DNA of 35,615 nucleotides from a virus: positions 1-35,615 of IMG/VR virus record IMGVR_UViG_3300010939_000011; one strand, 5' to 3'. The notes below the pieces were generated by a model that was not told the DNA's origin, did no database searches, and worked only from the letters and a program-made list of their open reading frames with translations. Position numbers and translations under genes: made by a program. Shown in pieces: positions 1 through 35,615 of this stretch (its first letter is position 1; each line of letters starts with the position of its first letter).

Positions 1-438
1 TTCTTCCACTGTTTTAAGCTCACCATTCGCATCCTTAACGGCCACCTTTAAGTCATCATCAAATATATCTGTGTATGTTGTTACATCGTCACCCGCCTCT
101 TTCATACTTCTTGAAAGTTTAAGTATGGCCGTTCCTAATTGGTCTTGAGATACTCCGGACAGATCGGCTGCGAATGCAAGTTCTTGTAAAAACTGAGCGT
201 TTATAGATAACGATTTCGCAAGTTTGGCTGTTTTATCTAGAGCGCCAGCAACGGAGTTTACAAATCCAAATACAGCTAACCCTGCACCCGTAAATATCGC
301 TCCAATAACCCCAGCCGGGCCAAGAAGAAATTTACTAAACGCGGCTTTTAGCCTTTTAACCTTAGCGAGTGTTCTATCAATCGGTCTAAGGTTTGCTTTG
401 AACTCCAGCTTGGTTACAAGTTCTCTTACGACAGCCAT
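1..438 (-). CDS. tail tape measure protein, N-terminal part (runs off the window)
   Basis: The frame opens with ATG at 438-436, which overlaps the TGA of the tail assembly chaperone fusion frame (TGATG), and stays open for 146 codons to the window edge. Residues of the form LDKTAKLAKSL followed by QELAFAADLSGVS and TAILKLSRSMKEA are typical of the N-terminal region of phage tail length (tape measure) proteins. A glycine/alanine-rich hydrophobic stretch lies around residues 40-65. Tape measure proteins sit inside the tail tube, set its length and help DNA ejection. Its place directly after tube and chaperone genes is the standard position. The full protein should be several times longer than the part seen. 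Confidence 0.85.
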   Translation of the reverse strand, partial: MAVVRELVTKLEFKANLRPIDRTLAKVKRLKAAFSKFLLGPAGVIGAIFTGAGLAVFGFVNSVAGALDKTAKLAKSLSINAQFLQELAFAADLSGVSQDQLGTAILKLSRSMKEAGDDVTTYTDIFDDDLKVAVKDANGELKTVEE

Positions 439-1075
439 CAGGTTTTAGCCGCCATCTTTTTATAATCCAGGTATTCCATATCCTGCCTGATATTGTACCA
501 TTCCGTATGTTCCATGACGTCTGAAGTTGACCAATGGGTTTCTATCTCTTGGAGTGTTGCTATTTTGTTGTGAATCAAAACGGCGCATAGTTGCTTGTCC
601 CTTAAGTGGCCTGGGATTCTGACGCTGCTTTCTTCGCCTCTTTCAATCGGCTGGTAAGTTTTTCCTTGAATAAACTTAAAAAAAAATCCCCGAAGTTTAT
701 TTTTATAACCCACATAAGAACATCTATAAGCTCATTGTATTGGCCCCTGAAATCAAAGTCATAATCTACCGGCTTACCATTTCTCGTGCATGGTATGACC
801 ATATCCTTAATCATCTGAAGATTTTCTTTTACATCAAATCCTTGAACTAGCTTATTAGCTACATCAGATATATTGATTTCCATGTCCTCTAAACTCTTGC
901 TTTTTTTATTTTTTGGATCTCCGATCTCATCAAGCACGACACCTATAGTTGGGATATACATTTTTGATATCTTAAGAAGTATCTCAGTTCCTTTAGTTCC
1001 TGAAAGAAGAAAAGTATTATAGTCGTTCCCGCATATAACCTTTTCAAAAGGCGTACCGTTTTCCTGAGTTCTCAT
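438..1075 (-). CDS. tail assembly chaperone, long form made by -1 ribosomal frameshift
   Basis: The short chaperone frame (1075 to 602) and a second open frame ending at 438 overlap, and the second lies exactly in the -1 frame. A run of nine T in the mRNA (plus 678-686) ends in the heptamer U UUU UUA, phased correctly for -1 slippage. Slippage after Leu133 continues as KFIQGK and adds 79 residues, giving about 212 aa. This matches the G/GT arrangement of lambda and many other phages, in which a small fraction of ribosomes make the fusion that recruits tape measure and tube proteins. The downstream frame ends in TGATG with the tape measure start. The frameshift itself is inferred from phase, motif and position. 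Confidence 0.75.
602..1075 (-). CDS. tail assembly chaperone, short form
   Basis: This is a 157-aa protein encoded between the tail tube gene and the tape measure gene, the conserved place of tail assembly chaperones. It is mostly helical and charged, and the C-terminus is rich in lysine and alanine (LKEAKKAASES). The start is ATG at 1075, one base beyond the tube gene's end at 1077. The 3' part overlaps the second chaperone frame. Family members usually bind the tape measure protein during tail assembly and are absent from the virion. Sequence alone does not give a firm family name, so the call rests on position, size and the frameshift signal. Confidence 0.7.
   Translation of the reverse strand: MRTQENGTPFEKVICGNDYNTFLLSGTKGTEILLKISKMYIPTIGVVLDEIGDPKNKKSKSLEDMEINISDVANKLVQGFDVKENLQMIKDMVIPCTRNGKPVDYDFDFRGQYNELIDVLMWVIKINFGDFFLSLFKEKLTSRLKEAKKAASESQAT
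677..683 (-). promoter_or_regulatory. -1 programmed frameshift slippery heptamer U UUU UUA
   Basis: On the minus-strand mRNA the codons are GAT TTT TTT TTA AGT. The heptamer U UUU UUA is therefore correctly phased (X XXY YYZ) and has the same sequence as the HIV-1 gag-pol slippery site. Tandem slippage to the -1 frame reads TTT TTT AAG and enters the frame ending at 438. The surrounding nine-T run could allow slippage at more than one register. I did not identify a strong downstream hairpin by eye. Confidence 0.75.
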
Positions 1076-1076
1076 A

Positions 1077-1532
1077 TTAAAATACTGGTGCTACCTCTAG
1101 TTTACCCATAGCCATATTCCCAGTTTGGAACGGCCATGCCCTAGGAGATACTTCTCTAGCCTTTGGCGAGTCAGGCGGTTTCATAATCCACATTTCACCA
1201 GCGGTAAATAATTCTCCTGTAGTTGTGCATTTCATATTAAACGAGAAAAACCCCAAGCCTAGCGTAATTAAATTTAAATTTCTTAGGGTGTAGAGGAAAT
1301 TGTTTGAATCCGATGTCTCTTGCAATGTAAGCGTTACTGTTGCTGCACTGTTATTTGAAGCTGCTACTGAAGTGGTGTTATCGCTTCCTTTTCTCATAAT
1401 CATATCATCCTCATCCATAACGACCGATATAAACTCGCCGTCTTCATATCCTGATATTCTGAGTGACTGGCCATCACTAATTCTAACAATGATTATATCA
1501 ACCTGTTTTGCATCATATACGAATGTCGCCAT
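1077..1532 (-). CDS. tail tube protein (DUF3277-like)
   Basis: This 151-aa protein resembles the DUF3277 family of tube proteins from contractile-tailed phages. Features seen are an N-terminal strand ending in YDAKQVDIII, a glycine-rich turn (SGYEDGEFI), an acidic segment VVMDEDDM and the NNSAATVTLTLQ strand typical of tube subunits. It would form the inner tube through which DNA passes. It lies directly downstream of the sheath gene and upstream of the chaperones, the usual order. A strong AGGAGGT site precedes the ATG at 1532, consistent with high expression. Confidence 0.8.
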   Translation of the reverse strand: MATFVYDAKQVDIIIVRISDGQSLRISGYEDGEFISVVMDEDDMIMRKGSDNTTSVAASNNSAATVTLTLQETSDSNNFLYTLRNLNLITLGLGFFSFNMKCTTTGELFTAGEMWIMKPPDSPKAREVSPRAWPFQTGNMAMGKLEVAPVF

Positions 1533-1542
1533 TTGTTACCTC

Positions 1543-2580
1543 CTAAACGGAAACGAAGCCTTTGATATTGACGTTATGGATTGCGCCCGCAAGAGTGGCG
1601 CTGAATTCTACGTTATTAAGCGTTCTGGAAAGTTTATCTGCCTGTGGAACGTCTTTGATTGCAGGCACGGTGACTACCACGGCCGGATCGGCTGCAAGTA
1701 ATCCACTCTCTACAAACAGATTAAGTCTGTTTCTTACTATACCTTCGATGATCGAAATCCCACCTTGGGTAAATGCGATCTTCGCAGTATTGGCCAGAGC
1801 CTGGAATATATCCTCTGCTAATCTAGCCCGGATAAAGAAGATAGCCCTACGGACATCAAAGAAAGTTCCGCTTGCTACCTTGCCATCGAAGGTGTGATTT
1901 ATACCGGCTGTGGTTTCGTAAACAGACGCATTCTTATCTAGAATCGCCGACCTCTCAGCTCCCGTAATGGTTGTAGGTGTTATACCAGCTAAGGTCTTAA
2001 AGGCCCATGTGGCGGTTCCAGGGTCCCCAAGGGCTACAATATTACCGGCCCATGCTCCCTCTGGAAATTGATTGTTAGGATCTTGGTGAAATAACAACCC
2101 CGTATTAGAAAATGCTGAAGTCTGTAGATTAAACGCGACGTCGATAATACTTGCCGGATCTTTAATCCCAGCATCACTCGAAGACGCTACGAAAATTTTA
2201 TCTTTGGGTTGTATTAAGGCTGCTAAAGATTCGATATCAGCTTGAGTATGGCCGCCTTCGTTAAGTATGCCCCAGTCCGGGTCTTCATCCTCAACACGAT
2301 TAAATACAATAGTTACTGTCTCAGTCACGTTCCGATTTGCTATCTTGATCTCTTTCGGTCTAGGGTCTTGCGAGAAAACAGAATTAGCCCACTTGAATTC
2401 TTTAGTAGTGGACGCGAAGTCAACAGCTACCTCGGTTATCGATGCATACAATTTAGTAGCTGTAGAAAACGGAGCGGTCAAAGCATCAGGAATAAAAAGA
2501 ATAGTATCGAAGTTCTTTCTAGATACCTCCTTCGTATCCGAGGTAATAGTAATAGTTACAAAATCTTCTAATTTAGCCAT
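1543..2580 (-). CDS. tail sheath protein (DUF3383-like)
   Basis: The 345-aa product fits the DUF3383 family, the sheath-type proteins of a subset of myoviruses. It starts with a short beta-rich segment (FVTITITSDTKEVSR), has the central HTQADIESLAALIQ segment, and its C-terminal part contains RRAIFFIRARLAEDIF and a GISIIEGIVRNRL segment like the sheath inter-subunit domain. It would assemble into the contractile outer tail layer. The ATG at 2580 overlaps the previous gene's stop (TAATG). Its presence is the main reason to call this a contractile-tailed phage. Confidence 0.8.
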   Translation of the reverse strand: MAKLEDFVTITITSDTKEVSRKNFDTILFIPDALTAPFSTATKLYASITEVAVDFASTTKEFKWANSVFSQDPRPKEIKIANRNVTETVTIVFNRVEDEDPDWGILNEGGHTQADIESLAALIQPKDKIFVASSSDAGIKDPASIIDVAFNLQTSAFSNTGLLFHQDPNNQFPEGAWAGNIVALGDPGTATWAFKTLAGITPTTITGAERSAILDKNASVYETTAGINHTFDGKVASGTFFDVRRAIFFIRARLAEDIFQALANTAKIAFTQGGISIIEGIVRNRLNLFVESGLLAADPAVVVTVPAIKDVPQADKLSRTLNNVEFSATLAGAIHNVNIKGFVSV

Positions 2581-3185
2581 TATGGGCCTCCATCCGGCGG
2601 TATAATCAGCACCGGCGTTTGTTCAACGCCGTCAATTGTAGTTTTTACGGTTGTCGTTTCTATAATGTCGATGTCTTCGCTCGCCTTCTTATTGCCTAAT
2701 AAAATTATGTCCACTACCGATCTAGCAACCCATTGGTCTTCCTCAGTAAACGGCTCATCACTCACAGCCTCAGTAGTCGATAAAGATAATTTAGCAGCGC
2801 GCATAAGCACTTGAACTCTCTCTAAATGAATGTCTGACTGTATTTGATCGGCTATTTCCTCGGCCTTCGGGCTTTCAGGCTTAGAATAAACCGACACTGA
2901 TAAAGTCATGATCGTATTCATAGTGTGCTCTAGTTTCTCATTCGGGCTTGTGCCTATAACTTCCTGATTAGGAAACCCTACACGTGAAGGCTTGGATATG
3001 ATCTGTAAGGTAACTAGAAAATCTTTGAGAATTTTAATCTTAGGAGTTTTCTTTTCCCTTAGATTCTGGTTAGCCCATACAACCCTAGATTCATTCTCTG
3101 GTTTATCAGGTTCAACTATCGCTCTAATTATGCGCCTTATATTGCGCTGCAATGGAGTGCTTACTTGCGTATCAGTGCTTGACAT
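2580..3185 (-). CDS. tail terminator / neck protein candidate
   Basis: The 201-aa protein lies between a neck protein and the sheath gene, where tail terminator or completion proteins are encoded. Residues such as VTLQIISKPSRVGFPNQEV and the alternating strands after it resemble proteins annotated as phage neck terminators near DUF3383 sheaths (the LIC_12616 group), but I could not confirm this. The start is placed at ATG 3185: it forms TAATG with the upstream stop and has AAGGAAA before it. A longer in-frame start at 3230 would overlap the upstream gene for no reason. The C-terminus ends in a Pro/Gly tail (IIPPDGGP). Confidence 0.55.
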   Translation of the reverse strand: MSSTDTQVSTPLQRNIRRIIRAIVEPDKPENESRVVWANQNLREKKTPKIKILKDFLVTLQIISKPSRVGFPNQEVIGTSPNEKLEHTMNTIMTLSVSVYSKPESPKAEEIADQIQSDIHLERVQVLMRAAKLSLSTTEAVSDEPFTEEDQWVARSVVDIILLGNKKASEDIDIIETTTVKTTIDGVEQTPVLIIPPDGGP

Positions 3186-3511
3186 TAGATTTCCTTCTCT
3201 ACTGCGATAGCTTCGAAATGTCCCGGCCACGGTTGAACATTGGTTATCTCATGGAGCTTTCCAAGGTATTTGAATCTGTCATGAATGAGTAAAGCCGGAT
3301 TTAATCCAAACACATCAAGCTCTATCCTTTCGCGTTCCCCTCTCTCTTCTGGCTCTAAATCAACTCCACTTCTTGGCTGAATAGATACCAACTGTGTAAA
3401 TTTAATTGGCGTAGTAGTCTCTACATAAAACCCGTCTACTAACTTTTGCTTACTTTCGTCAACTCGCTCGAAAGTAACCTCTTCACCTACTGCCTCTAAA
3501 AGATCGATCAT
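3185..3511 (-). CDS. head closure / head-tail joining protein candidate
   Basis: This is a 108-aa beta-rich protein in the neck cluster. The C-terminal half, with FKYLGKLHEITNVQPWPGH, looks like the strand pattern of head-completion and head-tail adaptor proteins (HK97 gp7 / SPP1 gp16 type). It starts at ATG 3511 with a 4-bp overlap with the preceding gene and ends in TAATG with the next. The function is inferred from position and fold-like pattern; no catalytic motif is expected or seen. Confidence 0.5.
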   Translation of the reverse strand: MIDLLEAVGEEVTFERVDESKQKLVDGFYVETTTPIKFTQLVSIQPRSGVDLEPEERGERERIELDVFGLNPALLIHDRFKYLGKLHEITNVQPWPGHFEAIAVEKEI

Positions 3512-3966
3512 ATCTTGACCTTGTGTTTTACTTCGTCATGAAGACGGAAAGTATCTGCCAGTGTAATCTGAGTATCTTTTTTAGCAAGCGTTGCGGCGGT
3601 CGTCTTAGGACGAACCTTATTTCCTACTATGTTATTTTTTACATCAGATGCAAACTCCCTACCCAGCCCATCAATTAGCCTCTTGGCAGTATTTACGCCT
3701 GAATAAATAGCACTTAATCCACGCCTCGCTGCGGCGTTTAGTTTCTTTGTTTTCTTATCAAAAACCGATCTCAGCCACGATCTAGCAGGCATCTTTATAG
3801 TTCCAAACTCTAAGAAAAATCCTACATCCCTTACCGGTGTTCCACCAGGATAGTCCCCTGTGTCTTCATGTAGTCCGATAGTAACCTCTGCGCCGTCCAA
3901 CTTCTTAAGCTCTCGTATGATTTTCTTAAGCCCTAAATCTCTATCAATGATTCCTTTAGTTGCCAT
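3508..3966 (-). CDS. HK97 gp10-like neck / tail completion protein
   Basis: The 152-aa protein contains the segment VGFFLEFGTIKMPARSWLR, a hallmark of the HK97-gp10-like family (conserved EFGT...PARSWLR), which acts at the head-tail interface or on tail tube ends. The start chosen is ATG 3966 (MATKGI), with AGGAG upstream. A longer frame from 4011 would lie entirely within the preceding gene. It overlaps that gene by 11 bp and the next by 4 bp, as in a tightly coupled operon. Confidence 0.7.
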   Translation of the reverse strand: MATKGIIDRDLGLKKIIRELKKLDGAEVTIGLHEDTGDYPGGTPVRDVGFFLEFGTIKMPARSWLRSVFDKKTKKLNAAARRGLSAIYSGVNTAKRLIDGLGREFASDVKNNIVGNKVRPKTTAATLAKKDTQITLADTFRLHDEVKHKVKI

Positions 3967-4405
3967 TATCAAAATCATCTCCTGGAGTAGTCGATACAGA
4001 CTGCGTATCAAAAATCCGTCTGGTAAAAAAGTTCTTTGGATAGTCTTCGTTCTGCTGATCTATTGCTTTACCGGCCTTTGAAATTCCTCCAGAGAACGCG
4101 CCTGCAAGTGCGGCCTGATTAGCATTGTTAGTTAGCCTCTTGGCAAGTTCCTTAAAATGCTCATACTGCTTAGAGAATGAAATCCTTATCTTCCCTATAG
4201 ACTGATCTACTTTGGAAGCGAATATAGCGGCTATACTTTCAGCACATCTGACGGCGGCACGCCTGACAGATCCTTCATTCTCAAGAAAGAAATTAATTTC
4301 AGCGTCAGCTAGTCTAGGCCGGTCTTTTGATACATCACCTATGATCAGGCGTACCTTTGCAAGATCGGTATCTACAGCTCCAGTATATGTAAAATCTGAG
4401 GCCAC
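3956..4405 (-). CDS. head-tail connector protein (gp6-like) candidate
   Basis: The 149-aa protein begins with VDTDLAKVRLIIGDV, followed by RPRLADAEINFFL and an alanine-rich helix with RCAESIAAIFASKVD. This pattern (short loop, then helical bundle) is typical of head-tail connector/adaptor proteins of the HK97 gp6 / SPP1 gp15 type that bind the portal ring. It follows the major capsid gene and one small gene and precedes the gp10-like gene, as expected. The C-terminal 40 residues are polar and probably disordered. Confidence 0.6.
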   Translation of the reverse strand: MASDFTYTGAVDTDLAKVRLIIGDVSKDRPRLADAEINFFLENEGSVRRAAVRCAESIAAIFASKVDQSIGKIRISFSKQYEHFKELAKRLTNNANQAALAGAFSGGISKAGKAIDQQNEDYPKNFFTRRIFDTQSVSTTPGDDFDNGN

Positions 4406-4708
4406 TTAGGCCCCCTTCTTTTTCTTGGAAGACCCCTTCTTAGCGGCTGTCGGCTCTTCCGCTTCGACACTTGGCACTTTTATTTTTGGCTTCGCCGTCG
4501 GTTCAGTATAAGGATCGCTTTCTTTTATCGACGTAGTTAAAGGAACCTGTAAAAGATAACCTTGTTTCATCATTCGATGAACCGTAAGTCCAGACCAATT
4601 AGAAGTATTAAGCACATCACCTTTTTGGGCCGTCTGACCTTGGCCATACGTGAAAGGCTTAATTACATTATGCCTTGACTTAATTTCTTTATCTAAGGCG
4701 GTTGGCAT
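4406..4708 (-). CDS. small protein of the capsid-neck cluster, basic C-terminus
   Basis: The 100-aa protein has no recognised domain. The first 60 residues look like a small folded unit (TYGQGQTAQKGDVL, then WSGLTVHRMMKQGYL). The last 40 are proline- and charge-rich and end in KKGSSKKKKGA, a strongly basic tail that could touch DNA or the capsid interior. Its ATG forms TAATG with the stop of the major capsid gene, so it is co-translated. Head-associated function is inferred only from position. Confidence 0.55.
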   Translation of the reverse strand: MPTALDKEIKSRHNVIKPFTYGQGQTAQKGDVLNTSNWSGLTVHRMMKQGYLLQVPLTTSIKESDPYTEPTAKPKIKVPSVEAEEPTAAKKGSSKKKKGA

Positions 4709-5682
4709 TAACTAACCACCCCTATAAAGAAAGCTCCAAGTTGGGCTTCTATGAGTTTGAAATCCCATGCCATTTCGTTTTCGATTCTAGTGGCTTTTTG
4801 CTTAGGCATTTCAAGCCTTCTGGTAGTAACACCCCGAGTTGCATCCCGCCTTCCGACCCAACTGAATGTATATCCACCAGTGGGCTTAAGTCTTGATGGG
4901 GCTGGAGCTGCAAAAACAATAAGCGCATTTTTACCAGCGATGAAATCGAAATTATCGGCTGCGCCTTCCTCAGCCGTATTCTGAACCGCGTCAGCAACAA
5001 GCACTTCATCAATTTCTAAAAGTGCCGCGAACTGTGCGCGTGTAAGAATCGATGGCAAGGCAGTTGTAGAGCCGCGTCCAATACGGTCAAGCACATTAGG
5101 ATTGTCTTGAATGGCATCCCATGCTGGCCGTGATAAAACAAGCTTCATAGGCCGTTGGGCGGTTTTCCTTTTAACGCTTCGGATCTCCTTTCTGATATCA
5201 ACAACCGGATCACCAGCCGCCGTATCCCAAAGATTACTTACAATGATATCTGCGCCGGTCGTTGAACCTGTCCAGATGCTTCCAGAAAAGAAATTGGCTG
5301 TCCAATCAACTTCCTGTGCAATCATGATCTGTTGCATTAGGAACTGCGATGCGTCGCTTTCCAACTTTATGACTTCATCAGCATTGTCGATCGTATCCCA
5401 ATCTAGGTCTTGGTGAAGAGCAAAGACGTCCGCGCTATAGATAAGATCTGACTTTAAGTTAAATCCTGTTCCTTCAGATTCTTTTCCTGGGGCCCTTTTC
5501 TTGGCTTGATTTTTAAACCATAGGCCTTTATCGTAGGTAAATATCCTATCGGTTTTCTTTTGAACAGGGACAACCGGAAAGACTTTCGTTGCTACATAGT
5601 CATTCGGGTCCTGCATGAACGCCACGCTTATGTTTGTAAGCGGTCGGTCTACATGAACGTCTAATAGTGTGGGCTGTGGCAT
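4708..5682 (-). CDS. major capsid protein
   Basis: The 324-aa product has the N-terminal pattern NISVAFMQDPNDYVATKVFP and the VPVQKKTDRIFTYDKG segment shared by a family of HK97-fold major capsid proteins. Later segments (RPMKLVLSRPAWDAIQDNP, then DRIGRG and LPSILTRAQ) match the P-domain region in which a peptide-length element is tested against the lattice. It follows scaffold and decoration genes and precedes connector genes, the canonical order. An optimal GGAGGTATAATAAT leader stands before the ATG at 5682, fitting the most abundant virion protein. Confidence 0.85.
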   Translation of the reverse strand: MPQPTLLDVHVDRPLTNISVAFMQDPNDYVATKVFPVVPVQKKTDRIFTYDKGLWFKNQAKKRAPGKESEGTGFNLKSDLIYSADVFALHQDLDWDTIDNADEVIKLESDASQFLMQQIMIAQEVDWTANFFSGSIWTGSTTGADIIVSNLWDTAAGDPVVDIRKEIRSVKRKTAQRPMKLVLSRPAWDAIQDNPNVLDRIGRGSTTALPSILTRAQFAALLEIDEVLVADAVQNTAEEGAADNFDFIAGKNALIVFAAPAPSRLKPTGGYTFSWVGRRDATRGVTTRRLEMPKQKATRIENEMAWDFKLIEAQLGAFFIGVVS

Positions 5683-5702
5683 ATTATTATACCTCCGTTA
5701 TT

Positions 5703-6140
5703 TTATTGGACTGTTCCAGGGATAAGTCCGAGATTAAGAATTAAAAGATCAACTATCTCATTAGCCGCGCCACCAGAAGTGAACTGTCCGACAATATGAG
5801 AACCTTTGACTGGCTCGGTAATGCTGACTGACGCGGCGTCTACATTAGCCAAATTAGCGGCAACTGCTTTGATGAACTTTCCGGTTGCATTGACAGCAGC
5901 GAAATCCCCGGCGGCTACCGTGCCACCAAGAACGCATTTTGACTTTCCACCTATCGCTATGTTGCCAGTAGTTTGCCTTGAATTGTCAGGCTTATTTTGA
6001 AGAATAAAAGCCTGCTCACCTGCACCGGCTAAAACAAGCACGCCGCTTGAATTTATTTTTACTCCGAAAAACTGATTAGTGCTTAGGTCGGCTCCAACCT
6101 GTACGCTAATTTCCTGTAGTATTGCTTCGGTTGCCATCAT
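5703..6140 (-). CDS. capsid decoration / head-stabilising protein candidate
   Basis: The 145-aa protein is rich in Gly, Ala and Val and built of short beta segments (FFGVKINSSGVLVLAG, VAAGDFAAVNATGKFI). This resembles small capsid cement proteins, including DUF2190-type proteins, encoded just before the major capsid gene. It starts ATGATG at 6140 with AGGAG upstream and overlaps the scaffold stop by 4 bp. High expression and a virion role are inferred from position. Confidence 0.6.
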   Translation of the reverse strand: MMATEAILQEISVQVGADLSTNQFFGVKINSSGVLVLAGAGEQAFILQNKPDNSRQTTGNIAIGGKSKCVLGGTVAAGDFAAVNATGKFIKAVAANLANVDAASVSITEPVKGSHIVGQFTSGGAANEIVDLLILNLGLIPGTVQ

Positions 6141-7036
6141 TTCACTCCTTTTTCGTCACGATATTCTTGCATTAGCTTTATGCCTTCCTCAGTTTTTAAG
6201 ACCTTAGACACAGCCTGCTCTTTAGTTATGGTGTTATTTTTGCTTGCTATTTCTTCGGCTATTTTCTCTATCTTGGCGTAAGCTGTTCCGCCACCATTGG
6301 TAGAAGTTCCAAACTCTTTGAATGCAGAACTTTTAATAGTCTTGTTTGCGCCTTCAAGAATTGGTCGTAGCTTTTCAAATGCTTCCGGGGCCTTCTCTGA
6401 AAGTTCCTTGAGAATAAGGCCAAGCTTGTCGGATTCAATCCCAAGATCGGCCAACTCTTCAGCTTTAGCGACGAATTTCTTTGTTTCGATTTCGTCCTTT
6501 AGAGCCTTGTTGCTCTCTTCTGTTTTGTTGACCCGCTGTAAAAGATCCTCATTTGATTTCATTACTGCCTTAAAAGTGGCCTGCGCTTCAGGTGATAGCG
6601 AAGAAATATCTCCTTTCTTAATACCTTTCTTTTTCTCATCCTCTATTTGTTTGGCCTTCTCATCCTCTATTTGTTTGGCCTTCTCATCTTCATCCATGTG
6701 ACCGCCCTTATCGGCTGGCTTAGGATCGCCCAACTTAGCGAGTCTATTGATAATAGATCCGAGATTTGGGAATCCCTCTTTGATTGAATTAAGAAGCCTG
6801 ACAGCGCCAGAGATTACACTCTTCTGTTTGTCAGTGGCTTTTTCAACTTTGGCTTCCTTCAGTGCTAACGCTATCGCGTCATCATCAGGAACTTCCGTAT
6901 TTAATATTTCTTCAATTTGTTTGGTGTCCATCTTTAGACCCCCTTCGGATTTTCTAACCATGAATTTCTTTTTGTTTGCACCATTGGGTACAAGTGAGAC
7001 CTCGAAAGTTTCGAGTTCCTTGAGTTCATCTGCCAT
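6137..7036 (-). CDS. capsid scaffolding protein with protease-type N-terminal motif
   Basis: The 299-aa protein begins with ETFEVSLVPNGANKKKFMV, a motif usually found at the N-terminus of phage prohead-protease or XkdF-like proteins. The remainder is highly charged, lysine/glutamate-rich and strongly helical, with likely coiled coil around residues 165-200, as in scaffolds. A tandem 8-residue repeat (KAKQIEDE twice) lies near residue 125. No Shine-Dalgarno sequence is visible before ATG 7036, whereas an internal in-frame ATG at 6931 (Met36) follows AAGGGGGTCTAAAG, so a shorter 264-aa form may also be made. It sits between the protease gene and the decoration and capsid genes. Confidence 0.65.
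   Translation of the reverse strand: MADELKELETFEVSLVPNGANKKKFMVRKSEGGLKMDTKQIEEILNTEVPDDDAIALALKEAKVEKATDKQKSVISGAVRLLNSIKEGFPNLGSIINRLAKLGDPKPADKGGHMDEDEKAKQIEDEKAKQIEDEKKKGIKKGDISSLSPEAQATFKAVMKSNEDLLQRVNKTEESNKALKDEIETKKFVAKAEELADLGIESDKLGLILKELSEKAPEAFEKLRPILEGANKTIKSSAFKEFGTSTNGGGTAYAKIEKIAEEIASKNNTITKEQAVSKVLKTEEGIKLMQEYRDEKGVK
6633..6680 (-). repeat. tandem 24-bp repeat in scaffold gene (two copies)
   Basis: Two identical 24-bp units (6633-6656 and 6657-6680), each containing ctctatttgtttggcc, are followed by a partial third copy. In frame they encode KAKQIEDE twice within a charged helix. The exact identity points to recent slippage duplication. Confidence 0.9.
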
Positions 7037-7127
7037 GTCATTATTTGTAGTGTCCGCATTAGGCAGATTACTGTCAATTAAAAACCGCGCTTTTAGCTAT
7101 GTATTAAAGGAATAGAAAATTATTCTG

Positions 7128-7445
7128 TCAGGAATAATTCAATAGGAAACTTGAGAACCTTTCTAGCTGAAGTTTATTTTCTTCCGTCAAGTCATGAAAA
7201 TTATTTATAACATTTTGTAATCTTGTATCTGTTTTTATTGATCCGTTTCCAGATGTCAAGCCGTCAAGAGTTATCCCTAAATTAAATGCCAATCTTTTAC
7301 CAGATCCTATTTTTAGCTGTGAGATATGAGCCCTTCCGTTTTCAATCTTGGATATTGTCCCTTGAGGGATTTCAGAAAGCCTTGCAAGTTTGGCCTGAGA
7401 TAGCCCCATCGAATCCCTAAGCCGTTTTAATTTCTCGCCAGTCAA
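7128..7445 (-). CDS. XRE-family helix-turn-helix regulator
   Basis: The 105-aa protein starts with a complete XRE/Cro-type HTH at residues 4-62. The pattern is LKRLRDSMGLSQAKLARLSEI, split as helices LRDSMGLSQ, AKLARLSEIP and the recognition helix QGTISKIENGR. A short helical C-terminal tail may support dimerisation. The likely start is TTG at 7445, 10 bp after the protease stop, with only a weak GAAG site. It is unusual to find such a regulator between protease and scaffold genes of a head operon. A 91-bp gap (7037-7127) follows it, the largest in this block. Targets are unknown; a moron-type autoregulator is possible. Confidence 0.8.
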   Translation of the reverse strand: MTGEKLKRLRDSMGLSQAKLARLSEIPQGTISKIENGRAHISQLKIGSGKRLAFNLGITLDGLTSGNGSIKTDTRLQNVINNFHDLTEENKLQLERFSSFLLNYS

Positions 7446-7454
7446 TTATTTGCT

Positions 7455-8837
7455 TCAAGCGGCTTGATCTTTTATTTCCTTAACTATCTTGCCAAACCCA
7501 CCAACTGAGAAAGCATTGATCTTGCCATCTTCCACCTGTTTCCATATAGCAGCATCTTTGATAAATACTCCGATGGCCCATGATGTCTTTTCGATCTTGT
7601 TTCCGTAGAAAGAATCACCTTTATGAAGTATGACCGATTCAATCAATTCAGCATCCGCGACTTTAGTATGACCTAACCCTATGACCCTCGACTTCTGAAT
7701 ATAAGCATGGGCGGTGCTTTCGATCTCATCGGCCTTCATAAACTCACCTTGTGTATCTATAGAATCGGCCTGTAGAACTATCCCATAAACTATCTGCCTA
7801 GCCTTATCAGCTTTTATTATCGGGACTGTTATTTCATCCGTCTCGTCGCTTTTTTTCTTTTGGTCTTCCGGGCGATGAACAGTCTTATCAACTCCAGCCT
7901 TAAGCTCGCCGCCCACAATAGATATGCCGTCTGTCTTGGGAGGCTTGAAAGTTCTTAACCTGCTAAAATTATCAGGGCTCCTTATCCTGAATCTAAATGA
8001 GGTCGGTGTTTCGTCACCTGCTTTCATCGTCTTGCCTTCATCCTCGGTAACGAACTTCAAAGCCTCATTTCTTGCATCCTTCATATTATCGTGTAGGTCT
8101 TTGGATATAATTATGGCCTGAGAAACGAACTGCTTTTTAATAGTCATGCCCATAGCCGCTAGTATCGTTTGATCCGATTTAGATACTTCCGCATCTTCCA
8201 TGCGAACATTAACAGCCTGCATTATGTGATTGGCTATGTCCTGAGTAATAAACTTTGCGGATATAAGCGGGATAGTCTGATCGTCGAAAGGTCCGAACCT
8301 CTCTATGAATTGCCCAGCCGTCAAACTCTCCACCGTCCCGCCGTCTACTTTGATCTTATGACCATGCAATCCATCAAAGGCCGTGGTCTCTACAAGTAGA
8401 GCGTGTTCGTGTTCGCCGCCCTTCTCAGTAATTAACTCCGTACCGTCTTTCCGTAAAAGCACATGAGTATGCGCGCCGTCCTTTTTTGTCTTGTCGGCGG
8501 TATTCGATTCCAGCTTATGCTCGTGCGTTCCGTCTTCACGGTTAATCACTACCTCGCCATTAGACATGACCCAGAAATGCAAGTGTGGTCCGTCCTGCAT
8601 GGTTTTATTTTGATTTCTTAGAAGGCTATGGGGATGGACGCCTACCTCGGGGTCGCCGTTTATAAATCCTTTCTCGACTACACCAAACGCTGCCTTTATA
8701 ATATTCCCGTCCTTAACAGTATTATTTCTAAAAACCTCCTCAGCTTCCGCGAGGAGGTCTAGTGAAATTGTATTCTTCACGCGCGATTTGAGCGCGTTTA
8801 TGATACCCGTTACGTCTTGACTGAATTCAGCTATCAT
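7455..8837 (-). CDS. XkdF-like putative prohead protease with six GxHxH repeats
   Basis: The C-terminal ~120 residues (from about 343: IIKADKARQIVYGIVLQADS, then HAYIQKSRVIGLGHT, then SWAIGVFIKDAAIWKQV and NAFSVGGFG) match the XkdF-like putative serine protease domain that matures phage heads. The N-terminal part is unusual: six Gly-x-His-x-His motifs at about residues 66, 83, 103, 121, 141 and 156, spaced 15-20 residues, suggest a repeated beta unit that could bind metal. The middle ~150 residues are unassigned. ATG 8837 has AAAGG upstream. The gene is divergent from the plus-strand DUF5131 gene across only 29 bp. Confidence 0.75.
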   Translation of the reverse strand: MIAEFSQDVTGIINALKSRVKNTISLDLLAEAEEVFRNNTVKDGNIIKAAFGVVEKGFINGDPEVGVHPHSLLRNQNKTMQDGPHLHFWVMSNGEVVINREDGTHEHKLESNTADKTKKDGAHTHVLLRKDGTELITEKGGEHEHALLVETTAFDGLHGHKIKVDGGTVESLTAGQFIERFGPFDDQTIPLISAKFITQDIANHIMQAVNVRMEDAEVSKSDQTILAAMGMTIKKQFVSQAIIISKDLHDNMKDARNEALKFVTEDEGKTMKAGDETPTSFRFRIRSPDNFSRLRTFKPPKTDGISIVGGELKAGVDKTVHRPEDQKKKSDETDEITVPIIKADKARQIVYGIVLQADSIDTQGEFMKADEIESTAHAYIQKSRVIGLGHTKVADAELIESVILHKGDSFYGNKIEKTSWAIGVFIKDAAIWKQVEDGKINAFSVGGFGKIVKEIKDQAA

Positions 8838-8845
8838 GATAGCCT
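8817..8845 (+). promoter_or_regulatory. possible plus-strand promoter for the DUF5131 gene
   Basis: TTGACT at 8817-8822 (5 of 6 matches to the -35 consensus), a 17-bp spacer and TAGCCT at 8840-8845 (3 of 6) would start transcription about 15 bases before the ATG at 8867. It overlaps the start of the divergent protease gene. The -10 match is poor, so this is tentative. Confidence 0.3.
8830..8843. promoter_or_regulatory. 14-bp perfect palindrome at the divergent junction
   Basis: The sequence gctatcatgatagc is a perfect 14-bp palindrome. It overlaps the start codon of the minus-strand protease gene (8837) and lies between the putative -35 and -10 of the plus-strand gene. Palindromes of this size are typical operators for small HTH repressors; no binding is demonstrated. 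Confidence 0.4.
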
Positions 8846-8866
8846 TTTTGTTAGTGAAGTTGTTAT

Positions 8867-9589
8867 ATGAAATCTAGCCAGATCGAATGGACTGATAACA
8901 CCTTTAATCCTTGGTGGGGTTGTCAAAAGGTAAGCGAAGGTTGCCAACATTGTTACGCCGAAAGCCTTGCAAAGAGATGGGGACATAATCTCTGGAACGG
9001 AGATAAACGAGTTTTTGGTGACAAACATTGGTCTCAACCGTTGATATGGGATAAAGATGCCGGTGAAAAAGGAATTAAAGTCAAAGTCTTTTGTGCGTCG
9101 ATGGCTGATGTTTTTGATAGCCAAGCCCCTCCCCATGAAAGGGAAAAGCTGTGGCGCCTGATTAGGACGACGCATAATTTGATATGGTTGATGCTCACCA
9201 AGAGGCCTGAAAACTTTGGTAGATTTTTGCCGGATGACTGGGAAGACGGTTATAAAAACGTTTGGTTGGGCGTCACCTGCGAAAATCAAAAAAATACTAC
9301 TAGACTCAATATCCTTAAAGATATCCCAGCTTATTCTAGATTTGTGAGCGCCGAGCCTTTGATTGGACCTATCAAATATGATTTTTCTAAATTCGATTGG
9401 ATTATCATTGGAGGCGAAAGCGGCCCCAGGTGCAGGCCTATGGATCTGAATTGGGCTAGAGAAATACGCAATCAAACAAAACAAACAAAGACCGCTCTTT
9501 TTCTTAAACAATTAGGCGGTCATCCAAACAAGCGTGGTCACGAAAAAGCTATTCTTGATGGCGTTTATTGGAAAGAATTTCCTAGCTGA
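8867..9589 (+). CDS. DUF5131 (phage Gp37/Gp68) family protein, radical-SAM-like three-Cys motif
   Basis: The 240-aa protein is a clear member of the Gp37/Gp68 (DUF5131) family. It opens with IEWTDNTFNPWWGC and carries the family cysteine cluster C19-x6-C26-x2-C29 followed by YAE, thought to hold an iron-sulphur cluster in radical-SAM-like fashion. Further family segments are CASMADVFD, WLMLTKRPEN, NVWLGVTCEN and WIIIGGESGPRCRP. Its substrate is not established. It is the only plus-strand gene of the window, sits inside the minus-strand head operon and overlaps the methyltransferase-like gene tail-to-tail by 8 bp. The ribosome site is weak. A moron-type acquisition is likely. Confidence 0.85.
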   Translation: MKSSQIEWTDNTFNPWWGCQKVSEGCQHCYAESLAKRWGHNLWNGDKRVFGDKHWSQPLIWDKDAGEKGIKVKVFCASMADVFDSQAPPHEREKLWRLIRTTHNLIWLMLTKRPENFGRFLPDDWEDGYKNVWLGVTCENQKNTTRLNILKDIPAYSRFVSAEPLIGPIKYDFSKFDWIIIGGESGPRCRPMDLNWAREIRNQTKQTKTALFLKQLGGHPNKRGHEKAILDGVYWKEFPS

Positions 9590-10439
9590 CAAGGGCTGTC
9601 CCATAAACCGCTTGACCTTTTCGAGGGTATGATATTTTTCTTCCCAAATATAGTATAGTGCTTTTTTTTCCTGCGGATTTTATTAAAGTATTAATGCCTT
9701 TCATGACATAATCGACAGCGTGCGTCCAATGTGCCCCACCAGATATAAGCGGTGTTTTTGATTTTAATCCAAATATACCTTCAGATGACAAAGGTCCCAA
9801 CCTTGTATCAAAACCAAATGTGAATCTAATTATCCGCGAAGTGCTAGTATGTAACTCTAACATGCTGCGCACTTCTTCTGTTGGCATTCCGTAATCATCA
9901 AAATCAATAATGCCAAATTTAGAAATATCATTATCTTTTATGAATTTTAGGGCTGACATTTTATGAGATTTATTAAAACCCTCTTTATCGACTTTAGTAG
10001 TATCAAAACCATAGTCATTATATACCTTAGATAATACCCCTTTGCCAGCGAATAACTCAAGAATATTATCGTTATTAGAATAAACTATGCTCACAAGTGC
10101 ACTCATTAACTTGAACGGACATATATCTGATTTTACAGTATCGTCAGAAAACATTTTAGAAAGAATATCACAATGCACATCAGATGCTTTTTGTTTAATG
10201 AAACGAGAAACCTTCTTAATTACTCCGTCCCCAAAATGACACTTCAAAATAGCTGTGGATTTTTCTATTTGTGATAATGCCGCCTCAATTATTTCTCTCT
10301 CTTCATTCTTTCTGTTGCGGGCTTTCGCCTTCCCCCCGGCATGAGCCCGCGCATAAAACACTAACTGCTTAAATAGATGCGCCGGAAGAAAAGACTTTGC
10401 CTGCTCTACTAGCTTGGAGAGGTATTCAGTACTTGGCAT
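9582..10439 (-). CDS. class I SAM-dependent methyltransferase-like protein
   Basis: The 285-aa protein has a helical N-terminal ~110 residues (basic RAHAGGKAKARNRKN stretch) followed by a Rossmann-type core. Motif I is ILELFAGKG (about 126-134), an acidic residue ending the next strand is Asp151 (TTKVDKEG), and a motif IV-like FDDYGMP lies at about 180-186, reminiscent of the DPFG/DPYG element of Trm1-type RNA guanine methyltransferases. That points to a nucleic-acid methyltransferase, but the target is unknown. The gene ends tail-to-tail with the DUF5131 gene; DUF5131 proteins are often found with a partner gene (TcmP), although this protein does not obviously match TcmP. Confidence 0.6.
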   Translation of the reverse strand: MPSTEYLSKLVEQAKSFLPAHLFKQLVFYARAHAGGKAKARNRKNEEREIIEAALSQIEKSTAILKCHFGDGVIKKVSRFIKQKASDVHCDILSKMFSDDTVKSDICPFKLMSALVSIVYSNNDNILELFAGKGVLSKVYNDYGFDTTKVDKEGFNKSHKMSALKFIKDNDISKFGIIDFDDYGMPTEEVRSMLELHTSTSRIIRFTFGFDTRLGPLSSEGIFGLKSKTPLISGGAHWTHAVDYVMKGINTLIKSAGKKSTILYLGRKISYPRKGQAVYGTALVS

Positions 10440-10734
10440 GTGACAACTCCGTAGGCCGTGATACCCTTGTCGATAACGTGTAATAAGTGCGCCCGCTATA
10501 TATCTTTCTGTTTATCCTTCGGGCCGCTGACCAACTTCTAAATATAGCATAATCGAATTTCTTCCAGTTTCCTTCTCCGAAATCCACTTCAAATAAATCG
10601 TTGGTGGGTGGGATTTTAGGCGGATCATAAACAGGTCCATTTTCTCCTTCTTTAAGATGCTTCCTAAAATGTCGTTCGTGCGATCTCACTATATTCTCTG
10701 ATGATCGGGATTTAGTTATTAGCACTATTCCCAC
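10426..10734 (-). CDS. hypothetical protein in head-operon insert
   Basis: The 102-aa protein has no recognised domain. It is basic at the N-terminus (SHERHFRKHLKEG), has a proline segment (DPPKIPPTND) and a C-terminal half with aromatic and arginine residues (FRSWSAARRINRKIYSGRTYY) that looks like a compact fold. It overlaps the preceding gene by 23 bp and the methyltransferase-like gene by 14 bp, so the block 11205-9582 reads as one coupled unit. Confidence 0.55.
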   Translation of the reverse strand: MGIVLITKSRSSENIVRSHERHFRKHLKEGENGPVYDPPKIPPTNDLFEVDFGEGNWKKFDYAIFRSWSAARRINRKIYSGRTYYTLSTRVSRPTELSHAKY

Positions 10735-11050
10735 CTAACCTATTTGAGTTTCTTATGTGGTTATCTAATATCATGCCTACAAAATCTACTGCGTGGCGGT
10801 GGCAGTAACACACCTGAAAAGTAATCCCGCCTATCTTGGTATTGCTTGAATAATTACCTATCGCAACCATGGGGCTGCATTCGTGTTTACTCTTAATCCT
10901 GCTCTCTGCTAAATGAAATACATACTCAAGATGCATTTTCCCGGCCTCTAAATTCGTAGTTCGTAAAGCTTTGGATATCAGCCGCTTGTATATGTCGGCC
11001 CTCACCATTAGCTCATTCTCTATGATGGAATGTATTTTGGTTTTGTTCAT
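10712..11050 (-). CDS. hypothetical protein in head-operon insert
   Basis: The 112-aa protein is largely helical in its first 60 residues and carries C-x-C-H-x-H (CYCHRHAVD) around residues 81-86, a possible metal site together with an earlier cysteine. ATG 11050 forms a 4-bp overlap with the stop of the preceding gene. No family is recognised. The context suggests an accessory gene inserted between minor head and protease genes. Confidence 0.55.
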   Translation of the reverse strand: MNKTKIHSIIENELMVRADIYKRLISKALRTTNLEAGKMHLEYVFHLAESRIKSKHECSPMVAIGNYSSNTKIGGITFQVCYCHRHAVDFVGMILDNHIRNSNRLGGNSANN

Positions 11051-11205
11051 TCGTCTGGAAAATCTTGAGGATCAAGCTGAGAAGCAATCCTTTTATACGC
11101 CGCCATGTTTTTCTGCTCTTCAATATTCTCATTCAATGTGACTACTCCCAAGTTGTGATCATATTCATACAAGGTAAAGTTCTCGATATCGCTTGATGTA
11201 TTCAT
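11047..11205 (-). CDS. small hypothetical protein, start uncertain
   Basis: The frame encodes 52 aa from ATG 11205 (MNTSSDIEN...) and ends in DPQDFPDE. A longer version from GTG 11280 would add 25 residues, but these would run through a GC-rich hairpin and look non-coding. Neither start has a good ribosome site. The protein is acidic and unrecognised. It heads the accessory block that follows the minor head protein gene. Confidence 0.45.
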   Translation of the reverse strand: MNTSSDIENFTLYEYDHNLGVVTLNENIEEQKNMAAYKRIASQLDPQDFPDE

Positions 11206-11224
11206 TATTTCAAACGACTGATGA

Positions 11225-11244
11225 GGCCGGGTATCACCCCGGCC
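11225..11244. repeat. GC-rich hairpin after the minor head protein gene
   Basis: The inverted repeat ggccggg...cccggcc (7 bp arms, about 6 nt loop) lies in the 117-bp spacer between the minor head gene and ATG 11205. No T-run follows on either strand, so it is not a classical intrinsic terminator. It could be a processing or translational control element at the edge of the inserted block. Confidence 0.5.
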
Positions 11245-11322
11245 CCATACAATCGAAAACGGGTAGAGATTGGAGCACACTAAGTGGTAATGAAATGAAG
11301 ACGTCTCCCATGTCTAATAATA

Positions 11323-12231
11323 TTATTCCTTCACAAGAAATGCAATCTCACACAAGCAATTCGGATGACTTGGAGGAGCAGAGAACGCGCCGAACTCTCC
11401 AAGGTCAAACAGCTCATCAAGTCTCACTGTTTGCCCGTCGGCGGCGTCGCAGTCGTCATCTGGCGTCCCTGGAGTCGTAATCCATTGCTTAAACATTTTA
11501 TCACGCGCAACCAATCCCTGTTCTGCTACCTGATCGGCCATGGCAAGTTGGGCCTGAGAGGTTACCTTGCTCATCTCCGTATTGGCTATCAGTGTTGATC
11601 TTTCTCTAATTTTCCGGCGTGAGAAGTTATCCACTAGTTTATCCTGCCTCGTGCCGACCACGCCTTGCTCTTTTAATTTAGCTTTGAATTTATCAATTGA
11701 ATTCACTTGACCATGTCTTAGGCCGACTGATCTTCTAATTAATTTAGCAGCATCCCTTGGCGCATCTCCCCTTTGAACGGCCTGTAATGCAATCTGCCTA
11801 ACAGCGCGTCTATTAGTTGAATCTATCGAAGTTATCAAGCTACTTACTCCCTGCTGGGTGAATCTTCTAATTGATGCCGTGTTAGTGCTTATAGGAATGT
11901 TTACTTTCCTAAGTCCAGGAATTGCGCCGCGTAATGATTTCCTAAAAGAAGGTGCGAGTCTTTTAATTCCAAGTGCAACCCCAGCCGCGTACACAGGAGT
12001 CATGCTTGCCCGCGTCTTCTCATTCAAGTCGTCGAAGTCAATCAATGCTTCAACTGCATTCGGCCCGCCGGTATCGAATGCTTCCGCTATAGCCTTGATA
12101 CTTAATTGATCTTGGAATCTTTCTATGGTCTTTTGGAGTTCGCGTCTAGCCTGTGGCCTTAACTTGCGTTCAAGCTGTCGGAGTATCGCCGTCTCAGTTC
12201 GTATCTGTTTTTGAATTATTTCTAAGGGCAT
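11323..12231 (-). CDS. minor head / head morphogenesis protein (Mu gp30 / SPP1 gp7 type)
   Basis: The 302-aa protein ends with the signature of the SPP1-gp7/Mu-gp30 head morphogenesis family: STLIANTEMSKVTSQAQ, then QWITTPGTPDDDCDAADGQT, then FSAPPSHPNCLC. The Asp/Cys/His cluster near the C-terminus is the conserved part of the family. It is a minor virion protein near the portal, involved in early head assembly or ejection. It lies downstream of the portal gene after a small gene, in typical order. A basic helical N-terminal segment precedes the domain. Confidence 0.85.
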   Translation of the reverse strand: MPLEIIQKQIRTETAILRQLERKLRPQARRELQKTIERFQDQLSIKAIAEAFDTGGPNAVEALIDFDDLNEKTRASMTPVYAAGVALGIKRLAPSFRKSLRGAIPGLRKVNIPISTNTASIRRFTQQGVSSLITSIDSTNRRAVRQIALQAVQRGDAPRDAAKLIRRSVGLRHGQVNSIDKFKAKLKEQGVVGTRQDKLVDNFSRRKIRERSTLIANTEMSKVTSQAQLAMADQVAEQGLVARDKMFKQWITTPGTPDDDCDAADGQTVRLDELFDLGEFGAFSAPPSHPNCLCEIAFLVKE

Positions 12232-12477
12232 TTATTTAGGAGCGTGAATCTTAGCCCAACACGCAGATACAATTCTATCTTTGAACTCAGGGGATGTTAG
12301 GCTTGCTAGAACACTACGAATTACAGAATTAAGTTTATAGCTAATCTCTTGTGAAAGATCAGCTTTGGATATTTCGCCACTATTTATTCTTTCCGCCGTC
12401 GCATTATCTATAGTGAGGCAAAACTCCATAGGAACAGTTATTTTTACATCTGGTTGGTGTGTTGGTAAAGATGCCAT
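12232..12477 (-). CDS. small hypothetical protein between portal and minor head genes
   Basis: The 81-aa protein starts at ATG 12477, which overlaps the portal gene's TAA as TAATG, and ends one base before the minor head ATG. It has a short beta segment (VKITVPMEFCLTI) followed by helices (LSQEISYKLNSVIRSVLASL). No family is recognised. Tight coupling on both sides suggests a role with the portal or minor head protein. Confidence 0.65.
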   Translation of the reverse strand: MASLPTHQPDVKITVPMEFCLTIDNATAERINSGEISKADLSQEISYKLNSVIRSVLASLTSPEFKDRIVSACWAKIHAPK

Positions 12478-13844
12478 TAAAGCTCAGCAGGTTCTTTAGA
12501 CGCTGGCAATCCAACATTTTCAAGAATCACATCGACTTGTTCCTTGGTTCCGACGCCTTCAAATCCCGCAAGAGCCATTTTAGTTAATGCGTCTACGCTT
12601 GCTATCGCGTCTTTGGTTTCAATGTCGCCGTGTTCTATTCTCGGTAGCGCTTCTCTCTGAAATCCGTTTATCTCGAATAGTCTAGGGACTGCGAACCTAT
12701 TCATAACCTCGGTGAATATATCCATGTATCCACCCACGGCCATCGCGAATAGTTTGGTCATGTTCGAAGACAAGGAAAACGAACCTGACTTATCCTCTCC
12801 TAATATTAAAAAGTTCGCCATGAAAGTGTTATAGATTTCCTGCCTGTAGAACTTTAATACATTCACTACATCAAACTGTCTTTTCCCCCCGGATGATATA
12901 AGGTCAAACTTCACAAGCTGATTTCCGTTCTCATCATATGCGCTAGGCAGAACTAAACCTTCTTGCTCATCGCGTTTCGTCTTACGAACTATTTCTTTAG
13001 CTTTTTCTAGGGATTCTTTAATGCGCGCAGGCGCATCTTTATCAAACAAAGCCGCGTCAACCCACATCACCGGCAAGCCAGTGAGATCCCGCTCAACACC
13101 TATGACTAATATTTTCTGTATCTGTTTGTAATATACCCACGAAGGATAAGCCGGTCTCAACGCACTTAATCCCTCGGGGTTCCCTTTGAAGGCCGTCGTC
13201 CTGAATAATACAAGTTTCTCTACCGGGATAAATACTTGCCCACCACCCTGAAATAAAACCTGCTGATGAAGTCCTTTTATCGCGCCATGATTATCAAGTT
13301 CCCATTTCCATAAAGTTTCTGGATGTCTTATAGGAATCTTTCTCCAGCCTATTAGATTATCTTTGAACTGACTCTTAGGAAGCTGGTTACCGTCTTCATC
13401 TTCTCCAGGTTGTTTACCTTGCCGCCTTTTGTATACGAGTTCGTTAGCGTTCCAGCCGTTTATTAACATGCCGCGCATACCACCATCTACCAAATCTATC
13501 CAAGGCTCTGACATATCATCCATAGCGCCTTTCAGAAATTCAGCGTCCTTCTTAGCTTGTGCAGATGTATCGGCGGCTTCCGTTCTCCAACTCGCCTGAC
13601 GTGTAAGCATTAATATTGCCGATAGTGAAGACGCGACTGGAGATGAGTTCTCCGACATCTCCTTAAAGAGTTGATACTTACGCGGTGAATCTAGCTCACG
13701 AATAAACTCCTCGAATATCTGGCCGCCTTGCTCTCTTAATCCGGTCTTACCTAGCTCCAAAAACTTATCCGCAACATCACCTACGGCTGATATAACTTCG
13801 CGCCTTCCGTTAGTGTGTGCGGATTTGGTTTCTATTTCAGCCAT
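12477..13844 (-). CDS. portal protein (Mu gp29 / DUF935-like)
   Basis: The 455-aa protein matches Mu gp29-type portals. It has the N-terminal helical SSPVASSLSAILMLTRQ, the wing region GMLINGWNANELVYKRR, the conserved HPETLWKWELD and FRTTAFKGNPEGLSALRPAY segments, and the crown helices AVGGYMDIFTEVMNRFAVP. Portal dodecamers form the DNA entry/exit channel and dock the terminase. It follows TerL directly, with one base between frames. Length is typical of the family. Confidence 0.85.
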   Translation of the reverse strand: MAEIETKSAHTNGRREVISAVGDVADKFLELGKTGLREQGGQIFEEFIRELDSPRKYQLFKEMSENSSPVASSLSAILMLTRQASWRTEAADTSAQAKKDAEFLKGAMDDMSEPWIDLVDGGMRGMLINGWNANELVYKRRQGKQPGEDEDGNQLPKSQFKDNLIGWRKIPIRHPETLWKWELDNHGAIKGLHQQVLFQGGGQVFIPVEKLVLFRTTAFKGNPEGLSALRPAYPSWVYYKQIQKILVIGVERDLTGLPVMWVDAALFDKDAPARIKESLEKAKEIVRKTKRDEQEGLVLPSAYDENGNQLVKFDLISSGGKRQFDVVNVLKFYRQEIYNTFMANFLILGEDKSGSFSLSSNMTKLFAMAVGGYMDIFTEVMNRFAVPRLFEINGFQREALPRIEHGDIETKDAIASVDALTKMALAGFEGVGTKEQVDVILENVGLPASKEPAEL

Positions 13845-15137
13845 TTAGAAAGACCATGTCGGCATTTTTAAAAATTTCTTTTCAACCGATCTTGAAAAAT
13901 AAGCTATGTTATCCATCGCATGATTATTCACTTCGTTAGCTTCCTCGGGCGCGTTCTTATATTCCTTTCCTGGTCTTTTCTCATAACCACTAGCTTCCTC
14001 CCGCGCATATACCATAGACTCGAATATCCTAAATTTTATACCTTTCTTTGCAGATAGGAAACCTCTAACAAGATCAAAGGAATGGGCCTTATCTCTTTTG
14101 ATCGCAGCCCTTGTCACAATACGAAGATGCCTCTCCATGGTCCGACGGTCTTCAGCATTGTGGTCACATATTACTGATGTTGGCCGCCTCTGCTCAAACT
14201 TAGGCTTTAGGATCTTACAATGATCCTCAACTATCTTCTTAGCCACATAGTATTCATCGAACAGGTAAAAAGTTTCGTTTGTCTTATCGTGCGCCCACCA
14301 ATGAACGCAGAATGGGTTCTCATATCCAAAGTCTACGACGGCGGATTTTTCCCATTCATCTGGTATATCAAAATCAGGTACTACCGCGCTTTCAAATTCC
14401 GGATACATAAGCCCGGTATCTTCTACATATTCCCCCTTAAAGAATCTCTGTCGCGCCGTGCCGGTTAAGCTCGATAATATCTTAATTCTTTGCGGCGTCA
14501 TGCTCGGGTTATCTGTAGGGAGCCACGGCCCTACACGTGCTATGCTCTTATCTCGTATCGCATTTCCTTCCTCATCCTTCCTCAAAACAAATCTCTGGTA
14601 CTGCCATGTCTTTTTAGTGCGTGGGTTCCAGTCAAGTATGCTCTTGTTAGAGAAGCCAGGCACTTCCTGCTGGAGCGACCCTTTTACAGTCTGGTATGAG
14701 TCATAACTAATCTGCGAGGCTTCGTTATTAAAGATGATACAATATTTCCCGCCGAGTGATTTCTCAGCGCGTTCCTTGTTATCCAGTCCGGTCCCGTATA
14801 TCTCTGATCCGTTATCGAATCTACAGATTAAAGGTGAGCCCCAGTTAATTTTATATCCTCTTCCAGGCGGACCGACATCTTTCTTAAGAATGTCACATAG
14901 AGATTGTCTCCATAGTGCGGTTTCGCAATCCGTATGGCGAAACCTGGTAGTGAGTGCGCGGGCTCCAGCAAACTGGCCAAGTATGGAAATTATGAATTTC
15001 AATATAATCCATGTCTTCCCTGAATCACGTGCGCCATCTAAGGCTACCTCTAAAATATCAGGATCAACTAGGAGGTCGCTAACAAGCAGTTGTTTTCCCT
15101 TTAGATCGTGATCTATCTCCTTAAGGATTACGGACAT
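13845..15137 (-). CDS. terminase large subunit (PBSX XtmB-like)
   Basis: The 430-aa protein has an ATPase domain with a Walker A variant GARDSGKTW (residues 34-42) and a Walker B strand YCIIFNNEAS, where the usual acidic pair reads N-E. The C-terminal RNase H-like nuclease carries acidic residues in AVVDFGYENPF, VICDHNAEDRR and NHAMDNIAYF. Packaging motor function and genome cutting are standard for the family. It is preceded by TerS and followed by the portal. The 430-aa length fits the PBSX/XtmB subgroup. Confidence 0.9.
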   Translation of the reverse strand: MSVILKEIDHDLKGKQLLVSDLLVDPDILEVALDGARDSGKTWIILKFIISILGQFAGARALTTRFRHTDCETALWRQSLCDILKKDVGPPGRGYKINWGSPLICRFDNGSEIYGTGLDNKERAEKSLGGKYCIIFNNEASQISYDSYQTVKGSLQQEVPGFSNKSILDWNPRTKKTWQYQRFVLRKDEEGNAIRDKSIARVGPWLPTDNPSMTPQRIKILSSLTGTARQRFFKGEYVEDTGLMYPEFESAVVPDFDIPDEWEKSAVVDFGYENPFCVHWWAHDKTNETFYLFDEYYVAKKIVEDHCKILKPKFEQRRPTSVICDHNAEDRRTMERHLRIVTRAAIKRDKAHSFDLVRGFLSAKKGIKFRIFESMVYAREEASGYEKRPGKEYKNAPEEANEVNNHAMDNIAYFSRSVEKKFLKMPTWSF

Positions 15138-15138
15138 T

Positions 15139-15522
15139 CTAGCCTTTCAGTTTATGCCGTCCATTAGTTATCTGCTTTGGTGCTTTTCCGTTCGGTTTTC
15201 TAAGATTCCTTAAATACAGAATATTGAAGGTGATTGTCTTATCCGGTTCTGCTCTGCGCTGGCCAAACTCTGCCGGGTATTTTCGTTCAAGTAACCATGC
15301 TGATGCGGGCCAAGATTTATTGGATGCATTTTCTATATTTTCAACGTGGGATTCCTTGTATTTGATTCTTGCCAATTCTATTTTTCTTTTAAACTTAACA
15401 TCCTTCTCTAACTTGTTGTAAAACGTTCCTCGATCAATGTTAGCAACTATACAAGCGTCGGTGATTGATGAGCCATTCTCTAAAGACGAAATAACATCAT
15501 TGATCTGAGCCTTTTTTGTCAC
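15139..15522 (-). CDS. terminase small subunit
   Basis: The 127-aa protein has an N-terminal HTH (SSLENGSSITDACIVANID then RGTFYNKLEK), a helical centre with WPASAWLLERKYPAEFG, which is the characteristic TerS motif, and a basic C-terminal tail ending in NGRHKLKG. It recognises the packaging start and regulates TerL. It begins at ATG 15522 with a 4-bp overlap with the upstream gene and stops just before TerL. The C-terminal tail resembles the end of the interrupted gene at 17794-18126 in both protein and DNA. Confidence 0.85.
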   Translation of the reverse strand: MTKKAQINDVISSLENGSSITDACIVANIDRGTFYNKLEKDVKFKRKIELARIKYKESHVENIENASNKSWPASAWLLERKYPAEFGQRRAEPDKTITFNILYLRNLRKPNGKAPKQITNGRHKLKG

Positions 15523-15827
15523 TTTTTTGTTGAATTTGTTGAATTATTCTTTCTTTTAGAAAGTTTGAACCTTCCAGTTCTTGGTTTTTCTGTCATCTCT
15601 GCACGTGCAACAAGTTCATGGGCATCATTTATAAGGGCACATATTAATTCGATGAGATAATAGTTGAGATGCTCACTCTCCTGTTTTTCTCCTCTATCGG
15701 CCATTATATCATCCTTCTCACCCATATAAAGTCCCTCCCACTTTTCTTTAGGGTGCTTCCATCCAAGCAAATGTTTAAGATTTTCGTAGTCAATCATGTT
15801 TTTATGTGGCTCCAACGGAACTATCAT
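15519..15827 (-). CDS. hypothetical protein upstream of terS
   Basis: The 102-aa protein is unrecognised. It is charged, has a helical centre (YYLIELICALINDAHELV) and a basic Asn/Ser/Thr-rich end (SKRKNNSTNSTKK). ATG 15827 follows AGGAAG closely; Met11 (15797) is an alternative start without a site. It overlaps the upstream gene by 26 bp with the first start and not at all with the second. Confidence 0.6.
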   Translation of the reverse strand: MIVPLEPHKNMIDYENLKHLLGWKHPKEKWEGLYMGEKDDIMADRGEKQESEHLNYYLIELICALINDAHELVARAEMTEKPRTGRFKLSKRKNNSTNSTKK

Positions 15828-16029
15828 CTTCCTGATATCTTGAAATTAAATACCGCCCATCACCGGGGCCCCATACGGCCTTAACTTGAATATCCTGACC
15901 ATTAATTTGAAGATCTATAAGCATATGTGTATGAACACTACGGCATTCTTTATTTTGACACATTATTGGTTCGTCTGCTAAAAGCCAGTCTGCCATAGCC
16001 CCCATGAATTCATCTTTTTTATTTGCCAT
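15802..16029 (-). CDS. small hypothetical protein
   Basis: The 75-aa protein has a helical start (MGAMADWLLADE) followed by a C-x4-C segment (MCQNKECRSVHTH) and a beta-like stretch (DLQINGQDIQVKAVWG). A metal site from two Cys and two His is possible. ATG 16029 overlaps the preceding stop (TAATG). No family is recognised. Confidence 0.6.
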   Translation of the reverse strand: MANKKDEFMGAMADWLLADEPIMCQNKECRSVHTHMLIDLQINGQDIQVKAVWGPGDGRYLISRYQEDDSSVGAT

Positions 16030-16238
16030 TAAGCTAAAGCCTCACGCTCTATCGCTTCGCCGATTCTATGCCATTCGCATTTCTCTTGATCATTTATCTT
16101 AACAGTTACTTTTTCACATCCGCCGCATTCGACCTTAGTAGGAATAAATCCCCATTCTCTTTTGAGGTAAATCCGTTGTACATGCGCCGTATCGTACCAG
16201 TTCCCAAACTTACACGTCTGGCATATTGCCTTACTCAT
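16029..16238 (-). CDS. small zinc-ribbon protein
   Basis: The 69-aa protein begins MSKAICQTCKFGNWYD and has a second pair VECGGCEKV, so CxxC...CxxC forms a zinc ribbon; a further Cys lies in EKCEWHRI. The start is placed at ATG 16238, because an in-frame start at 16331 would overlap the preceding gene deeply. Such ribbons are common in phage accessory proteins and by themselves say little about function. Confidence 0.65.
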   Translation of the reverse strand: MSKAICQTCKFGNWYDTAHVQRIYLKREWGFIPTKVECGGCEKVTVKINDQEKCEWHRIGEAIEREALA

Positions 16239-16255
16239 TCCGTTAGTGTGGTGGA

Positions 16256-16510
16256 TCACGTGGAAGATGATACCAGATATGTATCGTTCTGAGGCGAAAA
16301 CCAAATATATGCGACGTGGCCGTTGTCGCAAGTCTTTCTCTCAGTGTTTAGGCAGTGGTCATTCTTATATACAGTGAGATAGTTAGTGCATTGTGTGCCT
16401 TGGATTATAATCTGACATTGAACAGGTTCCGACGTGTCGTCAGGCCGTAATTTTACTAGAACTCGCTTTGCGTTCTCATGTTTTCGGTTAACTCCATTGG
16501 TGGGGCTCAT
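16256..16510 (-). CDS. hypothetical Cys-containing small protein
   Basis: The 84-aa protein contains four cysteines (VQCQIIIQGTQC and HCLNTERKTC), an arrangement that could bind one metal, followed by an aromatic stretch (HVAYIWFSPQND). ATG 16510 follows a GAGAGAAGAT site. It is followed after 17 bp by the zinc-ribbon gene. No family is recognised. Confidence 0.55.
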   Translation of the reverse strand: MSPTNGVNRKHENAKRVLVKLRPDDTSEPVQCQIIIQGTQCTNYLTVYKNDHCLNTERKTCDNGHVAYIWFSPQNDTYLVSSST

Positions 16511-16519
16511 ATCTTCTCT

Positions 16520-16660
16520 CTAGGTGTCATTCCGTGTCCTTGGATTTCTCACATGTATCACATATATCCAAGATTCAGGCCCTGTCCATCGACAATAAAC
16601 CCCCCACCTGAATTTATAACAATGATGACAATGGCGCCTCAAAAGTCCCTTCGTGCTCAT
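16520..16660 (-). CDS. 46-aa putative zinc-binding protein
   Basis: A short frame from ATG 16660 (GGGG site six bases upstream) to TAG 16520 encodes a basic protein with CHHC near residue 11 and another Cys at 23, followed by an aromatic segment (RWTGPESWIYVIHV). It overlaps the end of the preceding small gene by 47 bp. Composition looks protein-like, but no homologue is recognised. Confidence 0.45.
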   Translation of the reverse strand: MSTKGLLRRHCHHCYKFRWGVYCRWTGPESWIYVIHVRNPRTRNDT

Positions 16661-16778
16661 CCCTTACCCCGTTGGCTTCCTTTAGGCCGTCTGTGGCAGA
16701 ACGGGCACACAGTTCACATCTTTTGCAAGTTGATATTCCCTCAAGCGCAATTCTCAGAATATCTACTTCTTTGGTCAT
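16614..16778 (-). CDS. 54-aa Cys-rich small protein
   Basis: ATG 16778 forms TAATG with the stop of the preceding membrane-peptide gene, so it is translationally coupled. The product starts MTKEVDILRIALEGIS and continues with CKRCELC, a CxxCxxC cluster that could bind a metal. The C-terminus is acidic and low in structure and overlaps the next small gene. Function unknown. Confidence 0.5.
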   Translation of the reverse strand: MTKEVDILRIALEGISTCKRCELCARSATDGLKEANGVRDEHEGTFEAPLSSLL

Positions 16779-16861
16779 TAACTAACTGCCCAAACAAGTA
16801 CCGCCGCTACGATCGTACCTACCAATGCGCATACTATGAAGCCTTTCACTTGCTCTTTCAC
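16778..16861 (-). CDS. 27-aa single-pass membrane peptide
   Basis: GTG 16861 has AAGGAAAGAGCAA upstream and overlaps the preceding TGA (GTGA). The product has a short charged N-terminus (MKEQVKG) and one continuous hydrophobic segment (FIVCALVGTIVAAVLVWAV), a clear transmembrane helix. It ends in TAATG with the next gene. A duplicated GTG (second at 16849) gives an alternative start. Confidence 0.5.
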   Translation of the reverse strand: MKEQVKGFIVCALVGTIVAAVLVWAVS

Positions 16862-17025
16862 TTGCTCTTTCCTTTGCCCTTACATGGGTATCTAGCTTTT
16901 ATTTTATTAGGGAACCGCTTTTTGATGTTTTCCTTGCTGAGGTGGAGTATAGAGCAAATGGGCTTAACTCTTGTATTGGTGTCCATCTTACAGGCTACCG
17001 CCTTTAGATAACTATAGTATGGCAT
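16858..17025 (-). CDS. 55-aa basic small protein
   Basis: ATG 17025 is preceded by GAGGACAAACA, a good ribosome site. The product is strongly basic (KENIKKRFPNKIKARYP) with two or three cysteines and ends in KGKGKSK. It ends in a GTGA overlap with the membrane-peptide gene. No family is recognised; nucleic-acid binding is possible from charge alone. Confidence 0.5.
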   Translation of the reverse strand: MPYYSYLKAVACKMDTNTRVKPICSILHLSKENIKKRFPNKIKARYPCKGKGKSK

Positions 17026-17093
17026 TGTTTGTCCTCATCGATTTTACTCATTCTCTCTCCTGTTAAATATTTGAGCATATAACCGTAATTCAC
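17004..17093 (-). CDS. 29-aa peptide ORF
   Basis: GTG 17093 lies 5-6 bases after a perfect AGGAGG. The frame encodes MNYGYMLKYLTGER, then MSKIDEDKQC, and stops at 17004 inside the start of the next gene. An internal ATG at 17051 also has AGGAGAG before it. It may be a true peptide or a leader that couples translation of the next gene. Confidence 0.35.
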   Translation of the reverse strand: MNYGYMLKYLTGERMSKIDEDKQCHTIVI

Positions 17094-17103
17094 ATCATAC
17101 CTC

Positions 17104-17403
17104 CTATTTCACCAAGTTATCTAATACAAAAAGATACGGGGCCGTGTTGATCTTATATAGCTCTGTAAAAGATGCAGCCATACCGATAAACGAAAATAGG
17201 CCGCCTAAGAACATAATCAAAGCCCCTGCAACTCCATCGCCGCCCCATTCTTTTTTTATTCCAATAATCCCTGCGACTATCGAAATGATAAATAAGCATG
17301 TGAATGCTATGGCCCAGAATTGTAGTATGCTCGTGTAATACTCAATCGTCTGATCTATTAACTCAGGCGTTATCTGCCTTATCTGCTCAATTATTTGTTC
17401 CAT
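17104..17403 (-). CDS. small two-pass membrane protein
   Basis: The 99-aa protein has an N-terminal amphipathic helix (residues 1-25) and two long hydrophobic segments: about 28-48 (ILQFWAIAFTCLFIISIVAG) and 58-80 (VAGALIMFLGGLFSFIGMAA), separated by a charged loop with IKKEWGGDG. TGGAGGTATTTAAG stands before ATG 17403. The topology and size would suit a holin, but no lysis enzyme lies next to it, so only a membrane protein is claimed. Confidence 0.65.
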   Translation of the reverse strand: MEQIIEQIRQITPELIDQTIEYYTSILQFWAIAFTCLFIISIVAGIIGIKKEWGGDGVAGALIMFLGGLFSFIGMAASFTELYKINTAPYLFVLDNLVK

Positions 17404-17404
17404 C

Positions 17405-17536
17405 TTAAATACCTCCAGTTAAATAGTGGCAGTCTTTCCTGCCTGTCATATCCGTACGTGGACAAATCGAAACCTGTGTAAGATTTCTGAGATTGGATTT
17501 AATGGGAGAGTTTTGGGAGAGACTTACACAGGTCAT
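17405..17536 (-). CDS. 43-aa ORF with inverted repeat
   Basis: A short frame from ATG 17536 to TAA 17405 encodes a polar peptide with a C-terminal CPRTDMTGRKDCHYL segment (two Cys, one His). The ribosome site is weak (TAGAAGC). Most of the frame is spanned by an 11-bp inverted repeat, so this stretch could be a structured leader for the membrane protein gene instead of a coding sequence. Confidence 0.3.
   Translation of the reverse strand: MTCVSLSQNSPIKSNLRNLTQVSICPRTDMTGRKDCHYLTGGI
17472..17533. repeat. 11-bp perfect inverted repeat with 40-nt spacer
   Basis: The arms acctgtgtaag (17472-17482) and cttacacaggt (17523-17533) are perfect reverse complements. In the minus-strand RNA they would form a stable stem just after ATG 17536 and about 70 nt upstream of the membrane protein start. 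The spacer holds two gggagag copies (17504-17510, 17515-17521). Confidence 0.75.
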
Positions 17537-17549
17537 GCTTCTAGTTTAC

Positions 17550-17633
17550 TTATCTATGGGGTGGCGTCAATGGCCCTAATAACCTGTAGAGCTTATATAT
17601 GCGGCTTTTTTTATCGATCTGTTCTGCAATCAT
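17550..17633 (-). CDS. 27-aa peptide ORF
   Basis: ATG 17633 overlaps the preceding TGA (ATGA) and has GGAGAG five bases before it. The product is short and basic (IDKKSRIYKLYRLLG). The coupling signal is good, but the length gives little other support. Confidence 0.3.
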   Translation of the reverse strand: MIAEQIDKKSRIYKLYRLLGPLTPPHR

Positions 17634-17797
17634 TTATCTCTCCATGGGTTTATATCATTCCAATGATCTATGATCGGCTTTACAATAAAAACATATCCGA
17701 CAATGGCCCAGAATTGCCACGCCCATACCTCGATGCCACAATAATATAAGAGCACACCAAAGCACATCCCCCCAATGAACTTACGATCTATGATCAT
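17630..17797 (-). CDS. 55-aa membrane protein
   Basis: ATG 17797 overlaps the stop of the interrupted gene (ATGA). The product has hydrophobic segments MCFGVLLYYCGIEVW and WQFWAIVGYVFIV, followed by a charged end (DHWNDINPWRDK). The motif CGI...W-[QE]-FWA recurs in the 52-aa membrane protein at 29888-30046, so the two appear to be paralogues. Confidence 0.55.
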   Translation of the reverse strand: MIIDRKFIGGMCFGVLLYYCGIEVWAWQFWAIVGYVFIVKPIIDHWNDINPWRDK

Positions 17798-18126
17798 TTC
17801 AGCTTATGCTTCCCATTAATTATCCGCTTCCCGTCCCTCTTCCAGCCGGGCGGCCCGATGTTTAGATACATGATGTTGACTGTGGTGACTTTGGTGTCCT
17901 CGGGTTCTGTCCAATTATCAGGGTCTTGAGTTCTTAGAGTATCGCGTATGGCCGGATAATTGTTCTCTATTATAGTGTACTAGGATTTTGTAACCACACC
18001 AAGACGATCTGATATGTGGAGTATTTCATTTAGTGTCTTTTCTGCGTCTAGTCTTTCGTTAGGTGTTGGGTGGGGATGATAAATAAAGGCCTTTAGCTTA
18101 TCTCCTAATAGTTCAATGCCTGTCAT
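17794..18126 (-). pseudogene. 111-codon frame interrupted by one TAG; C-terminus resembles TerS
   Basis: ATG 18126 overlaps the upstream stop (ATGA), and the frame ends at TGA 17794, overlapping the next ATG (ATGA), so both ends are in register with neighbours. A single TAG at 17982-17980 (codon 49) breaks it between VVTKS and YTIIENNYP. A TGG-to-TAG change is one simple explanation. TAG is the normal stop of several other genes here, so reassignment is unlikely. The end (VNIMYLN, then IINGKHKLK) parallels the TerS end (FNILYLRN, then ITNGRHKLKG). The intact part before the stop (48 aa) could still be made. Confidence 0.6.
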
Positions 18127-18368
18127 GATGTCGATCTCACGAATTTATCCCATCTCCCTTCCTCTAGCATCCTATGAGTTTCTTTGAAGAATGAATCTCT
18201 GGAGCAGTCGGGGTTAGGACATTTACCGTCGTTTTTCTTTGTCGCTCCTTTGATTGGACTCTCGCATATGCAGCATTTATTTGAGCCGGTAGATTTTGGA
18301 TCGTAGTAATTTTCTGACTTGCCATAATGATCTCCTGGCATGAATTTCACAGGTGCAAGGTTAGGCAT
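18123..18368 (-). CDS. zinc-ribbon small protein
   Basis: The 81-aa protein carries CCICESP and, 17 residues on, CPNPDC, a zinc-ribbon layout in the middle of the chain, followed by a charged helix (FFKETHRMLEEGRWDKF). ATG 18368 overlaps the previous TAA (TAATG) and is preferred to an in-frame ATG at 18476 that would lie inside the upstream gene. Function unknown. Confidence 0.6.
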   Translation of the reverse strand: MPNLAPVKFMPGDHYGKSENYYDPKSTGSNKCCICESPIKGATKKNDGKCPNPDCSRDSFFKETHRMLEEGRWDKFVRSTS

Positions 18369-18604
18369 TAGATCGAAGGACGGATTTCGATAGTGGCTAA
18401 TTTTAATTGCCGGATCCATGTCACCGGCACGTCTGTATCTTTTATGACTTTCAAGAAAGGGAATTTCCATGACCATACAAAACTTCGCTTATGTTTAATT
18501 TCAATGTCTCCAATATCCTTAGGTGTGCAGCTATGTTCACCACATAGCCATATAAGCGCCATGAGTTGATCATGATTCAAAGATTCAAATCGTTTTCTTG
18601 TCAT
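18368..18604 (-). CDS. hypothetical protein
   Basis: The 78-aa protein has a helical first half (FESLNHDQLMALIWLCGEH) and a Trp-rich centre (FVWSWKFPFL). It is linked to both neighbours by ATGA and TAATG overlaps. No family is recognised. Confidence 0.6.
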   Translation of the reverse strand: MTRKRFESLNHDQLMALIWLCGEHSCTPKDIGDIEIKHKRSFVWSWKFPFLKVIKDTDVPVTWIRQLKLATIEIRPSI

Positions 18605-18882
18605 GCCCGATCGTATGTCGCTTCGAATATGTCAGGCTTACAGGGGTAAATTTCGTTTTTGATTCCTTTGATAATGTAATCGCCTGAGTCTGCAAACATC
18701 ACGCCTTCAAGTGTTGTGATTCTAACCTTCAACTTGCCGTCCTTGGTTACTACACGAAGATGACCATCTATTTGCTCGCCGGCATTAAGCTCGTCCAAAA
18801 ACCACTGCGGCTCTTGCTTTCCGTCAGGGTCATTCGTCCACTGAAACGCATCAATTACCACTGGCTTCTTTCTAAACTTCAT
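18601..18882 (-). CDS. conserved phage protein of unknown function
   Basis: The 93-aa protein belongs to a very widespread phage family that starts MKFRKKPVVIDAFQW and ends with DYIIKGIKNEIYPCKPDIFEATY. The family occurs in many unrelated phages as a small stand-alone protein; its role is not known to me. Length and termini are intact, and ATGA overlaps link it to its neighbours. Confidence 0.75.
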   Translation of the reverse strand: MKFRKKPVVIDAFQWTNDPDGKQEPQWFLDELNAGEQIDGHLRVVTKDGKLKVRITTLEGVMFADSGDYIIKGIKNEIYPCKPDIFEATYDRA

Positions 18883-19070
18883 TTCGCCACCATCTTAATA
18901 AGTATCTCTCGTTTCATTATGTGCTTTATCTTCTCAACTGTGTATATCACGCCTTCTGCGCGATTCTCCAGCTTCTTACGCATCTTGCTTCCTTGATTTT
19001 TTGTAAGCGCGGCCCTTGAATCATCTTTAGCATCTTGTTCTAATTCGTTTAATAGGTCAGACAGTTTCAA
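18879..19070 (-). CDS. small charged helical protein
   Basis: The 63-aa protein starts with TTG 19070, supported by AAGGAAAAAAC upstream. It is almost wholly helical and charged (DLLNELEQDAKDDSRAAL, then KMRKKLENRAEGV). It ends in an ATGA overlap with the next gene. No family is recognised. Confidence 0.55.
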   Translation of the reverse strand: MKLSDLLNELEQDAKDDSRAALTKNQGSKMRKKLENRAEGVIYTVEKIKHIMKREILIKMVAK

Positions 19071-19212
19071 GTTTTTTCCTTGGTGTTATACGTCCATGAA
19101 ACTTCATACATGATAAGCAGAATTCAGTAACTTGAAATCTCTTTTCGTTAAAGGCTTGTATTTCTTCCTGAGTATAGTCGGATGATTTAATTAAAACCTT
19201 GGCCGTTCTCAC
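19057..19212 (-). CDS. 51-aa small protein
   Basis: GTG 19212 overlaps the upstream TGA (GTGA). The product has a helical segment (DYTQEEIQAFNEKRFQV) and a single CLSC pair followed by a basic end (RITPRKKLETV). It overlaps the TTG start of the next gene by 14 bp and supplies its Shine-Dalgarno sequence. Function unknown. Confidence 0.5.
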   Translation of the reverse strand: MRTAKVLIKSSDYTQEEIQAFNEKRFQVTEFCLSCMKFHGRITPRKKLETV

Positions 19213-19463
19213 TTGTTTTTATTCCCCTCTATCTTCTCTGGTTTTTTAGGATCTGGTTTCTTTGCAGGCTTGGTATCTATCGGATGTTTCATTCTCAGAT
19301 ATGCGTTTTTCATATCATACAGCTTGCCCTCCTTTGGATCTTTCCATGCTAGGCCGTCTACCGGGTCGATCTTTCTTCCCGACTCTGTTTTTTCAATAAG
19401 TTCCCATTCCGCTTCTTTAAGTTCCTTCGCCCATGCGAAGGCATTTTTCAATATTTCTCTCAT
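19209..19463 (-). CDS. hypothetical protein with Lys/Pro-rich tail
   Basis: The 84-aa protein has an amphipathic N-terminal helix (LKNAFAWAKELKEAEWELIE) and a disordered Lys/Pro-rich end (AKKPDPKKPEKIEGN). It is coupled on both sides (ATGA, GTGA). No family is recognised. Confidence 0.55.
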   Translation of the reverse strand: MREILKNAFAWAKELKEAEWELIEKTESGRKIDPVDGLAWKDPKEGKLYDMKNAYLRMKHPIDTKPAKKPDPKKPEKIEGNKNK

Positions 19464-19825
19464 GTGGTAGCTCCTGTTAGTAAAGTTTTGCCTCTGCGGA
19501 AATCGCCTTGGCCTGAAAATAATGGCACAATGTGGTAAATAAAAGTCCTTCCCGGAATAGATGCGTCTGCGGATTTCTTGAAAGTTACATTGACTTTATA
19601 AGACCCTGTTAAATCCGTTTCTGTAGCTTCGGTTGAATATTTTACACTCTTAGAATCTACCTTGGTTATTCCAGTAGTCCGTACAATAATTGTATCGTCT
19701 GGTTTCTCTATGCGGATTTCGAATGAAGTGGAGTCGTTAATAGTTTCGTTAGAATCGTCGGCGATCAATACTACTGTTATTTCCTGACCAAATGAATCCT
19801 TGAATAATTCCAGCTTGTCAATCAT
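19460..19825 (-). CDS. beta-sandwich protein, possibly virion-associated
   Basis: The 121-aa protein shows regular beta strands like an immunoglobulin-type or baseplate-associated domain: ITVVLIADDSNETI, SFEIRIEKPDDTIIVRT, TGSYKVNVTFKK and RTFIYHIVPLF. Domains of this type occur in fibre and receptor-binding assemblies. It lies three genes downstream of the putative fibre protein, in the same coupled block. The assignment is structural inference only. Confidence 0.45.
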   Translation of the reverse strand: MIDKLELFKDSFGQEITVVLIADDSNETINDSTSFEIRIEKPDDTIIVRTTGITKVDSKSVKYSTEATETDLTGSYKVNVTFKKSADASIPGRTFIYHIVPLFSGQGDFRRGKTLLTGATT

Positions 19826-20139
19826 CTTTTTGCCTTCTTAAACTTTATTCCCTTGTTTGAATTCTTATGAATATTTACCCATTTCTTTTTCTTTGTGTCC
19901 CACATTAATAGCCTTTTTCGTCCTAGAGTTTTGCCACCGGCCTTAACTGTTTTCAAGAATTCATCCCATATTGTATGAGAACAGAACTTAGCCCCATTTC
20001 CTTTCTTGAGTTTTTTAGTTGGAGTTTCTAAGTAATCAGCAAGTAATCGTAGTGCGTCAGGGAATGAGCCTTCAAACTTATCAGGCAAAACGAAGTACAT
20101 ATCTCCTATTTCAAGAATTCTTTTTAACTGTTTTGCCAT
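19822..20139 (-). CDS. basic hypothetical protein
   Basis: The 105-aa protein is strongly basic (LETPTKKLKKGNG, then GGKTLGRKRLLMW, KKKKW, and KGIKFKKAKR at the end). No domain is recognised. There is no clear Shine-Dalgarno sequence before ATG 20139, which lies 7 bp after the preceding stop and may rely on coupling. Confidence 0.5.
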   Translation of the reverse strand: MAKQLKRILEIGDMYFVLPDKFEGSFPDALRLLADYLETPTKKLKKGNGAKFCSHTIWDEFLKTVKAGGKTLGRKRLLMWDTKKKKWVNIHKNSNKGIKFKKAKR

Positions 20140-20146
20140 TGCTTTA

Positions 20147-20353
20147 TTATACCACTGGGGGATACTTCGGGGCTACATAGTTTGACTCCTGACCAGGCCA
20201 TCTTGTCGAATCCATGGTCACCGCGAATTGACTCGAATTATTCGGATCAATATTCACTAGAACATCAATCTCGCCAAAGGTATTAAACACCTTGCATTCT
20301 GGGTAAATCTCAATTTCATCAGCCCCGGAAAATAATCTTGTTTCATCAGCCAT
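20147..20353 (-). CDS. small hypothetical protein
   Basis: The 68-aa protein is beta-like (DEIEIYPECKVFNTFGEID, then VLVNIDPNN) and ends in Pro-rich YVAPKYPPVV. Its ATG 20353 overlaps the stop of the fibre-like gene, so it may be an accessory of that structure. No family is recognised. Confidence 0.5.
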   Translation of the reverse strand: MADETRLFSGADEIEIYPECKVFNTFGEIDVLVNIDPNNSSQFAVTMDSTRWPGQESNYVAPKYPPVV

Positions 20354-21492
20354 TATAAAAGCTCGATATCATCCATGATTTTCGTAGTCGTAGCATCATT
20401 TCTTTCATTGAATCCACCTGTGATATGTCCGAAATGTATAAACTCAGATACCGGCTGATTGACGAGGGAGATATTGACCGTAATTACTGATAGTAACCCG
20501 CCTACGTCTATGCGCCAGATATATTGAGTTGCGGTTTTCTCCAGTTCGTAAACCCGCTCTGTGATCATGAATCCAGCTCCCTTATTTACGCTTCCCGCCG
20601 TAGTGAAAGCGGCTGATAGATTTTGATATCGAAGAGCGAAAAAATCTTCACTCGTGCCGACAAAATCACACCATACCGTAAACTCGTTAGCCGGAAACGG
20701 ACTGGTGACGTCAGCCGCCGTTGCCAGCCTTCCGAGAATTAAAGGAAACGGCGAGACTCCACCGATACCATTAGAAACCCTGATCTTCCACCTCAAGAAC
20801 CATGTTCCAGCCGCACCGCCAGTCCGAATGGTATTCAGATCTTGAGTATGATGAGCGGTCGCATAATTCGTTAGGCTGTTTTGAGTAGCCGGATTTATCA
20901 GCTCCAGCTTTTCACTTTCGATCCTGGCCGTTGAAGTCCCTGCTAGAAAAACTTTCATAAATCCATTCGTTCCAGGAATTACCGCCGCGTCAACAGCTAG
21001 GTTTTGATTAGCTATGCCAGCCCAAGTAATAATCGCCGGTACTGTGGGATTAATTACTACGCCCGCAACTACATTTGATTCTCCAGTATCGCCGTCATCG
21101 TCAGTGATTAGTAATTTATATTCATATGTTCCGTCGGGTACTGCTAAGTCGGTTATCTGTCCAGATGCACCAGGGCTTAATATTTCTGCCACTTCTATAA
21201 AACTAGGTTCTAAAGATTCCTTTCTAAGTAATTCTATTTTTACTACGATCCCGTCAGGGTCGGAAGTTGTGTAATCAAATAATACTTCGCCCGGATCTGT
21301 AGGCGTTACTATCGAGTTCAAAGCAAGCGTCCCGGTAGGCGGAATATTAGGAGCGAAAGTTGGTACTGACATTTCAGAGCTTACAAATATCTTTCGGTTA
21401 ATTGGAGCCAACACTTTCATAGCTCGACTGATTGGAGCCATTACTTTTATGGATCGGTTTATCGGCGCTTCAACTCTTATTCCGTTACTCAT
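20353..21492 (-). CDS. putative fibre / adsorption protein with Ig-like and lectin-like regions
   Basis: The 379-aa protein begins with three imperfect 11-12-residue repeats of the form [IM]KV-x-API-[NS]-R within the first 35 residues. A segment at about 50-150 has the strand pattern of a PKD/FN3-like domain (VLFDYTTSDPDGIVVKIELL, then DGTYEYKLLITDDDGD). The C-terminal 220 residues resemble a concanavalin-like sandwich (WFLRWKIRVSNG, FFALRYQNLS, QYIWRIDVGGL, EFIHFGHITGG). This architecture fits a cell-surface binding virion protein. It lies far upstream of the tail genes, which is unusual. Confidence 0.5.
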   Translation of the reverse strand: MSNGIRVEAPINRSIKVMAPISRAMKVLAPINRKIFVSSEMSVPTFAPNIPPTGTLALNSIVTPTDPGEVLFDYTTSDPDGIVVKIELLRKESLEPSFIEVAEILSPGASGQITDLAVPDGTYEYKLLITDDDGDTGESNVVAGVVINPTVPAIITWAGIANQNLAVDAAVIPGTNGFMKVFLAGTSTARIESEKLELINPATQNSLTNYATAHHTQDLNTIRTGGAAGTWFLRWKIRVSNGIGGVSPFPLILGRLATAADVTSPFPANEFTVWCDFVGTSEDFFALRYQNLSAAFTTAGSVNKGAGFMITERVYELEKTATQYIWRIDVGGLLSVITVNISLVNQPVSEFIHFGHITGGFNERNDATTTKIMDDIELL

Positions 21493-21628
21493 ACGGTTCT
21501 ATTCTCAGGTCGTTTTCTGTGTAGTGGATTTTCTTAATATCCTGTAAACCAGCACCGGCCACCATCATTTTAAGGTTTACCATGGCCTGTATGAAATTAG
21601 GATATTTCTCAAACTCTTTCTGTGTCAT
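21485..21628 (-). CDS. 47-aa small protein
   Basis: ATG 21628 overlaps the preceding TAA (TAATG) and the frame ends 8 bp inside the fibre-like gene, whose ATG lies within GTATGAG. The product is helical and methionine-rich (FIQAMVNLKMMVAGAG) with a charged end. Coupling at both ends supports it being real. Function unknown. Confidence 0.5.
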   Translation of the reverse strand: MTQKEFEKYPNFIQAMVNLKMMVAGAGLQDIKKIHYTENDLRIEPYE

Positions 21629-22029
21629 TAGATAGCCAACCCTATACTAATCTCTACAGACCCCAAAACCATTAACCCAGCGCCCCACTTTTTGAATTCT
21701 TTCACATTGGAAAGATACATGCCCAAGCCTACCAGATTTTTAATTCCACCCATCACTATTAGCCCAGTTGTAATCTTGGCAATCTTGCGTAACTTTTTAT
21801 CTACTTCGATTATTCCTTTAAGATGAACTTCATTATCGAAACACGCTTTGGCTAAGGTCTCGTTTGTTTCATATCTCTTGAATTCAACTTCATCGAGAAT
21901 AGCGGCATCATAAGGTACGGCCTCGCCTTTCTCGATTAGCTCAAACTCAATTATATTATTTTCGTTTTCTTGCGCGTTTATTACGGTTGCTAATACGAGA
22001 CTTAAAATCAGTAGGCTTCGCGATATCAC
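21628..22029 (-). CDS. secreted or membrane protein with signal peptide
   Basis: The start is placed at GTG 22029, with AAAAAGGAG upstream. It gives a 133-aa protein with a classic signal sequence (MISRSLLILSLVLATVINA, cleavage expected before QENEN). The mature part has charged helices and two hydrophobic segments near the C-terminus (ITTGLIVMGGIKNLVGLGM and WGAGLMVLGSVEISIGLAI). An in-frame ATG at 22116 would bury the signal sequence. Its first 74 bp overlap the end of the preceding membrane protein gene in another frame, an arrangement reminiscent of nested lysis genes, but no lipobox is present. Confidence 0.55.
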   Translation of the reverse strand: MISRSLLILSLVLATVINAQENENNIIEFELIEKGEAVPYDAAILDEVEFKRYETNETLAKACFDNEVHLKGIIEVDKKLRKIAKITTGLIVMGGIKNLVGLGMYLSNVKEFKKWGAGLMVLGSVEISIGLAI

Positions 22030-22237
22030 GTAATGTTTTCTCCTTTTTTTTATTTGTTTTTTTGATGGCCCCTTGGTGTTTCTTTTTCTTAGCTTTGAGA
22101 GCAGCCGCCCCTCCACCTAAACCTAAAAGGCCTAAAAGGCCTAAAACTATTAACTTAGCCGCCTCCCAGTTTGTAACTGCAAAAACTATCAGCCCGATTA
22201 CTGCAAGGCCAATCAATGCCCATTTGAAATTCTTCAC
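21956..22237 (-). CDS. membrane protein with highly basic tail
   Basis: GTG 22237 overlaps the preceding TGA (GTGA). The 93-aa protein has two hydrophobic segments, about 7-25 (ALIGLAVIGLIVFAV) and 27-47 (KLIVLGLLGLLGLGGG), followed by about 45 residues full of Lys and Arg (LKAKKKKHQGAIKK to NRNKRARKRK). The short hydrophobic hairpin with a basic cytoplasmic tail is holin-like, but no endolysin is adjacent. The tail is encoded where the next gene's signal peptide lies in another frame. Confidence 0.55.
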   Translation of the reverse strand: MKNFKWALIGLAVIGLIVFAVTNWEAAKLIVLGLLGLLGLGGGAAALKAKKKKHQGAIKKTNKKKEKTLRDIAKPTDFKSRISNRNKRARKRK

Positions 22238-22335
22238 TTAGAAAGCTTATTAATTAATGGGATATCTTCGCCCCATCTCGTTCCAATACAAATGCCGCCG
22301 ATTAAAAGACCGACTACAGCTATTAATTCAAACAT
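22234..22335 (-). CDS. 33-aa membrane peptide
   Basis: ATG 22335 has a perfect AGGAGGTAAACC site. The product is a single transmembrane helix (FELIAVVGLLIGGICIG) with a short charged tail (DIPLINKLSK). It ends in GTGA with the next membrane gene. It heads the small membrane cluster at 22335-21628. Confidence 0.6.
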   Translation of the reverse strand: MFELIAVVGLLIGGICIGTRWGEDIPLINKLSK

Positions 22336-22361
22336 GGTTTACCTCCTATTTCGGACTCACC

Positions 22362-22390
22362 ATTATATCTTGATTCGCTCTGTCATTCTA
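22362..22390 (-). promoter_or_regulatory. possible minus-strand promoter before the membrane cluster
   Basis: TATAAT (plus 22362-22367) lies 17 bp from TAGAAT (plus 22385-22390), which matches the -35 consensus at only 3 of 6 positions. It is in the 47-bp gap before the 33-aa gene. The perfect -10 and the position make it a fair but unproven candidate. Confidence 0.35.
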
Positions 22391-23030
22391 TCCCTTTTGC
22401 GGCGTCGGCTTCCCAAATAGCATTATGGGCAATACCGGACAACTCCTTACTACCAGCACCCTGCCCCGCCTCGTTTTGTATCTGTTCAAGAGCAAATCTA
22501 TATCTTTTCGCACTAGGTCCGTCCTGTTCTCGCTTCATTTTTTCAGTATTTATTAAACCGTGGGAATTCGTATGGGTGATAACCGACCCGCCCTTTACTG
22601 CGTCGGCTTGTTTGAGGGAGTCTCTTGCTATAATTCCTTCCGTTGAATATATGTCACCATTCTCATGTTTTATTCTATTCTCGTGAGCCCTGTTAAATAT
22701 TTCCTCAAGCCCATCCCTGAGTATCTTCACCTCACTAGGCCCCGAACGGAGTCGCTTGATTTCGGCTATCATGGATTCGGCGTTGTTTCGGAGGGCTTCC
22801 ATGAGTTGAGCATCAGCCCATTGTCGGTCATGTGTTTCTTTTAGTGCTACTTGGTCAAATTTCGCCGTGGCAATCATGGGCCGGTGCGTTACGCCTAGGA
22901 AAATACCCACTAGTGTCCAGCCCCATCCATGTTTTTCGGCACACCATTTCGGCGTAGCCTTCCCTAGAAGAGACTCCATGCGCTTCAGTTCCTTCTCAGT
23001 AAGGGGCTTCGGTGTTTGGGGTGGGGTCAT
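22383..23030 (-). CDS. Ead/Ea22-like phage protein
   Basis: The 215-aa protein has the pattern seen in many Ead/Ea22-like phage proteins: DAQLMEALRNNAESMIAEIKRLR in two helices around residues 75-97. The C-terminal half looks like two diverged copies of one ~40-residue unit (LEEIFNRAHENR to ARDSLKQADAVKG, and LEQIQNEAGQG to HNAIWEADAAKG). The N-terminus has a Trp-containing segment (WGWTLVGIFLGV). Function unknown. It starts at ATG 23030, 3 bp after the preceding stop. Confidence 0.5.
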   Translation of the reverse strand: MTPPQTPKPLTEKELKRMESLLGKATPKWCAEKHGWGWTLVGIFLGVTHRPMIATAKFDQVALKETHDRQWADAQLMEALRNNAESMIAEIKRLRSGPSEVKILRDGLEEIFNRAHENRIKHENGDIYSTEGIIARDSLKQADAVKGGSVITHTNSHGLINTEKMKREQDGPSAKRYRFALEQIQNEAGQGAGSKELSGIAHNAIWEADAAKGIE

Positions 23031-23033
23031 GAT

Positions 23034-23315
23034 TCAATCATCGTCTGTCACCGTAAATGGCCATCTTGGAGTAGGTTTAGCACGTGGAGATTTTTCATAT
23101 CTCCCCACCGACTTTAGATATTTTGTTACCGCACGGCGCTTTAAGTTTTTCATTGCTCTTTTTTTACCGTAACAAAGTTTGGTCCGTTTATTCTGGTATT
23201 GATTCGGTCCCAACTCAATAAATTCTTCTAGAAATATTCGTTCATATTCCTCTGACGTATGAAGTGGAGGGTTTCCAAGGTTTTCCATCTCTTTTGCCAT
23301 TTGGTTAAGTTGCAT
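23034..23315 (-). CDS. basic hypothetical protein
   Basis: The 93-aa protein is basic in its second half (LCYGKKRAMKNLKRRAVTKYLKSVG) and acidic at the end (TVTDDD). GGAGGGGATAGAC precedes ATG 23315. No family is recognised. The 45-bp gap upstream holds a small AGCGG/CCGCT hairpin without a T-run. Confidence 0.5.
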   Translation of the reverse strand: MQLNQMAKEMENLGNPPLHTSEEYERIFLEEFIELGPNQYQNKRTKLCYGKKRAMKNLKRRAVTKYLKSVGRYEKSPRAKPTPRWPFTVTDDD

Positions 23316-23360
23316 GTCTATCCCCTCCTCGGGATTAGCGGGGTTCCGCTGGATTTATTA

Positions 23361-23645
23361 TTAGTCATTAAGTATAGCCTCACCCTTTTTGAGTGCCTCC
23401 TCTTTCTCTCTAATTTGAACGAGGTATTCATGGGCCGCATCAGTTTTAGCGTGGAGTTTTGCTAGTTCCGCCCGAGCGAATACATATTCTAATGCCTCCT
23501 TATGGCGCTTTAGTTCCTTTTGTAGCTCATCCCGTTCTTTCTTTAAAAAACCAAAGGCATTTGCCGCTTCACACATATTATCTGACATCTTTTCCATCTT
23601 TTCATTTTCGATCTTGAAAAACTCATAGTATTTACCGCCTGTCAT
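23361..23645 (-). CDS. coiled-coil small protein
   Basis: The 94-aa protein is nearly all helix, with heptad-like charge patterns (LKKERDELQKELKRHKEAL, then VQIREKEEALKKGEAI). ATG 23645 overlaps the recA stop (ATGA), so its production is tied to RecA. A dimeric coiled coil is likely; the role is unknown. Confidence 0.55.
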   Translation of the reverse strand: MTGGKYYEFFKIENEKMEKMSDNMCEAANAFGFLKKERDELQKELKRHKEALEYVFARAELAKLHAKTDAAHEYLVQIREKEEALKKGEAILND

Positions 23646-24694
23646 TTGATCTCTCCATGTCCTGTAGTGTTTTGTTGGTCATTAGATTTATTTATCGCCT
23701 CAACTATGGCGCTCTCGTGTTTTCTTAGATTCTCACCAGCTGAAGTCTTGCCCTGTCCGAGCTTAGTATCTTCCCACTTATACCATGAACCCGCCAAGGT
23801 AATCACCCCCGCGTTTAATGCCGTCTCTAATAAACTATTGTCTCTCGAAAAGCCTTCGCCATAAATTAAATCTAATTCTGTCTGCTTAAACGGTGGGCTC
23901 ATTTTGTTCTTAACGACTTTGATCCTGACACGTGCCCCTATCACATTTTCATCTTTTTCAATCTTGCCGATTCTCCGAATGTCCATCCGTATAGATGCGT
24001 AGAATCTAAGAGCAAGGCCCCCCGGCGTAGTTTCTGGATTGCCGCCGTATGGCCCCATATTAATTCTCATCCGGATCTGGTTAATAAATATTAATGCCAC
24101 GCCTTTCTTATGGACCGCCGATGCAAGTTTACGCAAGGCCTGAGACATTAATCTCGCCAATAATCCTACGTGTGATTGCCCCATCGTTCCTTCTAACTCA
24201 GCACGTGAACACATGCCGCCTACCGAATCAACTATGATTAACTTAACTGCTCCCGACTTAACTAGCCTATCAACGATTTCTAAAGTTTCTTCTGCTGTCT
24301 CAGGTTGTGAGCAAAGCAGATTATCAATATCCACTCCTAGCTTTTTAGCGTAGTCAATATCCAAGGCGTGTTCCGAATCTATGTAAGCTACAGTTCCATT
24401 TTGTTTCTGACACCCTGCCACTATCTGAAGTGCAAGCGTGGTTTTCCCCCCAGATTCCGGGCCATACATCTCTGTAATTCTTCCTATGGGTATCCCTCCA
24501 ATTCCTGTAGCCATGTCAAGCCCGATCGTACCGGTAGATAATGATGGCGATTTTACTCTCTTGCTATCTCCTAATCTCATTAGTGATCCTTCTCCAAACA
24601 TTTTATTTATTTCTGACATGGCAAACTTTAGCGACTCTTTAGGTTTGAGCCCGGCTTCTTTCACCTTTCCTTTCTTTGATTTCTTAGTCTTCAT
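23642..24694 (-). CDS. recA: phage-encoded RecA recombinase
   Basis: The 350-aa protein is full-length bacterial-type RecA. Walker A GPESGGKTT is at 78-86 (most bacterial RecA read GPESSGKTT), the Walker B strand is VKLIIVDSVGGM, and the DNA-binding loop regions are RAELEGTMGQSHVGL and MRINMGPYGGNPETTPGG, followed by LRFYASIRMDIRR. The Glu of the GNPETT element, which senses ATP, is kept. It forms filaments on single-stranded DNA and drives strand exchange. The gene overlaps the nuclease gene (TAATG) and has GAGG upstream. Loop 2 departs from the usual GVMFGNPETT, consistent with a phage lineage instead of a recent host copy. Confidence 0.92.
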   Translation of the reverse strand: MKTKKSKKGKVKEAGLKPKESLKFAMSEINKMFGEGSLMRLGDSKRVKSPSLSTGTIGLDMATGIGGIPIGRITEMYGPESGGKTTLALQIVAGCQKQNGTVAYIDSEHALDIDYAKKLGVDIDNLLCSQPETAEETLEIVDRLVKSGAVKLIIVDSVGGMCSRAELEGTMGQSHVGLLARLMSQALRKLASAVHKKGVALIFINQIRMRINMGPYGGNPETTPGGLALRFYASIRMDIRRIGKIEKDENVIGARVRIKVVKNKMSPPFKQTELDLIYGEGFSRDNSLLETALNAGVITLAGSWYKWEDTKLGQGKTSAGENLRKHESAIVEAINKSNDQQNTTGHGEIK

Positions 24695-25116
24695 TAGAAA
24701 AACCTCAATACTTTTCCAAGTTTATTTTTAATCTCAGTGTATTCCTTCCTGCCTACAATATTTAACTTTATATTCGGATAATATTTCGCCATTCTTTTTA
24801 ATTGTGTTTTGCTTTTCTGAGTCATCCACCCCTTAACTTCATCATAATAAATTGATCCATCCCGTTTGGTTATCTTGAAATCAGGTTTATAGCTTCTTGT
24901 GCCAAATTTAATTTCATGGAATATGAACACATCAGCCTCATATTCCCATTTTTTGATGTCGCCATTTTTCTTCAGTAGATTTAGGTATAGCGCATAGTTA
25001 GCTTCCCATTTGCTTCTAAAGAATATTTTCTTGCCGCCTATGCTGAAATAACCACGCATCACATTTCTAAATTTTCCCGGCCGCTCTCTTATAAGTGATT
25101 TGGGTTGTTTAACCAT
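24694..25116 (-). CDS. DUF1064-like PD-(D/E)xK nuclease
   Basis: The 140-aa protein shows FFRSKWEANYALYL (Glu38), YKPDF (Asp79) and YYDEVKG (Glu93-x-Lys95), the catalytic layout of a PD-(D/E)xK nuclease as in the DUF1064 phage family. Such proteins are thought to be junction- or flap-type endonucleases of phage replication. The start is placed at ATG 25116 because it forms TAATG with the upstream stop and follows AAGG; a longer frame from 25227 would lie inside the membrane protein gene. It precedes recA directly. Confidence 0.75.
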   Translation of the reverse strand: MVKQPKSLIRERPGKFRNVMRGYFSIGGKKIFFRSKWEANYALYLNLLKKNGDIKKWEYEADVFIFHEIKFGTRSYKPDFKITKRDGSIYYDEVKGWMTQKSKTQLKRMAKYYPNIKLNIVGRKEYTEIKNKLGKVLRFF

Positions 25117-25328
25117 TACGCCTTGTTTGCCAGAATTAATCCGATCAAAACAACTATTCCAGTGAACGTAATGACTGTCAGAAATACCGCTATCGGCATC
25201 CAGAATGGTGATAGGACCCATATCCATGACCAGTCAATATTTCCTGTCAATTTTAATACAATAAAGACCACGCCTAACAATGTTTCGAGACTAATACCGG
25301 CCGATGCTGTGGATTTATAATCACTCAT
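25116..25328 (-). CDS. two-pass membrane protein (Fragile-X-F-associated transmembrane type)
   Basis: The 70-aa protein carries the motif VVFIVLKLTGNIDWSWIWVLSPFWMP, in two parts here: VVFIVLKLTG and WSWIWVLSPFW. It is shared by small phage membrane proteins of the Tmemb_185A / Fragile-X-F-associated type. A second hydrophobic segment (LTVITFTGIVVLIGLILA) completes the hairpin. The role is unknown. It is coupled to the 28-aa gene upstream (ATGA) and the nuclease downstream (TAATG). Confidence 0.65.
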   Translation of the reverse strand: MSDYKSTASAGISLETLLGVVFIVLKLTGNIDWSWIWVLSPFWMPIAVFLTVITFTGIVVLIGLILANKA

Positions 25329-25411
25329 GTTTTTGTATCTCCAAATATTGGCTTATCGCATTTCCTACAAATTCCTATTCGTTCTTTTATCAACTCATCT
25401 TTTGTTTTCAT
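25325..25411 (-). CDS. 28-aa CxxC peptide
   Basis: ATG 25411 overlaps the upstream TGA (ATGA) and its TGA overlaps the next ATG (ATGA). The product ends ICRKCDKPIFGDT, closely resembling the C-terminus ICRNCNKPIFHTT of the protein at 25698-25952. It looks like a partial duplication of that gene's 3' end. One CxxC alone would need dimerisation to bind zinc. Confidence 0.5.
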   Translation of the reverse strand: MKTKDELIKERIGICRKCDKPIFGDTKT

Positions 25412-25701
25412 CTTATTTGATCGTCGCCAATGTTAATTTTTCCTTTAGGGTTCTCGCCAAGTATCTTGAACGGTATCATTCCGTCAGACTCTTCATATCG
25501 CTTACCTATCTCAGATAACCTTAATAGCTCAGCTGCCTCACCATCCAATTTATTAAATTTGCCAATGGCGTCGTTTAACTTACGCCCAGCTCCCAAGCTA
25601 ATTAACTGCATGTGATATACAATTGCTTCGAGTAGTATCTTTTCTCTTTCGGTTGCTATGTGTAGTTCAATACCATATTTACAGGCTATATTTTCTGTCA
25701 T
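25408..25701 (-). CDS. helical hypothetical protein
   Basis: The 97-aa protein is mostly helical (EREKILLEAIVYHMQLISLG, then KLDGEAAELLRLSEIGKRY). It is coupled on both sides by ATGA. No family is recognised. Confidence 0.55.
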   Translation of the reverse strand: MTENIACKYGIELHIATEREKILLEAIVYHMQLISLGAGRKLNDAIGKFNKLDGEAAELLRLSEIGKRYEESDGMIPFKILGENPKGKINIGDDQIR

Positions 25702-25952
25702 TTCTCATCCTCAGTCGTATGAAAGATCGGCTTATTGCAATTCCTGCATATTTCTTTTGACTCTTCGTTAACTTCTTTGAATTCGTTTTCTACGCCGCAA
25801 CTCATACAGCATAGTTTTATTAGTTTGATGTCGGGGGTTCGTTCTATCTCTTCTCGTTCTTTACTTTTAGCGGTGAGCCTTTTGAATAATGCCGCCGCCT
25901 CTGTACTGGGTTCTCTAAATTCTGAGTGGAGAAATTCGCCGACGGGTCTCAT
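25698..25952 (-). CDS. zinc-ribbon protein
   Basis: The 84-aa protein has a charged helical N-terminal half and a C-terminal ribbon CCMSCGVENEF...ICRNCNKPIF (two CxxC pairs about 21 residues apart). It overlaps the helicase stop (ATGA). The role is unknown; ribbons next to replication helicases are often nucleic-acid or protein adaptors. Confidence 0.6.
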   Translation of the reverse strand: MRPVGEFLHSEFREPSTEAAALFKRLTAKSKEREEIERTPDIKLIKLCCMSCGVENEFKEVNEESKEICRNCNKPIFHTTEDEK

Positions 25953-27562
25953 GATTCCACACCAAGCAGTTTGTTTTTATCTAGCGTTCGATCTAAAATA
26001 TTTTGTTTTCTCACCAGCATTTTGACCATTTTCCCATCAAGGCTTCTGGGAACAACAAGATGATGAACAAGCACCATTTTCTTTTGGCCTATTCGGTGCG
26101 CCCTGTCTTCGCATTGGCTTATATTTGCCGGTGTCCAATCAAGCTCTACAAAAACTACGACCGACGCAGCCGTCAAAGTAATCCCTATTCCGGCGGCGGT
26201 GATACTCCCTATAAACACATTGACTTTAGAATCGTTTTGAAACTTATCAATAGCTTTCTGCCTATCGCCTTCGGTGGTCCCGCCATAAATCACCACTGAG
26301 TTTTCATGATAATGATTTTGAAGCACCTCTATGATGTCTCGATGATGAGCAAATACCAATATCTTGTTTTCATTTTCCAGAATTTCATCAATATGTTCTA
26401 TGGCTTCTGGTAGCTTTGCCAGGGCTATCTGATGTCTTAACTTAGATATCTCCGCAATATTAGTAAGTTCAATACCTTTCAGTCGTTGCACAGCATCTTT
26501 GTATTTCGTTTCGTTTTCTTCTTTCCATCGTCGCATCTCTCTTTTAATTTCTCGCTTGTTAGCTAAATAAGATTTTCTATAATTCCTTTCGTTGTTTATT
26601 TCTGTGGTGTATTTGCCGGTTAGTTCAATAATTTGCCTTGCTTTGGGAGGCAGGTCTGTAAGAACGTCGGCTTTGGTTCTGCGTATCATGAGCTCTGTTC
26701 GCAGTTTAATTTGAAGCTCTTCAAGGTTCGTCGCCCCGTTGACACGCCATCCAAATTTATCTTGGTAAGCATCGCAATAGGTGGTAACAAAATGATACCA
26801 GTTTTTCCCTAGTTGGCTTCCTAGCATATCAAGTTGTGAATATAGTTCCACTGGACGATTTAATATCGGAGTGCCAGTTAAGAATAGTTTTCTATCAGAA
26901 TGATGAAGTATTTTCTTCATCACTTTAGATCGTTTTGCCTTTGGATTTTTTAACCTTGCGCTTTCGTCAACAATTATAATATCCCACTGTCGTTCGATTA
27001 ACCAGTCTTCAAACTTTATAACCATGTCGTAATTAATGATTACAATGTCATGCTTAACTATAGACCCTGGTGCGTTATTTATAACTGTAACTGTTCGTTT
27101 TGGTGTAAGCCATTTTTCAAGTTCGCGCTGCCAGTTTATCTTTACTGATTTTGGACAGACGATTAATACATCTTTTAGATTCTTGAGATTTATTAAACCT
27201 ATAGCCTGAATAGTTTTTCCCAGCCCCATTTCGTCAGCAATCAAACACGAATTTAGTTTAGATGCGTATTCAATTCCGGCCCGTTGAAACGGCATGTATT
27301 GCAAGCCATCCGGCTTAGGAATGTCTAAGTCCGAATCCGTCGCCGAAGACAATGTGACCCTTTCTCTCTCGTTTTTTTCGACCTCATCTGCGATCCTCTT
27401 TGATTCATCGGCATCGCCTGTTAAAAACTGCTTGAGCCCGTCAGGAAAATTATTACCCTTGAAATACCATTGTTTTTTTTCTGAGTCCCAGCGTGCGCCG
27501 TAGGATTTTGCAACCTCTTTTTGTTCATACGGACAAAACAAATATGTTTTTGTTAGGGTCAC
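25949..27562 (-). CDS. SNF2-family helicase with N-terminal DUF5710-like domain
   Basis: The 537-aa protein begins with a small domain (residues 3-50) with KEVAKSYGARWDSEKKQWYF, the DUF5710 pattern also found on topoisomerases and primases. The SNF2 motor follows: Q-motif region LQYMPFQRAGIEY, motif I LIADEMGLGKT (108-117, with flanking TIQA), motif II VDESARLKN, motif III LFLTGTPILN, and C-terminal motifs VNVFIGSITAAGIGITL and ISQCEDRAHRIGQ. It most resembles SMARCAL1/HARP-like phage helicases that remodel forks or anneal strands. It is coupled to the helicase loader upstream (ATGA). Confidence 0.88.
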   Translation of the reverse strand: MTLTKTYLFCPYEQKEVAKSYGARWDSEKKQWYFKGNNFPDGLKQFLTGDADESKRIADEVEKNERERVTLSSATDSDLDIPKPDGLQYMPFQRAGIEYASKLNSCLIADEMGLGKTIQAIGLINLKNLKDVLIVCPKSVKINWQRELEKWLTPKRTVTVINNAPGSIVKHDIVIINYDMVIKFEDWLIERQWDIIIVDESARLKNPKAKRSKVMKKILHHSDRKLFLTGTPILNRPVELYSQLDMLGSQLGKNWYHFVTTYCDAYQDKFGWRVNGATNLEELQIKLRTELMIRRTKADVLTDLPPKARQIIELTGKYTTEINNERNYRKSYLANKREIKREMRRWKEENETKYKDAVQRLKGIELTNIAEISKLRHQIALAKLPEAIEHIDEILENENKILVFAHHRDIIEVLQNHYHENSVVIYGGTTEGDRQKAIDKFQNDSKVNVFIGSITAAGIGITLTAASVVVFVELDWTPANISQCEDRAHRIGQKKMVLVHHLVVPRSLDGKMVKMLVRKQNILDRTLDKNKLLGVES

Positions 27563-28080
27563 AATTCCACCTCGTTAAATATTGCTGCCAGCCGCCTATT
27601 GACCGCGCCGACGAAATCACCTGAAAACATTTCTGAGAATTCGCGCATGTTTTTCTGGCTCGTAACTATCAGTTTTCGTTTGAGCTTTAAGCAGCGATCA
27701 AAGAATATAAATAATTGCTCTTCCCTAAAATCGCTCATCTTCAGCTTATCTGAATCGTCAATTATATACAGAAAATTCTTAGGTTCGTAATCTCTGTTAG
27801 ATAGGCTTCGTTCTTGAAACTGTCGGCAAAGGTTACCGATCATAAACGGCTCAGGTGTTGGCGAAGTTAATTTTAATCCGCCATCAAGCTCTTTAAGTGC
27901 TAACAAGTGGGCAACTGTTGTTTTTCCTTTTCCAGACGGCCCATGTATCCAAAGCGGCGGCTTGCTTTTAAGTGCTTGTTCCTGATGATTGAATTTAATA
28001 AAACGACCTGGCAGTGGCCCCAAAACTTCCGTAAGTTTGGATCTTATTCTTTCAATCTCGTGGTGGGACCTAAGCTGCAT
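27559..28080 (-). CDS. DnaC-like AAA+ helicase loader
   Basis: The 173-aa protein has Walker A HGPSGKGKT (46-54), a Walker B-like FLYIIDDSDK (about 104-113), a sensor I-like RKLIVTSQKN and an arginine NRRLAAIF near the end, as in short DnaC/IstB-type AAA+ ATPases. Loader function on the host replicative helicase is inferred from its place after the initiator gene, like lambda O-P. No replicative helicase gene is seen in the window. ATG 28080 lies inside the end of the HNH gene. Confidence 0.75.
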   Translation of the reverse strand: MQLRSHHEIERIRSKLTEVLGPLPGRFIKFNHQEQALKSKPPLWIHGPSGKGKTTVAHLLALKELDGGLKLTSPTPEPFMIGNLCRQFQERSLSNRDYEPKNFLYIIDDSDKLKMSDFREEQLFIFFDRCLKLKRKLIVTSQKNMREFSEMFSGDFVGAVNRRLAAIFNEVEL

Positions 28081-28522
28081 TCTGTTTTTCCAGTCTGCGT
28101 TTTCTCATGTATTCTCGATTGCATATCCTGCATATCCTAGTAGTGCCATATTTATATTTTGAAATGCGAGTGTTGCTTTTGTTGAATTCATGTCCATATT
28201 TGCAATGAGTTTTCGTCGCGTATTGTGCGGTAACTCCAGTTCCACGCATAATATTTTCTCGCATTGTTACGGGTTCCAAATGTTCCGGGTTTACACATGA
28301 CGGGTTTCGGCATAAATGATCCAATGATAGGCCGACTGGTATTTCTCCCATGCTGAATTCGTATGACCATCGGTGAGCCATCGTCTGTCTGTTTCCGTCC
28401 CAGAACCTACCATATCCAATCCCATTATTTCCACCTGTCCAATTCCAACAAGTCTTCGTTTTTTCAACCCTTGCAAAAAACATTTTAATGCGTTTTTCTA
28501 GTGGAAATTTATACGTCGGCAT
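28070..28522 (-). CDS. HNH endonuclease (HNH_3 type)
   Basis: The 150-aa protein has CWNWTGGNNGIGYGRFWDG, MAHRWSYEF and the core LSLDHLCRNPSCVNPEHLE: Asp68-His69, Asn78 and His81 form the H-N-H site. C71 and C76, with C131 and C134 later, may bind zinc. A basic C-terminal region (NREYMRKRRLEK) could contact DNA. Freestanding HNH genes of this kind behave as homing endonucleases in phages. It has its own AGGAGG site and separates initiator and loader genes, suggesting an insertion. Confidence 0.85.
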   Translation of the reverse strand: MPTYKFPLEKRIKMFFARVEKTKTCWNWTGGNNGIGYGRFWDGNRQTMAHRWSYEFSMGEIPVGLSLDHLCRNPSCVNPEHLEPVTMRENIMRGTGVTAQYATKTHCKYGHEFNKSNTRISKYKYGTTRICRICNREYMRKRRLEKQNAA

Positions 28523-28540
28523 TGGTTGCCTCCTGGGACA

Positions 28541-29326
28541 TTAGTTCGTCTTTGTTTTTGATTGCCTGTCCTTCTCCATCATTTCCTCAACTGTGAAAAA
28601 TGTCTTTTGATTGGCGGGCCTTACCCTGGGAAGTAGGGAAGATCTCTTGGAATACAAATATCCTAGGTCGAGTTTTTTGGCCTTCCAGTCACATGCCTCG
28701 GATAAAGCTATCAACTGTTTAATATCCGCGCCTTTCTTCAGGTGCTTCTGTAAATCCCCCCAGTCTTTGGGGATTAATTCCTTAACTTCCAGCTTGGCAT
28801 ATTCACACCACGAGATGGCTAGATTATGAATAGGCGCGGTCCCGCTTTTAGGGGCCGCTTTCTTTGTACTCTCTGAAGTAATCTCTGTTGTAGTCTCTGT
28901 ACATATAGTGCCGTTGTTTTCGGCTGACTGGTGGGCCGCTTTTGCGCTCACTAGTGGGCCGCTTTTCGGCTGACTAGTGCGGCGCTTATCCCATTCGTTT
29001 GTTAGTTTATTCCAGTCGTGTAGATAGTAATTCTTGCTGGGCTGGCCTCTTTTGTCGATCTCGCAAAACTTAAATTCAAGCAACCATTTTTTTACTGACT
29101 TTTGCTCATGTCGCGACAGGCCGGTCTCTCTGGTTATGGCGTCTTCTGTTTTATGAATCCACCCATCCGGGTCCTTTTGTTTGTCTTTCCAGTAGGCAAA
29201 CTGGCAAATCCAAAGGGCCCGCTTGACTCCTCCAAGGGCTTGCGCGATTGATGGGTAATATGCAACCGGCCTCCCTATCCCGTTTAACAATGAATCCAAC
29301 CTCACAACAATTGGAGCCTTAAACAA
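28541..29326 (-). CDS. replication initiator (O-like winged-helix protein)
   Basis: The 261-aa protein has a winged-helix N-terminal region (IAQALGGVKRALWICQFAYW, then AITRETGLSRHEQKSVKKWL with YYLHDWNK) as in phage replication initiators, a low-complexity linker (residues ~115-160) and a C-terminal domain with a DnaD-like pattern (ISWCEYAKL, LKKGADIKQLIALSEACDW). The linker is encoded by tandem DNA repeats that may be the origin. The start is TTG 29326: GGGGG of the leader terminator stem lies five bases upstream and would act as its Shine-Dalgarno. GTG 29305 is the alternative. HNH and loader genes follow. Confidence 0.7.
   Translation of the reverse strand: MFKAPIVVRLDSLLNGIGRPVAYYPSIAQALGGVKRALWICQFAYWKDKQKDPDGWIHKTEDAITRETGLSRHEQKSVKKWLLEFKFCEIDKRGQPSKNYYLHDWNKLTNEWDKRRTSQPKSGPLVSAKAAHQSAENNGTICTETTTEITSESTKKAAPKSGTAPIHNLAISWCEYAKLEVKELIPKDWGDLQKHLKKGADIKQLIALSEACDWKAKKLDLGYLYSKRSSLLPRVRPANQKTFFTVEEMMEKDRQSKTKTN
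28865..28900 (-). repeat. three tandem 12-bp repeats in the initiator gene
   Basis: Units at 28865-28876, 28877-28888 and 28889-28900 share the core tctctg (plus strand). They are in frame and encode a Thr/Ser/Glu linker (TETT, TEIT, SEST). They sit directly beside the 23-bp repeats, making a repeat-rich segment of about 130 bp. Confidence 0.85.
28923..28991. repeat. three tandem 23-bp iteron-like repeats, candidate replication origin
   Basis: Units at 28923-28945, 28946-28968 and 28969-28991 share gct-[gc]-act-[ag]-gtg and then gccgctttt (third copy gcgcttat). As 23 is not a multiple of 3, the three copies are read in different frames, so the repetition is kept at the DNA level and not for the protein. 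Origins with iterons inside the initiator gene are known from lambdoid phages. The period is close to two helical turns. Confidence 0.75.
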
Positions 29327-29363
29327 AAAAGCCCCCTTTGTTTGGCAACAGGAGGGGGACTTT
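29325..29363 (-). terminator. rho-independent terminator just before the initiator gene
   Basis: In the minus-strand RNA, AAAGU-CCCCC (plus 29363-29354) pairs with GGGGG-CUU (plus 29336-29329) with one bulged base, followed by six U (plus 29330-29325). The 3' arm also supplies the purine-rich sequence in front of TTG 29326. It would end messages from the right-hand early genes or from the promoter at 29411-29439 unless overcome. Confidence 0.75.
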
Positions 29364-29401
29364 CTTGATGAAAAAAATACCTATTACTGTCTCCCGTTGC
29401 C
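29344..29401 (-). promoter_or_regulatory. leader RNA alternative hairpin (possible antiterminator)
   Basis: RNA segment GGCAACGGGAG (plus 29401-29391) is complementary to CUCCUGUUGCC (plus 29354-29344), 11 pairs with one G-U. The second segment forms the loop and one base of the terminator stem, so this pairing would compete with the terminator or make a pseudoknot with it. A U7 tract and AAGAAAG lie in the 36-nt loop. Together this looks like an attenuator. Confidence 0.55.
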
Positions 29402-29410
29402 ATACCAAAG

Positions 29411-29439
29411 ACCATAATCTATCGTTTGCCACGTGTCAA
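29411..29439 (-). promoter_or_regulatory. sigma70-type promoter for the replication operon
   Basis: TTGACA (plus 29434-29439, read on the minus strand) is a perfect -35, followed by a 17-bp spacer and TATGGT (plus 29411-29416, 4 of 6 matches). Transcription would start near 29404, giving a leader of about 78 nt up to the initiator TTG. No gene lies between. Confidence 0.65.
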
Positions 29440-29484
29440 TAAGGTTTTGCCGCTTCTTATTCCAGATCTGATAAATTCTTTCAC

Positions 29485-29613
29485 CTAGTACCCCCACTCC
29501 TCAGCCGGTATTACTTCAACTCCGCATTTGAAGTGTTCGCAGTCGTCGCTTAAGTTTTCATCCTCATCCCATACAAACTCATCACATCCGGGGCAGTAGT
29601 ATTTATCGGTCAT
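29485..29613 (-). CDS. 42-aa zinc-ribbon protein
   Basis: ATG 29613 follows GGGGAGTTTTGAA, a good site. The product has YYCPGCDEFVW and, after an acidic stretch, DDCEHFKCGVEV, so a C-x2-C ... C-x4-C ribbon is likely, and it ends EEWGY. It is the last gene before the leader and promoter of the replication operon. Function unknown. Confidence 0.6.
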   Translation of the reverse strand: MTDKYYCPGCDEFVWDEDENLSDDCEHFKCGVEVIPAEEWGY

Positions 29614-29614
29614 T

Positions 29615-29891
29615 TCAAAACTCCCCTTTAATTTTTAATAGAATCTTTCCAAGATATCCCAGCCTAGCAAACGTGACGGCCCTCTTGTGTCCTGTAGGCG
29701 CTTCATTCCTTGTTGAATACCTTTCTTGATATTCGTCTAATATGGATTTTTCTAAACCAGCCAACATATGTTTGAGCACCCCGTCTGTTATCATCGGTAT
29801 AATCGGATGCCCATTTTTTCCATACGTCGGGCTCGGAATAAGGTCTCCCATTGATGTTATAATATCGACTATTTTTAATATCAGGTGTCAT
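29615..29891 (-). pseudogene. frameshifted remnant of a common small phage protein family
   Basis: One frame from ATG 29891 (ATGA overlap upstream) encodes SRYYNINGRPYSEPDVWKKW and DDNRRGAQTYVGW, then drifts to a stop at 29703. The +1 frame then reads DEYQERYSTRNEAPTGHKRAV to the stop at 29615. In the intact family, as I remember it, a segment with RR-x-A-x-T lies before a middle part (STVFLGLDH, FETMVF) and a Y-x-ERY-x-T-x-x-EA-x-x-GH end. Here both ends are in different frames and the middle is missing, so an internal deletion with frame change is likely. The 62-aa and 78-aa frames could still be translated separately. Confidence 0.55.
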
Positions 29892-30046
29892 GATTTGAGC
29901 CCCGTGTGATAAAAATAATTTGAGGCAACCACGTAATAAACCAGTAAGGCCCAAAACTCCCACGCCGGTGAATAGATACCGCATATTCCAAGAATGATTC
30001 CAAATAAACCGCCCGATAAAGCAAACATCCATGTAATTTTTGTCAT
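29888..30046 (-). CDS. 52-aa membrane protein
   Basis: ATG 30046 overlaps the preceding TGA (ATGA) and its own TGA overlaps the next ATG. Two hydrophobic segments are seen (WMFALSGGLFGIILGICGIY and FWALLVYYVVASNYF). CGI followed by AWEFWA matches the membrane protein at 17630-17797 (CGI, AWQFWA). Function unknown. Confidence 0.55.
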   Translation of the reverse strand: MTKITWMFALSGGLFGIILGICGIYSPAWEFWALLVYYVVASNYFYHTGLKS

Positions 30047-30231
30047 GACTTATTTCCTTTGTTTAATAGTTCATCGCTATTCTCGCTTAAGCATTTTTCA
30101 TTCCAAACATAATTACACCTACAGCACCTTCTCTTTATATGTTCGCCGCCATATCCTGACCTTTCGTATCTCGTAGTAATCCAATCATTCCCACATTTTG
30201 AGCAATTTCGGTCCTTAAAATATTCGTCCAT
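30043..30231 (-). CDS. zinc-ribbon small protein
   Basis: The 62-aa protein starts at ATG 30231, which has a perfect AGGAGGTAAC site (an in-frame ATG at 30252 lies inside the preceding gene). It carries NCSKCGNDW and RRCCRCNYVW, a C-x2-C ... C-x2-C ribbon with Tyr/Arg between the knuckles. The tail is acidic and polar. Function unknown. Confidence 0.65.
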   Translation of the reverse strand: MDEYFKDRNCSKCGNDWITTRYERSGYGGEHIKRRCCRCNYVWNEKCLSENSDELLNKGNKS

Positions 30232-30239
30232 GTTACCTC

Positions 30240-30347
30240 CTAAAATAACCACTCTATAAAATAGCCGAACCCATAAACTGCGTAGAAAGCCAGAGCCGCG
30301 CCCACAATAAGTACAAGGACTATATTTGGTAAGTATTCTCTAAACAT
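30240..30347 (-). CDS. 35-aa membrane peptide
   Basis: ATG 30347 lies four bases after the preceding stop, and TAG 30240 immediately precedes the next gene's AGGAGG. The product is one transmembrane helix (NIVLVLIVGAALAFYAVYG) flanked by short polar ends. Function unknown. Confidence 0.5.
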   Translation of the reverse strand: MFREYLPNIVLVLIVGAALAFYAVYGFGYFIEWLF

Positions 30348-30350
30348 CAC

Positions 30351-30560
30351 TCATCGTAATCCCCGATGCTCCCACTTCTCTATATTGAATGTCACGCCGT
30401 TCATTTTGATTTCTGCACCAATAAGTTGAGTCCAGTCCACCTGTTCTATTTTAGGAAGAGCGTGCATTGCGTCTATTTCTTTCTGTCCAGATTTATTTCC
30501 TTTAACAATGAGCATGGCTCCCTTGCCGTAGATTATTCGCGGCTTGCCTCCTGAAATCAT
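30351..30560 (-). CDS. small hypothetical protein
   Basis: The 69-aa protein has a Gly/Lys-rich start (SGGKPRIIYGKGAMLIVKGN) and a beta-like end (IKMNGVTFNIEKWEHRG). ATG 30560 overlaps the preceding stop (TAATG type). No family is recognised. Confidence 0.5.
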   Translation of the reverse strand: MISGGKPRIIYGKGAMLIVKGNKSGQKEIDAMHALPKIEQVDWTQLIGAEIKMNGVTFNIEKWEHRGLR

Positions 30561-30862
30561 TAGATCGCGTCCGTATCTATTGGCATTCTATTTGGGAACA
30601 AATCGTCGCCTGAATTCTGTACAATCTCAACCTTTGGTTTATATTTAGGCTTTGGCGGATCTTCGATTCCGGATAACCAGTATTCCGTAAATCTCGTGCC
30701 GTCTTCAGTTCTTATGTGCTCTCTTGATATTTCGTGCCCCCTCTTCTCAAGATCCCTGATCCTTTCTGAAAGTCTGTAAATCTTGAATAGGTCCACCGCG
30801 CTTGCAGTTGTGATTGAATTCCCTTTCTTCATGTGTTCAAGTATTCGTTCTTTCTGGCTCAT
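30560..30862 (-). CDS. helix-turn-helix protein (HTH_39-like)
   Basis: The 100-aa protein has QKERILEHMKKGNSITTASAV then DLFKIYRLSERIRDLEKRGHEI, the pattern of the small phage winged-helix family in which a short hairpin (TRFTEYWL) follows the recognition helix. The C-terminal 35 residues are Pro/Lys-rich. These proteins accompany recombination and replication genes in many phages; a regulator or DNA adaptor role is inferred. Confidence 0.7.
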   Translation of the reverse strand: MSQKERILEHMKKGNSITTASAVDLFKIYRLSERIRDLEKRGHEISREHIRTEDGTRFTEYWLSGIEDPPKPKYKPKVEIVQNSGDDLFPNRMPIDTDAI

Positions 30863-31089
30863 GGTTTTTCCTTTCGAGTTTTTGGCTGAATATCAAAAGG
30901 AATGCCCATAACAACGTCTTTCATAACCCCCATCGTCAAACTGACATTTGCAATTTTAAGATCTTGCCCAGTATCTTCGGAGAATTTTATAATGAATAAC
31001 CTCATTTCTTTTTGAAATGTTTCTAGAATTTCTTCGTTCTTAAAGTCGGGCCCCCTGATAAGAAACCCAAAATTCCACCATTCACTCAT
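30859..31089 (-). CDS. small hypothetical protein
   Basis: The 76-aa protein has a helical centre (EEILETFQKEMRLFIIKF) and a hydrophobic methionine-rich strand (VSLTMGVMKDVVMGIPF). Coupled at both ends by ATGA overlaps. No family is recognised. Confidence 0.5.
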   Translation of the reverse strand: MSEWWNFGFLIRGPDFKNEEILETFQKEMRLFIIKFSEDTGQDLKIANVSLTMGVMKDVVMGIPFDIQPKTRKEKP

Positions 31090-31364
31090 AATTGACCAAT
31101 CCTTTTTAAACGCATTGCGTGAAAGAAGTCCGATACCTGTGACGGTTGTAGCCTCTCATGTTCGCCGTAAATCCTAACCACCCCGAATTTGCTATCATCC
31201 CATGCCATCGTTAATCCGCATTCGCAACATTTAATTTGACCGCGTTTTCCAGAATCAACAGCGGTGCTTCCGCATCGAAGGCAGAAGTTGAGGCTCCGAC
31301 ATGCCTGACTATGGGCAAAGAATCTCCTGTATTTCTTAAAAAAGGGCTCATTCTCCCAGCTCAT
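31086..31364 (-). CDS. zinc-ribbon protein
   Basis: The 92-aa protein has FCLRCGSTAVD and IKCCECGLTMAW, a standard C-x2-C ... C-x2-C ribbon, followed by a helix with basic residues (FFHAMRLKRI). It overlaps the preceding gene by 17 bp and the next by 4 bp. Zinc-ribbon proteins of this size are frequent in phage early regions. Confidence 0.6.
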   Translation of the reverse strand: MSWENEPFFKKYRRFFAHSQACRSLNFCLRCGSTAVDSGKRGQIKCCECGLTMAWDDSKFGVVRIYGEHERLQPSQVSDFFHAMRLKRIGQL

Positions 31365-31659
31365 CGTGTAATACCTTGGTAATATCCCCTACAGATAAAT
31401 AGTTCTGGAAAATAAGGTTCACATCAAAGCCCTGGAATTTTAACAGTATTAAGCCCTGAAGCTGTAAACTGATCTCGTTTCGTTGACACTGGCCATGACA
31501 AAATTTGTCCCACGGCTTGCCGTCTCCGCACACCGGAATAGCATAATTATCTTTCTCCTTTCTCGAAATCCCACGACCGGGAAGTATCAAATGGTGCCAA
31601 GTGTGAGCGCGATTCTTTTTACACACCACGCATTGATATTCACTTGCTTTTTGCTTCAT
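31348..31659 (-). CDS. HNH-like / DUF968-like recombination nuclease candidate
   Basis: The 103-aa protein has CVVCKKNRAHTWHHL, then DNYAIPVCGDG and KFCHGQCQRNE. The His-rich first knuckle, PxC and CHGQC pattern resembles small phage HNH-like (DUF968 / NinG-neighbour) proteins involved in recombination. The C-terminal 40 residues are helical. Catalytic residues cannot be fixed with certainty. Confidence 0.5.
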   Translation of the reverse strand: MKQKASEYQCVVCKKNRAHTWHHLILPGRGISRKEKDNYAIPVCGDGKPWDKFCHGQCQRNEISLQLQGLILLKFQGFDVNLIFQNYLSVGDITKVLHDELGE

Positions 31660-31826
31660 GTTATTTTGGAAACTTTCTTATTAATCCTTTTTATTGCCCG
31701 CAGAATTTCCAATAAAATAGCCTTATCAGAATGCTGTAATTCATAATGATCTGGCTTACCCTTGTCTGGACGAACAGCGCCGCAAACATCACATAGTGGT
31801 TCCACGGCTATTTTCTTAGTCATCAT
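31656..31826 (-). CDS. 56-aa small CxxC protein
   Basis: ATGATG at 31826/31823 follows GAGGAAGAA, and the TGA overlaps the next ATG (ATGA). The product has PLCDVCGAVRPDKG near the N-terminus and a helical basic end (ILLEILRAIKRINKKV). It may dimerise around zinc. Function unknown. Confidence 0.55.
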   Translation of the reverse strand: MMTKKIAVEPLCDVCGAVRPDKGKPDHYELQHSDKAILLEILRAIKRINKKVSKIT

Positions 31827-31888
31827 TTCTTCCTCGCTTTCTTTGCTCGTTTCTTCTCGTATCGGGATAGTTTCTTTTCAAGTGCCAC
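31823..31888 (-). CDS. 21-aa basic peptide ORF
   Basis: GTG 31888 to TGA 31823 (ATGA overlap downstream) encodes a very basic helix (EKKLSRYEKKRAKKARKK). No Shine-Dalgarno sequence is seen. The open frame extends upstream without a start codon for another 14 codons, so it may be a decayed gene end. Confidence 0.25.
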   Translation of the reverse strand: MALEKKLSRYEKKRAKKARKK

Positions 31889-31895
31889 GGTCTTA

Positions 31896-32015
31896 TCAGC
31901 TTGAGTATTTGCAAATTGTTTTAATTGCTTTTAATGGCTCGAATGCCTTGGCGAGTTGCTTTACAAAATAGTTATAGGCTTTTATTTGGGTTTCAATGGG
32001 GTCATTTAGATTCAT
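31896..32015 (-). CDS. 39-aa small helical protein
   Basis: ATG 32015 follows AGAGGAGAAAAGCA, a strong site. The product is one amphipathic helix (ETQIKAYNYFVKQLAKAFE) with a basic end. It overlaps the nuclease gene's end by 14 bp. Function unknown. Confidence 0.5.
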   Translation of the reverse strand: MNLNDPIETQIKAYNYFVKQLAKAFEPLKAIKTICKYSS

Positions 32016-32901
32016 TGCTTTTCTCCTCTTTAGGTTCCCACTTAAGGGTCTTGGATTCCTTGTAAGTAACCCCGCCTTCAATTTCTTTGAATTTCTCTAA
32101 AATAGGCTTAGGGGCTGAATACATCGTAGGGTTAGCCTCCACGGTATGCGTTTTTAGAGCGTCAGGAGGTATAGACGGGACTTTCCGGGTCGATATGGTA
32201 TAGGACCCCCACTTAGTCGAGTAAGACTTAGCAGGGAGCGTTTTAAGCTGTTTTTCGATTCCTTCAAGTTCATGCATATCCTTCCCGATTTTATGCCTTA
32301 TTTCAGCTGCCTTATCTGTCAACGGATTTACACCTACAGTGATCGGACATGTAGTTTTGAAATGGCAGTTCTTACATACCTCAATTTTTTTATCTGGCAA
32401 TACGCGCGTCTCGATTCGCTCGGATAGGCTTTGAATGAGTTCGTCACTAGCTACAACATCATGAGGATGATTCTCTTTATGGGTGAATTTATCCGGGCCT
32501 TTCTTATGGTAACCAAACTGAGCAAGTACGCCCTTCTTAAAATTCAGCGCCCTTAAATAGATCGACATTTGAACCCTATCCCGATCTCGAACAGGTCCTA
32601 GTTTGGCGTCTATGATTTCGGGCTTAGTTGCGAAGTCGATACGGCCTCTAATATTCACGCCCGCAATGTCTTTGTTAAATGAGTGTTGCGCCTTAAGTAT
32701 CTTGTGTAATGGGGGGAGCCCTTTGGTCATAACCTCGGGAAGTTCTGTAAGCCCAGCCGCCCACTCCTCTAATAAAGAATCAAGCTCTCTTCCAAGTAAA
32801 AGCCCGAAGTTCTCCTGGATCTTCTCACCCTGACCTAATCCCCAAGCTCTATTTCCGCAATCATGCGCACTAGCTAACTGTGAGACTGTGTAGCTATTCA
32901 T
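32002..32901 (-). CDS. Cas4/RecB-like PD-(D/E)xK nuclease with cysteine cluster
   Basis: The 299-aa protein has GRIDFATKPEIIDAKLG (Asp89, then Asp98-x-Lys100) followed by QMSIYLRAL (Gln111): the D...DxK...Q(x)3Y signature of RecB/Cas4-type exonucleases. Cys15 together with CKNCHFKTTC (176, 179, 185) is placed as in Cas4/AddB proteins that carry a 4Fe-4S cluster. The C-terminal 90 residues are a charged extension. Next to RecT it most likely supplies the 5'-3' exonuclease of a phage annealing system; no Cas1, Cas2 or array is present. Confidence 0.75.
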   Translation of the reverse strand: MNSYTVSQLASAHDCGNRAWGLGQGEKIQENFGLLLGRELDSLLEEWAAGLTELPEVMTKGLPPLHKILKAQHSFNKDIAGVNIRGRIDFATKPEIIDAKLGPVRDRDRVQMSIYLRALNFKKGVLAQFGYHKKGPDKFTHKENHPHDVVASDELIQSLSERIETRVLPDKKIEVCKNCHFKTTCPITVGVNPLTDKAAEIRHKIGKDMHELEGIEKQLKTLPAKSYSTKWGSYTISTRKVPSIPPDALKTHTVEANPTMYSAPKPILEKFKEIEGGVTYKESKTLKWEPKEEKSNESK

Positions 32902-32902
32902 T

Positions 32903-33031
32903 TCAACCCCACGCCTGCTTTAGTTTTCTTAAGGCCCACTTATTATCTGAGACAATAGGTATGTCTCCGAATGTGTCCACATTCTTAAGTATTCGAAGTA
33001 ACCTTTTTTTATCTCTCGCACTTGGTATCAC
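32903..33031 (-). CDS. 42-aa small basic protein between RecT and nuclease
   Basis: GTG 33031 overlaps the recT stop (GTGA). The product is basic and helical at first (SARDKKRLLRILKNV) and again at the end (NKWALRKLKQAWG). It ends one base before the nuclease ATG. It may act with the RecT-nuclease pair; no family is recognised. Confidence 0.5.
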   Translation of the reverse strand: MIPSARDKKRLLRILKNVDTFGDIPIVSDNKWALRKLKQAWG

Positions 33032-33918
33032 TCTTTGTTCTCCTCCTGAAATGGTGCTAACGCAGCGGTCAATTTCTCTAAATCGTATCCCGCTTCCTTA
33101 GCCATCAGTACCGAATTCATAAACCCCTTCTCTTTAAGTCGGGTTAGTAAATCCTCATCACCGATCTGTTGTAAGAAGGCAAACGCTTTGCCGATCTCTT
33201 GAAGATCGAAATTCAACTGTTTACAAAGTTTGATCCTGTCCTTATGGGATATCTCCTCGGAATCCATAAGCGCCGTAACATCTTCTGGAATAGAAATCAG
33301 AAATCTACGGATAAAATCCGCGCCCTGTCTAGCTTCCTCTGTTTGCATCTTGTCAATCTCAGCCGTGGTATAGGTTCCGGCATACTCTTTGGGAAATCCC
33401 CTTCTTAGTGATTTTCCTAGAGTGCATTTTTCTAGCATGTGGCGGGGCGATGATCTCCACTTGAACCCCCGCGCCCCACCTGGATAGAATTCATCCCAGT
33501 AGCAATCAACAGGAAATGACCCTTCTATGCCATGAGTTATTTTCTTAACTGTAACCCTGCACCATTCAGGGTACTGGAATTCCTCATCATTATACTTGCC
33601 TGTAATCATTGGCCCATAAACTGTAGGATCTGTTCCAGAATAATTCCCGGTTCGATCAGCTATTAAAAGATACCCGTCAATCCCAATATGAATCACCGGC
33701 CTTTTATTTCCTCGAGAATCTTTGAAAAGCATCAAATAAATCTGCTTTCCTAAAGGATCTAAGCCGGTTCTTTTGGCCTGCCCTAGAAACCAGTTAATCT
33801 CTGATACGCTCGCATCGGCTGGCACTATGGTTTTCTTAATCATCTCGATTTGTTCTTTGGTAAACTTCCTCTCATAAGTAGTTACTTCCCCGCCTTTTCT
33901 TTCTGCTAAATCACCCAT
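33028..33918 (-). CDS. recT: RecT/Bet-family single-strand annealing protein
   Basis: The 296-aa protein has SEINWFLGQAKRTGLDPLGKQ, YLMLFKD, VIHIGIDGYLLIADRTG and PVDCYWDEFYPGG, the Bet/RecT core pattern. The segment SSPRHMLEKCTLGKSLRRGFP is also typical. The C-terminal 100 residues are helical and charged. It anneals complementary single strands and would work with the adjacent Cas4/RecB-like nuclease. AGGAGG lies eight bases before ATG 33918. Family names differ between Bet and RecT; I use the broader symbol. Confidence 0.85.
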   Translation of the reverse strand: MGDLAERKGGEVTTYERKFTKEQIEMIKKTIVPADASVSEINWFLGQAKRTGLDPLGKQIYLMLFKDSRGNKRPVIHIGIDGYLLIADRTGNYSGTDPTVYGPMITGKYNDEEFQYPEWCRVTVKKITHGIEGSFPVDCYWDEFYPGGARGFKWRSSPRHMLEKCTLGKSLRRGFPKEYAGTYTTAEIDKMQTEEARQGADFIRRFLISIPEDVTALMDSEEISHKDRIKLCKQLNFDLQEIGKAFAFLQQIGDEDLLTRLKEKGFMNSVLMAKEAGYDLEKLTAALAPFQEENKE

Positions 33919-34102
33919 CTATTTGACCTCCTGATATTTGACATCTGTTTTCTTGGTTGGTAGAGATTCGCCTCTCTGCCTAAGCTCCTCTACTATGTGC
34001 CTGAGCATTAATTCCCGGCGCTCTTCGGGTGTTCCTTCGCATTCAAAATTAAGCATCGAGACTGCCAATAATACATGATTTGTATATTTGAGTTCGTTTC
34101 AT
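33919..34102 (-). pseudogene. small gene with a +1 frame disruption after its start
   Basis: A perfect AGGAGGTAAGAA precedes ATG 34102, but that frame stops after 16 codons at 34052. The other frame is open to 33919 and reads NELKYTNHVLLAVSML, then FECEGTPEERRELMLRHIV. Removing one A from the AAA after the ATG would join start and frame into a 60-aa protein. Alternatively translation starts at ATG 34056 (45 aa). A homopolymer error, a real mutation or a leader peptide could explain it. It precedes recT directly. Confidence 0.5.
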
Positions 34103-34112
34103 TTCTTACCTC

Positions 34113-34274
34113 CTAGATATAATTCCAAAAACGCGGGCCGGATCGCTTCAACTTAGAGAACCCACCGGACACGACATAACTAGTATTATCGCCGCGAATA
34201 AATCTTATGATTCCAAAAATCGGAGATCCGAACCGGATAGAACGAACCCCCGATAAACAAAAAGAACTATTCAT
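34113..34274 (-). CDS. 53-aa small protein
   Basis: ATG 34274 is preceded by GAAGGGAAATTCT, a good site, and overlaps the end of the zinc-ribbon gene in another frame. The product is basic with Ser/Gly and aromatic residues (GVRSIRFGSPIFGIIRFIRGD, in two blocks here: GVRSIRFG and IFGIIRFIRGD; it ends RFWNYI). TAG 34115-34113 is followed at once by the next AGGAGG. Composition is only fairly protein-like. Confidence 0.4.
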   Translation of the reverse strand: MNSSFCLSGVRSIRFGSPIFGIIRFIRGDNTSYVVSGGFSKLKRSGPRFWNYI

Positions 34275-34413
34275 AGAATTTCCCTTCGCCGTAAAGGCTG
34301 CTCATGTATTCCTGATAATTACAGCCATAGCAAAGTTCTGGATCGGCTCCATCGGGATCTGTATAGCCCCAGCATTCTCGACAAAATTCCCAGTTCTTTA
34401 TAGGTTCGCCCAT
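34267..34413 (-). CDS. 48-aa zinc-ribbon protein
   Basis: ATG 34413 overlaps the preceding stop as TGATG. The product has EFCRECWGYTDPDG and ELCYGCNYQEY, a C-x2-C ... C-x2-C ribbon, with an acidic end. It resembles single-domain ribbons elsewhere in the window. Function unknown. Confidence 0.6.
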   Translation of the reverse strand: MGEPIKNWEFCRECWGYTDPDGADPELCYGCNYQEYMSSLYGEGKFYE

Positions 34414-34634
34414 CACTCACCCCCTTCTAACTTATCAATCATCTCTTTGAGTAAGAGGATAACTTCGGATTTGGGGATGTCTGCGAGAAGACATTTTGTT
34501 CTGTAGCCCATAGAATCTGAGTCCCTTACCCATAGCATGGAAACCTCATCTTGATCTACTTCGATCTTAAAAGCTTCATTAATGTGTGGAGACTTAAAAA
34601 CATGCGTTTCTATAGATCTTGATTTAGTTGTCAT
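34413..34634 (-). CDS. small hypothetical protein
   Basis: The 73-aa protein has a beta-like first half (HVFKSPHINEAFKIEVDQDE, then VSMLWVRD) and a C-terminal helix (KSEVILLLKEMIDKLEGG). ATG 34634 overlaps the preceding gene by 11 bp. No family is recognised. Confidence 0.55.
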   Translation of the reverse strand: MTTKSRSIETHVFKSPHINEAFKIEVDQDEVSMLWVRDSDSMGYRTKCLLADIPKSEVILLLKEMIDKLEGGE

Positions 34635-35169
34635 TGCTCACCGCCTTATCTTTTGCTTTTTCCTTACATGCAGTCGCTTTTCGTTCGCAGCGTTCCGCAC
34701 TTTCGCGGTTGCGCTTTGCTTCGCGCCGATAGTAACCGACATGCCACGAATAACTTTTATAAGAATTTTCTTTCAAGCCTTCGGCACGTTCAAACGCATC
34801 TTTATTGTGTTCAATCGCGGCACGCTTTGATTTTTCAATAGCTTCTTCCTCTGTATCAAATATCATATCCCTCTCTAATATTTGAGTGTGGCTCTGGTAT
34901 CTGAGCTTTCGACTATTGCCGGTTTCTGTAACCTCAATTTGAGTGATCGTTTTTTGTGTTGCCTCGGTAATATATTCATATTCTTCATTGAATCCTTGTG
35001 GCCCTTCATGTCCATTGCCGCAATAGTCACAATCCGTTTTTATTCGTTCACCGTTTCCAAGCTCAAGAATAACCGACAACTTACCAAAACAGACGTCACA
35101 TGGCTTTTTGACTAACTTGGTGCCAGCATACGCCGACCAAACTACATCACCCACCCTGTATTCTTCCAT
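34624..35169 (-). CDS. phage zinc-binding protein (CDVCFG / CDYCG family)
   Basis: The 181-aa protein starts at ATG 35169 (TAATG with the upstream stop). It opens with YRVGDVVWSAYAG and has KPCDVCFGKLSVILELGNG, then KTDCDYCGNGHEGPQG, a zinc-binding pair around a hydrophobic strand that I have seen in many phage hypothetical proteins. A C-terminal charged helix rich in Arg/Glu/Lys (RREAKRNRESAERCERKA) follows. Function unknown. Confidence 0.6.
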   Translation of the reverse strand: MEEYRVGDVVWSAYAGTKLVKKPCDVCFGKLSVILELGNGERIKTDCDYCGNGHEGPQGFNEEYEYITEATQKTITQIEVTETGNSRKLRYQSHTQILERDMIFDTEEEAIEKSKRAAIEHNKDAFERAEGLKENSYKSYSWHVGYYRREAKRNRESAERCERKATACKEKAKDKAVSNDN

Positions 35170-35363
35170 TACTCGCACCCCTTAATACAGGCGGGACATA
35201 CCGGAGTACATCTTTTATTCAATGCGAGATCATCCACATGTACTCGTTTTTTACATCCCAAGCAGTTGACCATAAATGTTTCCGAATCGGTTGTCCCTAT
35301 ATCTGGCCTTCCGTAGTAGGGGCCTTGAATACTCGATAGTGCGCGGTCGTTTGTTAAGCTCAT
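35169..35363 (-). CDS. zinc-ribbon small protein
   Basis: The 64-aa protein has MVNCLGCKKRVHVD and CTPVCPACIKGC, giving C-x2-C ... C-x3-C-x2-C. The first 30 residues are polar. It is coupled upstream to the pentapeptide-repeat gene (ATGA) and downstream by TAATG. Function unknown. Confidence 0.6.
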   Translation of the reverse strand: MSLTNDRALSSIQGPYYGRPDIGTTDSETFMVNCLGCKKRVHVDDLALNKRCTPVCPACIKGCE

Positions 35364-35615
35364 TTAATTCTTTTAGGCCTTATAAGCTTCCACTCTGAAT
35401 CCGTTAATGCGCATAAAATGTGACCCGGCCCGCCGATATCAGATGTATTTAATTTTGCACCGTCTATGATCGAACCGCAAAATGAAGTTCTACTGAGGTT
35501 AGCGCCTCTGAGGTTAGCGCCTCTGAGGTTAGCGCCTCTGAGGTTAGCGCCTCTGAGGTTAGCGCCTCTGAGGTTAGCGTCACCGAGGTCAGCGTCACTG
35601 AGGTTAGCGCCTCTG
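35360..35615 (-). CDS. pentapeptide-repeat protein, C-terminal part (runs off the window)
   Basis: The frame enters from the right edge and encodes at least eight A[ND]L-x-x units (mostly ANLRG, also ANLSD, ADLGD), the right-handed quadrilateral beta-helix of pentapeptide-repeat proteins. It ends with a cap containing TSFCGSIIDGAKLN and GPGHILCALTDSEWKLI, which occurs at the end of many phage pentapeptide proteins. Some proteins of this fold mimic DNA and shield gyrase, but no such role can be assigned here. TGA 35360 overlaps the next ATG (ATGA). Confidence 0.85.
   Translation of the reverse strand, partial: RGANLSDADLGDANLRGANLRGANLRGANLRGANLRGANLSRTSFCGSIIDGAKLNTSDIGGPGHILCALTDSEWKLIRPKRIK
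35490..35609 (-). repeat. eight 15-bp tandem repeats in the pentapeptide gene
   Basis: Five consecutive units cctctgaggttagcg are identical (35505-35579), with one diverged unit before (35490) and two after (35580, 35595). Each encodes one pentapeptide. Identity at synonymous positions implies recent expansion. Confidence 0.9.

Follow-up and report, generated by a model that had tools for sequence, protein, structure and literature searches.

Control of phage replication is usually viewed as a matter of promoter repression and antitermination. In the Staphylococcus plasmid pT181, a pre-emptor in the repC leader sequesters the 5' side of a terminator by base pairing, and an antisense RNA frees the terminator (PMC5703833, PMC4878617). 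In the pIP501/Inc18 repR system (RNAIII), the rep mRNA is attenuated at a terminator located immediately 5' of the initiator start, in a leader of about 320 nt, and both the Cop repressor and an antisense RNA take part. In the immunity of satellite phage P4, a CI RNA (seqA/seqB/seqC) stops transcription of the replication genes early, as summarised in PMC4825925. Gifsy-1 IsrK combines a prophage promoter, a short leader and an intrinsic terminator with partial read-through into phage genes (PMC4825925). In phage lambda, the origin (ori-lambda) lies within the O gene (PMC6022878).

The locus compared here with these systems lies in a window of 35.6 kb (GC 42%), the whole stretch of DNA that was analysed, which is IMG/VR virus record IMGVR_UViG_3300010939_000011. 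We put at a little better than even the chance that positions 29404-29306 act as a transcription attenuator within the mRNA leader of an O-like replication initiator. Like pT181, the locus has a rep-gene leader, a pre-emptor set against the 5' side of a terminator, read-through as the predicted default and a terminator just before the rep start. Unlike pT181, the replicon is a phage with an O-like initiator, the ribosome-binding site likely follows the terminator rather than lying in a stem-loop (stem-loop IV in pT181), and an antisense promoter is unsupported, whereas the antisense RNAI of pT181 has been demonstrated. The position of the terminator immediately 5' of the initiator start is shared with pIP501, but the leader is only about 100 nt long and neither a Cop repressor nor an antisense RNA was found. 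As in P4, replication genes would be controlled by RNA pairing that ends transcription prematurely within an untranslated leader; the CI RNA of P4 is processed from its own leader, whereas no such RNA or repeated target was found in the window. The likeness to IsrK is one of layout, and IsrK differs in acting in trans on the translation of an antirepressor mRNA, while the target here is the replication initiator. The iterons lie within the initiator coding sequence, as they do in lambda O (PMC6022878). By analogy, the leader may work like the attenuators of pT181/pIP501 rep and of P4; membership of these classes is not claimed, because the antisense promoter is unsupported and the window holds no second copy of the arm. 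Lambda O itself is not known to carry an attenuator leader. The predicted leader is likely an additional case of a known kind of attenuator and, if real, would extend plasmid-style initiator attenuation to a tailed phage whose initiator is of the lambda O type and provide a compact RNA switch on phage replication.

Nearly all of the window genes are on the minus strand, as are the leader, its promoter and the initiator gene. The initiator (28541-29305) was assigned by PHROG 9773 (E=2e-20) and by tblastn to phage O-like proteins, and repeat searches showed three 23-bp direct repeats, TTTTCGGCTGACTAGTGGGCCGC, inside the gene (28917-28987). Both the sequence match and the iterons within the gene expected of a lambda O-like initiator were thus found, and the iterons are presumed to be the origin. 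A single iteron-like copy on the minus strand (13/15 matches, 29493-29507), 54 nt upstream of the -35 element, is inverted relative to the array and could serve in self-regulation by the initiator. The initiator is followed by genes for an HNH endonuclease, a DnaC-like or IstB-like ATPase and an SNF2 helicase, and further on by a phage-encoded RecA (23642-24694; Pfam RecA E=7e-114). RecA is rare in phages of this size class; a single-protein scan of IMG/VR gave one distant relative of it (L008, 43%). Ahead of the initiator is a gap of 179 nt (29485 to 29305) that scores as non-coding and contains the promoter, the complementarity and the terminator.

Two start codons were considered for the initiator, TTG (29326-29324), proposed in the original prediction, and GTG (29305-29303). 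The O-like homologues from phages, plasmids and IMG/VR that aligned well numbered 36; every one of them (36/36) has an ATG or GTG where the initiator has GTG 29305, and the seven extra residues that would be added by starting at TTG 29326 fall outside the conserved region. GTG 29305 is the more likely start because the homologue starts align there and the seven extra residues are not conserved. Read from the sequence, the GGGGG located 5 nt before TTG 29326 is nevertheless the better-spaced Shine-Dalgarno; GTG 29305 lies 26 nt downstream of this GGGGG and has a weaker candidate of its own, AAGG, 11 nt ahead of it. With GTG 29305 as the start, the terminator would end about 20 nt before it and GGGGG would not be its ribosome-binding site. 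The terminator stem would hold the ribosome-binding site of the initiator only if TTG 29326 were the start. The earlier assignment of AAAGGGGG as the Shine-Dalgarno for TTG 29326 is therefore doubtful in the face of the 36 homologues, and the idea that one structure blocks both elongation and translation through that site is probably wrong.

The promoter that had been proposed for this leader was present at 29439-29411, with a -35 element TTGACA (29439-29434), a 17-nt spacer and a -10 element TATGGT (29416-29411). The pattern TTGACA-N15-19-TATRRT occurs once in the window against an expectation of 0.10. When all window positions were scored with a sigma-70 weight matrix, this promoter ranked second over both strands and first on the minus strand. 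The transcript is predicted from the spacing to the -10 element to start at about 29405-29403. A promoter-like plus-strand sequence, TTGCCA-17-TATCGT (29397-29425), overlaps the minus-strand promoter and ranks eighth in the window; transcription from it would head away from the leader and against the upstream genes.

Within the leader, a 5' antiterminator or pre-emptor arm, UGGCAACGGGAG (29402-29391), can pair with a 3' antiterminator arm, CUCCUGUUGCCA (29354-29343), to form hairpin A, with 12 pairs including one G-U where 11 including one G-U had been claimed. The 3' arm corresponds to the loop of the terminator hairpin plus its last stem base. No inverted repeat in the surrounding 1.2 kb ranks above this complementarity; stems of at least 11 bp occur about 2.7 times per strand in shuffled windows, so the length of the inverted repeat is not in itself rare. 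The intrinsic terminator, hairpin B (29366-29325; arms 29366-29354 and 29336-29325), reads AAGAAAG.CCCCCU/GGGGGCUUUUUU, has a folding energy of -17 to -19.2 kcal/mol and carries the predicted run of six U (T at 29330-29325). In a scan of the window it was the strongest minus-strand hairpin with a T-rich tail. A further hairpin, C (29335-29313; arms 29335-29328 and 29320-29313), is predicted in the read-through RNA with a probability of 0.98-0.99 and ties up both GGGGG and the AAGG before GTG 29305. Thermodynamic prediction also gave a possible anti-antiterminator hairpin, D (29412-29389), in which 29412-29407 pairs with 29394-29389. An Rfam search of the leader returned no family at gathering score (best E=0.47, far below that score), which agrees with the first reading, in which no riboswitch or T-box consensus was recognised. 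A known riboswitch, a T-box or another cis-regulatory RNA from Rfam was rejected, there being no match to these curated families.

The competition between hairpins A and B was followed by nested folding, which excludes pseudoknots, of the growing RNA with its 5' end at 29404 or at 29388, the latter lacking the 5' arm. With the 5' end at 29404, hairpin A stood at about 0.98 from a length of 62 on and B remained below 0.01 throughout; when the RNA began at 29388, A was lost and the probability of B was 0.84. The native upstream arm lowered the probability of B from 0.84 for the terminator alone to 0.004. At the termination point the A state had an energy of -23.9 kcal/mol against -20.9 kcal/mol for the forced B state, and over the 105-nt leader the corresponding values were -37.8 and -31.2 kcal/mol. 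The folding z of the leader was -4.2. In a chance control, the terminator was kept and the upstream 38 nt were swapped for shuffles or for random pieces of the genome, with B at or below 0.01 as the threshold. Suppression to this level was seen with 1 of 1000 shuffled segments and with none of 1000 random genomic segments. As stems of such length are not rare, the argument rests mainly on how the arm pairs with the terminator. A GC-rich hairpin with a U run upstream of the gene is present, and so, in silico, is a competing upstream pairing.

Hairpin A is complete once the RNA reaches 29343, ahead of the GGGGG arm at 29336-29332, and the order of synthesis would presumably favour A too. The predicted default is read-through because hairpin A is both more stable than B and complete before the 3' arm of the terminator; stopping transcription would then need something that masks the 5' arm. 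The competition that had been expected between the two pairings was seen in the nested folds of both structures, but its direction differed from that implied: the antiterminated state is the default, and a signal must cause termination rather than relieve it. Since A pairs mainly with the loop of B, the two hairpins could also coexist as a pseudoknot.

An attenuator with read-through as its default is plausible given the position of the element, the folding energies and the chance controls. An attenuator-like leader before the initiator, as first proposed, is the best-supported reading on position, folding and chance controls, with the direction of the default changed. RNA polymerase would start at about 29404, and 29402-29391 would pair with 29354-29343 before the 3' arm of the terminator exists, preventing B and letting transcription continue through the initiator to the replication genes that follow. 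Were 29402-29391 occupied, B would form and transcription would end within 29330-29325, some 20 nt short of the likely GTG. In the read-through RNA, hairpin C may dampen translation. This sequence of events assumes that the promoter is used, that termination takes place in the cell, that A and B are mutually exclusive instead of joining in a pseudoknot, and that there is a signal. The most likely class of signal, by analogy with the rep and phage P4 switches, would be an RNA binding to the 5' arm by base pairing. With its default ON, the element would do little without a signal.

Transcripts arriving from upstream may behave differently. In RNA starting at 29480, 29484 or 29613, A also formed at 29338, and the lowest-energy state at 29322 held B, partly by way of hairpin D. 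The segment 29412-29407 is absent from RNA made from the local promoter, so local and upstream transcripts could meet different fates at the leader, and the folding gives a thermodynamic hint that they do. It is possible, but improbable, that the attenuator reads the start site itself: upstream RNA would carry 29412-29407, which captures part of the 5' arm as hairpin D, so that B forms and transcription stops, while local-promoter RNA without this segment would keep A and be read through. Only transcripts from the own promoter would then be admitted to the replication genes, with no need for a trans-acting signal.

The main competitor of the attenuator reading, which we regard as unlikely though well ahead of the others, is ordinary operon punctuation, in which the terminator ends or tunes early transcription from upstream, a separate local promoter serves the replication genes, and the upstream complementarity plays no part in regulation or does no more than aid RNA stability. 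Since the neighbouring genes all run in the same direction, transcripts from upstream do arrive at the leader, and in the full-length RNA derived from them the terminator is predicted to form; stems of 11 bp are no rarity in so large a window, and the leader was not conserved among the loci searched. Punctuation does not account well for a local promoter that precedes the terminator, where its transcripts would be cut short if nothing intervened, nor for a native upstream arm that suppresses the terminator far beyond what chance segments achieve. The pT181/pIP501 class proper, in which a countertranscript from the opposite strand would bind the 5' arm, drive termination and set the frequency of replication, seems rather improbable. 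The order of pre-emptor, terminator and rep start is that of pT181, and a hairpin fold is open to the antisense strand of the terminator as well; however, with the start at 29404 the leader has no 5' sensing hairpin apart from the pre-emptor, and the plus-strand promoter-like sites that would read across it rank only 629th and 904th in the window, on which ground an antisense promoter was rejected in this sequence-only test. A trans-acting RNA from a second copy of the arm was also rejected, there being no further close copy in the window.

That the inverted repeat acts at the level of DNA, as a protein-binding site or origin structure with no RNA switch, is very unlikely. Initiators often control their own promoters, and the inverted iteron-like copy at 29493-29507 lies upstream of this one, but the inverted repeat is unlike the iterons, has a 36-nt centre and places its 3' arm exactly in the loop of a terminator with a U run. 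Least probable is control by a leader peptide or translational coupling, with ribosomes on an open reading frame from ATG 29415 or 29403 to TGA 29302 choosing the hairpin. This frame has 33-37 open codons and a 4-nt overlap (GTGA) with GTG 29305, and in many homologues real upstream genes are arranged in this way. It lacks a Shine-Dalgarno, however, a frame of such size is fairly often expected by chance, and its codon score was -4.1 bits, against 10.6 +/- 4.8 for real genes and -3.5 +/- 6.4 for open non-coding frames; translation of the frame was rejected, as its score equals that of non-coding frames.

The attenuator leader was absent from the 262 loci examined, which counts against the attenuator reading, as do the possible pseudoknot and the preference of upstream RNA for B. 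An alignment of the initiator gave 80 O-like loci with the leader in none, a terminator-like hairpin within 80 nt upstream of the start was found in 0 of 46 O-like homologues, and in many O-like homologues the start overlaps the upstream gene instead. The exact inverted-repeat pattern retrieved no other leader from IMG/VR. Single-protein scans of IMG/VR with the initiator, RecT and the terminase gave no relatives, while a terminase scan of genome contigs gave six distant ones. All matches in the SNF2 alignment were at 48% or less, with an initiator near none of them, and the terminase alignment reached Leptospira-type prophages at about 40%, none of which has this initiator. Either the leader is specific to its own lineage or it comes from a group absent from the collections searched. 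If real, it would indicate that such control can be lineage-specific, because other O-like genes do without an attenuator.

The closest matches to the terminase (13845-15137) are Leptospira LE1-type prophages, at about 40%, and this similarity hints at a spirochaete host. Elsewhere in the window, the gap before recT (33919-34412), part of which is covered by a 53-aa open reading frame, contains two terminator-like hairpins, one at 34253-34220 and the other at 34173-34132, and TTTTTGGA comes after each of them. The sole clear plus-strand gene of the window (8867-9589) resembles the phage Gp37/Gp68 (DUF5131) family. In another virus (L099, 14-3004), the SNF2 helicase gene adjoins an O-like initiator and is split by an insert; beginning with Cys and ending in ...VHNC, this insert looks like an intein.
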